Below are positions 1 to 64,000 of a stretch of DNA of 64,000 nucleotides, piece by piece (position 1 is the stretch's first letter; the number at the start of each line of letters is the position of its first letter). The translations under genes and the position numbers were made by a program. The notes below the pieces were generated by a model. It did not search any database. It saw nothing but the letters and a program-made list of their open reading frames with translations, and was not told the origin of the DNA. This stretch comes from Streptomyces roseifaciens (lineage in GTDB: Bacteria; Actinomycetota; Actinomycetes; Streptomycetales; Streptomycetaceae): assembly GCF_001445655.1 (NCBI RefSeq), contig NZ_LNBE01000005.1, forward strand, positions 1 to 64,000, in the 5' to 3' direction.

Positions 1-21
1 ACGCCGCCGAACAAATTTTAG

Positions 22-67
22 AAAAAGCTCCGGTAGCTGAACCCAGTTCAGCTACCGGAGCTTTTTT
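22..67 (+). terminator. Long perfect hairpin with T-tract
   Basis: A perfect 21-bp inverted repeat (22-42 against 46-66) with a 3-base loop CCA is followed by T residues to 67 and preceded by A residues, so it could act in both directions. It most likely ends a gene lying left of the window. Folding is read directly; the assignment to an upstream gene is inference because that gene is not in view. Confidence 0.85.
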
Positions 68-98
68 ATTTCCACAATGAACTGCGGAGCGTCACGCC

Positions 99-830
99 GT
101 GTTCACGTCCCCCGGAAACCCTCCAGGCATGGGGACAGTGGAGACGCTCACGGCAGCGGGCATCGGTGCAGGTGACGAGGTCGTCGTGCCGTCGTACGCG
201 ATGGCGGACGCGGCCGAGGCGGTCCGTCGGGCCGGAGCCGTGCCCGTGTTCGCGGACATCGACCCGGAGAGCCTCTGCCTGGACCCGGACTCGGTCGCCG
301 CGACGCTCACCCTCCGGGCGGCCGCAGTGATGCCCGTTCACCTCTTCGGCCGCCGCGCCGACCTGGCGGGTCTGCGTGCCGTCGCCGACCGGCGCGGATT
401 GCTCGTGGTCGAGTTCGAGCAGCATGCGCAGTACGAGCCGCCGGCTCCCGTGGACGAGAGCACCAGGCGCAGGTGGGCGAACGCCGCGTACCTGAACGCC
501 AGGCTGCGGGGCGTCGTGACGCCCGCCGTGACCCCGGGCGTTGAGCACAGCTACCACTCCTACGTGGTGCGTGTGCTGGGCAACGGCCGGCCGGACCGCG
601 ATGCGTTCGCACGGGCGGTGCGGGCCCGCGGCGTACGGTGCCACGTGCCCGTACAGACGCCCGTGCACCGACTTCCCTCCTACCGGCGGGACTTGTGGCT
701 GGCCGAGACCGAGCGGGCCGCCGATCAGTGCCTGGCGCTGCCCGTCGACGCCGCCACCACCGAGCGGGAGCTGCACCGCGTCGTGGCCGTGTGCAATGCG
801 CTCGGCGGGCTGGTTCCGGAAGCCGCCTGA
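99..830 (+). CDS. Shortened DegT/DnrJ/EryC1-type aminotransferase-like protein
   Basis: The 243-residue product matches two separated parts of the DegT/DnrJ/EryC1/StrS sugar-aminotransferase fold. The first is the stretch after the usual N-terminus (GAGDEVVVPSYAMADAAEAV, then the VMPVHLFGRRADLAGL region). The second is the C-terminal NAAYLNARL and YHSYVVRV region. Family members are usually about 370 residues. Here the N-terminal segment and roughly a hundred central residues are missing, including the segment that carries the PLP-binding lysine, and the two parts join near residue 107. The frame is intact with normal Streptomyces codon use. GTG at 99 follows GGAG at 86-89; a later ATG at 129 is possible. 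It may be a non-catalytic relic or a repurposed protein. No aminotransferase activity should be assumed. Confidence 0.5.
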   Translation: MFTSPGNPPGMGTVETLTAAGIGAGDEVVVPSYAMADAAEAVRRAGAVPVFADIDPESLCLDPDSVAATLTLRAAAVMPVHLFGRRADLAGLRAVADRRGLLVVEFEQHAQYEPPAPVDESTRRRWANAAYLNARLRGVVTPAVTPGVEHSYHSYVVRVLGNGRPDRDAFARAVRARGVRCHVPVQTPVHRLPSYRRDLWLAETERAADQCLALPVDAATTERELHRVVAVCNALGGLVPEAA

Positions 831-938
831 GAAAAGCTCCTGCAGGGCTCGGCGAGGCACGGCGAGGCTCGGCTTCGACGCCCCGCCCACGTGGTCAAAA
901 GGGCGTACGAACATGGGGTATGCTTTATCTCGTTGCCG

Positions 939-1014
939 GCCCCAATAGCTCAGTCGGCAGAGCGTCTCCATGGTAAGGAGAAGGTCAACGGTTCGATTCC
1001 GTTTTGGGGCTCCA
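939..1014 (+). tRNA. tRNA-Thr (anticodon GGU)
   Basis: The cloverleaf is complete. A 7-bp acceptor stem pairs 939-945 with 1004-1010. There is a D arm with GCTC/GAGC, an anticodon stem TCTCC/GGAGA enclosing the loop ATGGTAA with anticodon GGT, and a T arm AACGG/CCGTT with loop TTCGATT. The discriminator T at 1011 is followed by an encoded CCA at 1012-1014. GGU reads ACC and ACU threonine codons, and ACC is the dominant Thr codon in this genome. A terminator follows immediately. Confidence 0.97.
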
Positions 1015-1017
1015 TGA

Positions 1018-1051
1018 AAGAAGGCCTCCGCCAATTGGCGGGGGCCTTCTT
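1018..1051 (+). terminator. Terminator of tRNA-Thr, between convergent genes
   Basis: A 15-bp stem (1018-1032 with 1037-1051, one G-T wobble) encloses the loop AATT and starts four bases after the tRNA CCA end. Because osaC ends at 1106 on the other strand, the hairpin probably serves both directions. Confidence 0.85.
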
Positions 1052-1105
1052 CGTATTCACGTCCGGTTCACACCCGGACCCGGACCCGAATCCGGGACCG
1101 GATCC

Positions 1106-3781
1106 TCACGGCAGCTCCGGCACCCGCATCGCCAGGATCGCCATGTCGTCGGACGCGGGCTCCGCGGCGAAGCGCTCGACCGCTCGCAGCACCCGGGCGG
1201 CCACCGCCCCCGCCGTCAGCCCCGTACAGGTCGTCAGCAGGTCGGTGAGGCCGTCGTCGCCCAGCATGCGCGTGCCCTCGCGGCGCTCGGTCACACCGTC
1301 CGTGACGCACAGGAGGACGTCGCCCGGTTCGAGGGTGACCGTCTGCTCGTACAGCTCCAGGTCCTCCATGACGCCCAGCAGCGGCTGCGGGTCGGCCGCC
1401 GCTTCCACCGTGCCGTCCTGGCGCAGGCGCAGCGGCAGGGGGTGGCCCGCGCAGACGACCTTGAGGATCGCGCTGCCGTCCTCCTGGGGCCACAGCTCGC
1501 CGTACAGCAGCGTCAGGAAGCGGCTGCGTGCGCCCTCGTCGAGGATGGCGGCGTTGAGGCGCTCCAGGACGGCCGGGCCGCCGTAGCCCTCGCGGGCGAG
1601 GAGGCGCAGGGCGTGGCGGGCGAGGCCGGTGACGGCCGCGGCCTCGGGCCCCGTGCCGCAGACGTCGCCGATGGCGAAGCCGTAGGCGCCGTCGCGGATG
1701 GGGAAGAGGTCGTAGAAGTCGCCGCCGACCTCGTTGCCCTCGCCCGCGGCGCGGTAGATGACGTCGACCTCGACGCCGGGGACGTGCAGCAGCTCCGGCG
1801 GGAGGAGGCTGCGCTGGAGGGACTGGCTGATGGCGGTGCGCTCGCTGTAGAGGCGGGCGTTGTCCAGTGCCAGGGCGGCCCGGCGGGAGAGGTCCTCGGC
1901 GAGCTCCAGGATCTCCTGGCGGAAGTGGTCGTCGGTGGGCTTGCCGAGGGTGAGCATGCCGATGACGCGGTTGCGGGCGACGAGCGGCAGGACGACGGTC
2001 TCTCCGCCGACGGCGGCAGCCGTGGCGAGGGAGGTGCTGGGAGCGGCCGCGTGGCGGTCGCTCTCGGCGATGCCGAGGGTGCGCAGGGAGCCGCGGAGCG
2101 CGGCGGCGTGGGCGGCCTCGGAGGGAGAGGTCCAGATGCGGGCGCCGGGCGTGGGGACGGGGTCCGGCGGGGCGAGCCGGCCGAGGAGGGTCTTGAGGCC
2201 GTCGATGCGGTCCTCGTCCTCGTGCAGGACGTAGGACAGCTCGGGTTCGGATGCGGGGTCGGCCACGGTGTAGACGGCGCACCAGGTGGCGAGAGTGGGC
2301 ACCGTCATCTGTGCCATGAGGGCGAGTGTCTGGTCGCGGTCGAGGGTGCCGGCGAGGAGGTCGGAGGCCTCGACGAGGAAGGACAGGGAGCCGCGGCGCA
2401 GGCGTTCGAGTTCGTTGAGGCGGGCGCGCTCGACGGCGAGTGCGATGCGGTCGGCGGCGAACTGCAGGCGGAGGGCTTCTTCGTTGCTGTAGCGGCCCGG
2501 GGCCTCTGCGGCGACGCCCAGCGAGCCGGTGAGGCGTCCCTCGACCTTGAGGGGGACGGTGACGACGGAGCGCATGCCGGTGTCGTTGAGGAGGGGCACG
2601 GCGCCGGGGAGGACGGCGAGGTCCTCGTGGACGGCGGGCATCCGGGCGGAGCCGTAGCGGCCGGTGCCGGCCTCCACGGGGACGCGGGCGAAGCGCTGGC
2701 GGGCGGAGGGCAGGCCGGTGGAGGCGCGGACCTCCAGCTCGGTCTCGTCGTCGGTGGCCAGCAGGAGGTAGGCGGCGTCGCCGTCGAGCATGTCGCGGGC
2801 GCGCTCGACGGTGCGCTGGAGGAGGCCGTCGAGGTCGTCGGGGGCGGGGGAGCCGATGAAGACCTCGAAGGGGTCGGTGGCGGTGCCCCGGTCGGTGGTG
2901 CCGCTGTCGGATGCGGCGGGAGTGCGCTGCAGGCTCTGCAGGACGGCGCGCTCCTCCTCGCGCACCAGCAGGCAGACGGTGGAGGGGGCGCCCTCGGTGT
3001 CGCGGACGCGGAGGTGGGAGGCGTAGACGGGCGTGATGCGGCCGTCGGCGCCCCTTATGCCGTAGGACCCCTCCCAGCGGGACAGGCGCAGGGCCTCGGC
3101 GATGCCGGTGGAGGTGCCGGGGGTGTGCGGCCAGGCGGCGAAGTCGGTGAGCGGCTTGCCGAGGACCTGCTCGGCGGCGAAGCCGAAGAGGGAGTCCGCG
3201 TCGTCGTTCCAGGCGGTGATGCCGCCGCTGCGGTCGAGCTGGACGACGGCGACGCGGACGCGGGCGTCGGCCACCGGCAGGGCCTCGGTGGGCAGGGCGG
3301 GGCCCGCGGAGCGGGTGCCCGCGGGGCGGTCGGGCAGGTCGAGCTGGAACCACACCTGCTTGTGGGTGGGGGTGTACTCGACGCCCCAGCGGGTGGCCAG
3401 GGCGGCGCACAGCAGCAGGCCGCGGCCTCCCTCGCGGTCGACGCCGCCGATGCGCCGGGCGGAGCTCTGCAGGGGCACCTCGCGCTCCGGATAGCGGTCG
3501 GCGACCTCTACGCGCACGCCGGTGGCGGTGCGCATGCACAGGACGTCCGCGGCGGTGCCGGCGTGGACGACGGCGTTGGTGACGAGCTCGCTGGTCAGGA
3601 CGACGGCGTCGTCGATGATGTCGGGGTGGCCCCAGCCCTGGAGAGTGTCCCGGACGAAGGCACGGGCGGAGGCGACCGAGCGTCCGACCGGCTCGAAGGT
3701 GGCGGCAGCCCGCGCGGTGATCACAGGTCTCCTCGTGTAGGTCTCGGCGATCTGCTCACCCATGTCGCAGCGCCCCTCCAT
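1106..3781 (-). CDS. osaC: OsaC-type multidomain regulator: RsbW-like kinase, PAS, GAF, PP2C phosphatase
   Basis: This is an 891-residue cytosolic regulator. An RsbW-like HATPase domain spans about residues 25-150, with an N-box around [13 protein letters not shown] domain lies at about 175-285 ([16 protein letters not shown]). Two GAF-like domains occupy about 310-650, and a SpoIIE/PP2C-type serine phosphatase about 670-891, with the metal Asp motifs [27 protein letters not shown] and SDDMAIL. It lies divergent to osaA. The domain order and location match S. coelicolor OsaC, known to switch off the SigB response after osmotic stress; kinase and phosphatase ends would act on anti-sigma and anti-anti-sigma partners. 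ATG 3781 is used; Met7 at 3763 is an alternative start. Confidence 0.93.
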
Positions 3782-3977
3782 TGCCCTGGCCGGATGCCAG
3801 GTTACTTACCTTCACCGCACAGGCGGAGGCCGGTGCGAACGGATTCCACCTTGGGAGTGCCCGCGGACCGTGTGCGATGCTGCCGAACTGTTATGGCCTG
3901 GCCGGGCCGGGGTGAAACACTGGGAAAGATTGAAGTGGAAGCCCGACGAGGATGATCGACCCTGCGGGAGGGACACG

Positions 3978-9485
<5,508 letters not shown>

Positions 9486-9499
9486 GGAGGAGCCGCACG

Positions 9500-9524
9500 G
9501 GCCGCCCGGCGTTGGCGGGCGGCC
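9500..9524 (+). terminator. Hairpin after osaA
   Basis: A 9-bp GC-only stem (9500-9508 with 9516-9524) with a 7-base loop sits 15 bases after the osaA stop. There is no T-tract, which is common for Streptomyces terminators. It may attenuate rather than block read-through into osaB 217 bases further on. The rest of the gap 9525-9740 shows no other element I can support. Confidence 0.5.
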
Positions 9525-9740
9525 GCTGACCGAGTGTGCGCGAGGACGTGTGGGGACCGGGGATTCGGGGAACCTTCTGGTCCCCCACTACGTTTCTGCT
9601 ACGTGCACAGTGACATCGCGGTGACAGGGTGTGGCGACCGGCGGGGTGCGGCTACCATGACCGGCACAAGGACGGGCGGCGCAAGGGAGTCGTCCCCTGG
9701 GGCGGCGCCCGGTGCACTGCCGGGGCGAGGAGGACGGGCC

Positions 9741-10427
9741 ATGGTGCAGAAGGCCAAGATCCTCCTGGTCGATGACCGGCCGGAAAATCTGCTGGCGCTG
9801 GAGGCCATCCTCTCGGCGCTCGATCAGACACTGGTACGGGCATCGTCAGGGGAGGAAGCGCTCAAGGCGCTGCTGACGGACGATTTCGCAGTGATCCTGC
9901 TGGACGTCCAGATGCCTGGCATGGATGGATTCGAGACCGCGGCGCACATCAAGCGGCGGGAGCGGACGCGGGACATCCCCATCATCTTCCTGACCGCCAT
10001 CAACCACGGCCCGCACCACACCTTCCGGGGCTACGCGGCGGGTGCGGTGGACTACATCTCCAAGCCCTTCGACCCGTGGGTGCTGCGCGCCAAGGTCTCG
10101 GTCTTCGTCGAGCTGTACATGAAGAACTGCCAGCTGCGCGAGCAGGCGGCCCTGTTGCGGCTGCAGCTGGAGAACGGCCAGTCGGGGCGTACGGGCGCTG
10201 CGGCCGCCCAGGAGCCCGCGGGGCTGCTCGCCGAGCTCTCCGCACGGCTCGCCGCCGTCGAGGAGCAGGCCGAGGCGCTCACCAAGCAGCTCGACGAGTC
10301 CGCCGACGCCGCGGCCGTTGCCACCGCCGCCCACCTCGAGCGCAAACTCACCGGCCTGCGGCGCGCGCTGGACGCCCTGGAGCCCGGGGCCGGCAGCGGA
10401 GCGAGCCCGCTGCCCGCTCCCAGCTGA
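9741..10427 (+). CDS. osaB: OsaB-type response regulator with coiled-coil C-terminus
   Basis: This 228-residue protein has an N-terminal receiver domain (about residues 5-122): acidic pair in LLVDDRPEN, phospho-acceptor Asp55 in ILLDVQMPGMDG, and the Lys of YISKPFDPW. The rest is charged helix with heptad character (LSARLAAVEEQAEALTKQLD) and no DNA-binding domain is visible. It therefore probably passes on a signal by protein contact. ATG 9741 has GAGGAGG eight bases upstream; the frame is open further up, but no start there has comparable support. Position directly after osaA identifies it as the cognate regulator of the osmotic-stress system, where S. coelicolor OsaB is required for growth and antibiotic control in high osmolarity. 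Confidence 0.92.
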   Translation: MVQKAKILLVDDRPENLLALEAILSALDQTLVRASSGEEALKALLTDDFAVILLDVQMPGMDGFETAAHIKRRERTRDIPIIFLTAINHGPHHTFRGYAAGAVDYISKPFDPWVLRAKVSVFVELYMKNCQLREQAALLRLQLENGQSGRTGAAAAQEPAGLLAELSARLAAVEEQAEALTKQLDESADAAAVATAAHLERKLTGLRRALDALEPGAGSGASPLPAPS

Positions 10428-10531
10428 CTCTTTGACGCCCTGTCACCCTTGAAAACATTGGGCCACGACACGAACGGGTGAACGCCGGGGCGCGGGTGTC
10501 CCACGCGCCCGGCAACGGTAATCTCGGCTCC

Positions 10532-13312
10532 ATGGCCTCACGTACGTCCGGCAAGGGTTCCCAGAGCGCGGCGGGCACCTCGAAGCAGCGTGCCGGGCGC
10601 TCCGGGGGCGCCGCCAAGAAGGCAGCGCCCAGGCCCGCGGGACGGGCGCCCGCCAAGAAGGCGCCGCCCCGCAAAGCGCCCGCCAAGAAGGCCGCGGCCA
10701 AGCGGGCACCCAAGCGTGCGCCCGCTCCCGCCGGCGGCGTCCGCCGCGTGGGGCGGGGCGTGGCCCACGGCGTGGGCGCGCTGTTCCGCGGCGTCGGCCG
10801 CGGCGCGCGGGGCCTCGATCCGGCCCACCGCAAGGACGGCGTGGCGCTGCTGCTCCTGGGCCTCGCCCTGATCGTGGCGGCGGGCACCTGGTCCAGCCTG
10901 GAGGGCCCCGTCGGCGACCTGGTGACCATGCTCGTCACCGGCGCCTTCGGCCGGCTCGACCTCGTCGTACCGATACTTCTCGGCATCATCGCGATCCGGC
11001 TCTTCCGCCACCCCGAGCGCCCCGAGGCCAACGGACGGATCGTCATCGGTCTGTCCGCGCTGGTCGTCGGCGTCCTCGGACAGGTCCACGTGGCCTGCGG
11101 GTCGCCCGGGCGGGGCGACGGCTCGCAAGCCCTGCAGGACGCGGGCGGCCTGATCGGCTGGGCCGCGTCCAAACCCCTGGTCTTCACGGTCGGCGAGGTG
11201 CTCGCCGTGCCGCTGCTGGTGCTGCTCACCGTCTTCGGCCTGCTGGTCGTCACCGCCACCCCGGTCAACGCCATCCCGCGCCGCCTGCGGCAGCTGGGGA
11301 TCCGGCTCGGGCTGATCGAGCCGCTGCCCGGCGAGTACGAGGCGGAGGACGCCGCCGGCTACGCGGAGTACGCCGAGGACTGGCGCGAGGAGCCCGCCGC
11401 GCGCCCCCGCCGCGCTGCGACGCGACGGGCCGCCGGGGCGGCCGACCCGGAGCGGGCCGAGGAGGAGGCGCTGAACAAGCGGCGCAAGCCGCGGCGCCCC
11501 GCCGGGCAGCCCGTGGAGCCCCCCGCCGGCCGCGAGCCCGACGCGGTCGACATGGCGGCCGCTGCCGCCGCCTCGCTCGACGGGGCCGTGCTGCACGGCG
11601 TGCCGCCCACCCCGCTCGTCGCCGGGCTCAGCAGCGGCATCGTGCAGGACGACGGCGGGCAGCCGGGCGCCGTGCCGGGCGCGCGGGGCCGCGGCCAGGG
11701 GCCGGGCGCCGTCCAGGACCGCACCAAGGGCGTCCCCGACCTCACCCGCGGCGTGCCGGACCTCACCAAGGCCGCGCCCGCCCCCGACGCGGCCCCGGGC
11801 CTGCCCGCGCGCGCCGAGCAGCTCCAGCTCTCGGGCGACATCACCTACTCCCTGCCCACGCTCGACCTGCTGGAGCGGGGCGGGCCGGGCAAGGCGCGCA
11901 GCGCCGCGAACGACGCCATAGTGGCCGCGCTGACCACCGTCTTCTCCGAGTTCAAGGTCGACGCCGCCGTCACCGGCTTCACCCGCGGCCCCACGGTCAC
12001 GCGCTACGAGGTGGAGCTGGGCCCCGCCGTCAAGGTCGAGCGCATCACCGCCCTCGCCAAGAACATCGCCTACGCCGTCGCCAGCCCGGACGTCCGCATC
12101 ATCTCCCCGATCCCCGGCAAGTCCGCCGTGGGCATCGAGATCCCCAACACCGACCGGGAGATGGTCAACCTGGGCGACGTCCTGCGCCTCGCGGACGCCG
12201 CCGGGGACGACCACCCGATGCTCGTCGCGCTCGGCAAGGACGTCGAGGGCGGCTACGTGATGGCCAACCTGACGAAGATGCCGCACATCCTCGTCGCCGG
12301 CGCCACCGGCTCCGGCAAGTCCTCGTGCATCAACTGCCTCATCACCTCGCTGATGGTGCGGGCCACGCCCGACGAGGTGCGCATGGTGCTCGTCGACCCC
12401 AAGCGCGTGGAGCTGACCGCCTACGAGGGCATCCCGCACCTGATCACCCCGATCATCACCAACCCCAAGCGGGCGGCCGAGGCCCTGCAGTGGGTCGTCC
12501 GCGAGATGGACCTGCGCTACGACGACCTGGCGGCCTTCGGCTTCCGGCACATCGACGACTTCAACGCGGCCGTCCGGGCGGGCAAGGTCACTCCTCCGGA
12601 GGGCAGCGGACGCGAGCTCTCCCCGTACCCCTATCTGCTGGTGATCGTCGACGAGCTGGCGGACCTGATGATGGTCGCCCCGCGGGACGTCGAGGACTCG
12701 ATCGTGCGGATCACCCAGCTCGCCCGTGCCGCCGGCATCCACCTTGTGCTGGCCACCCAGCGCCCGTCCGTCGACGTGGTCACCGGCCTGATCAAGGCGA
12801 ACGTGCCGTCCCGGCTCGCCTTCGCCACCTCCTCGCTCGCCGACAGCCGCGTCATCCTCGACCAGCCGGGCGCGGAGAAGCTGATCGGCAAGGGCGACGG
12901 CCTCTTCCTGCCCATGGGGGCGGGCAAGCCGGTCCGCATGCAGGGCGCCTTCGTCACGGAGGCCGAGGTCGCGGCCGTCGTGCAGCACTGCAAGGACCAG
13001 ATGGCGCCGGTCTTCCGGGACGACGTCACCGTGGGCACGGCCAGGAAGAAGGAGATCGACGAGGACATCGGCGACGACCTGGACCTGCTGTGCCAGGCCG
13101 CGGAGCTGGTCGTCTCCACCCAGTTCGGCTCGACCTCGATGCTGCAGCGCAAACTGCGTGTGGGATTCGCGAAGGCGGGCAGACTGATGGACCTGATGGA
13201 GTCGCGGGGCATCGTGGGCCCGAGCGAGGGCTCCAAGGCCCGCGACGTCCTCGTCAAGCCCGATGAGCTGGATGCCGTGCTCGCGGTGATCCGCGGGGAC
13301 GGCGGGTCCTGA
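10532..13312 (+). CDS. ftsK: FtsK/SpoIIIE-type DNA translocase
   Basis: The product (926 residues from ATG 10532) pumps chromosomal DNA through closing septa, in Streptomyces mainly during sporulation. A very basic N-terminal tail (repeated PAKKA/APKRAP) precedes four or so membrane helices at about residues 100-260. A proline- and alanine-rich linker runs to about 440. The ATPase motor follows, with Walker A GATGSGKS at about 590-597 and Walker [14 protein letters not shown]. The C-terminal gamma winged helix ([12 protein letters not shown]...[23 protein letters not shown]) reads polar DNA motifs. No strong ribosome site precedes 10532, so the start is the least certain point; an in-frame upstream start at 10478 exists. 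It is flanked by osaB and a RodZ-like gene, the usual Streptomyces arrangement. Confidence 0.95.
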
Positions 13313-13510
13313 CGGCGCCGAAGATTCCTGCCCAACCGTTTCTCTCGGCGGCGTGTCGAGTTGAGAAAGGGGGGCGGTCCGATGTTCCACCGTCGGCGCC
13401 GCAGAGTCATCTGATGGCGTACAAAGTCCGGCTTCCCGCTTGCCCGCGGCTTTCGTATCCCCCCTAGACTGAACTCCCAGCAGGTGGCTACACGCTCGAA
13501 AGGCGCCCAC

Positions 13511-14332
13511 GTGTCCATCGGCAACTCCTCCGCAGACGCAGAAGCAGATGACCGGCCGTCGATCGGCCGGGCTCTCCAGCAGGCCCGTATCAGCGCCGGA
13601 CTGACCGTCGACGAGGTCAGCTCCACCACCCGCGTGCGCATCCCGATCCTGCACGCGATCGAACAGGACGACTTCTCGCGCTGCGGCGGAGACGTCTACG
13701 CACGTGGGCACATCCGCACCCTGGCGGTCACCGTCGGCCTCGATCCGGCCGAGCTGCTCGCGCGCTACGACGCCGAGCGCGGCGGGCGCCCCGCGCCGAC
13801 CCCCGCGGCACCCGTCTTCGACGCCGAGCGCATCCGCCCCGAGCCCCGCCGGCCCAACTGGACGGCGGCGATGGTCGCCGCGATCGTGGCCGTCGTCGGC
13901 TTCGTCGGCTTCACGCTCTTCAACGGCGGCGCCAAGAGCACCAACGGCTCCGTCGCCGCGGACTCGCCCTCCGCCAAGCCCTCCGCCTCGCCGAGCCGGA
14001 AGCTGCCCTCGGGCAAGCCGGCCGACCCGAAGGCGGAGCCCTCGGGCAAGGCCATCGCCGGGGCGCCGGCCAACAAGGTCACCGTCAAGCTCGCCGCCGA
14101 GAACGGCCAGACCTGGATGTCCGCCAAGGATCACAACGGCAGACTGCTGGAGGAGGGCGTCCTCAAGCAGGGCGATTCCAAGACCTTCACCGACAACACC
14201 CGGATCGATCTTGTTCTCGGCAACGCCGGGGCCGTTCGGCTGTTCGTGAACGGCAAGGAAGTCAAGAATGTCGGCGACAAGGGCCAGGTCCAGCGCCTCA
14301 GCTACACCAAGGGAGACCCCGTAGCGGGCTGA
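13511..14332 (+). CDS. RodZ-like HTH and DUF4115 membrane protein
   Basis: The 273-residue product starts with a Cro/RodZ-type helix-turn-helix (about residues 15-85; IGRALQQARISAGLTVDEVSS, then the typical RodZ VYARGHIRTLA). One membrane helix follows at about 110-130 (WTAAMVAAIVAVVGFVGFTL), then a Pro/Ser/Lys-rich spacer and an extracellular beta domain of the DUF4115/RodZ C-terminal type (KLAAENGQTWMS...LVLGNAGAVRLFVNGKEV). GTG 13511 follows AAAGG at 13499-13503; an earlier GTG at 13484 is possible. By family it is probably a morphology or envelope scaffold, but in Streptomyces the role is not settled. It lies in the same direction between ftsK and rimO. The 198-base gap before it holds no clear element. 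Confidence 0.8.
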   Translation: MSIGNSSADAEADDRPSIGRALQQARISAGLTVDEVSSTTRVRIPILHAIEQDDFSRCGGDVYARGHIRTLAVTVGLDPAELLARYDAERGGRPAPTPAAPVFDAERIRPEPRRPNWTAAMVAAIVAVVGFVGFTLFNGGAKSTNGSVAADSPSAKPSASPSRKLPSGKPADPKAEPSGKAIAGAPANKVTVKLAAENGQTWMSAKDHNGRLLEEGVLKQGDSKTFTDNTRIDLVLGNAGAVRLFVNGKEVKNVGDKGQVQRLSYTKGDPVAG

Positions 14333-14460
14333 CCTGCGGCGGAAGGCGGGCGCGGACGGCTGGGGGACGCGCCCCCTGGTGATCGTTCTCTCGTGGCCCA
14401 CCGGCCTCGCCGGGAGCCTCGGCAGCGGATGCGGCTCCGGGACAAAGTAGGCTGAGCCCT

Positions 14461-15936
14461 ATGCCCGAACGCCGTACCGTCGCTCTTGTCACACTTGGCT
14501 GCGCCCGTAACGAGGTGGACTCGGAGGAGCTGGCAGGCCGCTTGGCGGCGGATGGCTGGGACCTCGTGGAGGACGCCGCCGACGCCGATGTGGCCGTCGT
14601 CAACACCTGTGGCTTCGTCGAGGCCGCGAAGAAGGACTCCGTCGACGCCCTCCTGGAGGCCAACGACCTCAAGGACCAGGGGCGCACCCAGGCCGTGGTC
14701 GCCGTCGGCTGCATGGCCGAGCGGTACGGCAAGGAGCTCGCCGAGGCGCTGCCCGAGGCCGACGGCGTGCTCGGCTTCGACGACTACGCCGACATCTCCG
14801 ACCGGCTCCAGACCATCCTCTCCGGCGGCGTCCACGCCTCCCACACCCCGCGCGACCGCCGCAAGCTGCTGCCGATCAGCCCCGCCGAGCGGCAGAGCGC
14901 CGATGTGGCCCTCCCGGGGCACGCCCAGGACACCCCTCCCGACGACCTGCCCGAGGGCGTGGCGCCGGCCTCCGGGCCGCGCGCGCCGCTGCGCCGCCGG
15001 CTGGAGTCCAGCCCCGTCGCGTCCGTGAAGCTCGCCTCCGGCTGCGACCGGCGGTGCTCCTTCTGCGCGATCCCCTCCTTCCGAGGCTCCTTCATCTCCC
15101 GCCGCCCCTCCGACGTGCTGGGCGAGACGCGCTGGCTCGCGGAGCAGGGCGTGAAGGAGGTCATGCTGGTCTCGGAGAACAACACCTCCTACGGCAAGGA
15201 CCTCGGCGACATCCGCCTGCTGGAGACGCTGCTGCCCGAGCTGGCGGCCGTCGACGGCCTGGAGCGCATCCGGGTCAGCTACCTGCAGCCGGCGGAGATG
15301 CGGCCGGGTCTCATCGACGTGCTGACCTCCACCGAGAAGGTCGCGCCCTACTTCGACCTGTCCTTCCAGCACTCGGCCCCCGGCGTGCTGCGCGCCATGC
15401 GCCGCTTCGGCGACACCGACCGCTTCCTGGAGCTGCTCGACCAGATCCGGGCCAAGGCCCCGCAGGCCGGCGCCCGCTCCAACTTCATCGTCGGCTTCCC
15501 CGGTGAGACCGAGGAGGACGTCGCTGAGCTGGAACGTTTCCTGACCGGAGCCCGCCTGGACGCCATCGGCGTCTTCGGCTACTCCGACGAGGACGGCACC
15601 GAAGCGGCCACCTACGACCACAAGCTCGACGCCGAGACCGTCGCCGAGCGCCTCGCGCACATCTCCCGGCTCGCCGAGGAGCTCACCGCGCAGCGCGCGG
15701 AGGAGCGGATCGGAGAGACCATTGAGGTGATGGTCGACCGTGTGGACGAGGAGGACGGCGTGATCGGCCGGGCCGCGCACCAGGCGCCCGAGACCGACGG
15801 CCAGGTCCTGCTCGGCGCCGGCCCGGACCTCGTCCCCGGCCGTATGGTCGTGGCCAAGGTGGTGGCGAGCGAGGGTGTCGACCTCGTCGCCGAACCGCTC
15901 GGCGACGGAGGGTGTACCGAGGAGGCGGGCAGATGA
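14461..15936 (+). CDS. rimO: Ribosomal protein S12 methylthiotransferase RimO
   Basis: RimO adds a methylthio group to an aspartate of ribosomal protein S12. The 491-residue protein has the UPF0004 domain with cluster cysteines Cys14 ([11 protein letters not shown]), Cys50 (NTCGF) and Cys84 (GCMAER). The radical-SAM domain has Cys195, Cys199 and Cys202 (GCDRRCSFC), and a TRAM domain closes the C-terminus. The [10 protein letters not shown] signature separates it from MiaB, which is encoded at 39423 with YGCQMN. A Pro-rich insert around residues 145-180 precedes the radical-SAM domain. ATG 14461 is the only suitable start. The gene overlaps pgsA by 4 bases (ATGA), so translation is probably coupled. 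Confidence 0.95.
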
Positions 15937-16580
15937 CCGGAGTCCCGGCCTCCGCCACCGGAGGCCATGCCCCGGCGGCAGCCGTAAGGCAGGCCGGGCT
16001 GTGGAACATCGCCAACATCCTCACCATGGTGCGGCTGCTGCTCGTGCCCGGGTTCGTGCTGCTGATGCTCCACAACGGCGGCTACGACCCGGCCTGGCGC
16101 TCCTTCGCCTGGGCCGCCTTCGCCATCGCCATGATCACCGATCTCTTCGACGGTCATCTGGCCCGGACGTACAACCTGGTCACGGACTTCGGCAAGATCG
16201 CCGACCCGATCGCGGACAAGGCGATCATGGGTGCGGCTCTGATCTGCCTGTCCGCACTGGGCGACCTGTGGTGGTGGGTCACCGGCGTGATCCTCTTCCG
16301 CGAGATCGGCATCACGCTGATGCGGTTCTGGGTGATCAAGCACGGCGTCATCCCGGCCAGCCGCGGCGGCAAGATGAAGACCCTCGCGCAGGGCGTCGCC
16401 GTCGGGATGTACATCCTGGCGCTGACCGGGGCGCTGGCCACCGCTCGCTTCTGGGTGATGGCGGTGGCCGTGGTGTTGACGGTGGCCACGGGGCTCGACT
16501 ACGTGAAGCAGGCCGTCGTGCTGCGCAGGGCCGGCCGGGCCGCTGCGGGCGCCGGAAACCCGGGGACCGCATCCCGATGA
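15933..16580 (+). CDS. pgsA: CDP-diacylglycerol-glycerol-3-phosphate 3-phosphatidyltransferase
   Basis: This membrane enzyme (215 residues) makes phosphatidylglycerol phosphate, the precursor of phosphatidylglycerol and cardiolipin. The CDP-alcohol phosphatidyltransferase signature D-x2-DG-x2-AR-x8-G-x3-D-x3-D is complete at residues 70-95 ([10 protein letters not shown] ... [10 protein letters not shown]). Hydrophobic helices lie around 25-48, 55-72, 97-118 and 140-185. ATG 15933 overlaps the rimO stop and has GAGGAGG at 15919-15925; the open frame back to 15912 would ignore this site. The stop overlaps the cinA start in the same ATGA manner. Some actinobacterial paralogues in this position (PgsA3 next to cinA and clgR in mycobacteria) may use another acceptor alcohol, so substrate is inferred. 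Confidence 0.93.
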
Positions 16581-17125
16581 GCACGGCGGGCGACACGTGC
16601 ACCCCGGCGGCGTCGGCGGTCCTGGCAGCGCTGGTGGCGCGCGGCGAGACCGTCGCCGCCGCCGAGTCGCTCACCGGAGGGCTGGTCGCGGCGGAGCTGA
16701 CCGCGGCGCCCGGCGCGTCCCGCTCGGTGCGCGGGTCGGTCACGGCCTACGCCACCGAGGTCAAGGCCGCGGTGCTGGGCGTGGACGGGGAACTGCTCGC
16801 TGGCCGCGGCGCCGTGGACGGCGAGGTTGCCGGGCAGATGGCCCACGGCGTCCGCGCGCTGCTGGGCGCCGACTGGGGTCTCGCCACAACCGGTGTCGCC
16901 GGTCCCGACCCCCAGGACGGCAAGCCCGTCGGGACGGTCTTCGTGGCCGTCGCGGGGCCGGGGGAGCGCACCCGGGTGCGCGAGCTCTCGCTGGACGGGG
17001 AGCGCTCCCGGATCCGGTCGGAGAGCGTCCGGTCGGTGCTGGAACTGCTGCTGAACGAACTGACGGAAAACGTGGGCGCAAAGGATACGGAACACAACGG
17101 GGGGAATGGATGTTTGCAGCCCTGA
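16577..17125 (+). CDS. cinA: CinA C-terminal domain protein (PncC-type amidohydrolase)
   Basis: The 182-residue protein consists only of the CinA C-terminal domain, which in PncC enzymes deamidates nicotinamide mononucleotide in NAD recycling. Family motifs are AAAESLTGGLVAAELT near residues 35-50, the SVRGSVTAYATEVK strand and TTGVAGPDPQDGKPVGTVF around residues 97-115. The N-terminal COG1058 nucleotide-binding domain of full-length CinA is absent, as is usual in actinobacteria. ATG 16577 overlaps the pgsA stop by 4 bases. The third gene of a coupled operon, it sits directly ahead of clgR, the same order as in mycobacteria and corynebacteria. The C-terminal twenty residues are hydrophilic and not part of the fold. 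Confidence 0.88.
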   Translation: MSTAGDTCTPAASAVLAALVARGETVAAAESLTGGLVAAELTAAPGASRSVRGSVTAYATEVKAAVLGVDGELLAGRGAVDGEVAGQMAHGVRALLGADWGLATTGVAGPDPQDGKPVGTVFVAVAGPGERTRVRELSLDGERSRIRSESVRSVLELLLNELTENVGAKDTEHNGGNGCLQP

Positions 17126-17219
17126 GTGAACACGACATAGCTCCCCGCACGGCCGGAGCCCGAGGCGGTACGGTGGGGCGTGAAGGATCCGGATTCGCGG
17201 TCCAAGGAGGGAGCCACCG

Positions 17220-17585
17220 ATGATTCTGCTCCGTCGCCTGCTGGGTGACGTGCTGCGTCGGCAGCGCCAGCGCCAGGGCCGCACTCTGCGCGAGGTCTCC
17301 TCATCCGCCCGGGTCTCGCTCGGTTACCTCTCCGAGGTCGAGCGGGGGCAGAAAGAGGCGTCCTCCGAGCTTCTCTCCGCAATCTGCGACGCTCTGGACG
17401 TACGGATGTCCGAGGTCATGCGCGAGGTCAGCGATGAATTGTCGCTCGCCGAGCTGGCGCAGTCGGCAGCGGCGAGCGAGCCGGTACCCGCGCCGATGCG
17501 GCCGATGTTCAATGCGGTGTCCGTGACGGGGGAGCGAGTCACGATCAAGGCTCCCGCCGAGGCCGTGGATGTGGTCGCGGCCTGA
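17220..17585 (+). CDS. clgR: ClgR-type HTH activator of clp/lon protease genes
   Basis: The 121-residue protein has a Cro/XRE helix-turn-helix at about residues 5-65 ([22 protein letters not shown]). By family, ClgR activates clpP1P2, clpC and lon promoters in actinobacteria. The location downstream of pgsA-cinA is the hallmark of clgR in mycobacteria and corynebacteria. The C-terminus ends VDVVAA. In Streptomyces, ClgR and PopR are themselves degraded by ClpP with a need for the final two alanines, so the visible AA end fits a feedback-degraded activator. The ATG at 17220 follows AAGGAGGGAG at 17202-17211. A terminator follows 15 bases after the stop. No ClgR-binding sequence upstream of this gene was identified with confidence. 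Confidence 0.9.
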
Positions 17586-17600
17586 CAGGCGTTTTCCGTG

Positions 17601-17630
17601 AAATCCCGGTCGGATCTCCGACCGGGATTT
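17601..17630 (+). terminator. Terminator after clgR
   Basis: A 13-bp stem (17601-17613 with 17618-17630) with loop ATCT lies 15 bases after the clgR stop. The stem ends in ATTT and the downstream sequence CGTGTTT is moderately T-rich. Confidence 0.88.
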
Positions 17631-17761
17631 CGTGTTTCCCGGAGCCGTTCGTTCCGGGGTGGATTTGCGGTGGTGTGCGATGGCGGGCCGGCGGGAAGGC
17701 GGATAAAAAGACGAACAACACGGAACAAACGGGCCAAACCGTTGAGATGGGGAGAACCTGG

Positions 17762-18232
17762 ATGTCTGTCGTCAAGAGCTCGCTGTCCGAGCAGGACCGC
17801 AAGACCGTGGGGGACGCCCTCCAGGGCGCGCTGGTCGACCTGGTGGACCTCTCGCTGGTGGCCAAGCAGGTGCACTGGACCGTCGTGGGTCCCCGTTTCC
17901 GCTCGGTCCACCTCCAGCTGGACGAAGTCGTCGCGAGCGCCCGCGTGCACGCCGACACCGTCGCCGAGCGCGCCTCGGCCCTCGGCGTCGCGCCGGACGG
18001 GCGCGCCGAGACCGTCGCCAAGACCAGCGGTATCGACCCCGTCGGCGGTGGCTGGGCCAAGGACACCGAGGCCGTACAGACCCTCGTCTCCGCGCTCGGC
18101 GCGGTGATCACCCGGATGCGGGAGCGCATTCGCGCCACCGAGGAGCCGGACCCGGTCACCCAGGACCTCCTGATCGGTCTGACCGGCGACCTCGAGAAGC
18201 ACCACTGGATGTTCCAGGCCGAGAACGCCTGA
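17762..18232 (+). CDS. dps: Dps-family ferritin-like DNA-protection protein
   Basis: This 156-residue dodecameric ferritin homologue oxidises and stores iron and protects DNA under stress. Ferroxidase residues are in place: His38 and His50 with Asp54 and Glu55 (KQVHWTVVGPRFRSVH then LQLDE). The two bundle helices continue through VHADTVAERA and LITGL-like C-terminal helix. It lacks a Lys-rich N-terminal tail and corresponds by position to S. coelicolor DpsB. ATG 17762 has GGGGAGA nine bases upstream; the frame extends back to 17675 without a better start. It lies downstream of clgR but behind its own gap and the clgR terminator, so it is probably transcribed separately. Confidence 0.93.
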   Translation: MSVVKSSLSEQDRKTVGDALQGALVDLVDLSLVAKQVHWTVVGPRFRSVHLQLDEVVASARVHADTVAERASALGVAPDGRAETVAKTSGIDPVGGGWAKDTEAVQTLVSALGAVITRMRERIRATEEPDPVTQDLLIGLTGDLEKHHWMFQAENA

Positions 18233-18267
18233 CGACGCCGGGGGGAGACCCCGACGTAGCGGAGACG

Positions 18268-18299
18268 GGATCCCCCGGGCGCCGGAGCCCGGGGGATCC
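18268..18299 (+). terminator. Terminator after dps
   Basis: A perfect 13-bp GC-rich stem (18268-18280 with 18287-18299) encloses the loop GCCGGA, 35 bases after the dps stop. There is no T-tract. Confidence 0.85.
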
Positions 18300-18315
18300 G
18301 TCGTGCCGGGGCTAC

Positions 18316-18385
18316 GGTGCCGGTCTTCTGGTGCCGGTCCTCTGGTGCCGGTCTTCTGGTGTCGGGCCTCTGGTGCCGGAGCGCC
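18316..18385 (+). repeat. 14-bp tandem minisatellite
   Basis: Consecutive units begin at 18316, 18330, 18344 and 18358. The consensus is GGTGCCGGTCTTCT, with one or two changes in later units, and a fifth unit from 18372 is degenerate. The period is not a multiple of three and the array is between genes, so it is not coding. Confidence 0.9.
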
Positions 18386-18461
18386 GGAGGTCCCGTGGGC
18401 TTCTGTCCCGCCGGATCCGCCTCCGGTGGCGCCCGCGGCGCGGCCGCGCTCTCCTGGGGAC

Positions 18462-18674
18462 ATGGACGAGCACCCGGTGATCCGCTTCACGAACGAGCTG
18501 ATGGTGCTCACGGACCTCGACCAGACCACGGCCGGCACCTTCGTGCGCCGGGTGTACCAGGAGGGCACCCACGAGGGCGAGCAGCGGCTGATCGTCGACC
18601 TGCACCAGCGCGATCGCAGGATCACGGAGCTGGAGCAGGAGCTGGCGCGGCTGCGGGGCGGGGACTACGGCTGA
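18462..18674 (+). CDS. Small conserved-looking coiled-coil protein
   Basis: A 70-residue soluble protein of unknown function. The N-terminal half (MDEHPVIRFTNELMVLTDLD) is a short amphipathic region. The C-terminal half is strongly charged helix with heptad spacing (DLHQRDRRITELEQELARLR), likely a short dimerising coiled coil. ATG 18462 is preceded by TGGGGA. An in-frame extension to 18303 would run through the 14-bp minisatellite and is rejected. It lies alone between dps and a small membrane protein gene, in the same direction. I do not recognise the family, and no catalytic motif or signal peptide is visible. Confidence 0.7.
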   Translation: MDEHPVIRFTNELMVLTDLDQTTAGTFVRRVYQEGTHEGEQRLIVDLHQRDRRITELEQELARLRGGDYG

Positions 18675-18783
18675 CCGCCGGCGTCGCAGGGCGCGAACGG
18701 GCGTGCAGCGCGCCGCTTCCGGCTTCCGGTGCGCTCTCCCACGCCAGGGGAAGCCGGTCTAGCGTCGGCCGAAGGAGGCAGCC

Positions 18784-19083
18784 ATGGTCCGGCGTGATGT
18801 CTGGGGCTGCCGTCGGCCGTACGCCCTGCTGGGGCGGGTGGCGGCGCTCGTCGCCGGCGGTGTGTGGTGGTGGGCCCTGCTGAGGCTGCTCGTCCAGCCG
18901 GGGCGGGCGGGGCCCGTGGACGGGCTCGTCCTCGCCGGAGGGTGGGGCCTGAGCCTGCTGCCGGTGCACTGCGGTCCCTGGAGGCGGCGTGACGCCCGGG
19001 AGGGGCTCCTGGGCGCCTTGGCCGCACGGGCGGGGCGGGTGGCGTGGGCGTGCTGGCGGCGCGGCGGGGCCGGCCGGTCGTGA
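18784..19083 (+). CDS. Small two-helix membrane protein
   Basis: A 99-residue hypothetical protein. It has two hydrophobic segments, about residues 14-36 (YALLGRVAALVAGGVWWWALL) and 43-62 (VDGLVLAGGWGLSLLPVHCG), flanked by arginine-rich ends, which suggests an inner-membrane hairpin with both termini in the cytoplasm. The start at 18784 is well supported by AAGGAGG at 18772-18778. The C-terminal third is basic and alanine-rich with several Trp. I do not recognise a family. The next gene is convergent (nei, minus strand), about 100 bases away. Confidence 0.7.
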   Translation: MVRRDVWGCRRPYALLGRVAALVAGGVWWWALLRLLVQPGRAGPVDGLVLAGGWGLSLLPVHCGPWRRRDAREGLLGALAARAGRVAWACWRRGGAGRS

Positions 19084-19182
19084 GGACGGCCGGGGTGGTC
19101 GGGGATGAGGACGGGTGGGCGTGAGGGGGCGGGTATGAGGGTGGAGCCCGACGGAATGCAGGGCTTCACTCGTTCGGCTTAA

Positions 19183-19989
19183 TCATCCGGTGTGCCCGGG
19201 TGCGGGGCCGGGCTGGCAGGCGGGGCACCAGTACGTGACGCGCTCCTGACCCGGCTCGCCCTGGTCCGCCGTGCGCAGCGGCGTGCCGCAGCGGCGGCAG
19301 GGCCGACCGGCGCGGCCGTACACCCACACCCGGTGGTCGGGGCGCGGATCGCCGGTGGTGATGCGGGCGGTGCGCGCCTTGTTGGCCTCCAGGAGCTTCC
19401 TGGCGAGGGCGGGCAGACGCTCGGGGGCCGGGACGTCGCGGACGGGCAGCCAGGGGGAGACCCGGAGCAGGAAGCAGAGCTCCGACTTGTAGACATTGCC
19501 GATGCCGGCGAGGTTGCGCTGGTCGAGCAGGGCCTCGCCGACGGGCCGGCCCGCGTCGGCGAGCAGCCGGCGCAGCGCCTCCTCCGCGTCCCAGCCGGGG
19601 CCCAGGAGATCCGGGCCGAGGTGGCCGACCACCGAGCTCTCGTCGGCGGTGCGCAGCAGCTCCAGGACGGGCAGGCGGTACCCCACGGCGGTGCGGTCGG
19701 CGGTGGCCAGCACGGCGCGGATCTGGTGCCCGGGGCCGCCGCGCCACCGCTCGCCGGCGGCGTACACGCGCCAGGCGCCGTCCATCCTCAGGTGCGAGTG
19801 CAGGGTCAGGCCGCCTTCCACGCGCGTGAGCAGATGCTTGCCGCGGGGGAGGACCTCGGTGACGCGGCGGCCTGTGAGGTCCACGGTGGCCAGTGAGGGG
19901 ACGCGCAGGTCGGAGCGGACCAACGGGGCGCCGGCCAGGGCGCGGTCGAGCTCCCGCGCGGTGCGCCAGACGGTGTCTCCCTCGGGCAT
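19183..19989 (-). CDS. Fpg/Nei-family DNA glycosylase (endonuclease VIII-like)
   Basis: This 268-residue base-excision repair enzyme removes oxidised bases and nicks the abasic site. The catalytic N-terminus MPEGDTVW (Pro2 nucleophile, Glu3) and Lys51 (PRGKHLL) are present. The helix-two-turn-helix shows the Nei signature QRNLAGIGNVYKSE, and the C-terminal zinc finger has CRRCG and WCPAC cysteine pairs. The MPEGDTVW start is typical of the actinobacterial Nei2 type rather than MutM (MPELPE). The start at 19989 gives the mature N-terminus directly. The upstream neighbour on the same strand is lhr, 61 bases away. The same nei-lhr pairing occurs in mycobacteria, suggesting a shared repair transcript. 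Confidence 0.92.
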   Translation of the reverse strand: MPEGDTVWRTARELDRALAGAPLVRSDLRVPSLATVDLTGRRVTEVLPRGKHLLTRVEGGLTLHSHLRMDGAWRVYAAGERWRGGPGHQIRAVLATADRTAVGYRLPVLELLRTADESSVVGHLGPDLLGPGWDAEEALRRLLADAGRPVGEALLDQRNLAGIGNVYKSELCFLLRVSPWLPVRDVPAPERLPALARKLLEANKARTARITTGDPRPDHRVWVYGRAGRPCRRCGTPLRTADQGEPGQERVTYWCPACQPGPAPGHTG

Positions 19990-20050
19990 GTGCTCCTCCG
20001 TCCTTCCCGTTGCCCAGTCCGTCCTTGTCTGCCCTTGTCCGGCTTCCGGC

Positions 20051-23000
20051 TCAGGGCGCGCGCAGGCGCAGGCCCTTGGGTGTGGCGTGGAAGCCCGCCG
20101 CCTCCAGCAGGGGGCCCAGGGGGGAGGACAGCGCGGCTGCGCCGTTGATGCGCTCGACCGTGACGGTGCCGAGCGCGCCCGCCCGGGCCGCCCCGGCCAA
20201 AGCCTCGGCCGCCTCGCGCAGCCCCGGGTCGTCCGCATCGGCCGTCTCGGCCCCCTCCTGCTGCGGCCAGGCGAGCAGAGTCTTGCCGCCGCGCTCCATG
20301 TACAGGGCGAGAGCGCCGTCGAGGAGCACGACCAGGGAGCCCGCCTTGCGCCCCGGCTTGTGGGTGGCACCGGCGGGCGGCTCGGGCCAGGAGAGCGCTG
20401 CACCGTAGGCGTTGGCGGGGTCGGCCGCGGCGAGGACGACGGCCCGGGTGCGGCGGGGGGCCGTGGACGGGGCCTCCCACGGCATGCCGCTCGCGGCGGC
20501 GGGGGTGCCGCCTGCCGCCCGGTCGCGGGCCGTGCTCGCGGCCCGGAGCCGGTCGACGGCGCCGTCCATGGCGAACTGCGCGGCCCCCAGGCCCTCGACC
20601 ACGTATCCGCGGCGCGCCTGGCCGCTCTCCTCGAAGACGGACAGCACGCGGTACGCGGCGGAGAAGCCTCCCTCCACGCCCTCGGCGGCCACCGCTCCGC
20701 GGGTGACGACCCCGTGCCGGTCGAGGAGCGTACGGGCCAGGGCGTGGGCGCGGTGCGTGGGGTCGGGCTCGTGCCCGGGCAGCAGGGACCAGCGGCCCGC
20801 GACCGTGGGAGGTCCCCCGCGGGAGGCGGTCGGCGAGGTGGGCAGGCCGCCGCGCGCTGTGAAGGAACCGTAACGGCCGCGCGGCACCGCGCGCTTGGCG
20901 CGGTGCGCCGTGGAGCCTGCCGTCCGCCCCGAGCCGAGGAGGGCGCGCAGCGGGGCGAGGGTGTCGTTGGTGAGCCGGCCGGACCAGGCGAGGTCCCACA
21001 GGGCGTCGGCGATCTGCGGCTCCGTGACGTCGGGGACGGCGGCGCGCACGCGCTCGGCGATCTGACGGAAGAACAGGCCGTAGCCGCCGGAGAGCGCGTC
21101 GAGCACCGCCTGGTGCACGGGGGAGAGCTCCAGCGGGTGGGGGGCGGGCAGCAGCAGCGGGGCCGCATCGGCGAGCAGCAGGGACACCCAGCCGTCCTTG
21201 CCGGGGAGGGCTCCGGCTCCGGCCCACACCACCTCGCCCGCCGCGGTGAGTTCGTCGAGCATGGCCGGGGAGAAGTCGCGCACGCGGCCGGGGAGCACCA
21301 GCTTCTCCAGGGCCGACGCCGGGACCGGCGCGCCCTGCAACTGCTCGACCGCGCGCAGCAGTCCGTCGATGCCGCGCAGGCTGTGGGTGCCGACGTGCTG
21401 CCACTGGGGGAGGAACGCGGCCAGCGCGGCGGGCGGTACGGGCTCCAGCTCGTGCCGCAGCGCCGCGAGGGAACGGCGGCGCAGCCTGCGCAGGACCGCC
21501 GCGTCGCACCACTCCTGGCCGATGCCGGAGGGGTGGAACTCGCCCTGGACGACGCGGCCGCCGGCCATGAGGCGCTGCAGCGCGCCGTCGGTCACGGCCG
21601 TGCCCAGGCCGAAGTGGGCGGCGGCATCGGCCGAGGTGAAGGGGCCGTGGGTCCGGGCGTACCGGGCAAGGAGGTCGCCCAGCGGGTCCTTTACGGGCTC
21701 GGTGAAGGCCTCCGGGACGCCGACGGGCAGAGCTGTGCCCAGGGCGTCGCGCAGCCGCCCCGAATCCTCGACGGCCGCCCAGCGCTCCTCCCCGGCGATC
21801 CGTACGCGGACGGCGCGCCGGGACTCCGCCAGCTCCCGCACCCAGGCCGGTTCGGCGCCGCGCCCGGCGAGGCCGGCGTCGGTCAGCGGGCCCAGCAGGC
21901 GCAGCAGGTCGGCGACGCCTTCGCGGTCCTTGGCGCGCCGGTCCTCCGTCAGCCACTGCAGCTCGCGCTCCAGCTCGGCCAGCACCTCCGCGTCGAGCAG
22001 CTCGCGCAGCTCGGCCTGGCCCAGGAGCTCGGCGAGCAGCCGCGAGTCCAGCGACAGGGCGGCGGCACGGCGCTCCGCGAGCGGCGAGTCGCCCTCGTAG
22101 AGGAACTGGGCGACGTAGCCGAAGAGCAGCGAGCGGGCGAACGGCGACGGCTCCGGGGTGGTCACCTCCACCAGCCGGACGCGGCGCGACTCGATGTCGC
22201 CCATGAGCTCGGCGAGACCGGGGACGTCGAAGACGTCCTGGAGGCACTCGCGGACGGCCTCCAGGATGATCGGGAACGAACCGAACTCCCCGGCGACCTG
22301 CAGCAGCTGGGCGGCGCGCTGGCGCTGCTGCCACAGCGGGGTGCGCTTGCCGGGGTTGCGCCGGGGAAGCAGCAGGGCCCGGGCGGCGCACTCGCGGAAG
22401 CGCGCGGCGAACAGGGCGGAGCCCCCGACCTGGTCGGTGACGATCTGGCCGATCTCGCCCTTGTCGAAGGTGACGTCCGCGGCGCCGACGGGCGACTGCT
22501 CGCCGTCGTACTCCGTGCCCTTGCGGGCGGGGTCGGCGTCCAGCAGGTCGAGGCCCATGAGGTCGGCGTCGGGCAGCCGCAGCACGATGCCGTCGTCGGC
22601 GTGCATCACCTGGGCGTCCATGCCGTACCGCTCGGCGAGGCGGGCTCCCAGGGCCAGTGCCCAGGGGGCGTGCACCTGGGCGCCGAAGGGCGAGTGGACG
22701 ACCACGCGCCAATCGCCGAGCTCGTCGCGGAAGCGCTCCACGACGATGGTCCGGTCGTCCGGGACGTGCCCGCACGCCTGGCGCTGCTCGCTCAGGTAGG
22801 CCAGGACGTTGTCCGCCGCCCAGGTGTCGAGGCCGGCGGAGGCGAGCCGCTCCCGGGCGGCGTCCGCATCCGCGGAGCCGATTTCACGGAGGAAGGCGCC
22901 CAGGGCGCGGCCCAGTTCGAGGGGGCGCCCCAGCTGGTCGCCCTTCCAGAACGGCAGCCGCCCCGGGACGCCGGGCGCGGGTGTGACGAGGACGCGGTCG

Positions 23001-24802
23001 CGCGTGATGTCCTCGATCCGCCACGAGGTGGTGCCCAGGGTGAAGACGTCGCCCACGCGCGACTCGTAGACCATCTCCTCGTCCAGCTCGCCGACCCGGC
23101 GGCCGCCCTTGGCGCCCTCCTTGGAATCGGCGCCGGCCAGGAAGACGCCGAACAGCCCGCGGTCGGGGATGGTGCCGCCGGAGGTGACGGCGAGCCGCTG
23201 CGCACCCGGGCGGCCCGTGACCGTACCGGCGACGCGGTCCCACACCAGGCGCGGCCGCAGTTCGGCGAAGGCGTCGGACGGATAGCGGCCCGCGAGCATG
23301 TCGAGCACCGCCGTGTACGCGGACTCCGGCAGGGAGGCGAAGGGGGCGGCGCGCCGCACCAGGGCCAGCAGCTCCTCCACGTCCCAGGTGTCGACGGAGA
23401 CCATGGCGACGATCTGCTGGGCCAGGACGTCCAGCGGATTGGCGGGCACCCGCAGGGACTCGATGCCCCCCGAGCGCATCCGCTCGGTCACCACGGCCGC
23501 CTGCACCAGGTCTCCCCGGTACTTGGGGAAGACGACGCCCGTGGAGACCGCGCCGACCTGGTGGCCCGCGCGGCCGACCCGCTGCAGCCCCGAGGCGACC
23601 GACGGCGGCGACTCGACCTGGACGACCAGGTCCACCGCGCCCATGTCGATGCCCAGCTCCAGGCTGGAGGTGGCGACGACGGCGGGCAGCCGGCCCGCCT
23701 TGAGGTCCTCCTCGACCAGGGCCCGCTGCTCCTTGGAGACCGAACCGTGGTGCGCGCGGGCGAGGACCGGCGGCGCCCCCTTGGCCGCGCCGGACTCGGC
23801 CATCAGCTCGGCGGGGGAGTGGTGCTCGGGCAGGGGTGCGCCCGTGGCGCGCTCGTAGGCGATCTCGTTCAGCCGGTTGCACAGCCGCTCGGCCAGCCGG
23901 CGGGAGTTGGCGAAGACGATGGTGGAACGGTGAGCCTGGACGAGATCGGCGATCCGCTCCTCCACATGGGGCCAGATGGACGGCCTGTCCTTGCCGTCAC
24001 CGCCGTCCTGGACCGGCGACGCACCCAGCTCGCCCAGATCCTGCACGGGGACGACCACCGACAGGTCGAACTCCTTGCCGGACGGCGGCTGGACGATCTC
24101 CACCCGCCGCTGCGGCGAGAGATAGCGTGCCACCTCGTCCACCGGCCGGACCGTCGCGGAGAGGCCGATGCGCCGCGCGGGGCGGGGCAGCAGTGTGTCG
24201 AGCCGCTCCAGGGACAGGGCGAGGTGAGCACCCCGCTTGGTGCCCGCGACCGCGTGCACCTCGTCGAGGATGACGGTCTCCACGCCCTTGAGCGCGTCCC
24301 TGGCGGCGGACGTGAGCATCAGGAAGAGCGACTCGGGGGTCGTGATCAGGATGTCCGGCGGGCGGTTGACGAGGGCCCGGCGCTCGGCGGGCGGGGTGTC
24401 GCCGGAGCGGATCCCGACGCGCACCTCCGGCTCGGGCAGCCCCAGGCGGACGGCCGCCTGCCGGATGCCGGTCAGCGGGCTGCGGAGATTGCGCTCCACA
24501 TCCACGGCGAGGGCCTTGAGCGGGGACACGTAGAGCACCCGGCAGCGCTTCTTGGTCTCGGCCGGCGGCGGGACGCTCGCCAGCCGGTCGAGCGAGGCGA
24601 GGAAGGCCGCCAGCGTCTTGCCCGATCCCGTCGGCGCGACCACCAGGACGTCCGACCCCTCGCCGATGGCCCGCCAGGCCCCTTCCTGCGCCGCCGTGGG
24701 CGCGCTGAAGGCTCCCGTGAACCAGGCGCGTGTCGCCGGGGAGAACCCCGCGAGGGCCCCGTCCGCATCCGCCGCCGCACCGGCCGCCGTCTCGTCCGCC
24801 AT
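20051..24802 (-). CDS. lhr: Lhr-family ATP-dependent helicase
   Basis: This very large superfamily 2 helicase (1583 residues from ATG 24802) unwinds with 3'-5' polarity and is tied to DNA damage responses in actinobacteria. Motif I is APTGSGKT at residues 56-63. Motif II is ILDEVHAV, motif III LSATVRP, and motif VI QRVGRAGH in the second RecA-like domain. A winged helix and Lhr-core beta barrel follow to about residue 870. The long C-terminal extension (WYP/WH modules, about 900-1583) marks full-length Lhr rather than Lhr-core. Starts at 24832 (TTG), 24811 and 24802 (both ATG) are in frame and none has a good ribosome site, so the exact N-terminus is open. Confidence 0.92.
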   Translation of the reverse strand: MADETAAGAAADADGALAGFSPATRAWFTGAFSAPTAAQEGAWRAIGEGSDVLVVAPTGSGKTLAAFLASLDRLASVPPPAETKKRCRVLYVSPLKALAVDVERNLRSPLTGIRQAAVRLGLPEPEVRVGIRSGDTPPAERRALVNRPPDILITTPESLFLMLTSAARDALKGVETVILDEVHAVAGTKRGAHLALSLERLDTLLPRPARRIGLSATVRPVDEVARYLSPQRRVEIVQPPSGKEFDLSVVVPVQDLGELGASPVQDGGDGKDRPSIWPHVEERIADLVQAHRSTIVFANSRRLAERLCNRLNEIAYERATGAPLPEHHSPAELMAESGAAKGAPPVLARAHHGSVSKEQRALVEEDLKAGRLPAVVATSSLELGIDMGAVDLVVQVESPPSVASGLQRVGRAGHQVGAVSTGVVFPKYRGDLVQAAVVTERMRSGGIESLRVPANPLDVLAQQIVAMVSVDTWDVEELLALVRRAAPFASLPESAYTAVLDMLAGRYPSDAFAELRPRLVWDRVAGTVTGRPGAQRLAVTSGGTIPDRGLFGVFLAGADSKEGAKGGRRVGELDEEMVYESRVGDVFTLGTTSWRIEDITRDRVLVTPAPGVPGRLPFWKGDQLGRPLELGRALGAFLREIGSADADAARERLASAGLDTWAADNVLAYLSEQRQACGHVPDDRTIVVERFRDELGDWRVVVHSPFGAQVHAPWALALGARLAERYGMDAQVMHADDGIVLRLPDADLMGLDLLDADPARKGTEYDGEQSPVGAADVTFDKGEIGQIVTDQVGGSALFAARFRECAARALLLPRRNPGKRTPLWQQRQRAAQLLQVAGEFGSFPIILEAVRECLQDVFDVPGLAELMGDIESRRVRLVEVTTPEPSPFARSLLFGYVAQFLYEGDSPLAERRAAALSLDSRLLAELLGQAELRELLDAEVLAELERELQWLTEDRRAKDREGVADLLRLLGPLTDAGLAGRGAEPAWVRELAESRRAVRVRIAGEERWAAVEDSGRLRDALGTALPVGVPEAFTEPVKDPLGDLLARYARTHGPFTSADAAAHFGLGTAVTDGALQRLMAGGRVVQGEFHPSGIGQEWCDAAVLRRLRRRSLAALRHELEPVPPAALAAFLPQWQHVGTHSLRGIDGLLRAVEQLQGAPVPASALEKLVLPGRVRDFSPAMLDELTAAGEVVWAGAGALPGKDGWVSLLLADAAPLLLPAPHPLELSPVHQAVLDALSGGYGLFFRQIAERVRAAVPDVTEPQIADALWDLAWSGRLTNDTLAPLRALLGSGRTAGSTAHRAKRAVPRGRYGSFTARGGLPTSPTASRGGPPTVAGRWSLLPGHEPDPTHRAHALARTLLDRHGVVTRGAVAAEGVEGGFSAAYRVLSVFEESGQARRGYVVEGLGAAQFAMDGAVDRLRAASTARDRAAGGTPAAASGMPWEAPSTAPRRTRAVVLAAADPANAYGAALSWPEPPAGATHKPGRKAGSLVVLLDGALALYMERGGKTLLAWPQQEGAETADADDPGLREAAEALAGAARAGALGTVTVERINGAAALSSPLGPLLEAAGFHATPKGLRLRAP

Positions 24803-24907
24803 GCCACCCATCGTGCACCGCACCACTGACAATGCCCCGGACCTGCAGGTCAGCGCAGGCGGTCGGGCGGAACGGAGGCGGCGAGGGAGGAGCGGCGGGG
24901 GCGGCCG

Positions 24908-25828
24908 TCACACGGTGCGGGCGTACGCGCGCAGGGTCAGCAGGGCGGCGAGGGTGACCATCGGCCGGCCCTCCAGGCGGGTGCCGGGGGCCCACTCCCG
25001 CCAGCGGATCGGCCAGCCGCCGTCCTCCTGCTGCGAGGCGGCGAGGAAGTCCAGCGAGCGGTCCAGCTCGGCATCGGTGAACCAGGGGCGGGCCAGCGAG
25101 TCCGGGGCGGGCGCGAAGTCGTGCGGGTAGTGGTGCTCGCCCGGTGCGTACCCCTCCGGGACGGGGTAGTCGGCCACGCGCGCGGGGTCCAGGACCGCCA
25201 GCCGCTGCTCCCGCACGACCCGGCCGAGGCGCTCGGCCGCGGTACGGGCACGTGCCCGGTCGGGTGCCCCGTCCAGGAAGGCGACGGCCGCCTCTACCTC
25301 GTACGGGTGAGTTCTCGCCCCGTTCCCGAGGGCCTCGACCGCGGCCCAGCAGAAGTCGGTCGCCCGGAACAGCCACGCGTGCCAGACCTCGTTGCGGTGC
25401 AGCAGTCCCACCACGGGGCCGGTGGCCAGCAGGTCGCTCGGCGGATCCTCCACCACCGGGGTCCACGGGGCCGCCGGATAGCCGCGCAGCGAGGGGTGGA
25501 GCGCGGGCAGCGCGCCGTCGGAGGTGGAGACGGACGTCAGGTAGCGGCAGACGCGCTCCATGCGGCGGTCGCCGCAGCGGCCGATCTCGTCGAGGACGCG
25601 CAGCGCGTGGACGGTGTGCAGCGGCTGGCTCACCGGGCCGCGCAGATCCGGCTCCAGGGCGAAGCCGTACCCGCCGTCCTCGCCCAGGTAGGCCGTCAGG
25701 GCGGCTTCCACGGCGCCGGGGTCGCCGTCCAGGAAGTGAAAGGCGAATCTCCGCTGCTCCAGGACGCGGGCGGTCAGCCAGATGAACTGTTCGGCACGGA
25801 CTGCGGGGGATGTTCCGGATCGGGCCAT
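24908..25828 (-). CDS. Squalene-cyclase/prenyltransferase-repeat-like protein of unknown function
   Basis: The 306-residue soluble protein looks like an alpha/alpha toroid. Repeated helical segments carry GG motifs with an aromatic and a downstream Trp (YLGEDGGYGFALEPDLRGP near residues 47-65; QQEDGGWPIRWREW near 270-283), resembling the QW-type repeats of terpenoid cyclases and prenyltransferases. The DxDD motif of squalene-hopene cyclases and the zinc ligands of prenyltransferase beta subunits are not evident, so no reaction is assigned. ATG 25828 is used. It is transcribed toward lhr but separated by about 105 bases, and is divergent from the DUF3046 gene. Possible roles are a polymer- or polyprenyl-binding scaffold; this is inference. 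Confidence 0.72.
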   Translation of the reverse strand: MARSGTSPAVRAEQFIWLTARVLEQRRFAFHFLDGDPGAVEAALTAYLGEDGGYGFALEPDLRGPVSQPLHTVHALRVLDEIGRCGDRRMERVCRYLTSVSTSDGALPALHPSLRGYPAAPWTPVVEDPPSDLLATGPVVGLLHRNEVWHAWLFRATDFCWAAVEALGNGARTHPYEVEAAVAFLDGAPDRARARTAAERLGRVVREQRLAVLDPARVADYPVPEGYAPGEHHYPHDFAPAPDSLARPWFTDAELDRSLDFLAASQQEDGGWPIRWREWAPGTRLEGRPMVTLAALLTLRAYARTV

Positions 25829-25908
25829 GCACCGACCGTAGGGCGGGAAACGGCCCCCGGTCAGCGGCTCGTGCCGGGCAGCACCCTCAGGGGCGGGATA
25901 CTGGGCGC

Positions 25909-26103
25909 ATGCGGTTGACGGTTTTCTGGCAGCGGATGGCGAATCATTTCGGCGCGGCGTACGCCGACTCCTTCGCACGTGACCACGTGATGTCCGAGCT
26001 GGGCGGGAGGACGGTGCACGAGGCCCTCGACGCCGGCTGGAACGCCAAGGACGTGTGGCGCGCGGTGTGCAGGGCCATGGAGGTCCCCGAAGACAGACGG
26101 TGA
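25909..26103 (+). CDS. DUF3046 family small protein
   Basis: This 64-residue protein matches the actinobacterial DUF3046 family, compact helical proteins that lie upstream of recA. Recognisable features are MRLTVFWQRM at the start, then SFARDHVMSELGGRTVHEAL and the C-terminal GWNAKDVWRAVCRAMEVP. ATG 25909 is chosen; the frame is open back to 25810 but overlaps the start of the divergent gene there and lacks a ribosome site. Function is unknown. The position ahead of recA-recX is conserved, which hints at a nucleic-acid or stress role, but nothing in the sequence shows one. Confidence 0.85.
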   Translation: MRLTVFWQRMANHFGAAYADSFARDHVMSELGGRTVHEALDAGWNAKDVWRAVCRAMEVPEDRR

Positions 26104-26158
26104 CATACCGGGCGGCTGTCGCGGGGTTCCGTTTCATCCGATAGGCCACACTTGCGGC

Positions 26159-27286
26159 GTGGCAGACGACCCCGCTCCGGAACCCGCCCCACCGCCTCCG
26201 TCCGATCCGTCCGGCACCGGCACCGCCATGCCGCGCTGGCTGCCCCGCGCGATGGTGACCGCGCTCGCCCTGCTCGCCTGCTTCATGCTGGCGGTCTGGG
26301 CCTTCCAGCAGCTCATCGGCCTGCTGCTCAACATCCTGATCGCCTTCTTCCTCGCCCTGGCCGTCGAGCCGGCCGTGTCGCGGCTGTCCGCCCGCGGCAT
26401 GCGCCGCGGGCTCGCGACGGGCCTGGTCTTCCTCGCCGTCACCGTCGTCGTCGCGGGCTTCTTCGCACTGCTCGGCTCGATGCTCGCCGACCAGATCGTG
26501 ACCATGGTGGAGAACTTCCCCTCCTACCTGGACTCGGTGATCAAGTGGGTCAACCGGGTGTTCCGCACGAGCCTGTCCCGCGTCGCGGTCCAGGAGAGCC
26601 TGCTGCACTCGGAATGGCTCCAGCGGTACGTGAAGAGCAGCGCCAGCGGCGTCCTGGACATCTCGGCCACCGTCCTGGGCGGGCTGTTCCAGCTGCTGAC
26701 CGTGCTGCTGTTCTCGTTCTACTTCGCGGCCGACGGGCCCCGGCTGCGCCGTGCCCTGTGCTCCGTGCTGCCGCCCCGCCGGCAGGCCGAGGTGCTGCGC
26801 GCCTGGGAGCTCGCCGTCGCCAAGACCGGCGGCTACATCTACTCGCGCGGCCTGATGGCGCTGATCTCCGGCATCGCCCACTACGTGCTGCTGGTGATCC
26901 TCGGCGTGCCCTACGCCCCGGCCCTCGCGATCTGGGTGGGCTTCGTCTCCCAGTTCATCCCGACCATCGGCACCTACCTGGCGGGCGCCCTGCCCGTGCT
27001 GCTCGCCTTCACGGTGAACCCCTGGTACGCGGTCTGGGTGCTCGGCTTCGTCGTGGTCTACCAGCAGTTCGAGAACTACGTGCTGCAGCCGCGCATCACC
27101 TCGCGGACCGTCGACATCCACCCCGCCGTCGCCTTCGGGTCGGTGGTGGCGGGTGCCGCGCTGCTCGGGGCCGTGGGGGCGCTGGTGGCCATCCCGGCGA
27201 CGGCGACGCTGCAGGCCTTCCTCGGCGCGTACGTGAGGCGGTACGAGGTCACGGGGACGGTGCCGGCTCCGGAGCGGCGCGCTTGA
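26159..27286 (+). CDS. AI-2E family (PerM/UPF0118) membrane transporter
   Basis: The 375-residue polytopic protein has about seven or eight membrane helices. An N-terminal pair (about residues 28-75) is followed by a soluble loop with LDSVIKWVNRVF. The family-typical SFYFAADGPRLRRAL and C-terminal segments GFVSQFIPTIGTYLAGALPV and VVVYQQFENYVLQPRI come next. Family members export small molecules or ions, and despite the name few are shown to carry autoinducer-2, so the substrate is unknown. GTG 26159 starts the frame after the Pro-rich head MADDPAPEPAPPPPS. A weak -10-like GATAGG lies around 26140. The stop codon overlaps the -35 element of the recA promoter, so the two genes are tightly packed. 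Confidence 0.87.
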   Translation: MADDPAPEPAPPPPSDPSGTGTAMPRWLPRAMVTALALLACFMLAVWAFQQLIGLLLNILIAFFLALAVEPAVSRLSARGMRRGLATGLVFLAVTVVVAGFFALLGSMLADQIVTMVENFPSYLDSVIKWVNRVFRTSLSRVAVQESLLHSEWLQRYVKSSASGVLDISATVLGGLFQLLTVLLFSFYFAADGPRLRRALCSVLPPRRQAEVLRAWELAVAKTGGYIYSRGLMALISGIAHYVLLVILGVPYAPALAIWVGFVSQFIPTIGTYLAGALPVLLAFTVNPWYAVWVLGFVVVYQQFENYVLQPRITSRTVDIHPAVAFGSVVAGAALLGAVGALVAIPATATLQAFLGAYVRRYEVTGTVPAPERRA

Positions 27287-27312
27287 CAGCAAAATCGAAC
27301 ATCCATTCTTAT
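27283..27312 (+). promoter_or_regulatory. recA promoter with LexA (SOS) operator
   Basis: TTGACA at 27283-27288 is a consensus -35 box, and TCTTAT at 27307-27312 is a candidate -10 at 18-bp spacing. Between and over it lies GAACATCCATTC (27297-27308), a one-mismatch form of the Gram-positive GAAC-N4-GTTC LexA box and, as I recall, the Cheo-type box described in Streptomyces recA promoters. LexA bound here would block polymerase. Confidence 0.8.
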
Positions 27313-27374
27313 GGGTTCCCCGGCGCTGTGGAGCCGTGTGCGGGACCGTGTCCCGGGCTCCCTCGCGGGCCGGG

Positions 27375-27383
27375 TTATCCACA
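27375..27383 (+). promoter_or_regulatory. Perfect TTATCCACA DnaA-type box in the recA leader
   Basis: The nonamer TTATCCACA matches the classic DnaA box exactly and lies about 90 bases before the recA start, downstream of the SOS promoter. Only one box is visible here, so an origin is not suggested; DnaA regulation of recA is a hypothesis. Confidence 0.4.
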
Positions 27384-27472
27384 GGCGGGAGCGGCGCCCG
27401 GGCGCATTGTCAGTGGCAGGCGTTAGCGTCGTGGACGTGAAGCGATCGACTCAAGCAAACCGGGTGGAACCC

Positions 27473-28597
27473 ATGGCAGGCACCGACCGCGAGAAGGCGC
27501 TGGACGCCGCGCTCGCACAGATTGAACGGCAATTCGGCAAGGGCGCCGTGATGCGCCTCGGAGAGCGGCCGAACGAGCCCATCGAGGTCATCTCCACCGG
27601 GTCGACCGCTCTCGACGTCGCCCTCGGCGTCGGCGGGCTCCCGCGCGGCCGTGTGGTGGAGATCTACGGACCGGAGTCCTCCGGTAAGACGACCCTGACC
27701 CTGCACGCCGTGGCCAATGCGCAGCGGGCCGGCGGCACGGTGGCCTTCGTGGACGCCGAGCACGCGCTGGACCCCGAGTACGCCAAGAAGCTCGGCGTCG
27801 ACATCGACAACCTCATCCTGTCCCAGCCGGACAACGGCGAGCAGGCCCTCGAGATCGTCGACATGCTGGTCCGCTCCGGCGCGCTCGACCTGATCGTCAT
27901 CGACTCCGTCGCGGCCCTGGTGCCGCGCGCGGAGATCGAGGGCGAGATGGGCGACTCGCACGTGGGTCTCCAGGCCCGTCTGATGAGCCAGGCGCTCCGG
28001 AAGATCACCAGCGCGCTCAACCAGTCCAAGACCACCGCGATCTTCATCAACCAGCTCCGCGAGAAGATCGGCGTGATGTTCGGCTCCCCCGAGACCACGA
28101 CCGGTGGCCGGGCGCTGAAGTTCTACGCCTCGGTGCGCATCGACATCCGCCGCATCGAGACCCTGAAGGACGGCACGGAGGCCGTCGGCAACCGCACCCG
28201 CTGCAAGGTCGTCAAGAACAAGGTCGCGCCGCCCTTCAAGCAGGCCGAGTTCGACATCCTCTACGGCCAGGGCATCAGCCGCGAGGGCGGCCTGATCGAC
28301 ATGGGTGTGGAGCACGGCTTCATCCGCAAGGCCGGCGCCTGGTACACGTACGAGGGCGACCAGCTCGGCCAGGGCAAGGAGAACGCCCGCAACTTCCTCA
28401 AGGACAACCCCGACCTCGCCGACGAGATCGAGAAGAAGATCAAGGAGAAGCTGGGCGTGGGCGTCAAGCCCGGGGACAAGGAGGGCGAGCCCGGCGCGGA
28501 GGCCGCGGGCACCGAGGCCGCCGAGCCGGCCAAGTCCGTGCCCGCCCCGGCGAAGTCCACGGCGAAGGCGGCCAAGGCCACGGCTGCCAAGAGCTGA
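27473..28597 (+). CDS. recA: Recombinase RecA
   Basis: RecA (374 residues) forms filaments on single-stranded DNA, catalyses strand exchange and triggers LexA self-cleavage. Walker [10 protein letters not shown] is at residues 66-74. The core shows [24 protein letters not shown] loop L1/L2 sequences ([11 protein letters not shown] then GSPETTTGG) and the [19 protein letters not shown] segment. The C-terminal domain ends in an alanine/lysine/proline-rich tail of about 40 residues typical of Streptomyces RecA. ATG 27473 gives the family N-terminus [14 protein letters not shown]; the frame stays open upstream to 27311 but that stretch is the promoter leader. recX follows after three bases, and the SOS operator lies upstream. 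Confidence 0.98.
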
Positions 28598-28600
28598 TCC

Positions 28601-29230
28601 ATGACACGGCGATGGGAGTACCCCCGGCCGGGCGCCGGGGAAGACCCTCCGGGACCGGACATGGACGACCGTACGGGCGGTGGCGCCCCCTCCCCGTCGA
28701 GGGCCGGGGACGACGGGGCACCGCCGCGGCCCGAGGAGCAGGCGCGGGCGATCTGCCTGCGCCTGCTCACCGGGACCCCGCGCACCCGCAAGCAGCTCGC
28801 GGACGCCCTGGCCAAGCGGGGAATCCCGGACGAGGTAGCCGAGGAGGTCCTCTCCCGCTTCGAGGGCGTGGGCCTGATCGACGACTCCGCGTTCGCCGGG
28901 GCCTGGGTCGAGTCCCGGCACCACGGCCGGGGCCTGGCCCGCCGGGCCCTGGCGCGCGAGCTGCGCACCAAGGGCGTGGACTCGGCCGTGATCGACGAGG
29001 CCGTGGGGCAGCTCGACGCCGAGCAGGAGGAGCGGACCGCTCGCGAGCTGGTCGAGCGCAAGCTCCGCGCCACCCGTGGGCTGGACCGCGAGAAGCGACT
29101 GCGCCGCCTCGCCGGGATGCTCGCCCGCAAGGGCTATTCCGAGGGCCTCGCCCTGCGCGTGGTGCGCCGCGCGCTGGAGGAGGAGGGCGAGGACCCGGAG
29201 CTGCTGGACCACTGCCTGCCGGACGTATAG
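28601..29230 (+). CDS. recX: Regulatory protein RecX
   Basis: RecX binds RecA filaments and limits RecA activity. The product is all-helical, with repeated three-helix modules (CLRLLTGTPRTRKQLADALAK, then AWVESRHHGRGLARRALARELR, then LVERKLRATRGLDREKRLRRL). The first forty residues are Pro/Gly/Asp-rich and poorly conserved. With ATG 28601 it is 209 residues; ATG 28661 would give 189, close to my memory of other Streptomyces RecX proteins, so the N-terminus is unsure. It starts three bases after the recA stop with little ribosome site of its own, which implies translational coupling. Confidence 0.9.
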   Translation: MTRRWEYPRPGAGEDPPGPDMDDRTGGGAPSPSRAGDDGAPPRPEEQARAICLRLLTGTPRTRKQLADALAKRGIPDEVAEEVLSRFEGVGLIDDSAFAGAWVESRHHGRGLARRALARELRTKGVDSAVIDEAVGQLDAEQEERTARELVERKLRATRGLDREKRLRRLAGMLARKGYSEGLALRVVRRALEEEGEDPELLDHCLPDV

Positions 29231-29272
29231 GCCCCGCGGCGGCGCCGCCCGCCGGGCGCCGTCACGCCGCCG

Positions 29273-29342
29273 CGGCGACCGTCACCTTGCGGCCACCGGT
29301 CACCTCCCGGCCACCGGTCACGTCCCGGTGACCGTCCCGTCC
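29273..29342 (+). repeat. 17/18-bp tandem repeats at convergent gene ends
   Basis: Two near-identical 18-bp units (29290-29307 and 29308-29325; CGGCCACCGGTCAC followed by CTCC or GTCC) are flanked by degenerate copies at 29273-29289 and 29326-29342. The array lies between recX and the rhodanese gene and encodes the last residues of the latter. Confidence 0.8.
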
Positions 29343-29716
29343 CCGGTGTCCACCGGCAGGCCCGCCGCGCGCCAGGCCTGGAAACCGCCCGCCAGGTCCG
29401 TGGCGCGGTGCAGGCCCAGCAGGCGCAGGGAGGCTGCGGCCAGGCTGGAGGCGTAGCCCTCGTTGCAGATCACGACCACCCTCAGATCGTGCCCGGTCGC
29501 CTCGGCGGCGCGGTGCTCGCACTGCGGGTCGAGCCGCCATTCCAGCTCGTTGCGCTCCACCACCAGAGCGCCGGGGACGAGCCCGTCGCGCTCCCGCAGC
29601 GCCGCGTACCGGATGTCCACCAGCAGCCCGCCCCCGGCCTGGGCGGCCGCGGTCTCGGCGGGGCCGAGCCGGTCCAGGCCCTCCCGGGCGGCCGCCAGGA
29701 GCTCCTCGACCCTCAC
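29318..29716 (-). CDS. Rhodanese-like sulfurtransferase domain protein
   Basis: A 132-residue single rhodanese domain, likely a thiosulfate or persulfide sulfurtransferase. The active-site loop is ICNEGYASSLAA with Cys84, and the family strand LLVDIRYAALRERDGLVPGA is present, as is the C-terminal LAGGFQAWRAAGLP. GTG 29716 overlaps the stop of the cysteine dioxygenase gene in the pattern GTGA, with GGAGGAG just upstream, so translation is coupled. Pairing with cysteine dioxygenase suggests a role in disposing of sulfur released from cysteine sulfinate. The 3' end runs into an 18-bp tandem repeat. Confidence 0.9.
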   Translation of the reverse strand: MRVEELLAAAREGLDRLGPAETAAAQAGGGLLVDIRYAALRERDGLVPGALVVERNELEWRLDPQCEHRAAEATGHDLRVVVICNEGYASSLAAASLRLLGLHRATDLAGGFQAWRAAGLPVDTGDGTVTGT

Positions 29717-30267
29717 GCCCACTCCTCCGGCCACTCGACCTGCTCCAGCCGCAGCACCTGCCCGCTGCGGCTGTACCGCCTCATCAGCGGCAGCGGCGGA
29801 TAGTACGCGTGCACGGACACCGCGTGCTGCTCCGCCGAAGCGTTGAACACCTGGTGCACGTGATGGGCTCCGAAGGCCCGGCCCTCTCCTTCGGAGAGCC
29901 GTCGCTCGCGGTCGATGCCGTCGGCCAGCTCCAGACTCCTCCAGCCGTCGGTGGGCATCCGGGCCGCGAGCGAGTGCTCGGTCAGCACGCCGCCGGCGGT
30001 GGCGAACGCGCCGTGCGAACCGCCGTGGTCGTGCCAGCCGGTGCCGGTGCCGGGCGGCCAGCCGATCAGCCAGGCCTCGCTGTCACCCGGGCCGTTCAGC
30101 CGCATCCAGGTGCGGCCCCGGGGATCCAACGGGAGGGAGGAGACCAGTTGTGCGTCGGCGGCCGCGCGCCGGGCGAAGGCGAGCAGGTCGGCCTCGGAGG
30201 GCGCGCCGGGGGAGCCGGGGGAGACCGTGGAGGAGCCGGGCACGGGCGTGGGCAGGGGAAGGAACAC
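29713..30267 (-). CDS. Cysteine dioxygenase family protein
   Basis: This cupin-fold iron enzyme (184 residues) oxidises cysteine to cysteine sulfinate. The metal-binding HxH is His79 and His81 (GTGWHDHGGSHG), the third His lies in the HHVHQVFN stretch, and the catalytic Tyr is in YYPPL. Where the mammalian enzyme has the cross-linked Cys, this protein has Gly (DHGGSHG), as in other bacterial enzymes. GTG 30267 has AGGA about nine bases upstream; the upstream in-frame extension to 30324 lies in the leader region. It is first in a coupled operon with the rhodanese gene and is preceded by a cysteine-rich leader ORF at 30352-30438, so expression is probably set by cysteine supply. Confidence 0.9.
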   Translation of the reverse strand: MFLPLPTPVPGSSTVSPGSPGAPSEADLLAFARRAAADAQLVSSLPLDPRGRTWMRLNGPGDSEAWLIGWPPGTGTGWHDHGGSHGAFATAGGVLTEHSLAARMPTDGWRSLELADGIDRERRLSEGEGRAFGAHHVHQVFNASAEQHAVSVHAYYPPLPLMRRYSRSGQVLRLEQVEWPEEWA

Positions 30268-30295
30268 GGGAACCGTCCTGAGTGATCGCGAAGGA

Positions 30296-30338
30296 GCGCG
30301 CGGCGGCCGGCGCACAGAGCGCACACGCAGGCCGCGCG
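30296..30338 (-). promoter_or_regulatory. GC-rich self-complementary leader segment, possible attenuator
   Basis: Between the leader-peptide stop and the dioxygenase start, the minus-strand RNA can pair GCGCGGCC (30337-30330) with a GGCC/GCGC stretch (30308-30296) across a 3-base bulge. This could be a terminator or a ribosome-site-masking hairpin that responds to ribosome stalling on the cysteine codons. This is inferred by eye, not folded. Confidence 0.35.
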
Positions 30339-30351
30339 GAGGGAATGCGGA

Positions 30352-30438
30352 TCAGCAGGACGGACGACAGACGCAGCCCGCGTAGCGGACCAGGTCCAGA
30401 TGGACCCTCCGCCAGAAGTGCGCGCCGGTGTCAGTCAC
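30352..30438 (-). CDS. Cysteine-rich leader peptide of the cysteine dioxygenase operon
   Basis: A 28-codon ORF starts with GTG at 30438 (MTDTGAHFWRRVHLDLVRY) and ends YAGCVCRPSC, putting three Cys codons (TGC, TGT, TGC) in the last seven sense codons. It stops 84 bases before the cysteine dioxygenase start on the same strand. The GTG lies 7 bases after a -10-like element with no room for a ribosome site, so it is probably leaderless. Polycysteine leader ORFs acting as cysteine-responsive attenuators are known in mycobacteria. This one has the same layout in front of a cysteine-degrading enzyme. Confidence 0.75.
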   Translation of the reverse strand: MTDTGAHFWRRVHLDLVRYAGCVCRPSC

Positions 30439-30445
30439 GGTCCGT

Positions 30446-30474
30446 AGTCAACCATGGCGTTCGGTGCAGGTCAA
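30446..30474 (-). promoter_or_regulatory. Promoter for the leader peptide-dioxygenase operon
   Basis: On the minus strand TTGACC (30474-30469) is a good -35 box. A 17-base spacer leads to TTGACT (30451-30446) as a weak -10, and the GTG of the leader ORF begins 7 bases further on, where transcription would start. The -35 overlaps the stop codon of the upstream FAD monooxygenase gene. Confidence 0.55.
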
Positions 30475-32237
30475 CGGTTGGCTGTGGCTTCGCTGGGGGC
30501 TTCCGACGGCGGCTGCGCGCTCCCCGCGCCCGCGCCGTCCCCGGAGGCCGTGCCCGCGGCGCTCGGCCCCGCACCCGCCGCCGCGGCCCCGTCGGAGCCC
30601 TTCCGGCCCCTGCCCGCAGGCTCTGCGCCGCCGGCCGTACCGCCCCGTACGGCGTCCGCGCACGCGTACAGCTCCGCAGGCCGCACCCCGGCGAGCGCCG
30701 CGACCAGGTGCCCGTCCGGGCGCACCACCAGCACCGTGTGGGCCGGAGCGCCCGGGTACTCGTCGGTGACCAGCAGCTCGGCGCGCATGGGCAGGGCGCT
30801 GACGGCGGCCGCCAGCTGCGGCATGAGCCCGGCGTCCGCCCAGTGCCGCCGCTCCCACACCCCGCTGCCCGGCGCCGTAAGGATCACCAGGAGGTCGCCG
30901 CCGAGCCGGTCCCGCAGTGGCACGAGGGTGCCGTCCGGTGCCGTCACCCGGACGTTCTCCGCCTGGGCCCCCAGCGGGGTGTCCACGGTGACGGAGCCGG
31001 CGGGCGGTGCGGCCGGTGCCAGGGGCGTACGGGCGTACGAGGGGGGCGTGCCGAGCTGCCCGCGCCCGAGGTGGCCATCGGTGAGCAGCTCGTCGTGCCC
31101 GCGCAGGGCGCCCGGCACCAGCGTGCGGCGCACGCTGCTCCACCCTCCCTCGCCGCGCACCGCCGGCAGCGCCCGGTCGGCGGCGCGCAGCCGGTCCCCG
31201 ATCGCCCCGCGCCGCTCGGCCTGGTAGCTGTCGAGCAGGGCCTCCGAGGTGCCGTGGTGCCAGGCCAGGGCCAGCTTCCAGGCGAGGTTCCCGGCGTCGC
31301 GCAGCCCCTCGTCGAGGCCCTGGGTGCCGAGCGCGCCCAGCAGGTGCGCGGCGTCCCCGGCGAGGAAGGCGCGGCCGGTGCGCATCCGGCGCGTGAGGCG
31401 GTGGTGCACGAGGTGCACGCCGGTGTCCAGGAGCTCGTACGACGGGACGTCCTCGCACCAGGTGGCCAGCGAGTCGCGCACCCGGGCCAGGAGTGCGTCG
31501 GGCGTGACGAGTTCACCGCCGGGCGGCAGCGGCCAGTCGAGCCGCCACACGCCGTCCGGCAGGGGACGGGCCGTCACCTCCCCGCCCCGTGCGGGCGACC
31601 GGTGCAGCACGGCCTCGCCGGGCCACGGCAGCTCGGCCCGGAGCGCGGCGACCGCGTACCGCTCGACGGCGGTGCGCCCGGGGAAGCGCGCGCCCAGCAG
31701 CTTGCGCACGGTCGACCGGGCGCCGTCGCAGCCGACCAGGTAACTGCCCCGCCAGGCGGAGCTCTTGTCGCCGCGGAGGTGGGCGGAGATCCCGAAGGCG
31801 TCCTGCCGCAGGTTCTCCAGGCGGCCCCCGCGGACGATCCGTACCTTCTCCTCCGAGACGAGGGCGGCCTTCAGCTCCCGCGTCAGCGCGTGCTGCGGCA
31901 GGTGCAGCGGCGAGGGGCCGGCTGCCACCGAACCCTCGGCCGCATCGGCTTCCGCGGATTCCCCGGGGCGCGTGAACGCCAGCCGGCCGACGACCGCGCG
32001 GCGGCGCATGGTGCGCCAGCCCGTCCAGCGGGTGCCGTCCTCCGTGGCGCACCCCAGCCGCTCCACCATGGCCGCGGTGTCCGGGCCGAGCACGACCGTC
32101 CGGGACAGGCGCTCCTCGTCCGGCGCGGGGCCGTCGGAGGCCTCGTCGAGGAGGACGACGCGCACCTCGTGGCGGGCGAGGCAGAGGGCGAGCATGAGGC
32201 CGACCGGGCCGGCCCCGACGACGATCACCGGGTCCAC
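30471..32237 (-). CDS. FAD-dependent aromatic-ring hydroxylase-type monooxygenase
   Basis: A 588-residue flavoprotein of the p-hydroxybenzoate hydroxylase family. The FAD-binding GAGPVG lies at residues 8-13. The DG motif (LVGCDGARSTVRKLLG) and the GD motif with FAD ribose contact (FLAGDAAHLLGALGTQGLDEGLRDAGNLAWKL) follow. A C-terminal thioredoxin-like domain spans about 395-525, as in phenol hydroxylase and polyketide hydroxylases, and a Gly/Ala/Ser-rich low-complexity tail of about 55 residues ends the protein. GTG 32237 is preceded by GGGGAG. The substrate cannot be told from sequence. No polyketide genes are nearby, so a catabolic or housekeeping role is as likely as tailoring. A large opposite-strand ORF here is a shadow. 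Confidence 0.85.
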   Translation of the reverse strand: MDPVIVVGAGPVGLMLALCLARHEVRVVLLDEASDGPAPDEERLSRTVVLGPDTAAMVERLGCATEDGTRWTGWRTMRRRAVVGRLAFTRPGESAEADAAEGSVAAGPSPLHLPQHALTRELKAALVSEEKVRIVRGGRLENLRQDAFGISAHLRGDKSSAWRGSYLVGCDGARSTVRKLLGARFPGRTAVERYAVAALRAELPWPGEAVLHRSPARGGEVTARPLPDGVWRLDWPLPPGGELVTPDALLARVRDSLATWCEDVPSYELLDTGVHLVHHRLTRRMRTGRAFLAGDAAHLLGALGTQGLDEGLRDAGNLAWKLALAWHHGTSEALLDSYQAERRGAIGDRLRAADRALPAVRGEGGWSSVRRTLVPGALRGHDELLTDGHLGRGQLGTPPSYARTPLAPAAPPAGSVTVDTPLGAQAENVRVTAPDGTLVPLRDRLGGDLLVILTAPGSGVWERRHWADAGLMPQLAAAVSALPMRAELLVTDEYPGAPAHTVLVVRPDGHLVAALAGVRPAELYACADAVRGGTAGGAEPAGRGRKGSDGAAAAGAGPSAAGTASGDGAGAGSAQPPSEAPSEATANR

Positions 32238-32469
32238 GGCACGGCTCCCCGGTGCGCGCTGTGGCCGAGATCCCTGCCCGGGGCTCCACGGTACGTACGG
32301 GGCGTACGGGACGTTCGGGATCCGACGGGGGGAACGCGGTGCTCGATCACAGAACGTATGCAACCCACTGCGGGTGCGTGCGTCAAGTGATCAGGGCGCT
32401 CGCCGCGGCGCGCCGCACGCGGCGCGCCCCGCCGACCGGTCCGGCCGACGGGGCGTCACCTGCGGAGGA

Positions 32470-33378
32470 TCAGCCCGTGCGGGAGTCGTGTGCGCCGGAG
32501 GCGCCGTCCGCGCCCGCGGCGGACCCGGTCGTGACGGCGCCTCCGGCCGTCGACATCGCGGGCGGGCTGCCCTTGCGCGAGCGCTGCGTGCGCCGTTCGA
32601 TCCAGGTGGCCACCGAAGACAGCGCCAGGCAGAGCAGGATGTAGATCGAACCGAAGATGATCACCATCGGGATGAAGGCGTAGACGCCGTTCACCGGCTT
32701 GGTCTGCTCGGCGAAGGCCTTGCCCACGAAGAGCAGCTCCTCGTAGAGGATGATGAACCCGAGCGAGGTGTCCTTCAGGGTCACCACGAGCTGGCTGATG
32801 ATCGACGGCAGCATCGTCCGTACGCCCTGCGGGATCAGGATGCTCGACATCACCTGCGTCTTGCGCAGTCCGAGCGCGTAGGCGGCCTCGCTCTGGCCCC
32901 GGGGCACCGCGTTGATCCCGGACCGGAAGATCTCGGCCTGCACGGAGCCGTTGTAGAGCGTGAGCCCGATGACCAGCGCCCACATCGGATCGTTGGTGAA
33001 GACTCCCGCGAACAGCAGGAAGATCATGATCATCAGCGGCATGGAGCGGAAGAACTCCACCACCACCGTGGCGGCCCAGCGCACCGGCCGGTGGTCGGAC
33101 AGCCGGGCGGCCGCCAGCACGGCGCCGAGCGAGAGCGAGAGCACCGCCGCGATCGCGAACGTCTTCAGCGTCGTCAGCAGGCCGTCGACGATCCGCTGGT
33201 GGGTGTCGCTGTACTCGTAGTCGTCCCACAGGCCGGCCTGGAACTGACCGGTGTCGTCCAGCCTGTAGATGATGAAGGCGATCAGACCGAGGATCGCGAC
33301 GGTGGACAGCGCCCCGTAGAGGCGGTTGCGGGCCCGCGCCCGGGGGCCGGGTGCGTCGTAGAGGACGTTAGCGCTCAC
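32470..33378 (-). CDS. gluD: Glutamate ABC transporter permease GluD
   Basis: This 302-residue inner-membrane subunit belongs to the polar amino-acid HisM/GlnP family. Five or so membrane helices span about residues 25-260, with the cytoplasmic EAA-type coupling loop GLRKTQVMSSILIPQGVR (family ALGL-x-QxxxxxxIPQ). The C-terminal tail after residue 265 is Ser/Gly/Ala-rich. GTG 33378 overlaps the gluC stop as GTGA. By family and location it pairs with GluC to import glutamate, powered by GluA and fed by GluB. It is the last gene of the minus-strand operon; about 90 bases separate it from the 5' end of the FAD monooxygenase frame. Confidence 0.92.
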   Translation of the reverse strand: MSANVLYDAPGPRARARNRLYGALSTVAILGLIAFIIYRLDDTGQFQAGLWDDYEYSDTHQRIVDGLLTTLKTFAIAAVLSLSLGAVLAAARLSDHRPVRWAATVVVEFFRSMPLMIMIFLLFAGVFTNDPMWALVIGLTLYNGSVQAEIFRSGINAVPRGQSEAAYALGLRKTQVMSSILIPQGVRTMLPSIISQLVVTLKDTSLGFIILYEELLFVGKAFAEQTKPVNGVYAFIPMVIIFGSIYILLCLALSSVATWIERRTQRSRKGSPPAMSTAGGAVTTGSAAGADGASGAHDSRTG

Positions 33379-34025
33379 CGGGCCACCGCCAGCCGGTTCT
33401 CCAGCAGCCGGAACAGGCCGCTGATCGCCAGGGTGATGATGATGTAGCAGATCGCGATCCAGAGGAAGATCACGTAGATGTTGTAGCCGGTGTCGGCGTT
33501 GAGCGACTTCTGCACCGAGCCCAGCTGGGTGACGTTGAAGCCCGAGGCGATCGCCGTGTTCTTGGTGAGGGCGATCATCAGGCTGCCGATGGGCGGCACC
33601 GCGGTGCGGGTCGCCTGGGGCAGCACGACCTGGCTCAGCGTCTGGTTGAAGGTCATCCCGATCGAGCGGGCGGCCTCCGCCTGGCCCACCGGTACGGAGT
33701 TGATGCCGGACCGGACGGCCTCGCAGATGAACGCCGAGGTGTAGCACCCGAGCGTCAGCACGGCGAGCCAGAAGGAGTCCCAGCCCTTGAGCCCGAGGGC
33801 GGGCAGGCCCAGGGTGACGGCGAGGAAGAGCAGCACCAGCGGGGTGTTGCGCAGCAGCGTCACCCAAGTGGCGCCGAATATTCGCAGGGCGGGCACCGGG
33901 GAGACCCGGAACGCCGCCATCAGTATGCCCAGCACCAGGGCCAGCAGGCCGCTGAGCCCCGTGAGCTCCACGGTGCCGAGGAATCCTTCACGGAACTCCG
34001 CGAAGTGGTCCGACAGAACGTTCAA
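33375..34025 (-). CDS. gluC: Glutamate ABC transporter permease GluC
   Basis: The 216-residue permease of the HisM/GlnP family has about five hydrophobic helices and the coupling loop ARSIGMTFNQTLSQVVLPQA. The TTG start at 34025 follows GGGAGC. There is no signal peptide; the first helix begins at about residue 18 (VELTGLSGLLALVLGILMAA). It ends by a 4-base overlap with gluD, consistent with stoichiometric translation of the permease pair. The family handles glutamate, glutamine and other polar amino acids. Glutamate is assigned from the gluA-D plus gluRK arrangement known in Streptomyces. Confidence 0.92.
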   Translation of the reverse strand: MNVLSDHFAEFREGFLGTVELTGLSGLLALVLGILMAAFRVSPVPALRIFGATWVTLLRNTPLVLLFLAVTLGLPALGLKGWDSFWLAVLTLGCYTSAFICEAVRSGINSVPVGQAEAARSIGMTFNQTLSQVVLPQATRTAVPPIGSLMIALTKNTAIASGFNVTQLGSVQKSLNADTGYNIYVIFLWIAICYIIITLAISGLFRLLENRLAVAR

Positions 34026-34041
34026 GGCAGCGCTCCCGGCT

Positions 34042-34075
34042 GATCAGTAGCGGATCACGTGCGGATCAGTAGCGG
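34042..34075 (-). repeat. 12-bp direct duplication at the gluB 3' end
   Basis: GATCAGTAGCGG occurs at 34042-34053 and again at 34064-34075, 22 bases apart. The second copy holds the gluB stop codon (minus strand), so the first is a remnant of a short terminal duplication lying between gluB and gluC. Confidence 0.7.
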
Positions 34076-34989
34076 TCGACCGCGGGCGGGTTCGGCGCGG
34101 CGACCCCGGAGAGGCCGATGGTGGCGTCGTAGGCCTTCTTCCAGTCGCCGTTCTTCACGTGCGCCTCGATGGCGTCGTTGATGGCCGCGCGCAGTGCCTT
34201 GTCGTCCTTCTTCACGCCCACGCCGTAGGGCTCCGTGGAGAACGGCTTGCCGACCACCTTCAGAGCGCCCTTGTTCTCCGCGGCGTAGCCCTTGAGGAGC
34301 GTGTCGTCGGTGGTCACGGCGTCGACCGTGCCGGACACGAGCTCCTGGACGCACACCTGGTAGCCCTGCTGGGCCTTGACCTCGCCCACGCCGTACTTGG
34401 GCTCCTTGATGCGCTTGAGCGGCGTGGAGCCGGTCACCGAGCAGACCTTCTTGCCCTTGAGGTCCTCGGGGCCCTTGATGCTGCTGTCGGACTTCACCAG
34501 CAGGTCCTGCCCGGCGACGTAGTACGGGCCGGCGAAGTCGACCTGCTTCTTGCGCTCGTCGTTGATCGTGTAGGTGCCGACGTAGAAGTCGACGCCGCCA
34601 CTGGCGATCTGCGTCTCGCGGGCCTCGGACGGCACCGTCTTGAACTTGATGTGGGCCTCGTCGAAGCCGAGGTCGGCCGCGATCATCCGGGCGATCTCCA
34701 CGTCGAAGCCGGTGCGCTTCTTGGAGGTGGGGTTCTCGTAGCCCAGGCCGGGCTGGTCGGCCTTGGTGCCGATGGTGATCGTCTTGCCCTTGATCCGGTC
34801 GAAGACGGGCGAGTCCTTGACGTCGGCCGAGGTGTTCACCTTGTAGGTCGGTACGGCCGGTGCGGACTTGCCGTCGCCGGGCTTGCCGGCCTTGTCGTCG
34901 TCCGGGCTGCCCGACTTGCCGCAGGCGGTGGCGGTCGCGGTGAGGGCGAGTGCCACGGCGGCGGCTGCGACGGTCTTGCGGAGCTTCAT
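34066..34989 (-). CDS. gluB: Glutamate-binding lipoprotein GluB
   Basis: A 307-residue extracytoplasmic solute-binding protein of the bacterial family 3 type. The lipoprotein signal MKLRKTVAAAAVALALTATA leads to the lipid-attachment Cys23 (ATAC-GK). A linker rich in Asp/Lys/Gly follows, then the two-lobe binding domain: SPVFDRIKGKTITIGTKADQ at its start, FDVEIARMIAADLGF, and the signature region around GGVDFYVGTYTINDERKKQVDF. ATG 34989 has AAAGG nine bases upstream; ATG 34998 would place that site against the start codon. It is the second gene of gluABCD, with a gap of about 98 bases after gluA. Confidence 0.93.
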   Translation of the reverse strand: MKLRKTVAAAAVALALTATATACGKSGSPDDDKAGKPGDGKSAPAVPTYKVNTSADVKDSPVFDRIKGKTITIGTKADQPGLGYENPTSKKRTGFDVEIARMIAADLGFDEAHIKFKTVPSEARETQIASGGVDFYVGTYTINDERKKQVDFAGPYYVAGQDLLVKSDSSIKGPEDLKGKKVCSVTGSTPLKRIKEPKYGVGEVKAQQGYQVCVQELVSGTVDAVTTDDTLLKGYAAENKGALKVVGKPFSTEPYGVGVKKDDKALRAAINDAIEAHVKNGDWKKAYDATIGLSGVAAPNPPAVDRY

Positions 34990-35087
34990 GGTGAACATCC
35001 TTTGCGTCTGCAGGTGGAGCGGAGCGGTTCGGGCAGCCGTGACGGGAGGGCCGAACGGGCCGGTCCGGCGGCGGGGCGCCGGTGCGG

Positions 35088-35864
35088 TCAGTGGTGCAGG
35101 ATCTTCGAGAGGAAGTCCTTGGCACGGTCACTGCGCGGGTTGCTGAAGAACTGGTCCGGCCGCGCCTCCTCGACGATGCGGCCGTCGGCCATGAAGACCA
35201 CGCGGTTGGCGGCGGAGCGGGCGAAGCCCATCTCGTGGGTGACGACGACCATCGTCATGCCGTCCCGGGCGAGCTGCTGCATGACCTCCAGCACCTCGTT
35301 GATCATCTCCGGGTCGAGCGCGGACGTCGGCTCGTCGAACAACATCACCTTCGGATCCATGGCCAGGGCACGGGCGATGGCCACCCGCTGCTGCTGACCG
35401 CCCGAGAGCTGGGCGGGGTACTTGTCGGCCTGGGCTCCGACGCCGACCCTGTCGAGGAGAGCACGTGCCTTCTCCTCGGCCTTGCGGCGGTCTGTCCTGC
35501 GGACCTTGATCTGACCGAGCGTCACGTTCTCGAGCACGGTCTTGTGCGCGAAGAGGTTGAAGGACTGGAAGACCATGCCGACGTCGGCACGCAGTCTGGC
35601 CAGCTCCTTGCCCTCCTGGGGCAGTGGTCTGCCGTCGATGGTGATCGATCCGGAATCCGTGGTTTCCAGACGGTTGATGGTCCGGCACAGCGTCGACTTG
35701 CCCGAACCCGACGGGCCGATCACGACGACGACCTCGCCGCGTGCGATGGTCAGATCGATGTCCTGGAGGACATGCAGGGCGCCGAAGTGCTTGTTGACGC
35801 TTTTCAGGACGACCAGTGGGTCTGCGGCGGCAGTGGCCTCGTCGGTCACCGATACTTCGCTCAT
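35088..35864 (-). CDS. gluA: Glutamate ABC transporter ATP-binding protein GluA
   Basis: The 258-residue ATPase subunit of the polar amino-acid uptake class. Walker [10 protein letters not shown] lies at residues 50-58, the Q-loop is VFQSFNLF, the ABC signature LSGGQQQ is at 153-159, Walker B is [12 protein letters not shown] and the switch His is in [11 protein letters not shown] 35864 follows GAGGA; the frame continues upstream without a better start. It is the first gene of the gluABCD operon. Upstream (35865-36133) is the divergent region shared with gluR, which contains a lower-GC patch around 35925-35965 where the gluA promoter probably lies. In S. coelicolor this operon is activated by GluR-GluK. 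Confidence 0.94.
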
Positions 35865-36133
35865 CGGCGTTCCTCGCTCCATCCTCCTCGATTGGGAGGA
35901 CCCTAATGAGCGGCATCGACCAGCGTCATTACATCTGAGCTGAAATTGAGCATAACGATCCGGCCGCAAAGGGACACTCTGCGTGAAGGGGGCGCGCGGC
36001 GTGCACGCCGGTCGCGCGGGCGTACCGGCTGGATAACGGAAGCTCCTTCGCTCCCGGAACCCCCTTGACGGACCGGGTGTCCATCAGCGTGGATGCGGGG
36101 GTGCCCACGCTGCGGTCACAGGGAGGGGGCCGG

Positions 36134-36841
36134 ATGAGACTGCTGCTGGTGGAGGACGACGACCACGTCGCCGCGGCCCTGGCGGCGGTGCTGTCCCGGC
36201 ACGGCTTCGACGTCACCCACGCCCGGAGCGGCGAGGAGGCGCTCCGCGCCCTGCTGCCCGACACGGGCGTGCCCTTCGCCGTCGTCCTGCTCGACCTCGG
36301 CCTGCCCGACCAGGACGGCTTCGAGGTCTGCGGCAAGATCCGCAAACGCACCGGCATACCCGTCATCATGGTCACCGCCCGCGCCGACACCCGCTCCAAG
36401 ATCCACGGTCTCAACCTCGGCGCCGACGACTACGTGGTCAAGCCCTACGACACCGGCGAGCTCCTGGCCCGCATCCATGCGGTCGCCCGCCGCAAGCCGC
36501 CCGCCGGCAAGGGCCCGGAGGAGACGCAGGAGCCCTCCGCGCCGCGTTCGCTGCGGCTGGGCAGCCTCACCATCGAACTCCCCAACCGCGAGGTCTCCGT
36601 GGCCGGTACGGCCGTCCCGCTCACCCGTAAGGAGTTCGACCTGCTGGCCCTGCTCGCCCAGCGGCCCGGCGTCGTCTTCCGCCGCGAACAGATCATCAGC
36701 GAGGTGTGGCAGACCAGTTGGGAGGGGACCGGCCGCACCCTGGAGGTGCACATCGCCTCCCTGCGCGCCAAACTGCGCATGCCCGCCCTGATCGAGACGG
36801 TCCGCGGGGTCGGCTACAAAATCGTCGTCCCGGCCCGGTGA
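36134..36841 (+). CDS. gluR: OmpR-family response regulator GluR
   Basis: The 235-residue regulator has a receiver domain (about residues 1-115; LVEDDD acidic pocket, phospho-acceptor Asp54 in VLLDLGLPDQDG, Lys in DYVVKPYDTGE). An OmpR/PhoB winged helix follows at about 140-235 (LTRKEFDLLALLAQRPG, VWQTSWEGTGRTLEVHIASLRAKL). ATG 36134 lies after GGGAGGG; the in-frame extension to 36065 is not needed. gluK follows after 15 bases. It is divergent from gluABCD, and in S. coelicolor the orthologous pair was reported to sense glutamate and activate this transporter operon. A TTGACG at 36065-36070 could be a -35 box. Confidence 0.92.
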   Translation: MRLLLVEDDDHVAAALAAVLSRHGFDVTHARSGEEALRALLPDTGVPFAVVLLDLGLPDQDGFEVCGKIRKRTGIPVIMVTARADTRSKIHGLNLGADDYVVKPYDTGELLARIHAVARRKPPAGKGPEETQEPSAPRSLRLGSLTIELPNREVSVAGTAVPLTRKEFDLLALLAQRPGVVFRREQIISEVWQTSWEGTGRTLEVHIASLRAKLRMPALIETVRGVGYKIVVPAR

Positions 36842-36856
36842 GGGCCGGCCGAGCCT

Positions 36857-38296
36857 GTGCGCACACGACTCCTTCCGCTCCTCATCGTCCTGCTCGCGGG
36901 CGTGCTGCTCGCCCTCGGGTTCCCCCTCGCAGCCAGCATCGCCGCGGCCGAGCAGCAGCGCGTGGTCGTCGACCGCATCGACGACACCGCCCGCTTCGCG
37001 GCCCTCGCCCAGTTCGTCACGACCCGGCCGTCGGACCAGGCGGCCGAGACGGACGAACGGTTCAACACCCTGCGCTCCGAACTCCTCCGCTACGAGGAGC
37101 TGTACGACATCAGGGTCGGCATCTTCTACCGCGACGGAGCGGCCATGGCGGTCGCCCCCAGGCGCTGGGAGGTGCCGTCCACCGGTGAGGGCCGGCGAGC
37201 CTTCAAGGAGGCCCTGGCGGGGCGCCGCAGCCACGACCCCGGGCAGGTCTGGCCGCTGCAGCACAGCCGGCTCGCCGTCGCCTCCCCGGTCATCCGCGAC
37301 GGCGACGTCGTCGCGGTCGTCGTCACCGATTCCCCCACGGGGCAGCTGCGCTCCCGGATCCTGCACTCCTGGATGCTGCTCGTGGCGGGCGAGACCGCCG
37401 CGATGCTCGTCGCCGTCGCCGCCGCGTTCCGCCTCACGGGGTGGGTGCTGCGGCCCGTACGGACCCTGGACGCCGCGACGCACGGCATCGCCACGGGGCG
37501 GCTGAACTCCCGCGTCGCGGCCGACAGCGGGCCGCCCGAGCTGCGCCGCCTGGCGCGCTCCTTCAACGAGATGGCCGACAACGTCGAGACCGTCCTGGAC
37601 CAGCAGCGCGCCTTCGTCGCCGACGCCTCGCACCAGCTGCGCAACCCGCTCGCCGCCCTCCTGCTGCGCATCGACCTCCTCGCCCTGGCCCTCCCCTCCG
37701 GCCACACGGAGGTCGCCTCCGTGCGGGCCGAGGGCAAGCGCCTCGCGCGCGTGCTCGACGACCTCCTGGGCCTCGCCCTCGCCGAGCACGCCGCCGCCGA
37801 CCTCCAGCTGACCGACATAGCGGAGATCGTCACCGACCGGGTGGGGGCCTGGTCACCGGTCGCCGACCGCGAGCAGGTGACGCTCACCTACAGCGGTCCG
37901 GCCGCGGTGACGGGCTGGGCCGATCCGGTGGCCCTCTCCAGCGCCCTCGACGCGGTGGTGGACAACGCGCTCAAGTTCACGCCCGGGGGCTCCCCCGTCC
38001 ACGTCAGCGTCGAGGTCGAGGGCGACTGCGTCGGCATCACGGTCGCCGACGGCGGCCCCGGCCTCACGGACGAGGAGCTCACCCGCATCGGCGACCGCTT
38101 CTGGCGCAGCAGCCGCCACCAGAACGTCTCCGGCTCGGGCCTGGGGCTGTCCATCTCCCGGGCCCTCCTCGCGGCGGGCGGCGCCACGCTCACGTACGCC
38201 CCCAACGAGCCGCACGGACTGCGGGCGGTGATCAAGGTGCCGCGGCAGGGAGCGGGCGTGAACGGAACCCCTCAGGGCGCGACCGACAGGCAGTGA
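36857..38296 (+). CDS. gluK: Sensor histidine kinase GluK
   Basis: A 479-residue membrane sensor kinase. The first helix spans about residues 5-30, an extracellular sensing region of about 140 residues follows (33-168), and the second helix spans about 170-195. HAMP follows at about 195-250 with RLARSFNEMADNV, then HisKA with phospho-acceptor His259 (DASHQLRNPLAAL), and a HATPase domain with the N-box VVDNALKFTPGG, G1 DGGPGLT and G2 GSGLGLS. GTG 36857 is the start; the gene is 15 bases after gluR and probably cotranscribed. By orthology it detects external glutamate. It ends only 11 bases from the convergent TAXI gene, leaving no room for a separate terminator. Confidence 0.92.
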   Translation: MRTRLLPLLIVLLAGVLLALGFPLAASIAAAEQQRVVVDRIDDTARFAALAQFVTTRPSDQAAETDERFNTLRSELLRYEELYDIRVGIFYRDGAAMAVAPRRWEVPSTGEGRRAFKEALAGRRSHDPGQVWPLQHSRLAVASPVIRDGDVVAVVVTDSPTGQLRSRILHSWMLLVAGETAAMLVAVAAAFRLTGWVLRPVRTLDAATHGIATGRLNSRVAADSGPPELRRLARSFNEMADNVETVLDQQRAFVADASHQLRNPLAALLLRIDLLALALPSGHTEVASVRAEGKRLARVLDDLLGLALAEHAAADLQLTDIAEIVTDRVGAWSPVADREQVTLTYSGPAAVTGWADPVALSSALDAVVDNALKFTPGGSPVHVSVEVEGDCVGITVADGGPGLTDEELTRIGDRFWRSSRHQNVSGSGLGLSISRALLAAGGATLTYAPNEPHGLRAVIKVPRQGAGVNGTPQGATDRQ

Positions 38297-38307
38297 CCTG
38301 ACGCCCC

Positions 38308-39306
38308 TCAGGGCTTGACCGACAGGTAGTAGCGTCGTGCCCCCGCGTGCAGCTGCAGGGGGTCGGTGAAGATCGCCGTACGGAGATCCACCTTCTGCGC
38401 CGCGTGCACCTTCTGCCCTATGCGGTCCCTGCTGTTCATCACGGAGCGGGTGACGCTCTCCGCCAGCTCCGGATCCGCGTGGTCCATGGTGACGAGGAGG
38501 TTCGCGACCGCCAGCGTCTTCACCGCCTGCGTCGCCTGCAGCTCCGGATAGGCGTCCACGGGCATGACCGCGGCCCGGTAGTAGTGCGTCTGCGGCCCCT
38601 GCGCGTGCAGCGGCGCGATCAGGTCGCTCAGCTGCACCAGGCGGATGGACAGCCGCAGGCCGAGCGTCTGGACGGCGTTCGTGGGCAGCCCGCCGGACCA
38701 GAAGAACGCGTCCAGCTCCCCCCGCTCCAGCAGCCCCGGCATCCTGTCGATGCCGACCCGCACCGGAGTGATGTCCTTGTCGAAGTCGAGCCCCGCCGCC
38801 TTCAGCAGCCGCCGCGTGATCAGCTGCACCCCGGAGTCGTCCGTCCCCACGCCCACCCGCAGGCCCCGCAGGTCCCGTGCGGACTGCACCCGGGAGGACT
38901 TCTCCACCACCAGCTGGATGTAGTCGTCGTACAGCCGGGCACAGGCGCGCAGCCCCGCCGCGCCCGGCTTCCCCTCGTCGCGGTAGGTGGCGACCGAGTC
39001 CGCGGTGGCCAGGGTGAAGTCCGCCTCGCCGGAGGTGAGCTGCCGCAGGTTGTCGATCGACCCCTGGCTGCGCCGCAGGCGCACGTCCAGGGACGGCATG
39101 TCGCGCCCCAGGTCCTCCTTGAGGAGGTCCCCGTACTTGGCGTACACGCCCGTCGGCACCCCGGTGGCGAACGACATCCGGCCGGCCGGGGACGTGTCCC
39201 CGTGCAGTGACACCAGCCACCACACCAGCATGGCGAGCACGGCGGTGCCCGCGGCGGCCGCACGGAGGACGCGGCGCCTTCCAGGGCGCGGGGAACGGGG
39301 AAGCAT
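38308..39306 (-). CDS. TAXI-family TRAP-type solute-binding protein
   Basis: The 332-residue product is a membrane-anchored or secreted TAXI-family binding protein. A basic N-terminus with a hydrophobic segment (about residues 14-35, [19 protein letters not shown]) is followed by the family opening [16 protein letters not shown], the [14 protein letters not shown] motif and the [20 protein letters not shown] segment. TAXI proteins normally deliver organic acids such as glutamate or 2-oxoglutarate to a TRAP permease, but no such permease is in this window. Convergence with gluK and nearness to gluABCD suggest a part in glutamate sensing or binding; this is inference. No lipobox Cys is visible, so release depends on signal cleavage, which is uncertain. 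Confidence 0.88.
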
Positions 39307-39422
39307 GGGCGGATCCTGCCAGGCCCGGCCGGGCTTCGGCAGGGGTTACGGCGGAACGGGGGCGGAGGCGGGGAAAGGGAGAGGCGGGCTGTCCGGGCGA
39401 CCACGTACCCTGGTCGATTGAG

Positions 39423-40919
39423 ATGAGTGCGAAGACATACGAGGTGCGCACCTACGGGTGCCAGATGAACGTCCATGACTCCGAGCGGCTGTCGGGCCTG
39501 CTGGAGGACGCGGGCTATGTCCGTGCGCCCGAGGGCACCGCGGAGGGCGACGCCGACGTCGTCGTCTTCAACACCTGCGCGGTGCGGGAGAACGCCGACA
39601 ACAAGCTCTACGGCAACCTCGGCCGGCTGGCCCCCATGAAGACGAAGCGTCCCGGGATGCAGATCGCCGTCGGCGGCTGCCTCGCCCAGAAGGACCGCGA
39701 CACGATCGTGAAGCGGGCCCCCTGGGTCGACGTCGTCTTCGGCACGCACAACATCGGCAAGCTGCCCGTGCTGCTCGAGCGCGCCCGCATCCAGGAAGAG
39801 GCGCAGGTCGAGATCGCCGAGTCCCTGGAGGCGTTCCCCTCGACGCTGCCGACGCGCCGCGAGAGCGCCTACGCGGCCTGGGTGTCCATCTCCGTCGGGT
39901 GCAACAACACCTGCACGTTCTGCATCGTCCCGGCGCTGCGCGGCAAGGAGAAGGACCGCCGCACGGGCGACATCCTCGCCGAGATCGAGGCGCTCGTCGC
40001 CGAGGGCGTCAGCGAGATCACCCTCCTCGGCCAGAACGTCAACGCCTACGGCTCCGACATCGGCGACCGCGAGGCGTTCTCCAAGCTGCTGCGCGCCTGC
40101 GGCAGGATCGAGGGCCTGGAGCGGGTCCGCTTCACCTCCCCGCACCCGCGCGACTTCACCGACGACGTGATCGCCGCCATGGCCGAGACGCCGAACGTGA
40201 TGCACCAGCTGCACATGCCGCTGCAGTCCGGCTCGGACACCGTCCTGAAGGCGATGCGCCGCTCGTACCGCCAGGAGCGCTTCCTGGGCATCATCGAGAA
40301 GGTGCGCGCCGCCATGCCGGACGCCGCCATCTCCACCGACATCATCGTGGGCTTCCCCGGCGAGACCGAGGAGGACTTCGAGCAGACCATGCACGTGGTG
40401 CGCGAGGCGCGCTTCGCGAACGCCTTCACGTTCCAGTACTCCAAGCGCCCCGGCACCCCCGCGGCCACCATGGAGGGCCAGATCCCCAAGGAGGTCGTGC
40501 AGGCGCGCTACGAGCGTCTCGTCGCCCTCCAGGAGGAGATCTCCTGGGACGAGAACAAGAAGCAGGTCGGCCGCACCCTGGAGGTCATGGTCGCCGAGGG
40601 CGAGGGCCGCAAGGACGACGCCACGCACCGCCTCTCCGGCCGCGCGCCCGACAACCGCCTCGTGCACTTCACCAAGCCCGACGAGCCGGTCCGCCCGGGC
40701 GACGTGGTGACCGTCGAGATCACCTACGCCGCCCCGCACCACCTGCTCGCCGAGGGCCCCGCCAAGGCCGTGCGCCGCACGCGCGCGGGCGATGCGTGGG
40801 AGAAGCGCACCGCCGCTGCCGCCGCCAAGCCGGCCGGCGTGATGCTGGGCATCCCGGCCATCGGCGCCCCCGCGCCGAGCCCCGCCCCCGCCGCCGCGGG
40901 CTGCGGCGGCTGCGACTGA
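39423..40919 (+). CDS. miaB: tRNA-2-methylthio-N6-dimethylallyladenosine synthase MiaB
   Basis: MiaB methylthiolates i6A37 of tRNAs, acting after MiaA, which is encoded 1.8 kb downstream. The 498-residue enzyme has UPF0004 cysteines Cys13 ([11 protein letters not shown]), Cys52 (NTCAVREN) and Cys86 (GGCLAQ). The radical-SAM cluster is Cys160, Cys164, Cys167 (GCNNTCTFC), followed by GKEKDRR, and a C-terminal TRAM domain reaches about residue 450. The tail is Ala/Pro-rich and ends AAAGCGGCD, with two further cysteines of unknown use. ATG 39423 gives the family N-terminus; the frame is open upstream to 39207 through sequence belonging to the divergent gene. No strong ribosome site is present. 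Confidence 0.96.
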
Positions 40920-40928
40920 CGCACCGTC

Positions 40929-40956
40929 CGCGGCCCGGGAGCGCCCCCGGGCCGCG
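40929..40956 (+). terminator. Hairpin after miaB
   Basis: A perfect 11-bp GC-only stem (40929-40939 with 40946-40956) with loop AGCGCC lies ten bases after the miaB stop. There is no T-tract. Confidence 0.7.
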
Positions 40957-40993
40957 ACTGCGCGCAGCGCCCGGCGGGCGTATCGTTCCCGCC

Positions 40994-41704
40994 ATGCTCG
41001 TCGCCGCTGCCGTATGCCCCTGTCCGCCGCTGCTCGTCCCGGAGGTCGCCGCCGGGGCCGCACCCGAGCTGGACGGCCTGCGGGCCGCCTGCCTCGACGC
41101 GCTGGGCGTGCTGGCCGCCGCGCGGCCCGACCGGCTCGTCGTCCTCGGCCCCGCCCCGGAGCCGGGCCGCGGGCCGCACCCGCAGGGGGCCAAGGGATCG
41201 TTCCGCGGACTCGGCGTGGACGTCGACGTGCACCTGGGCCAGGGCCCGCAGGCGGGGGAGCGGCCGCTGCCGCAGTCCCTGGCGGTGGCCGCCTGGCTGT
41301 TGGAGCGCACGCGCTGGGCCGACGCGCCCGTCGAGGGCTTGGGCGTCGAAGAGACGCTGGAGGCCGGGCGGTGCCTGGCCACAGGCCGTCAGCTGGCCGA
41401 CGGGGACGGACGGACCGCCCTGCTGGTGATGGGCGACGGCAGCGCCTGCCGGACGCTCAAGGCCCCGGGTTATCTCGACGAGAGGGCGGCGGACTTCGAC
41501 GCGGAGGCGGCGCGCGCCCTGGGCGAGGCGGACACCGCGGCACTCGCCGCGCTCGACGGCGGACTCGCCCGGGAACTCAAGGCCGAGGGACGCGCCCCGT
41601 GGCAGGTCCTCGCGGGGGCCGGCGAGGGCGCCGAACTCAAGGGGCAGCTGCTGTACGACGAGGCGCCCTACGGGGTGGGGTACTTCGTGGCCGCCTGGTC
41701 GTAG
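40994..41704 (+). CDS. Class III extradiol dioxygenase (LigB/MEMO)-like protein
   Basis: The 236-residue protein resembles the LigB/MEMO superfamily. The N-terminal strand MLVAAAVCPCPPLLVPE aligns with the usual ICPHPP metal-site segment, and the LLVMGDGSACRTLKAPGYLD and C-terminal GYFVAAWS regions are typical of actinobacterial members found beside miaB. Where active dioxygenases have a metal-binding His (PHPP), this protein has Cys (CPCPP), and other His ligands are scarce, so ring-cleavage activity is doubtful. ATG 40994 is used. A possible link with tRNA modification rests only on the miaB neighbourhood. It is followed by a strong bidirectional terminator. Confidence 0.8.
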   Translation: MLVAAAVCPCPPLLVPEVAAGAAPELDGLRAACLDALGVLAAARPDRLVVLGPAPEPGRGPHPQGAKGSFRGLGVDVDVHLGQGPQAGERPLPQSLAVAAWLLERTRWADAPVEGLGVEETLEAGRCLATGRQLADGDGRTALLVMGDGSACRTLKAPGYLDERAADFDAEAARALGEADTAALAALDGGLARELKAEGRAPWQVLAGAGEGAELKGQLLYDEAPYGVGYFVAAWS

Positions 41705-41910
41705 CCGCCTGATCGCGACCGACACTCGCCGAGCCCCCTCCGGCAGCCCCTGATGGCCTCGCAGCCGTTCGGGCTCCCCGGGGACCTCGTGCGGGCGAAC
41801 GGCCGCGAGAGCGCCGTACAGACCCTCCGCGGGGCCCGCCGGGGCGTCTCGGTGGCCGCGGCTCGGGCGGTCGCGGCCCCGGTGGTCTTCACGCACCCGG
41901 AAACGCAGCG

Positions 41911-41942
41911 ACGGGGCGCGGAGCAGGTGCTCCGCGCCCCGT
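41911..41942 (+). terminator. Bidirectional terminator between convergent genes
   Basis: A perfect 15-bp inverted repeat (41911-41925 with 41928-41942) lies between the LigB-like gene (plus) and the antitoxin-like gene (minus, ending 41983). The remaining sequence 41705-41910 holds no gene I can support. Confidence 0.88.
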
Positions 41943-41982
41943 CGCCGACGAGGGGGCAGCGCCGGGTCCTCCCGGCAGCCGC

Positions 41983-42225
41983 TCAGGGGGCCGTGGTGCC
42001 GCCGCCCTTGCCGCCTTCCTTCTCGGCGAGCCGGTCGATGGCGTCCTTGGCCTTGCCGGTGCCCGTGTGGATCTGGCTGCTGTACTTGCCCTTGGTCTTC
42101 TCGTCGACCACCTTGGCGGCCTTCTCCAGCCCCTGCTCGATCTTGTCCCCGTGCTGCTGCGCGAGATCGCCGATCTTGTCCTTCGCAGGGGCGAGCTTGG
42201 CCTTGAGTGTGTCCAACAGGCCCAT
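41983..42225 (-). CDS. Rv0909-type antitoxin-like small protein
   Basis: An 80-residue highly charged helical protein. MGLLDTLKAKLAPAKDKIGD and the repeated Lys/Asp/Glu pattern (KIEQGLEKAAKVVDEKTKGKY, then DAIDRLAEKEG) match the short actinobacterial family annotated as antitoxin from mycobacterial Rv0909. ATG 42225 has GGGAAGG upstream. The cognate toxin in mycobacteria is a separate gene next door; here the neighbours are an acidic hypothetical protein and the LigB-like gene, so no toxin partner is visible. The protein may instead be a general-stress protein of the CsbD-like kind. It lies 31 bases downstream of the acidic small gene, probably in one transcript. Confidence 0.8.
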   Translation of the reverse strand: MGLLDTLKAKLAPAKDKIGDLAQQHGDKIEQGLEKAAKVVDEKTKGKYSSQIHTGTGKAKDAIDRLAEKEGGKGGGTTAP

Positions 42226-42256
42226 GGCGCCTTCCCTCGTCTTTCTGGTTCAAGAG

Positions 42257-42496
42257 CTACTTACGGGCGCCCTCACCGGCCTCGCTGTCGACGGCCTTCT
42301 CCGCCGACTGCTGCTTGGGGATCTCGACCCCCTCGGCAGCCTGAGCCTCGGCCTCGGCCTCGCCGGACTCCTCCGCCTCGGCCGCCTCGGCCCCCGTCTC
42401 GGCGGCGTCCGCCGATTCCGCCGTCAGAGTGGTCGCTGCAGCCTCTTCGGTTGACGCCTCGGACGCCTTGCGGCGAAACCTTGAAAACACGCCCAT
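42257..42496 (-). CDS. Small acidic Glu/Ala-rich protein
   Basis: A 79-residue hypothetical protein. A short basic amphipathic head (MGVFSRFRRKASEAS) is followed by about 60 residues made almost wholly of Glu, Ala, Asp, Ser and Thr (AESADAAETGAEAAEAEESG), probably disordered. ATG 42496 is preceded by a purine-rich GGAG. The head could bind membrane phospholipid and the tail could mimic nucleic acid, but both are guesses. It precedes the antitoxin-like gene by 31 bases on the same strand. I do not recognise a characterised family. Confidence 0.68.
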   Translation of the reverse strand: MGVFSRFRRKASEASTEEAAATTLTAESADAAETGAEAAEAEESGEAEAEAQAAEGVEIPKQQSAEKAVDSEAGEGARK

Positions 42497-42678
42497 ATCT
42501 ACTCCATTACCTTACTGGTGTGTGCGAAGTCCCGTGCCGCCCGGGGTGTGCCGTTGCACCGCATCCGGGCACCGGCCGTGAACCGGCTCTCGGAACCTCG
42601 CAACAGGCAACGAACCCGGCAGCGCGGCGTCACGTCGCTCGTTCGTGGGGCGCGGGTGGGGTTTGCGAGACTGATCCG

Positions 42679-43629
42679 GTGAAAAACCAGGTGAAAAACG
42701 CAGTTCCCGCCCCGCGGGTCATCGCCGTCGTGGGCCCCACGGCGGCCGGCAAGTCCGATCTCGGCGTCGCCCTCGCCCGGCACCTGGGCGGCGAGGTCGT
42801 CAACGCCGACTCCATGCAGCTGTACCGGGGCATGGACATCGGCACGGCCAAGCTGACCCTGGAGGAGCGGCAGGGCGTGCCGCACCGCCTCCTCGACATC
42901 TGGGACGTGACCGAGGCCGCGAGCGTCGCCGAGTACCAGCGGCTGGCCCGCGCGGAGATCGACCGGCTCCTCGCCGAGGGCCGCACCCCCGTGCTCGTCG
43001 GCGGCTCCGGGCTCTACATCAAGGGCACCATCGACGCCCTGGACTTCCCCGGCACCGACCCGGCCGTCCGCGCCCGCCTGGAGGAGGAGCTCGCCGAGCA
43101 GGGCCCGGGCGCCCTGCACGCCCGCCTCGCCGCGGCCGACCCGGCTGCCGCCCGCGCCATCCTGCCCGGCAACGGCCGCCGCATCGTGCGCGCCCTGGAG
43201 GTCATCGAGCTCACCGGCCGCCCCTTCACCGCGAACCTGCCGGGCGAGGAGCCCGTCTACGACGCCCTGCAGATCGGCGTCGACGTCGAGCGCCCCGAGC
43301 TGGACGAGCGGATCACCGTGCGCGTGGACCGCATGTGGGAGGCGGGGCTCGTGGACGAGGTGCGCGCCCTGGAGCGCCAGGGGCTGCGCGAGGGCCGTAC
43401 CGCCTCGCGCGCCCTCGGCTACCAGCAGGTGCTCGCCTTCCTGGCGGGGGAGTGCACCGAGGACGAGGCGCGCGCCGAGACCGTGCGGGCCACCAAGCGG
43501 TTCGCCCGGCGCCAGGACTCGTGGTTCCGCAAGGACACCCGCGTGCACTGGCTGAGCGGAGCGGCCGACCGCAGGGCGGAACTTCCCGGACTCGCGCTGG
43601 CGTTGCTCGAACGGGCGGTCACAGCCTGA
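42679..43629 (+). CDS. miaA: tRNA dimethylallyltransferase MiaA
   Basis: MiaA transfers a dimethylallyl group to adenosine 37 of tRNAs reading U-initial codons; MiaB then methylthiolates the product. The 316-residue enzyme shows the P-loop GPTAAGKSD at residues 19-27, VVNADSMQLYRGMDIGTAK with the catalytic Asp, VGGSGLYIKG, the ALGYQQ motif and RQDSWFRKD near the end. GTG 42679 is taken as the start, with GTG 42691 as an alternative; neither has a strong ribosome site. The open frame upstream overlaps opposite-strand small genes and is not coding. dapF lies about 660 bases downstream, after a small membrane protein gene. Confidence 0.94.
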   Translation: MKNQVKNAVPAPRVIAVVGPTAAGKSDLGVALARHLGGEVVNADSMQLYRGMDIGTAKLTLEERQGVPHRLLDIWDVTEAASVAEYQRLARAEIDRLLAEGRTPVLVGGSGLYIKGTIDALDFPGTDPAVRARLEEELAEQGPGALHARLAAADPAAARAILPGNGRRIVRALEVIELTGRPFTANLPGEEPVYDALQIGVDVERPELDERITVRVDRMWEAGLVDEVRALERQGLREGRTASRALGYQQVLAFLAGECTEDEARAETVRATKRFARRQDSWFRKDTRVHWLSGAADRRAELPGLALALLERAVTA

Positions 43630-43736
43630 TCACGTGATGGCATCGGGACGCTACGCGCGCCATTCCGGTCTGCGCGGGCGTGCCATCATCGAGCTTCGAT
43701 CGAGCCGTGAAGTCCGGGTTGGGAGGGCGCGTGGCG

Positions 43737-44216
43737 ATGGAGGCCGGCCCTCGTGACAGACCGCAACAGCCGCCGCGGAGGGGGCAGCTCCCGGCGGTGG
43801 CCGGGGAAGAGCCGGAGGCGCTGACTCCGGACGGCCCCGAGGACACCGAGGGAACCGCCGAGGCCGGCACCGCCGCGCCCGCGTCGTTCCGCGAGCTGCG
43901 CCCGCAGCGCAGGCTGCGCATCTGGCAGCTGGCCCCGATCGTCGTGCTCGCTGCCGTCGGCTCGCTCATGTTCGCCTTCCCCCTCGCCTTCGAGTTCGGC
44001 GACGGCGGGCCGGTCGTCGCCATGCTCGGCCTGCTCATCAGCTGCTGCGCCGCGGGCTGGGGGGTGATGGCCGCCCGCCGGGTCGGCTACACCTGGCCCG
44101 GCATGCCGGCCCCCGGCTCCGGGCGCCGCCCGGACTGGCGCTACGTCGCCTCGTACGCCGCCCTCGTCGCCCTGGTCGTCGTCCTCGCCGTCTGGCGCGT
44201 GGCGCGGCTGCGCTGA
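43737..44216 (+). CDS. Membrane protein of unknown function with acidic head
   Basis: A 159-residue protein. The first 60 residues are hydrophilic, Pro/Glu/Ala-rich and likely cytoplasmic and disordered. Three hydrophobic helices follow at about residues 67-90 (LAPIVVLAAVGSLMFAFPLAFEF), 95-118 (VVAMLGLLISCCAAGWGVMAA) and 138-156 (YAALVALVVVLAVWRVARL). ATG 43737 has GGGAGGG nine bases upstream; GTG 43731 is too close to that site. It lies between miaA and dapF in the same direction, an arrangement seen in other Streptomyces, but no function is known to me and no catalytic residues are apparent. Confidence 0.75.
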   Translation: MEAGPRDRPQQPPRRGQLPAVAGEEPEALTPDGPEDTEGTAEAGTAAPASFRELRPQRRLRIWQLAPIVVLAAVGSLMFAFPLAFEFGDGGPVVAMLGLLISCCAAGWGVMAARRVGYTWPGMPAPGSGRRPDWRYVASYAALVALVVVLAVWRVARLR

Positions 44217-44289
44217 GCCCGGCCCGAGGCCGCGGGCGGGCCCGGGGCCTCACCGGGGAGACCGCCGGGCGGCCCCGTACCATCGAACC

Positions 44290-45180
44290 GTGAGCACCGC
44301 ACAGATCGCCTTCCTCAAGGGTCACGGCACCGAGAACGACTTCGTGATCATCCCGGACCACGACGGCCGCATCGAGCTGTCCCCCGCCGCCGTCGCCCGG
44401 CTGTGCGACCGCCGCGCGGGCATCGGCGCCGACGGAGTGCTGCGCGTCGTACGGTCCGCGGCCCATCCCGAGGCGCGTGCGATGGCCGGCGAGGCCGAGT
44501 GGTTCATGGACTACCGCAACAGCGACGGCAGCATCGCCGAGATGTGCGGCAACGGCGTCCGGGTCTTCGCCCGCTACCTCCACCACGCGGGCCTCGTCGA
44601 GGCGGGCGACCTCACCGTCGCGACCCGTGCGGGCCTGCGGCACGCCCACATCGCCAAGGGCGGCCCCGAGGAGGCGGCCGGCGACGTCACCGTCGGCATG
44701 GGGCGGGCCGTGCTCCCGGAGGGCGAGGTGACCGTCACCGTGGACGGCCGCAGCCGCCCCGCGCGCAACGTGAACATGGGCAACCCGCACGCCGTCACCT
44801 TCGTCGGCGACCTCGCCGACGCGGGGAACCTGTACACCGCCCCCGCCGTCGCCCCCGCGGGCGCGTACCCCGACGGCGCCAACGTCGAGTTCGTCGTCGA
44901 CCGCGGACCGCAGCACGTGGCCATGCGCGTCCACGAGCGCGGCTCCGGCGAGACCCGCTCCTGCGGCACGGGCGCGTGCGCGGTGATGGTCGCGACCGCC
45001 CGTAGGGACGGCCTGGACCCGGCCGTGACCGGCCTGCCCGTCACGTACACCGTGGACGTCCCCGGCGGGCGCCTGGTGATCAGCGAGGCGCCGGACGGCA
45101 CGGTCGAGATGACCGGCCCCGCCGTGATCGTCGCGGGCGGCACCTTCGAGCCCTCCTGGCTGGACGCGGCGCTCGCCTGA
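44290..45180 (+). CDS. dapF: Diaminopimelate epimerase
   Basis: DapF converts LL- to meso-diaminopimelate for lysine synthesis and, in many bacteria, peptidoglycan. Streptomyces walls use LL-diaminopimelate, so here lysine supply is the main role. The 296-residue enzyme has both catalytic cysteines, Cys86 (EMCGNGVRVFARYL) and Cys225 (RSCGTGACAVMVA), and the substrate loop KGHGTENDF at the start. An insertion of basic and acidic residues around 110-125 is usual in actinobacteria. GTG 44290 is preceded by a -10-like TACCAT about 14 bases away, so the mRNA may have a very short leader. Confidence 0.95.
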   Translation: MSTAQIAFLKGHGTENDFVIIPDHDGRIELSPAAVARLCDRRAGIGADGVLRVVRSAAHPEARAMAGEAEWFMDYRNSDGSIAEMCGNGVRVFARYLHHAGLVEAGDLTVATRAGLRHAHIAKGGPEEAAGDVTVGMGRAVLPEGEVTVTVDGRSRPARNVNMGNPHAVTFVGDLADAGNLYTAPAVAPAGAYPDGANVEFVVDRGPQHVAMRVHERGSGETRSCGTGACAVMVATARRDGLDPAVTGLPVTYTVDVPGGRLVISEAPDGTVEMTGPAVIVAGGTFEPSWLDAALA

Positions 45181-45383
45181 GGGCGCTCCCCGGCGGCTTC
45201 CCGGGCGCACTACCTCCTTTCCGGTCCGCTCGCCGGACTCCCGGCGGCGTGGCTCGCTCGAATGGGTGATCCGTTTCACTCTGGGCGAGAGCGGGTGAGC
45301 AGCGCGTGATGGGCTCGGTAGCATCAAGCACCGGTACGGAGGCGCGCAGCCGACCGCCGGTCGACGCTGCCGGAGGTGCCCCC

Positions 45384-47510
45384 ATGAGCACAGACGCCAC
45401 GCACGAAGGTGCTCCCGGCCGCAGGCGCGGCCGCGCCCGCCTCGACCTGAGACGGCTGGGGCGCGCGGCGCTCGGCGGCTCGGGCGCGCGCGGCAGGCTG
45501 CCGGACGCCATCGACCACGTCGCCAAGGTGCACCGCGCCCACCATCCGGGCGCGGATCTCGACATCCTGCGGCGGGCCTATCTCCTCGCGGAGTCCTCCC
45601 ACCGCGGCCAGACCCGCAAGAGCGGCGAGCCGTACATCACCCATCCGCTCGCCGTGACCCTGATCCTGGCCGAACTGGGCGCCGAGACGACCACCTTGAC
45701 CGCCTCCCTCCTCCACGACACGGTCGAGGACACCGAGGTGACCCTGGAACAGGTCCGCGGGCAGTTCGGCGAGGAGGTCCGCTTCCTGGTCGACGGCGTC
45801 ACCAAGCTGGAGAAGGTCGACTACGGCGCCGCGGCCGAGCCGGAGACCTTCCGCAAGATGCTCGTGGCCACCGGCAACGACGTCCGGGTGATGTCCATCA
45901 AGCTCGCCGACCGGCTGCACAACATGCGCACGCTGGGCGTGATGCGGCCCGAGAAGCAGGTCCGCATCGCCAAGGTCACGCGGGACGTGCTCATCCCGCT
46001 CGCCGAGCGGCTGGGCGTCCAGGCCCTGAAGACCGAGCTGGAGGACCTCGTCTTCGCGATCCTCCACCCCGACGAGTACGCCCGCACCCGCGAGCTCGTC
46101 ACCGGGCACGCCGCCGGCCTCGTGACCCTGGAGACGACCGCCGAGCGGGTACGGACCGTCCTGCGCGAGGCCGGCATCGCCGCCGACGTCCTCGTCAAGC
46201 AGCGCCACTTCGTCTCCGTGCACCGGGTGCGCCTCAAGCGCGGCGAGGTGACCGGCTCGGACCTCGGCAGACTGCTCGTCCTCGTCGCGGAGGACGCCGA
46301 CTGCTACGCGGTCCTCGGCGAGCTGCACACCTGCTTCACGCCGTTCATCTCGGAGTTCAAGGACTTCATCGCCACCCCGAAGTTCAACCTCTACCAGTCG
46401 CTGCACACGGCCGTCGCGGGCACCGGAGGGGAGGCCGCGCAGGTCCTCATCCGCACCCACCAGATGCACAAGGTCGCCGAGGCCGGCGTCGTCGCCCTGG
46501 GGAATCCGTACGCCACGCCCGAGACGCCCGACGCCACGGACGGGGAGCGCGTCGACCCCACCCGGCCGGGCTGGCTCTCCCGGCTGCTGGAGTGGCAGCG
46601 GGCCACGCCCGACCCCGACACCTTCTGGACCTCCCTCCGCGACGAGCTCGCCCTGGACCGGGAGATCACCGTCTTCCGCGCCGACGGCGGCACGATCGGC
46701 CTGCCCGCCGGGGCGAGCTGTGTCGACGCGGCCTACGTGCAGCACGGCGACGGCGGCCACAGCTGCATCGGCGCCCGCGTCAACGGCCGCCTCGCCACGC
46801 TCAGCACGGTCCTGCGCGACGGCGACACCCTCCAGCTGCTGATGTCCCGCGACAGCGCCTCCGGGCCCTCCCCGGACTGGCTGGAGCACGCCCGTACGCC
46901 CGCCGCGCGGATCGCCATCGAGCAGTGGCTGGCCAGCCATCCCGCGGTGGAGCCCGCCCCGCCCGTCCCGCTCGCCCCGGGCCGCCCCTGCCCGCCGCCA
47001 CGGGCCACCGCTCCGGCCGCGCGGTGGCCCGTCGCCGTCACGGCCGACGGGGCGGACCTGGCGGCCGCGAGCGTACGGCTGGCGGGCTGCTGTACCCCCG
47101 TCCCGCCCGACGAGGTGACCGGCTTCGCCGTGCGCGGGGGCGCGGTGACGGTGCACCGGGCACAGTGCCCTGCGGTGCACCGCATGGTCGCCTCCGGGCG
47201 GGAGCCCGTAGGGGTGCGGTGGAGCAGCCCGGAGGGCGGTGGTGCCCGCGACTACCGCGTCACCCTGCGCGCAGAGTCGTTCAGCAGACCGCACCTCTTG
47301 GCCGATCTGACGGAGGCCATCGCGGCCGAGGGGGCGGCGGTCATCTCGGCGGCCGTCGAGCCGCCCCACGAGCAGCGCGTACGCCACACCTACACCCTGC
47401 AGCTGCCGGACGCCGCCCAGCTGCCGGAGCTGATGCGCGCAATGCGGCGGGTGCCGGGGGTCTACGACGTCGAGCGGGCCGGACGGCCGGTGGCCACCGC
47501 GCAGCTCTAG
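45384..47510 (+). CDS. rshA: RelA/SpoT homologue RshA, synthetase centre degraded
   Basis: The 708-residue protein has the layout of a long RSH enzyme: hydrolase domain, synthetase domain, TGS, zinc-finger/helical region and ACT. The (p)ppGpp hydrolase metal site is intact (SSHRGQTRKSGEPYITHP, LLHDTVEDT with His111-Asp112, SIKLADRLHNMRT). The synthetase domain keeps FKDFIATPK and YQSLHT but differs at key places: the usual EVQIRT reads QVLIRT, replacing the catalytic Glu by Gln353. The RPKHYWSIYQKM stretch reads KQRHFVSVHRVRL, and the GIAAHW end is lost. ATG 45384 has GGAGG eight bases upstream; an earlier start at 45306 is weaker. Position matches S. coelicolor rshA. It may be mainly a hydrolase, a prediction to test. 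Confidence 0.9.
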   Translation: MSTDATHEGAPGRRRGRARLDLRRLGRAALGGSGARGRLPDAIDHVAKVHRAHHPGADLDILRRAYLLAESSHRGQTRKSGEPYITHPLAVTLILAELGAETTTLTASLLHDTVEDTEVTLEQVRGQFGEEVRFLVDGVTKLEKVDYGAAAEPETFRKMLVATGNDVRVMSIKLADRLHNMRTLGVMRPEKQVRIAKVTRDVLIPLAERLGVQALKTELEDLVFAILHPDEYARTRELVTGHAAGLVTLETTAERVRTVLREAGIAADVLVKQRHFVSVHRVRLKRGEVTGSDLGRLLVLVAEDADCYAVLGELHTCFTPFISEFKDFIATPKFNLYQSLHTAVAGTGGEAAQVLIRTHQMHKVAEAGVVALGNPYATPETPDATDGERVDPTRPGWLSRLLEWQRATPDPDTFWTSLRDELALDREITVFRADGGTIGLPAGASCVDAAYVQHGDGGHSCIGARVNGRLATLSTVLRDGDTLQLLMSRDSASGPSPDWLEHARTPAARIAIEQWLASHPAVEPAPPVPLAPGRPCPPPRATAPAARWPVAVTADGADLAAASVRLAGCCTPVPPDEVTGFAVRGGAVTVHRAQCPAVHRMVASGREPVGVRWSSPEGGGARDYRVTLRAESFSRPHLLADLTEAIAAEGAAVISAAVEPPHEQRVRHTYTLQLPDAAQLPELMRAMRRVPGVYDVERAGRPVATAQL

Positions 47511-47677
47511 CCGGGGAGGGCGGGGGAGAGCCGCCGGGCGGTGCGCCGTCCCCACAGGGGGCAGGGGAGCGGTCCCCCGGACGAGTACCTGTCGTACAGC
47601 CTTCCGGCACGCTCGTAAGGGTGGGGCGGCGCCGTGCCGCCACCGCGCGGGGCCCTTGCGCTGGTAGCGATGGACGC

Positions 47678-49165
47678 ATGCCGCACTCACCCGGGAAACC
47701 CGCCTCGGTCCGCCGGAGGTCCGTGCGCCGCCGCGCCGTCCTCGCCGCCACCGTCTCGGCCCTCCTCGTCGGCGCCGCGGCTCCACCCGCCGCGAGTCCC
47801 CAGGGCGTCGGCGACCGCCTCTTCCCGGAGCTCGGCAACCCCGGCTACGACGTCGCCGCTTACGACATCGCCTTCGACTACCACGGCAACGACCGGCCGC
47901 TCGACGCCGTCACCACCGTCGCCGCGCGGGCCACCACGGGCCTGGACCGGCTCAACCTCGACTTCAGCAACGGCACGGTCCGCTCCGTGACGGTCAACGG
48001 CACGCCCGCCAAGTTCGCCTCCGCCAAGGAGGACCTGGTCGTCACGCCGTCCGCCGCCCTGCCGGCGGACGGCCTGTTCACGGTCGTCGTCCGCCACACC
48101 AGCGACCCGCGCAACAGCAAGGACGGCGGCTGGATCCGTACGAAGGACGGGCTGGTCATGGCCAATCAGGCCGATGCCGCGCACCGTGTCTTCCCCTGCA
48201 ACGACCACCCCTCCGACAAGGCCCGCTTCACCTTCCGCGTCACCGCGCCCAAGGCCCTGACCGTCGTCGCCAACGGGCTGCCGGCGGGCCGTGCGGTCCG
48301 CGGGGCGAACACTACTTGGGCGTACCGCAGCGAGCACCCCATGGCCACGGAGCTGGCCCAGGTCTCCGTCGGCCGCTCCGCCGTGGTGCACCGCAAGGGG
48401 CCGCACGGCCTGCCCGTGCGGGACGTGGTCCCCGTCGCCGACCGGCAGCGCGTGGAGAAGTGGACGTCGAAGACGCCCGAGCAGATCGCGTGGCTGGAGG
48501 GGAAGGTCGGGCCGTACCCGTTCGAGAACTACGGCATGCTGATCGCCGACGCGTCGACCGGTTTCGAGCTGGAGACGCAGACCCTCTCGCTCTTCGAGCG
48601 CGGCCTGTTCATCCGGGACGACATCCCCTCCTGGTACCTCGAGTCCATCATGGTCCACGAGCTCGCACACCAGTGGTTCGGCGACAGCGTCAGCCCGCAC
48701 AGCTGGTCCGACCTCTGGCTCAACGAGGGGCACGCCACCTGGTACGAGGCGCTGTACGCCGAGCACAAGGGCGGCCGGACCCTCGACGTCCGGATGCGCG
48801 CCGCGTACGAGCACTCCGACGCCTGGCGCGCCGACGGCGGCCCGCCCGCCCTGCCCAAGCCGCCCGACCCCGGCAAGCGGACCAGCATCTTCAGGCCCGT
48901 CGTCTACGACGGCGGCGCGCTGGTGCTCTACGCGCTGCGCCAGAAGATCGGCGCGGCGGCGTTCGACCGGCTGGAGCGCGAGTGGATCAGCGCCTACCGC
49001 GACGCCAGCGCCACCACGGAGGACTTCACCGCCGTCGCCTCCCAGGTCTCCGGCCAGGACCTGAAGGAGTTCCTGCAGGCCTGGCTCTACAGCCCGAAGA
49101 CCCCGCCCATGCCGGGTCACGCCGACTGGAAGGCGGCCCGGAAGGCGCCCCGGAAACCCGCGTGA
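47678..49165 (+). CDS. Secreted M1-family metallopeptidase
   Basis: A 495-residue exported zinc peptidase. A twin-arginine-like signal (RRRSVRRRAVLAATVSALL, about residues 12-30) ends near AAAPPAAS. The M1 beta domain follows, then the thermolysin-like catalytic domain with HELAH at residues 327-331 and the third zinc ligand Glu350 (LNEGHATW). The GxMEN exopeptidase motif of classical aminopeptidases reads differently (FELETQ), so exact specificity is open. The C-terminal ARM-like domain of large M1 enzymes is missing; it resembles short M1 members. ATG 47678 lies close to a TAGCGAT -10-like element, so it may have a very short leader. It lies between rshA and hflX in the same direction. Confidence 0.9.
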   Translation: MPHSPGKPASVRRRSVRRRAVLAATVSALLVGAAAPPAASPQGVGDRLFPELGNPGYDVAAYDIAFDYHGNDRPLDAVTTVAARATTGLDRLNLDFSNGTVRSVTVNGTPAKFASAKEDLVVTPSAALPADGLFTVVVRHTSDPRNSKDGGWIRTKDGLVMANQADAAHRVFPCNDHPSDKARFTFRVTAPKALTVVANGLPAGRAVRGANTTWAYRSEHPMATELAQVSVGRSAVVHRKGPHGLPVRDVVPVADRQRVEKWTSKTPEQIAWLEGKVGPYPFENYGMLIADASTGFELETQTLSLFERGLFIRDDIPSWYLESIMVHELAHQWFGDSVSPHSWSDLWLNEGHATWYEALYAEHKGGRTLDVRMRAAYEHSDAWRADGGPPALPKPPDPGKRTSIFRPVVYDGGALVLYALRQKIGAAAFDRLEREWISAYRDASATTEDFTAVASQVSGQDLKEFLQAWLYSPKTPPMPGHADWKAARKAPRKPA

Positions 49166-49301
49166 CGCTCCGCCGACCACGTGGGACCATCGACGGGTCG
49201 GCGAGGCCGCCGGCCCGGGAATCTCCGGGGCCGCCCGCGCGTTGTCGACGGTGCGGCCACTGCATTCGCGGCCGCCACCTCCCAACGATGCAAAGGATCA
49301 A

Positions 49302-50795
49302 ATGACCTCCTCTTCTTCCCTTCCCCAGGACCGGCAGAGCCTTCCGGAGAGCCTTCGGGCCGACGCCCTGATGGAAGAGGACGTCGCCTGGAGCCACGAG
49401 ATCGACGGGGAGCGCGACGGCGAGCAGTACGACCGCTCCGAGCGGGCGGCCCTGCGGCGCGTGGCCGGTCTCTCCACCGAGCTGGAGGACGTCACCGAGG
49501 TCGAGTACCGGCAGCTGCGCCTGGAGCGCGTGGTACTGGTCGGCGTCTGGACGTCCGGCACGGTCAGGGACGCGGAGAACTCCCTCGCGGAGCTCGCCGC
49601 GCTCGCCGAGACCGCAGGTGCCCTGGTGCTCGACGGCGTGGTCCAGCGCCGCGACAAGCCGGACCCCGCCACGTACATCGGCTCGGGCAAGGCCCAGGAG
49701 CTGCGGGACATCGTCCTGGAGTCCGGCGCCGACACCGTCGTCTGCGACGGTGAGCTCAGCCCCGGCCAGCTCATCCAGCTGGAGGACGTCGTCAAGGTCA
49801 AGGTGGTCGACCGCACCGCCCTGATCCTCGACATCTTCGCCCAGCACGCCAAGTCCCGCGAGGGCAAGGCGCAGGTCTCCCTCGCGCAGATGCAGTACAT
49901 GCTGCCGCGCCTGCGCGGCTGGGGTCAGTCGCTGTCCCGGCAGATGGGTGGTGGCGGCTCCGGCTCGTCCGGCGGCGGCATGGCCACCCGTGGCCCCGGT
50001 GAGACCAAGATCGAGACGGACCGGCGGCGGATCCGCGAGAAGATGGCGAAGATGCGCCGGGAGATCGCGGAGATGAAGACCGGCCGCGACATCAAGCGCC
50101 AGGAGCGCCGCCGGAACAAGGTCCCGTCGGTCGCCATCGCCGGCTACACCAACGCGGGCAAGTCCTCCCTGCTCAACCGGCTCACCGGAGCCGGCGTCCT
50201 GGTGGAGAACGCCCTGTTCGCCACCCTCGACCCGACCGTGCGCCGGGCCGAGACGCCCTCCGGGCGGCTCTACACCCTCGCCGACACCGTCGGCTTCGTC
50301 CGGCACCTGCCGCACCACCTCGTCGAGGCGTTCCGCTCCACCATGGAGGAGGTCGGCGACTCCGACCTGATCCTGCACGTGGTCGACGGCTCGCACCCGA
50401 CGCCGGAGGAGCAGCTGGCCGCCGTGCGCGAGGTCATCCGCGACGTCGGCGCGGTCGACGTGCCCGAGATCGTCGTGATCAACAAGGCGGATGCGGCCGA
50501 CCCGCTGGTCCTGCAGCGGCTGCTGCGGATCGAGAAGCACTCGATCGCGGTGTCGGCGCGCAGCGGTGAGGGCATCGAGGAGCTCCTCGCCCTGATCGAC
50601 GCGGAGCTGCCGCGCCCGGCCGTGGAGATCGAGGCGCTCGTGCCGTACACGCACGGTTCCCTGATCGCGCGGGCGCACGCCGACGGCGAGGTCATCTCCG
50701 AGGAGCACACCCCGGAGGGCACGCTGCTCAAGGCGCGGGTGCACGAGGAGCTCGCCGCCGAGCTCCAGCGGTACACGCCCGCGGCCCGCGGCTGA
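49302..50795 (+). CDS. hflX: GTPase HflX
   Basis: HflX splits and rescues stalled ribosomes under heat and antibiotic stress; in actinobacteria it contributes to macrolide tolerance. The 497-residue protein has the N-terminal HflX subdomain (PDPATYIGSGKAQEL, VVDRTALILDIFAQHA), a Gly/Ser-rich linker (GGGGSGSSGGG) and a coiled segment. The G domain follows, with Walker A GYTNAGKSS near residue 280, switch region LFATLDPTVR, DTVGFVRHLPH, G4 NKAD and a C-terminal domain. ATG 49302 follows AAAGGAT. A longer acidic N-terminal extension (about 60 residues) precedes the conserved part. A very strong bidirectional terminator follows. Confidence 0.95.
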   Translation: MTSSSSLPQDRQSLPESLRADALMEEDVAWSHEIDGERDGEQYDRSERAALRRVAGLSTELEDVTEVEYRQLRLERVVLVGVWTSGTVRDAENSLAELAALAETAGALVLDGVVQRRDKPDPATYIGSGKAQELRDIVLESGADTVVCDGELSPGQLIQLEDVVKVKVVDRTALILDIFAQHAKSREGKAQVSLAQMQYMLPRLRGWGQSLSRQMGGGGSGSSGGGMATRGPGETKIETDRRRIREKMAKMRREIAEMKTGRDIKRQERRRNKVPSVAIAGYTNAGKSSLLNRLTGAGVLVENALFATLDPTVRRAETPSGRLYTLADTVGFVRHLPHHLVEAFRSTMEEVGDSDLILHVVDGSHPTPEEQLAAVREVIRDVGAVDVPEIVVINKADAADPLVLQRLLRIEKHSIAVSARSGEGIEELLALIDAELPRPAVEIEALVPYTHGSLIARAHADGEVISEEHTPEGTLLKARVHEELAAELQRYTPAARG

Positions 50796-50828
50796 CGTCC
50801 CGCGGCGCACGCGCCACGGCGTCACCGT

Positions 50829-50881
50829 CACATGCGGAAGGCCCGCTCCCCCGAATCGGGGGAGCGGGCCTTCCGCATGTG
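50829..50881 (+). terminator. Very long bidirectional terminator after hflX
   Basis: A near-perfect inverted repeat pairs 50829-50854 with 50856-50881, giving a stem of more than 20 bp with a tiny apex. It separates hflX (plus) from the trypsin-like peptidase gene (minus, ending 50930) and can serve both. Confidence 0.92.
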
Positions 50882-50929
50882 CGTGGTCCGTGCTGCCTCG
50901 CGGCTAGTGCGCCTGCGGCGACCGCGACG

Positions 50930-52120
50930 TCACCGGTTGGCGAACTTCCCGCTGATGGCGTTGTAGACGCCCTTGGCCTCCGGGCCCAGGCGAGGGCCGG
51001 CCAGCCAGGTGCTGTTGGCCGGGCCGATCGAGGTGTTCGAGACCAGCTTCACCTTGCCGTCGGGCCCCTTGGCGAACCAGCCGCCACCGGACGAACCGCC
51101 GGTCATCGTGCAGCCGATGCGGTACATCGTCGGCTCGTTCGGGTCGAGCGTCAGCCGGCCCGGCCTGTCGATGCAGTCGTACATCTTCTGGCCGTCGAAG
51201 GGCGCCGCCGCCGGGTAGCCCCAAGCGCCCATGGACTGGATGGACTTCACCTGGGGGGTGCTGAAGTCGACCGTGAGGGCGTTGCCGACGGTCTCCTCCA
51301 GGGACTTGCCGGAGCCGGCCTCGGGCTTCACGTGCAGCACGGCGAAGTCGTACGGGGCACCCGCGCCGCCGGTCTCGGCACCCTGCTTGATCCACTGCGC
51401 GGAGGTCTGCGCCCAGTCCGCCCACCACACGCCGTACGGGGCGACGTCCTGCACCGGCGCGCTGTTGACCTGGGCACCGGGAAGGCCCTTGTCGTTGTAG
51501 GACGGAACGAAGGCGATGTTGCGGTACCAGCCGCCCTTCGTGCCGGCGTGCACACAGTGGCCCGCGGTCCACACCATGTTGGACTTGCCGGGGTGCGCCG
51601 GGTCCTTGACGACCGTGGCCGAGCAGACCATGTGGCCCTGGGGGCTGTCGAAGAAGACCTTGCCGACCGGGGCCGCGTTGTTGTGGTACGGCACGTTGAC
51701 GGACTTGGCCTGGACCGGCCGCGGCTCGGGGTCGGTCACGCCCTGGTCACCGGAGGCGCCCGGAGCCGTGCCCGGCGCACCCTGCGTGGCGAGCGTCTTG
51801 TCGCTGGGGCGGGCGTCCTTCATCGTGTCGGGCTTCCAGTGGCCCTTGATGATCGGGTTGATGAAGTCGCGGGCCTCGCGGAGCCACTGCTCCTTGTCCC
51901 AGTTCTTCCAGGCGCCGTTCTTCCACTTGTCCAGGTCCTTCAGGGAACTGGGAAGGTTCTTGGGCAGCTCGAGGCCCTCGTCGGCCTTCTGCGAGGCGGT
52001 GGCGCTGGGCTTGTCGCTCCCCGCGGCCTCGTCCTCGGTCGGGCCGCACGCGGTGGCGGTCAGCGCCAGCGCGGCCGTCAGGGCGGCCGCGGCCAGCGCG
52101 GGCCTGCGGATGGATGGCAT
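50930..52120 (-). CDS. Trypsin-like serine peptidase lipoprotein
   Basis: A 396-residue extracellular protein. The signal MPSIRRPALAAAALTAALAL leads to a lipoprotein Cys25 (TATAC). A Lys/Asp-rich linker with DKWKNGAWKNWDKEQWL follows, then an S1-like peptidase domain with the triad His188 (WTAGHCV), Asp258 (PYDFAVLH) and Ser344 (TGGSSGGGW). The Ser motif is GSSGG rather than GDSGG, as in glutamyl-endopeptidase-like members. Cysteines around 166-189 and 316-337 could form disulfides. ATG 52120 follows GGGGA. Its substrate is unknown. It is divergent from the siderophore operon, 248 bases away, in which I found no iron-box palindrome. Confidence 0.88.
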   Translation of the reverse strand: MPSIRRPALAAAALTAALALTATACGPTEDEAAGSDKPSATASQKADEGLELPKNLPSSLKDLDKWKNGAWKNWDKEQWLREARDFINPIIKGHWKPDTMKDARPSDKTLATQGAPGTAPGASGDQGVTDPEPRPVQAKSVNVPYHNNAAPVGKVFFDSPQGHMVCSATVVKDPAHPGKSNMVWTAGHCVHAGTKGGWYRNIAFVPSYNDKGLPGAQVNSAPVQDVAPYGVWWADWAQTSAQWIKQGAETGGAGAPYDFAVLHVKPEAGSGKSLEETVGNALTVDFSTPQVKSIQSMGAWGYPAAAPFDGQKMYDCIDRPGRLTLDPNEPTMYRIGCTMTGGSSGGGWFAKGPDGKVKLVSNTSIGPANSTWLAGPRLGPEAKGVYNAISGKFANR

Positions 52121-52368
52121 GGAGTGGGTCCCCCTGATCGTTCTGTTCGGACGTGTCCGCAATGTCGCGGCCACGCTGTGGAGTTGTCATGCACCGCCCC
52201 AACGGGCCGGGCAGGGCCCCACTATGCCGGTGCGTGAGGAGACGGGAACGGGCGGGTCCTCGGTTCCGCTGTGAAGGATCTTGACGGTGGGCCGTGATCC
52301 GCCGCGTGCGGCGTCGTTAGTACGTACGGGGGAGTGCCGACCAGCGTTCAGCAGGAGGAGCCAGAGCC

Positions 52369-53841
52369 GTGGCCTTGACCCAGCTACCGCCCACGGAGCC
52401 GTCGGCCGCAGCGCACGAAGGCATCCTCCGGCGGCAGTCGTCCCGCGAATCGGCCGCCCGTACGTATGCCAGGTCGCTGCCCATCGTGCCGGTGCGCGCC
52501 CGGGGACTGACGATCGAGGGCGCGGACGGCCGCCGGTATCTCGACTGCCTCTCGGGGGCCGGCTCGCTCGCGCTGGGGCACAATCACCCGGTCGTGCTGG
52601 AGGCCATCCGCTCCGTCCTTGACTCCGGCGCGCCCCTCCACGTGCTCGACCTGGCCACCCCGGTCAAGGACGCCTTCACGGAGGAGCTGTTCGCCACGCT
52701 GCCCCGGGAGCTGGCGGAGTCCGGCCGCATCCAGTTCTGCGGCCCGGCCGGCACCGACGCCGTGGAGGCCGCCTTCAAACTCGTGCGCACCGCCACCGGC
52801 CGCGACGGCCTGCTCGCCTTCACGGGGGCCTACCACGGCATGACGGAGGGGGCGCTCGCCGCCTCGGGCGCGGCGCCGAGCGTGCGGGTGACCCGGCTGC
52901 CCTATCCGCAGGACTACCGCTGCCCGTTCGGCGTCGGCGGGGAGAACGGGGCACGGCTCGCCGCCCGCTGGACCGAGAGCCTCCTGGACGACCCCAAGAG
53001 CGGGGTGCGCCGCCCCGCCGCGATGATCGTCGAACCCGTGCAGGGCGAAGGCGGCGTCCTGCCGGCGCCCGACGGCTGGCTGCGCCGGATGCGCGCGCTC
53101 ACCGCCGCACGCTCCATCCCGCTCATCGCCGACGAGGTGCAGACGGGCGTGGGCCGCACCGGGGCCTTCTGGGCAATCGAGCACAGCGGGATCGTGCCCG
53201 ACGTGATGGTCCTGTCCAAGGCCATCGGCGGGAGCCTCCCGCTCGCCGTCATCGTCTACCGCGGCGACCTCGACACCTGGCAGCCCGGCGACCACGCCGG
53301 CACGTTCCGGGGCAACCAGCTCGCTATGGCCGCAGGAGCGGCCACGCTGCGCCACGTCAGGGAGAACGGCCTCGCCGAGCGCGCCGCCTCGCTGGGCGCG
53401 CGCATCCTGGACCGGCTGCGGCGGCTGGCGGGGGAGTACGACTGCATCGGCGAGGTCCGCGGGGCCGGGCTCATGATCGGCATCGAATTCGTCGCCCCGG
53501 AGGGGGAGCGCCCGGAGGACGGCCGACCGTCGGGCACGCGCGCGGGGGAGAGTGCCGCGCTCCGGTCCCCCGGCGACGGCCCCGCCGCCGGGCCGCTGCC
53601 GGCCTCGCCCGAGCGGGCCGCGGCCGTCCAGCGCGAGTGCCTGCGCCGGGGCCTGATCGTCGAGCTGGGCGGCCGTCACTCCTGCGTCGTCCGCCTCCTG
53701 CCGCCCCTGACCATCACCGACGAGCAGACCGAGGCGGTCCTCGAGCGGCTCGCCGACGCCGTCGCCGCGGCCTGCCGGCCCGGCCGCCGCATCCCCGCCC
53801 CGAGCACACCGAAGGAGGCAGGCGCCGCATCCCCGGCCTGA
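52369..53841 (+). CDS. Class III aminotransferase, diaminobutyrate-2-oxoglutarate type, siderophore locus
   Basis: The 490-residue PLP enzyme belongs to the ornithine/diaminobutyrate aminotransferase group. The PLP lysine is Lys284 (VLSKAIGGSLPL), with the cofactor Asp in IADEVQTGVGRTGAF, the phosphate site GPAGTDAVEAAFKL and GTFRGNQLAM from the partner subunit. A low-complexity insert (about residues 385-418, EGERPEDGRPSG onward) lies in the C-terminal domain. GTG 52369 follows CAGGAGGAG. As first gene before two NIS synthetases it probably makes L-2,4-diaminobutyrate from aspartate semialdehyde, the first step to the diamine of schizokinen- or rhizobactin-type siderophores. The decarboxylase that would normally follow is absent. 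Confidence 0.85.
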   Translation: MALTQLPPTEPSAAAHEGILRRQSSRESAARTYARSLPIVPVRARGLTIEGADGRRYLDCLSGAGSLALGHNHPVVLEAIRSVLDSGAPLHVLDLATPVKDAFTEELFATLPRELAESGRIQFCGPAGTDAVEAAFKLVRTATGRDGLLAFTGAYHGMTEGALAASGAAPSVRVTRLPYPQDYRCPFGVGGENGARLAARWTESLLDDPKSGVRRPAAMIVEPVQGEGGVLPAPDGWLRRMRALTAARSIPLIADEVQTGVGRTGAFWAIEHSGIVPDVMVLSKAIGGSLPLAVIVYRGDLDTWQPGDHAGTFRGNQLAMAAGAATLRHVRENGLAERAASLGARILDRLRRLAGEYDCIGEVRGAGLMIGIEFVAPEGERPEDGRPSGTRAGESAALRSPGDGPAAGPLPASPERAAAVQRECLRRGLIVELGGRHSCVVRLLPPLTITDEQTEAVLERLADAVAAACRPGRRIPAPSTPKEAGAASPA

Positions 53842-53868
53842 CGCCGCGACGTGCACGCCGTACACCGC

Positions 53869-55866
53869 ATGAACGCATCCACCGGGACCGGTGCTTCCAC
53901 GGCCGGCCAGGACCGCGAGCCGGCCCCCGAGCGGCAGACCGTGGTCTCCGCCGTCCCCCGCCAGGGCGGCGGCCCGCGCGACGGGACCGCGGACACGGGC
54001 CCCCCGTGCGCCCCCGACCCGCTGGAACACCCCGACCCCGGCCTCGCGGCCGACGCCGCCGCCGTGGAGAACCTCCTGCGCTGCTGGGTCCGCGAGACCG
54101 GCGTCCCCCGACCCGGCGGACCTGAACTGCACCTGCCCCTCCCCGCGAGCGGAACGGCCCTGAGGGTCCCCGTCACCTACTGGTCCGCCGCAGGCTGGCA
54201 CCGCTTCGGCCCGCCGGCCCTGGCGGACGCGCCCGATGACGCCCCCGCCGTCGACGCCGTCACCGTGGCGGCGCTCCTCGGCCGCGAAACCGCCCGCCAT
54301 GCCGCCCCCGCCGGATGCGGACGCACGGACGGGACGGCGGAGCTCGTCGGCAGGGTGGCGGACTCCGCGCGGCGTACGGCGGCCTTCCTCGCCGACCGGC
54401 GGGCCCGTCCCGCCGACCCGGCCGCGGGCGAGCTCTTCCTCTACGCCGAGCAGTCCCTGCTCCTCGGCCATCCCCTCCACCCCACGCCCAAGAGCCGCGA
54501 AGGCCTCTCCGACACCGAGGCGCACCTCTACTCCCCGGAGCTGCGCGGGGCCTTCCCGCTGCACTGGATGGCCGTCCACCGCTCCCTGCTCGCCATGGAC
54601 TCGGCGTGGACCGAGCGGGGCCGGCCCGTCGACGCCGTCACCCTCGCCGCCCGGCTCGCCGGTCCGGAGCTGCGCCTGCCCGAGGACACCGCGGCGCTGC
54701 CGCTGCACCCCTGGCAGGCCCGCGACGTCCGCAGCCGCCCCGGCGTCCGCCGGCTCCTGGACGCCGGCCTGCTGCACGACCTCGGCCCCCTCGGCGCGCC
54801 CTGGTACGCCACCTCCTCCGTACGGACCGTCCACCGGCCCGGCGCCCCCGCGATGCTGAAGCTCTCCCTGGGCCTGCGCATCACCAACTCCCGCAGGGAG
54901 AACCTCCGCAAGGAGCTCCACCGCGGCGTCGAGGTGCACCGCCTGCTGCGCAGCGGCCTCGCCGAGCAGTGGCGCGCGGCCTGCCCGGGCGGGCTCGGCT
55001 TCGACGTCGTCCGCGACCCCGCCTGGCTCGCCGTGGACACCCCCGAGGGCGCTCCGCTGACCGGCCTCGACGCCGTCATCCGGCACAACCCCTTCGGCCC
55101 AGGTGACGACGCCGTCTGCCTCGCCGGGCTCGTGTCGCCCCGGCCCTGGCCCGCCCCGGCGTACCAGGAGTACCAACAGCACCAGGAGCACCAGGAGCAC
55201 CAGGAGCACCCCGGCGGGCCCGCCGGGCAGCCGGCGATGCGCTCGCGTCTCGCGCACATCGTGGCCCGCCTCGCGCACCGCACCGGCCGCCCCGCCGGGG
55301 CCGTCTCCGCAGAGTGGTTCCTGCGCTACCTGGAGGCGGTCGTGCGCCCCGTGCTCTGGCTGGACGGCGAGGCGGGCATCGCCCTGGAGGCCCACCAGCA
55401 GAACACGCTCGTCCTCCTGGACCGGGAGGGCTGGCCCGCAGGCGGCCGCTACCGCGACAACCAGGGCTACTACTTCCGCGCCTCCCACCGGGACGCCCTC
55501 GACCGGCGGCTGCCCGGAATCGGCGCGGAGAGCGACACCTTCGTGTCCGACGAGGTCACCGACGAGAGGTTCACCTACTACCTCGGCATCAACAACGTCC
55601 TCGGCCTGATCGGGGCGTTCGGCGCGCAGCGCCTCGCCGACGAACAGATCCTGCTGGCCGCGCTGCGCCGCTTCCTCAAGGACGCCGTGGCCGGCCCGGC
55701 CACCGGCCGCTCCACCCTGCCCGCCCGCCTTCTCGAAGCGCCCACCCTGCGCTGCAAGGCCAACATGCTGACCAGGCTGCAGGGGCTCGACGAGCTCGTC
55801 GGCCCGGTCGACACCCAGTCCGTCTACGTCACCATCGCCAACCCCCTGGTCACGTCGGCCCGATGA
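53869..55866 (+). CDS. IucA/IucC-family NIS siderophore synthetase 1
   Basis: A 665-residue NRPS-independent siderophore synthetase, which joins a carboxylate to an amine or alcohol through an acyl-adenylate. The ATP-site region is seen in TPKSREGLSD, HPWQARD, KLSLGLRITNSRRENLRKEL and the C-terminal FhuF-like half with AHQQNTLVLLDREG and RDNQGYYF. The first 50 residues are Pro/Gly-rich. A nine-base repeat encodes QEY-QQH-QEH-QEH-QEH at about residues 433-447, between the two halves. ATG 53869 and GTG 53851 are both possible; neither has a ribosome site, so coupling to the aminotransferase (stop 53841) is likely. Substrate class (citrate or a dicarboxylate monoamide) cannot be settled by eye. 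Confidence 0.88.
   Translation: MNASTGTGASTAGQDREPAPERQTVVSAVPRQGGGPRDGTADTGPPCAPDPLEHPDPGLAADAAAVENLLRCWVRETGVPRPGGPELHLPLPASGTALRVPVTYWSAAGWHRFGPPALADAPDDAPAVDAVTVAALLGRETARHAAPAGCGRTDGTAELVGRVADSARRTAAFLADRRARPADPAAGELFLYAEQSLLLGHPLHPTPKSREGLSDTEAHLYSPELRGAFPLHWMAVHRSLLAMDSAWTERGRPVDAVTLAARLAGPELRLPEDTAALPLHPWQARDVRSRPGVRRLLDAGLLHDLGPLGAPWYATSSVRTVHRPGAPAMLKLSLGLRITNSRRENLRKELHRGVEVHRLLRSGLAEQWRAACPGGLGFDVVRDPAWLAVDTPEGAPLTGLDAVIRHNPFGPGDDAVCLAGLVSPRPWPAPAYQEYQQHQEHQEHQEHPGGPAGQPAMRSRLAHIVARLAHRTGRPAGAVSAEWFLRYLEAVVRPVLWLDGEAGIALEAHQQNTLVLLDREGWPAGGRYRDNQGYYFRASHRDALDRRLPGIGAESDTFVSDEVTDERFTYYLGINNVLGLIGAFGAQRLADEQILLAALRRFLKDAVAGPATGRSTLPARLLEAPTLRCKANMLTRLQGLDELVGPVDTQSVYVTIANPLVTSAR
55165..55209 (+). 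repeat. 9-bp in-frame repeat in NIS synthetase 1
   Basis: Five consecutive 9-base units encode Gln-Glu-Tyr, Gln-Gln-His and three times Gln-Glu-His; the last three are identical (CAGGAGCAC). The period keeps frame, so copy number can vary without disrupting the gene. Confidence 0.92.
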
Positions 55867-55974
55867 CCGGCGCGAGCCCCGGCCCCGGGTGAACGGGGCC
55901 CTTGAGGACACGGGCCCCCGCGGGCCCACAGGATCCCGGACACCGAGGGGATCCTCCGAGAGGAGAGCGTCTCC

Positions 55975-56811
55975 GTGCCGCCCACCGACCCCAGCGAAGG
56001 CCCGGCCCCCGGCCCGGGCACCGACCACCTCCGCGCCGGCTCCCCGATCGCCGGCTTCGCGGGGCCGAGCGTCGATGACGGCGCCCCCGCGGGCGCCGGT
56101 GCCGGCCCGCCGACCGACAACGAGACCACGCTCGAACTGAAGCTGTCCGAAGACTTCGTCGAACTGATCGACCACGGCCCCCCGGAGCCGGCCGCGATCA
56201 CCGCGGGCCGCGGGCCCGCCGGGGCCATCGGCCCGGGATCCGACCTCCTCGACTCCCTCGCCGACTGGGGGCCCGCCGACACCGGCGCGGGCACCTTCCA
56301 GCTCGTGCCGGTCCGGGTCGAGCGCGATCTGCGGCTCATCACCCGCTGGATGAACGACCCGGCCGTCGCGGCGTTCTGGAAGCTGGGCGGGCCCGAGAGC
56401 GTGACCGAGGCCCACCTGCGCGCCCAGACCGGCGGTGACGGCCGCAGCATCCCCTGCCTCGGGGTGCTCGACGGCGTGCCGATGAGCTACTGGGAGGTCT
56501 ACCGCGCCGACCTCGACCCCATCGCGCGCCACTACCCGGCCCGCCCGCACGACACCGGGATCCACCTGCTGATCGGCAAGGTCGCCGACCGGGGCCGCGG
56601 CGTCGGCACCCGCCTGCTGAGGACCGTCGCCGACCTCGTCCTGGACCACCGGCCGTCCTGCGGGCGCGTCGTCGCCGAACCCGACCTGCGCAACACCCCG
56701 TGCGTCTCCGCGTTCCTGAGCGCAGGCTTCCGGCTGACCGCGGAAATCGATCTTCCGGAGAAGCGCGCGGCCCTGGTGGCCCGCGACCGCGCCCTGCGCA
56801 CCCTCCTCTAG
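55975..56811 (+). CDS. AlcB/IucB/MbtK-type GNAT acyltransferase
   Basis: A 278-residue protein. The last 175 residues are a GNAT fold of the siderophore lysine/hydroxylysine acyltransferase type: LVPVRVERDLRLITRWMNDP, AFWKLGG, SYWEVYRADLDPIARHY, then GIHLLIGKVADRGRGVGTRLL with the acyl-CoA loop and RVVAEPDLRNTP. The first 100 residues are Pro/Gly/Ala-rich, low complexity, probably a disordered extension. GTG 55975 follows AGGAGAG. In aerobactin and schizokinen paths such enzymes acylate an N-hydroxyamine to a hydroxamate, so this gene implies a hydroxamate product although no N-hydroxylase lies nearby. It sits between the two NIS synthetase genes, about 108 bases after the first. Confidence 0.85.
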   Translation: MPPTDPSEGPAPGPGTDHLRAGSPIAGFAGPSVDDGAPAGAGAGPPTDNETTLELKLSEDFVELIDHGPPEPAAITAGRGPAGAIGPGSDLLDSLADWGPADTGAGTFQLVPVRVERDLRLITRWMNDPAVAAFWKLGGPESVTEAHLRAQTGGDGRSIPCLGVLDGVPMSYWEVYRADLDPIARHYPARPHDTGIHLLIGKVADRGRGVGTRLLRTVADLVLDHRPSCGRVVAEPDLRNTPCVSAFLSAGFRLTAEIDLPEKRAALVARDRALRTLL

Positions 56812-56899
56812 GACCGCCCACTCCCCGGCCGCCCCCTGCTCCTCCACCGCACTCCGCCGGAACCTCCCCCTCCGATCAGTTCCTCTCCGTTCCTCCACC

Positions 56900-56976
56900 C
56901 ACCGGCCTTCCAAACCCACCCACCCGCTGGCCTCCGAACCCACCCACCCATCGGCCTCCTCACCCATCGGCCTACT
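56900..56976 (+). repeat. Pyrimidine-rich imperfect tandem repeats between siderophore genes
   Basis: Units around GGCCTNCNAACCCACCCACCC (twice) and CATCGGCCTCCTCACC/CATCGGCCTACTC follow one another before NIS synthetase 2. The whole gap 56815-56985 is strongly C/T-rich on the coding strand, unlike neighbouring gaps. Confidence 0.7.
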
Positions 56977-56989
56977 CAAAGGAGCCCCG

Positions 56990-58768
56990 TTGCCTCCTTC
57001 GCCCCGGTCCGAACGTCTCGCCGGCCCCGACTGGTCCCTCGCGGGTGCCCATCTGCTCGCCAAGATGCTCGGCGAACTCAGCTACGAGGGCGTGCTGACC
57101 CCCGAGCCCGACGACGGGGCCGGGGCACCCGCCACCACCGCCTACCGGCTGTCCTTAACAGAAGACGTGACCTACCGCTTCCGCGCACGCCGGAGCGCGT
57201 ACGGTCACTGGCGGGTCGACCCGGACTCCGTCACCCCGTCCCAGGACCCCCTCCACTTCCTCGCCCTCGCCCACGACACCGTCCTCGGCCTCTCCGGCGA
57301 CACCACCGGCCACCTGGCCAGGGAACTCCTCGCCACCCTCTCCGCCGACACCCGCCTCCGGGCGAGCGCCCTCAGCGCGGCGGACCTGGCCGACCTCGAC
57401 TACGCCGCACTGGAAGGCCACCAGACCGGCCACCCCTGGCTGATCGCCAACAAGGGCCGGCTCGGCTTCTCCGCCTCCGACACCGGCCGGTGGGCCCCCG
57501 AGGCCCGCACCCCGCGCCGCCTGCCCTGGATCGCCGCCCACCGCGACCTCGCGCACTACCGGGCCGTCCCCGCACTGGCCACCCCCGACCTGCTCTATGC
57601 CGAAGAGCTCGCCCCCGGCACCCGCGCCGCTTTCGCCCGTACCGTCGCCGACCACGGCCGCGACCCCGCCGCCTACCTCTGGCTCCCCGTCCACCCCTGG
57701 CAGTGGGACGAGACGGTGGCCCCCCTCTTCGCGCCCTGTCTCGCCGACGGATCCATCATCCCCCTGCCCACTGACAACGACCTCCGGCTGCCCCAGCAGT
57801 CCGTCCGCACCTTCCTCAACACCAGCCGGCCGCACGCCCGGACCGTGAAGCTCCCGCTCTCGATCCTCAACACGCTCGTCTGGCGCGGCCTGCCGACCGA
57901 GCGCACCCTCGCCGCCCCCGCGGTCACCGCCTGGGTACAGTCCCTGCGCGACTCCGACGACTTCCTCCGCGACGAGACCCGGGTGATCCTCCTCGGCGAG
58001 ACCGCCTCCGTGACCGTCGAGCACCCCCTCTACGACCGCGTGCCCGGCGTCCCCTACCAGTACAAAGAGCTGCTCGGCTGCATCTGGCGCGAGCCCCTCG
58101 GCCCCGCCCTCGCCCCCGGGGAGCGCGCCCGCACCTTGGCGGCCCTGCTGCACACCGACCCCGCCGGCCGCTCCTTCACCGCCGAGCTCGTCGGCCGCTC
58201 GGGGCTCGCCCCGGCCGACTGGCTCCGCCGCCTCTTCGCCGCGCTGCTCCCGCCGCTCCTGCGCTTCCTCTACCGCTACGGCACCGTCTTCTCCCCGCAC
58301 GGCGAGAACGCCATCGTCGTCTTCGACGAGAACGACGTGCCCACGCGCCTCGCCGTGAAGGACTTCGTCGACGACATCAACATCAGTGCCGTTCCCCTTC
58401 CCGAGCACGCCTCGATGCCCGACGACGTGAGGGCCGTGCTGCTCACCGAACCACCGGGCTTCCTCACCCAGTTCATCCACTCCGGCCTCTTCGTCGGTGT
58501 TTTCCGCTACCTCGCGCCGCTGTGCGAGGAGCAGCTCGGGGTGCCGGAGGCCACCTTCTGGTCGCTCGTGCGGGCGGAGATCGTGGGGCACCACGAGCGC
58601 TTCCCGCGGATGAAGGACCGCTACGAGACCTTCGACCTGCTCACCCCGCGGATCGAGCGGCTCTGTCTCAACCGCAACCGGCTGCACCTCGACGGCTACC
58701 GCGACCGCCCGGAACGCCCGCACGCGGCCGTCCACGGCACCGTGCCCAATCCGCTGCACATTCCGTGA
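56990..58768 (+). CDS. IucA/IucC-family NIS siderophore synthetase 2 (DesD/AlcC-like)
   Basis: A 592-residue NIS synthetase with all core regions: ATP-binding HQTGHPWLIANKGRLGFS, LWLPVHPWQWDE, the LPTDNDLRLPQQSVRTF strand, VKLPLSILNTLVWRGLP, PYQYKELLGC and the FhuF-like C-terminus with FSPHGENAIVVFDEN and VKDFVDDINI. Overall it is closer to DesD/AlcC-type enzymes, which often act on amides and can oligomerise or cyclise, than the first synthetase. The TTG start at 56990 is backed by AAAGGAG at 56978-56984. As the last gene of the locus, it would complete the product after synthetase 1. A plain terminator after it is not visible; the DinG-like gene follows 43 bases later. Confidence 0.9.
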   Translation: MPPSPRSERLAGPDWSLAGAHLLAKMLGELSYEGVLTPEPDDGAGAPATTAYRLSLTEDVTYRFRARRSAYGHWRVDPDSVTPSQDPLHFLALAHDTVLGLSGDTTGHLARELLATLSADTRLRASALSAADLADLDYAALEGHQTGHPWLIANKGRLGFSASDTGRWAPEARTPRRLPWIAAHRDLAHYRAVPALATPDLLYAEELAPGTRAAFARTVADHGRDPAAYLWLPVHPWQWDETVAPLFAPCLADGSIIPLPTDNDLRLPQQSVRTFLNTSRPHARTVKLPLSILNTLVWRGLPTERTLAAPAVTAWVQSLRDSDDFLRDETRVILLGETASVTVEHPLYDRVPGVPYQYKELLGCIWREPLGPALAPGERARTLAALLHTDPAGRSFTAELVGRSGLAPADWLRRLFAALLPPLLRFLYRYGTVFSPHGENAIVVFDENDVPTRLAVKDFVDDINISAVPLPEHASMPDDVRAVLLTEPPGFLTQFIHSGLFVGVFRYLAPLCEEQLGVPEATFWSLVRAEIVGHHERFPRMKDRYETFDLLTPRIERLCLNRNRLHLDGYRDRPERPHAAVHGTVPNPLHIP

Positions 58769-58811
58769 CGGCGCCGCCGATGTCAGTGCCGCCCTTTAGG
58801 GTGGAACAGCT

Positions 58812-60791
58812 ATGACTGCCTCCTCCTCGCCCTCCCTCACCGACCTGCTGCACGCCGCCGTCACCGCCGTCGGCGGCACGGAGCGGCCCGGTCAGGTCAC
58901 CATGGCCGAAGCCGTCGCCGAAGCCGTCGACGGCGACTCCCACCTGCTCGTGCAGGCGGGCACCGGCACCGGAAAGTCCCTCGGCTATCTGGTGCCGGCC
59001 CTGGCCCACGGCGAGCGCGTGGTGGTGGCCACCGCGACGCTGGCGCTCCAGCGCCAGCTCGTGGAGCGCGATCTCCCGCGGACGGTGGACGCCCTGCAGC
59101 CGCTGCTGCGCCGCCGCCCGCAGTTCGCCATGCTCAAGGGCCGCTCCAATTACCTGTGCCTGCACCGGCTGCACGAGGGGGTCCCGCAGGACGAGGAGGA
59201 GGGCCTCTTCGACCCCTTCGAGGCGGCGGCGCCCTCCAGCAAGCTCGGCAAGGACCTGCTGCGCCTGCGCGACTGGGCCGACGAGACCGAGACGGGCGAC
59301 CGTGACGATCTCACCCCCGGCGTCTCCGACCGGGCGTGGTCCCAGGTGTCGGTCACGTCCCGGGAGTGCCTGGGCGCCTCGAAGTGCGCGTACGGCGCCG
59401 AGTGCTTCGCCGAGGCCGCCCGGGAGCGGGCCAAGCTCGCCGACGTGGTGGTCACCAACCATGCCCTGCTGGCGATCGACGCCATCGAGGGCGCCCCGGT
59501 GCTCCCCGGCCACGAGGTCCTCATCGTCGACGAGGCCCATGAGCTGGTCTCCCGGGTCACCGGCGTCGCCACCGGCGAGCTCACCCCCGGCCAGGTCAAC
59601 CGCGCGGTGCGCCGCGCGGCCAAGCTCGTCGACGAGAAGGCCGCCGACGCCCTGCAGACCGCGGCCGAGAGCTTCGAGCGCCTGATGGAGCTGGCCCTCC
59701 CGGGCCGGCTGGAGGAGATCCCCGACGATCTCGAGTACGCCCTGATGGCGCTGCGCGATGCCGCCCGGACGGTCATCTCGGCCATCGGCAACACCCGCGA
59801 CAAGTCCGTCCAGGACGAGGACGCGGTCCGCAAGCAGGCCCTGGCCTCCGTGGAGAACATCCACGCGGTCGCCGAGCGCATCGTGGAGGGCTCCGAGTAC
59901 GACGTCGTCTGGTACGAGCGCCACGACCGCTTCGGGGCGTCCCTGCGCGTCGCCCCGCTCTCCGTCTCCGGGCTGCTGCGCGAGAAGCTCTTCAGCGAGC
60001 GGTCCGTGGTGCTCACCTCGGCCACGCTCAAGCTCGGCGGTGACTTCAACGGCGTGGCGGCGTCCCTGGGCCTGGCCCCCGAGGGCACCGGCGGCGCGGA
60101 GAGCCCCGAGTGGAAGGGCGTCGACGTCGGCTCGCCGTTCGACTATCCCAAGCAGGGCATCCTCTACGTCGCCCGGCATCTGTCCCAGCCCGGCCGCGAG
60201 GGCAGCCGTACGGACATGTTCGACGAGCTGGCCGAGCTGGTGGAGGCCGCCGGCGGCCGGACGCTCGGGCTGTTCTCCTCGATGCGTGCCGCTCAGGCCG
60301 CGGCCGAGGAGCTGCGCGGCCGGCTCGACGTGCCGATCCTGCTGCAGGGCGAGGAGACGCTCGGCGAGCTGATCCGTAACTTCGCCGCCGACGCCCGTAC
60401 GTGCCTGTTCGGCACGCTGTCCCTGTGGCAGGGGGTCGATGTGCCGGGGCCGAGCTGCCAGCTGGTGGTGATGGACCGGGTGCCCTTCCCGCGGCCGGAC
60501 GATCCTCTGATGAGCGCCCGGCAGAAGGCGGTGGAGGAAGCGGGCGGCAACGGCTTCATGGCCGTGGCGGCGACGCATGCGGCGCTGCTGATGGCCCAGG
60601 GTGCCGGACGGCTCGTCCGGGCCTCGGGGGACCGCGGTGTCGTCGCCGTGCTCGACCCCCGGCTGGCCACGGCCCGCTACGGCGGCTTCCTGAAGTCGTC
60701 CCTGCCGGATTTCTGGTACACCACGGACCGTAATCAGGTGCGCCGCTCCCTGGCGGCGATCGACGAGGCGGCGAAGGCGGAGGGCCGCTAG
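58812..60791 (+). CDS. DinG/XPD-family Fe-S ATP-dependent helicase
   Basis: A 659-residue superfamily 2 helicase of the DinG/XPD group, 5'-3' polarity by family. Walker A AGTGTGKS lies at residues 49-56 and DEAH at 240-243. The four Fe-S cluster cysteines are Cys116 (NYLCLHR), Cys186, Cys192 and Cys198 (RECLGASKCAYGAECF). The C-terminal motifs include LTSATLKLGG, LFGTLSLWQGVDVPG and QGAGRLVRASGD. ATG 58812 follows AGGGTGG. The gene is convergent with lexA, sharing a hairpin between them. DinG is an SOS gene in E. coli, but I see no LexA box just upstream here. Likely role: R-loop and replication-block removal. Confidence 0.92.
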   Translation: MTASSSPSLTDLLHAAVTAVGGTERPGQVTMAEAVAEAVDGDSHLLVQAGTGTGKSLGYLVPALAHGERVVVATATLALQRQLVERDLPRTVDALQPLLRRRPQFAMLKGRSNYLCLHRLHEGVPQDEEEGLFDPFEAAAPSSKLGKDLLRLRDWADETETGDRDDLTPGVSDRAWSQVSVTSRECLGASKCAYGAECFAEAARERAKLADVVVTNHALLAIDAIEGAPVLPGHEVLIVDEAHELVSRVTGVATGELTPGQVNRAVRRAAKLVDEKAADALQTAAESFERLMELALPGRLEEIPDDLEYALMALRDAARTVISAIGNTRDKSVQDEDAVRKQALASVENIHAVAERIVEGSEYDVVWYERHDRFGASLRVAPLSVSGLLREKLFSERSVVLTSATLKLGGDFNGVAASLGLAPEGTGGAESPEWKGVDVGSPFDYPKQGILYVARHLSQPGREGSRTDMFDELAELVEAAGGRTLGLFSSMRAAQAAAEELRGRLDVPILLQGEETLGELIRNFAADARTCLFGTLSLWQGVDVPGPSCQLVVMDRVPFPRPDDPLMSARQKAVEEAGGNGFMAVAATHAALLMAQGAGRLVRASGDRGVVAVLDPRLATARYGGFLKSSLPDFWYTTDRNQVRRSLAAIDEAAKAEGR

Positions 60792-60888
60792 GAGGGCATG
60801 CTGCCGGCAGAGCCTGTCGGCAGCAGCATGCAGATAGAGCTGGCCGATAGAGCTGATGGAGCCGGTGGAAGAGCCTGCAAGGAAAAGA

Positions 60889-60919
60889 GCCCCGGAACCG
60901 GCGCAGGTGGTTCCGGGGC
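60889..60919 (-). terminator. lexA terminator
   Basis: An 11-bp perfect stem (60889-60899 with 60909-60919) is followed, reading the minus strand, by TCTTTTCCTT, so it is a classic terminator for lexA, ending 60941. A second weaker inverted repeat, GCATGCTGC/GCAGCATGC at about 60796-60831, may end the dinG-like transcript. Confidence 0.85.
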
Positions 60920-60940
60920 CCGGCCTTGCGGCCCTGTGCC

Positions 60941-61726
60941 TCACACGCGGCGCAGCACCGCCACGACCTTGCCGAGGATGGTGGCCTCGTCGCCGGGGAT
61001 CGGCTGGTAGGCGGCGTTGTGCGGCAGCAGCCACACATGGCCGTCCTCGCGCTTGAAGCGCTTGACCGTGGCCTCCCCGTCGAGCATGGCGGCCACGATG
61101 TCGCCGTTCTCCGCGACGGGCTGGCGGCGGACCGTCACCCAGTCGCCGTCACAGATGGCGGCCTCGATCATGGAGTCGCCGACGACCTTCAGGACGAACA
61201 GCTCGCCGTCACCGACCAGTTGGCGGGGGAGCGGGAAGACGTCCTCGACGGACTCCTCGGCGAGGATGGGGCCACCCGCGGCGATCCGGCCGACGAGCGG
61301 CACATAGGAGGCGGCGGGCTTGCCGGTGGTGTCCGTGGGCTGCGAGCTGGGCTGGTCGGAGCCGCGCACCTCGTAGGCCCGGGGGCGGTGCGGATCCCTG
61401 CGCAGGAAGCCCTTGCGCTCCAGGGCCATGAGCTGGTGGGCCACGGACGAGGTGCTCGACAGCCCCACCGCCTGGCCGATCTCCCGCATGGAGGGTGGGT
61501 AGCCCCGGCGCTGGACGGAATCCCTGATCACTTCGATGACCCGCCGTTGGCGGTCGGTGAGACCCGAGCTGTCGGCCCGGATGCCTGGAGGTCGCCCCGG
61601 GAGGGCCCGAGCGGGCTTCTGCCCCTCGGTGCTCATGGCTGCGTCATTCATCGGGTGTGCCTGGTCGAGTCGGTTCTGGGAGCGGTCCTGGGCGGTGATT
61701 GTGGCGCTGTCTGCGGTGGTGGTCAC
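60941..61726 (-). CDS. lexA: SOS repressor LexA
   Basis: LexA (261 residues) represses DNA-damage genes and self-cleaves when RecA filaments form. The N-terminal winged helix (about residues 53-117) shows [17 protein letters not shown] and [20 protein letters not shown]. The cleavage site is Ala150-Gly151 (GRIAAGGPI). The S24 catalytic pair is Ser185 (GDSMIEAAI) and Lys222 (GEATVKRF). The N-terminal extension of about 50 residues is usual in Streptomyces. GTG 61726 has GAGAGGGG upstream; the frame is open up to 61900, but that covers the operator. A LexA box lies at 61790-61803, so it is autoregulated. It is divergent from nrdR. Confidence 0.96.
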
Positions 61727-61789
61727 GTCGGCCCCTCTCGAAATGTTCTCCCTAGCTGGACAACGGTAGTTGCTTTCGAAAGGTTGCGC

Positions 61790-61803
61790 CAAACACACGT
61801 TCG
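61790..61803 (-). promoter_or_regulatory. LexA box upstream of lexA
   Basis: Read on the minus strand, CGAACGTGTGTTTG matches the actinobacterial SOS box CGAAC-N4-GTTCG with one mismatch in the core, 64 bases before the lexA start. The match supports LexA autoregulation, like the operator in front of recA. Confidence 0.75.
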
Positions 61804-62092
61804 AGTGAAATATCGAAGTTTGCCTGACGTGATCAGGGCTGAGGGTGTACGGCTGAAGATCAATTCGACCTATTACGGTACCCTTCGGTGCGAAGCGCAC
61901 CGAGCGGGCCGCCCGCCCGTACGGGCCTCGTGCGGGCCCGGCCGGTCCGCCCCGGACCCTTCCGTGCAGCGGCTCCGCGGTGGTCCCAGTGTGTCATCAA
62001 AGCCCCCGTGCCCTTGGTGCCGGGGCGGCTCGCGTAGGGTCGGGACCGGTCCTCGCGACTGCGAAACGCGTCCGGCGCGGCTCACCACGCGG

Positions 62093-62139
62093 CACCAGAT
62101 CTAGTGGTTTGATTGGCGGCAGCCGCCCACAGGTTGTGG
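62093..62139 (+). promoter_or_regulatory. Candidate paired NrdR boxes upstream of nrdRJ
   Basis: CACCAGATCTAGTG (62093-62106) is a near-palindrome and CCACAGGTTGTGG (62127-62139) a perfect one around GGT. Their centres are about 33-34 bp apart, near three helical turns, as expected for paired NrdR boxes. The match to the consensus is partial and the promoter position is uncertain. Confidence 0.45.
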
Positions 62140-62274
62140 TCGAGGGGTGTCGCCGGTCATTTGCGGCCGCCGTCATCGCCTATGCTGGGGGCTGCTTCGC
62201 AAGGCCCCCGTTCGAGGGTCCGCCGAGGCTGAAGATCGTGCACAGTCCTACGAGGGTGAGGAGGGTGGAGAGCC

Positions 62275-62787
62275 ATGCACTGCCCCTTCTGCAGGCACCC
62301 CGACAGCCGCGTCGTCGACAGCCGGACCACCGATGACGGCTGCTCGATCCGCCGGCGGCGCCAGTGCCCCGACTGCTCCCGTCGTTTCACGACCGTGGAG
62401 ACCGCGTCACTGATGGTGATCAAGCGGAGCGGGGTCACCGAGCCCTTCAGCCGCACGAAGGTCATCTCCGGAGTGCGCAAGGCGTGCCAGGGCCGCCCGG
62501 TCACCGAGGACGCCCTGGCCCAGCTCGGCCAGCGGGTGGAGGAGGCAGTGCGCGCCACGGGCAGCGCCGAGCTCTCCACCCATGACGTGGGTCTGGCCAT
62601 ACTCGGCCCCCTCCGGGACCTCGACCTGGTCGCGTATCTGCGGTTCGCGTCCGTGTACCAGGCGTTCGACTCGCTCGAGGACTTCGAGGCCGCCGTCGCG
62701 GAGCTCCGCGAGAAGCGGTCCGCCGCGACCGCCGGCGACTGCGACGGGGACCCGCAGGTTCCCGCGCCCACCGCGGCCGCCGAGTAG
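62275..62787 (+). CDS. nrdR: Transcriptional repressor NrdR
   Basis: NrdR senses ATP/dATP and represses ribonucleotide reductase operons. The 170-residue protein has an N-terminal zinc ribbon with Cys3, Cys6, Cys31 and Cys34 ([20 protein letters not shown]). An ATP-cone domain follows at about residues 49-139 ([33 protein letters not shown]). The last 25 residues are Ala/Pro-rich. ATG 62275 follows GAGGAGGGTGGAGAG. nrdJ follows after 112 bases in the same direction, the known Streptomyces nrdRJ operon, so it controls its own operon and, elsewhere in the genome, nrdAB. Confidence 0.97.
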
Positions 62788-62899
62788 CAGCGGCCACCAC
62801 AGACCTGCCCGGCGCGCCGCGCGCCCGGGCTAAGACAGACATAGCGCGCCACGGAAGAATTGGGCGCATTAGGGCGTTTTGCCCGTAGAGGGAGGCGGC

Positions 62900-64000
62900 A
62901 TGACCGAGACGACGAGCGGCCCGGCACGAGGTTCCCGCGCCAAGGGGAACAAGGGCGGCAAGGGTCTGCGTATCGAGCGCATCCACACCACCCCCGGTGT
63001 GCACCCGTACGACGAGGTCGTGTGGGAGCGCCGTGACGTCGTCATGACCAACTGGCGCGACGGCTCGATCAACTTCGAGCAGCGCGGCGTGGAGTTCCCC
63101 GACTTCTGGTCGGTGAACGCGGTCAACATCGTCACGAGCAAGTACTTCCGCGGTGCCACGGGTTCGCCCGAGCGCGAGTCCAGCCTCCGTCAGCTCATCG
63201 ACCGGGTCGTGCTGACCTACCGCAAGGCGGGCGAGCAGCACGGCTACTTCGCGTCCCCGGCGGACGCCGAGATCTTCGAGCACGAGCTGACCTACGCCCT
63301 GCTGCACCAGGTCTTCAGCTTCAACTCGCCGGTCTGGTTCAACGTCGGCACCAAGCAGCCGCAGCAGGTCTCCGCCTGCTTCATCCTCTCCGTCGACGAC
63401 TCCATGGAGTCGATCCTCGACTGGTACAAGGAAGAGGGGATGATCTTCAAGGGCGGCTCCGGCGCCGGCCTGAACCTCTCCCGCATCCGCTCCTCCAAGG
63501 AGCTGCTCTCCTCCGGCGGCAACGCCTCCGGCCCGGTCTCCTTCATGCGCGGCGCCGACGCCTCCGCAGGAACGATCAAGTCGGGCGGCGCCACGCGCCG
63601 CGCGGCCAAGATGGTCGTCCTCGACGTCGACCACCCCGACGTCGAGGCCTTCATCGAGACCAAGGTGAAGGAGGAGGAGAAGGTCCGCGCCCTGCGCGAC
63701 GCCGGCTTCGACATGGACCTGGGCGGCGACGACATCACCTCCGTCCAGTACCAGAACGCCAACAACTCCGTCCGCGTCAACGACGAGTTCATGAAGGCCG
63801 TCGAGACCGGCTCGAAGTTCGGGCTGCGCGCCCGGATGACCGGTGAGGTCATCGAGGAGATCGACGCCAAGGGCCTCTTCCGCAAGATGGCCGAGGCCGC
63901 GTGGGCCTGCGCCGACCCGGGCATCCAGTACGACGACACGATCAACCACTGGCACACCTCGCCGGAGTCGGGCCGGATCACCGCGTCCAACCCGTGCAGC
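62900..64000 (+). CDS. nrdJ: Vitamin B12-dependent class II ribonucleotide reductase, 5' part
   Basis: NrdJ reduces ribonucleotides to deoxyribonucleotides using adenosylcobalamin. Only the first 367 residues are in the window; the frame is open to the last base. Visible features are the basic head (RGSRAKGNKGGKGLR), the conserved FNSPVWFNVG, QVSACFILSV with the first redox-active cysteine, KGGSGAGLNLSRIRS, and at the very end SNPC, the finger-loop active-site segment with its thiyl-radical cysteine. ATG 62900 has GGGAGG at 62890-62895. It is cotranscribed with nrdR. The end at 64000 is the window edge, not a stop codon. Confidence 0.95.
   Translation, partial: MTETTSGPARGSRAKGNKGGKGLRIERIHTTPGVHPYDEVVWERRDVVMTNWRDGSINFEQRGVEFPDFWSVNAVNIVTSKYFRGATGSPERESSLRQLIDRVVLTYRKAGEQHGYFASPADAEIFEHELTYALLHQVFSFNSPVWFNVGTKQPQQVSACFILSVDDSMESILDWYKEEGMIFKGGSGAGLNLSRIRSSKELLSSGGNASGPVSFMRGADASAGTIKSGGATRRAAKMVVLDVDHPDVEAFIETKVKEEEKVRALRDAGFDMDLGGDDITSVQYQNANNSVRVNDEFMKAVETGSKFGLRARMTGEVIEEIDAKGLFRKMAEAAWACADPGIQYDDTINHWHTSPESGRITASNPCS

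What the first reader, a model, noticed from the sequence alone, without database searches (positions are those of the whole stretch)
30267..30474. Leaderless cysteine-rich leader peptide likely controls a cysteine dioxygenase-rhodanese operon
Seen: TTGACC, 17-base spacer, TTGACT, then GTG 7 bases on, opening a 28-codon ORF that ends GCVCRPSC just before a GC-rich self-complementary segment and the dioxygenase start. Known: mycobacterial polycysteine leader ORFs act as cysteine-responsive attenuators. Inference: stalling or smooth passage of the ribosome over the terminal Cys codons sets expression of an enzyme that destroys cysteine. The regulated product is catabolic, so the sign of the response should be opposite to a biosynthetic attenuator.
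Basis: partly seen in the sequence, partly recalled or inferred. Interest (0 to 1): 0.75.

Follow-up and report, generated by a model that had tools for sequence, protein, structure and literature searches.

The report
Cysteine leader peptide controlling cysteine dioxygenase
A tiny, highly conserved cysteine-containing reading frame sits in front of a Streptomyces enzyme that breaks down cysteine, and its RNA seems to hide that enzyme's ribosome-binding site, so that cysteine supply can switch the enzyme, probably in the same direction as the cysteine-making genes.

Summary
The leader ORF is real and strongly conserved. At window 30438-30352 (-) a 28-codon ORF (VTDTGAHFWRRVHLDLVRYAGCVCRPSC) begins 7 bases after a promoter-like pair (TTGACC-17-TTGACT) and ends 84 bases before cysteine dioxygenase (CDO). 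It passes the NCBIfam cut-off for 'putative leader peptide' NF042934. Of 130 same-genus CDO upstream regions, 129 have usable sequence and 127 the leader. New here: codons Pro-Ser-Cys (CCGUCCUG) are perfectly complementary to the CDO ribosome-binding site (CAGGACGG), in 167 of 220 aligned loci. Folding pairs them in 111 of 123, and a modelled ribosome loosens the site, modestly, only past Cys22. Covariation is weak, and one clade lacks the pairing. Best reading: a cysteine-responsive translational attenuator, a new member of a known actinobacterial kind with an unusual target. No expression data for this locus itself were available.

The parts
30469..30474 (-). -35 box TTGACC (overlaps the stop codon of the upstream FAD-monooxygenase ORF 32363-30471)
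   Evidence: first T in 98% of 126 loci, TTGACC the consensus
30446..30451 (-). -10 box TTGACT (consensus in relatives TGTACT), 17-base spacer
30352..30438 (-). 28-aa leader ORF, inferred leaderless, GTG start, TGA stop; Cys22 30375-30373, Cys24 30369-30367, Cys28 30357-30355
   Evidence: NF042934 32.3 bits, cut-off 27; codon table of 126 loci
30383..30414 (-). P2 hairpin inside the leader (codons Trp9 to Tyr19)
   Evidence: fold of window and of the relatives printed
30366..30436 (-). P1: early leader codons paired with the Cys22-Val-Cys24 codons, enclosing P2
   Evidence: fold prediction only
30356..30363 (-). arm CCGUCCUG (codons Pro26-Ser27-Cys28), complementary to the CDO ribosome-binding site
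30297..30338 (-). GC-rich apical hairpin between arm and ribosome-binding site; varies in relatives
30273..30280 (-). CDO ribosome-binding site CAGGACGG, sequestered in the predicted fold
29713..30267 (-). cysteine dioxygenase, GTG start at 30267
   Evidence: PF05995 1.6e-43; the 11 PDB hits are all cysteine dioxygenases
29318..29734 (-). rhodanese-domain protein overlapping the end of CDO (longest ORF; start not settled)
   Evidence: PF00581 7.5e-13

Best explanation
The leader is a cysteine-responsive attenuator of CDO-rhodanese translation. Shown from sequence: promoter boxes placed so that transcription would start at the GTG of a cysteine leader ORF, and complementarity between its last three sense codons (CCG UCC UG) and the CDO ribosome-binding site, kept in most Streptomyces loci examined. 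Inferred: with no ribosome near the leader's end, CCGUCCUG pairs with CAGGACGG and CDO is shut. A ribosome slowed at Cys24 or Cys28 (low Cys-tRNA), or briefly during termination, covers the arm and loosens the site. A ribosome waiting at Cys22 stops 12 nt short of the arm and leaves it shut, so Cys22 damps the response. Net prediction: CDO rises when charged Cys-tRNA falls, in the same direction as the sulfur-assimilation genes, with a capped response; loss of translation may also lower the mRNA by Rho polarity.
For: NF042934 above cut-off. Leader in 127 of 129. Cys22/Cys24 kept more than Cys28. Lower synonymous variation than in a CDO segment: 0.44 (16 codons) against 0.79 bits (28 codons), one-sided p 0.0095, 96 related loci, with rare codons held (Cys24 TGT 96/96; His13 CAT 82/96, while the two CDO histidines are CAC 95/96 and 96/96). 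Ribosome-binding site paired P 0.95, with the arm 0.84; over 0.5 in 111 of 123, against 80 of 369 arm-shuffled controls. 8-bp helix in the window reached by 15 of 2000 shuffled tails. Ribosome walk, 25 loci chosen by me: mean site openness 0.01-0.04 up to Cys22, 0.22-0.26 from Cys24 on (+12 footprint). Queue model with assumed rates: open 0.27 replete to 0.67 starved. SCO5772 8-fold up with cysteine-biosynthesis genes in S. coelicolor under H2O2.
Against: Covariation is weak: on 25 distinct arm/site combinations native pairing is no better than permuted (1558 of 5000); most arm changes break a pair; the one clear double change (U-A to C-G, L160, L167, L171) is in a single genus. One clade lacks the pairing and shows little or no effect of ribosome position (7 loci, two identical). 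Opening is modest even when the arm is covered (mean at most 0.26; window 0.09-0.24), and with a +14 footprint Cys22 already opens partly (0.12). Five of six other cysteine leaders of this genome show no arm beyond chance. In the RNA-seq the effect was absent in the hbpS-senS-senR mutant, its authors credit SenR, and the rhodanese neighbour SCO5771 is not mentioned (0 occurrences). On feather medium a Streptomyces cdo1 rose 50-fold (ortholog not identified). No translation data.
Confidence: 0.5

Rival explanations
1. Opposite sign: smooth passage (or a cysteine-induced arrest at the UGA, as in TnaC of the tryptophanase operon, recalled) keeps a ribosome at the leader's end when cysteine is plentiful, opening the site or feeding reinitiation, so CDO is made when cysteine is in excess.
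For: Physiological logic of a catabolic enzyme; the peptide is conserved beyond the Cys codons, as an arrest peptide would be (Trp9 and UGA 126 of 126); a ribosome at the stop also loosens the site in the model (0.26); cdo1 up 50-fold on feather medium.
Against: SCO5772 and SCO3035 rise with cysteine-biosynthesis genes under H2O2; waits at Cys24/Cys28 open the site; the core R-x-H-x-D-L-x-R is shared with the leader of a sulfite/nitrite reductase gene.
Confidence: 0.22
2. Transcriptional attenuation: stalled or absent ribosomes change Rho access in the leader-CDO spacer; the RNA helix is secondary.
For: The published effect is at mRNA level; Rho-dependent attenuation was proposed, weakly, for mycobacterial cys leaders (PMC1262725, passages); no intrinsic terminator found in 29200-30700.
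Against: The conserved arm/ribosome-binding-site complementarity needs no Rho; Rho sites were not tested here.
Confidence: 0.18
3. The conserved leader only boosts CDO expression by reinitiation, or works through its RNA fold, without sensing cysteine.
For: Reinitiation at leader genes is proposed for Actinobacteria, at short distances (PMC4833913, passages); RNA-level conservation.
Against: 84 nt from stop to start is long for reinitiation; Cys22 and Cys24 are near-invariant; distant CDO relatives also have Cys-containing leaders, some of quite different sequence (7 of 11 loci).
Confidence: 0.07

Closest known systems
NCBIfam NF042934 cis_reg_atten ('putative leader peptide')
   Same: Core R-x-H-x-D-L-x-R followed by Cys; 32.3 bits against a cut-off of 27
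   Different: Adds Trp before the core and GCVCRPSC after it; target is a cysteine-degrading enzyme
Mycobacterial polycysteine leaderless ORFs (Ms5788A type; Canestrari 2020, seen only through passages of PMC13236596 and PMC9031893; the paper itself not held)
   Same: Leaderless cysteine uORF; translation attenuation in which pairing of uORF with downstream sequence hides the ribosome-binding site
   Different: Cys codons spaced (C-V-C-x3-C), not a run; below the NF042933 cut-off (20.2 of 45 bits); target CDO
TnaC leader of the E. coli tryptophanase operon (recalled, no call)
   Same: Leader for a catabolic operon, conserved Trp and Asp, UGA stop
   Different: Spacing differs and no arrest was tested
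S. lividans 'metL' leader before metNIQ (PMC8079986, passages)
   Same: Leaderless leader with a Cys-rich tail, RCMCRRMC
   Different: Assigned there to methionine; lacks the H-x-D-L core

Membership tests
NF042934 cis_reg_atten | score over the curated cut-off | tested here: met
   32.3 bits, cut-off 27, residues 7-24
NF042934 cis_reg_atten | short ORF upstream of a sulfur-metabolism gene (recalled as typical, not part of the model) | tested here: met
   84 nt before CDO; other own-genome members precede a sulfite/nitrite reductase, a rhodanese, a flavin reductase and a 2OG oxygenase, the last two not clearly sulfur genes
NF042933 Ms5788A leader | score over the curated cut-off | tested here: not met
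   20.2 bits, cut-off 45
Cysteine-responsive leaderless translational attenuator | leaderless transcript starting at the uORF start codon | tested here: inconclusive
   conserved promoter spacing; no 5'-end mapping
Cysteine-responsive leaderless translational attenuator | conserved Cys codons near the uORF end | tested here: met
   125, 126 and 113 of 126
Cysteine-responsive leaderless translational attenuator | downstream ribosome-binding site hidden by pairing with the uORF | tested here: inconclusive
   111 of 123 predicted, but weak covariation and absent in one clade
Cysteine-responsive leaderless translational attenuator | expression responds to cysteine through the Cys codons | not testable with these tools
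   only indirect RNA-seq of another species
trp-type transcription attenuator | intrinsic terminator between leader and gene | tested here: not met
   0 terminator-like sites in 29200-30700
TnaC-like arrest peptide | ligand-induced arrest at the stop codon | not testable with these tools
   needs toeprinting

The most novel reading that the evidence does not exclude
Streptomyces CDO-rhodanese is not a cysteine-overflow valve but part of the cysteine-starvation regulon: two distantly related CDO genes of this genome each carry a cysteine leader, and the leader at this one uses an early 'gate' Cys codon, just short of the arm that hides the ribosome-binding site, to cap induction. The enzyme would then serve sulfur recycling (thiol to sulfinate to sulfite or thiosulfate) during thiol loss.
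Probability: 0.25. Interest if true: 0.7.

Novelty: new member of a known kind. Interest (0 to 1): 0.5.

Why it matters
If right, a cysteine-destroying enzyme is under the same starvation-type leader control as cysteine synthesis across Streptomyces, a paradox that makes the role of bacterial CDO directly testable. It also offers a single rule (Cys-codon position relative to the arm) that could set the sign and strength of an attenuator.

Tried and rejected
Considered and dropped: (1) classical terminator attenuation, 0 terminator-like sites; (2) a known structured RNA, only a chance miRNA hit at E 0.48 on the other strand; (3) a general rule that the cysteine leaders of this genome hide the next ribosome-binding site by the same kind of arm: of six others tested (the second CDO's included) five give helices no better than shuffled tails (584 or more of 2000) and L007 is borderline at 124 of 2000; (4) strong covariation support for the arm helix, not obtained on distinct combinations; (5) an internal start at ATG with GGAGG ahead of it, dropped because the window and the loci of other genera printed have CTG, TTG or (outside the family) GTC there.

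Papers: Canestrari 2020 could not be read; its mechanism is taken from passages of papers that cite it. Seven searches for a published cysteine leader at a Streptomyces CDO showed none in the titles and abstract starts listed; some searches listed only 20 to 25 of 43 to 1,157 papers, so this is no proof of absence. Passages were read of PMC8079986, PMC1262725, PMC13236596, PMC4833913, PMC9031893, PMC3087709, PMC7181669, PMC6637917, PMC4633059; of PMC4991794 passages plus section 20, part 1. Other listed papers were not opened.

Full report
Setting. The window lies in a Streptomyces genome (G000:C5; nearest named CDO S. hiroshimensis JCM 4586, 97% identity). recA and recX (named from ORF translations and position) lie on the + strand; on the - strand are a FAD monooxygenase, the leader, CDO (PF05995) and a rhodanese-domain protein whose ORF overlaps the end of CDO. 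The order fits S. coelicolor recA SCO5769, recX SCO5770 and SCO5772 ('putative cysteine dioxygenase'); this orthology rests on order and name, not on an alignment made here.

Observation. Of 150 same-genus genomes, 147 have a CDO-like match. I took upstream regions for 130 (30 loci, 100 stretches); G130 was left out because its contig ends there, and the genomes whose best match was a distant relative were not in this set. A motif asking for H-x-D-L and a Cys within the next residues finds the leader in 126 of 130; a looser look adds L293. Of the other three, L038 is a contig end, L150 looks like a broken or fused gene start, and L151, the most distant CDO of the set (54% identity), has no leader that I could see. 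Of the 80 named loci, 77 have it (of the three others, L271 has no upstream DNA). Of 22 loci from other genera of the family, 18 have it, on the same strand and upstream of CDO, 130 to 611 nt from its motif. Outside the family, 3 of 11 loci (L193, L194, L196) have a leader of the same core before CDO (two of the 11 lie close to a contig end); among 6 further ones (L294-L299) none has that core (a Cys-ending ORF about 500 nt upstream in L299 was not followed). In L194 a rhodanese-domain gene follows CDO too (PF00581).

Leaderless start. For the 126 loci I took as start the nearest ATG, GTG or TTG at least 9 codons before His13; the 'TG' is thus by construction. What is informative: it falls 12 codons before His13 in 118 of 126, at one distance from a TTGACC box and a T-N-T-A-C-T box with a 17-base spacer in the column consensus, and is ATG (37%) or GTG (63%), never TTG (L147 has no DNA for the boxes). 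No GGAGG-like site precedes it in the rows printed. This is what a leaderless mRNA would look like; it is not a 5'-end measurement.

Peptide and RNA. In the 126 loci Trp9, Arg10, Val12, Arg18, Tyr19, Cys24 and a UGA stop are 126 of 126; His13, Asp15 and Leu16 too, but these were part of the search motif; Cys22 is 125 and Cys28 only 113 of 126. The motif hides little: of the four loci it missed, one (L293) has the leader with Phe in place of Leu16. Synonymous variation at conserved codons is lower in the leader (16 codons) than in a conserved CDO segment (28 codons) of the same 96 loci (0.44 against 0.79 bits; one-sided p 0.0095), and rare codons are held; the loci are related, so the p-value is a guide only. 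So selection seems to act on peptide and RNA. Folding predicts a hairpin within codons 9-19 (P2), a helix P1 that covers the Cys22-Val-Cys24 codons, and a helix P3 between CCGUCCUG (codons 26-28) and CAGGACGG, the CDO ribosome-binding site. The longest helix between leader end and site has 8 or more contiguous pairs in 90 of 126 loci, and the 8 pairs of P3 are perfect in 167 of 220 of the wider set (16 of 236 could not be aligned and were left out; the 236 hold 225 distinct sequences).

Limits of the helix. Both arms are nearly invariant, so covariation is scarce. Permuting sites among all 220 rows reached the native score in 1 of 5000, but on the 25 distinct combinations in 1558 of 5000, so relatedness may explain the first result. 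L160, L167 and L171, one other genus, show a double change U-A to C-G; several Streptomyces change the arm without compensation. In one clade (L157, L158, L161, L162, L166; L176 and L278 also tested, L278 identical to L158) the pairing is absent and ribosome position has little or no modelled effect.

Mechanism and sign. When a ribosome footprint is walked along the leader (25 loci chosen by me from 126; +12 nt from the A site), the ribosome-binding site stays shut up to Cys22 (mean openness 0.01-0.04), starts to open at codon 23 (0.13) and stays at 0.22-0.26 from Cys24 to the stop; with +14 the change comes one codon earlier. So opening is partial in the model. A queue model with assumed rates gives 27% open time when cysteine is replete and 67% when starved for the wild-type codon pattern at the middle initiation rate (11% and 50% replete at the lower and higher rates, 67% starved at all three); Cys22 alone would invert the sign, Cys24 alone would reach 99%. 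Published RNA-seq of S. coelicolor with H2O2 lists SCO5772 8.0-fold and SCO3035 6.5-fold up together with the SCO6097-SCO6102 cysteine cluster (9- to 19-fold), cysA, cysM and metN (Table 1 of PMC4991794); the rhodanese neighbour SCO5771 is not mentioned. SCO3035 as a second CDO is recalled. In this genome, likely counterparts of several of these carry cysteine leaders: sulfite/nitrite reductase and rhodanese-type sulfurtransferase, second CDO, metN; none was seen before the Prok-JAB/CysM-like locus (L300). The authors credit the SenR system, and the effect was lost in their mutant; thiol loss acting through the leaders is my alternative. Against it stands the 50-fold rise of a cdo1 on feather medium.

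Verdict. A real and conserved cysteine leader for CDO-rhodanese; a new member of a known kind. The shape of the switch (arm in the last codons, gate codon ahead of it) is a specific, testable proposal.

Noticed in passing
L280 352-472 (G000:C4, upstream of the second CDO at 3211602): The second, about 40% identical CDO of this genome (PF05995) also has a polycysteine leader (MPVNAALSLTRDYGSRCAVQARCRCSSC); 7 of 11 loci of distant CDO relatives (L280-L290) have a Cys-containing leader, four polycysteine and three of the H-V-D-L type.
   Followed up: partly
L301 155-506 (G000:C4, upstream of metN): The leader before metN ends GAARCMCRMCDR; its S. lividans counterpart was assigned to methionine in PMC8079986 but looks like a cysteine leader.
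   Followed up: partly
L157, L158, L162, L166: In this clade the predicted fold pairs the very 5' end of the leader mRNA with a segment after the leader stop (GUGAACG with CGUUCAC; in L166 GUGAAGG with CCUUCAC, a change on both sides): a different long-range helix.
   Followed up: partly
window 30397-30410: The leader contains GGAGG 6 nt before codon 14, which is ATG in 107 of 126 Streptomyces (CTG in the window): a possible second, internal start in many relatives.
   Followed up: no
L006, L007, L009, L010, L011: Other leaders of the family in this genome precede a sulfite/nitrite reductase, a flavin reductase, a 2OG-Fe(II) oxygenase, a rhodanese and a dicarboxylate-type symporter (the last leader below the cut-off).
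   Followed up: partly
L194 1950-2423: The rhodanese after CDO in another family has LDAEGTTSS where the window's protein has CNEGYASS, so its active-site Cys may be lost (by eye).
   Followed up: no
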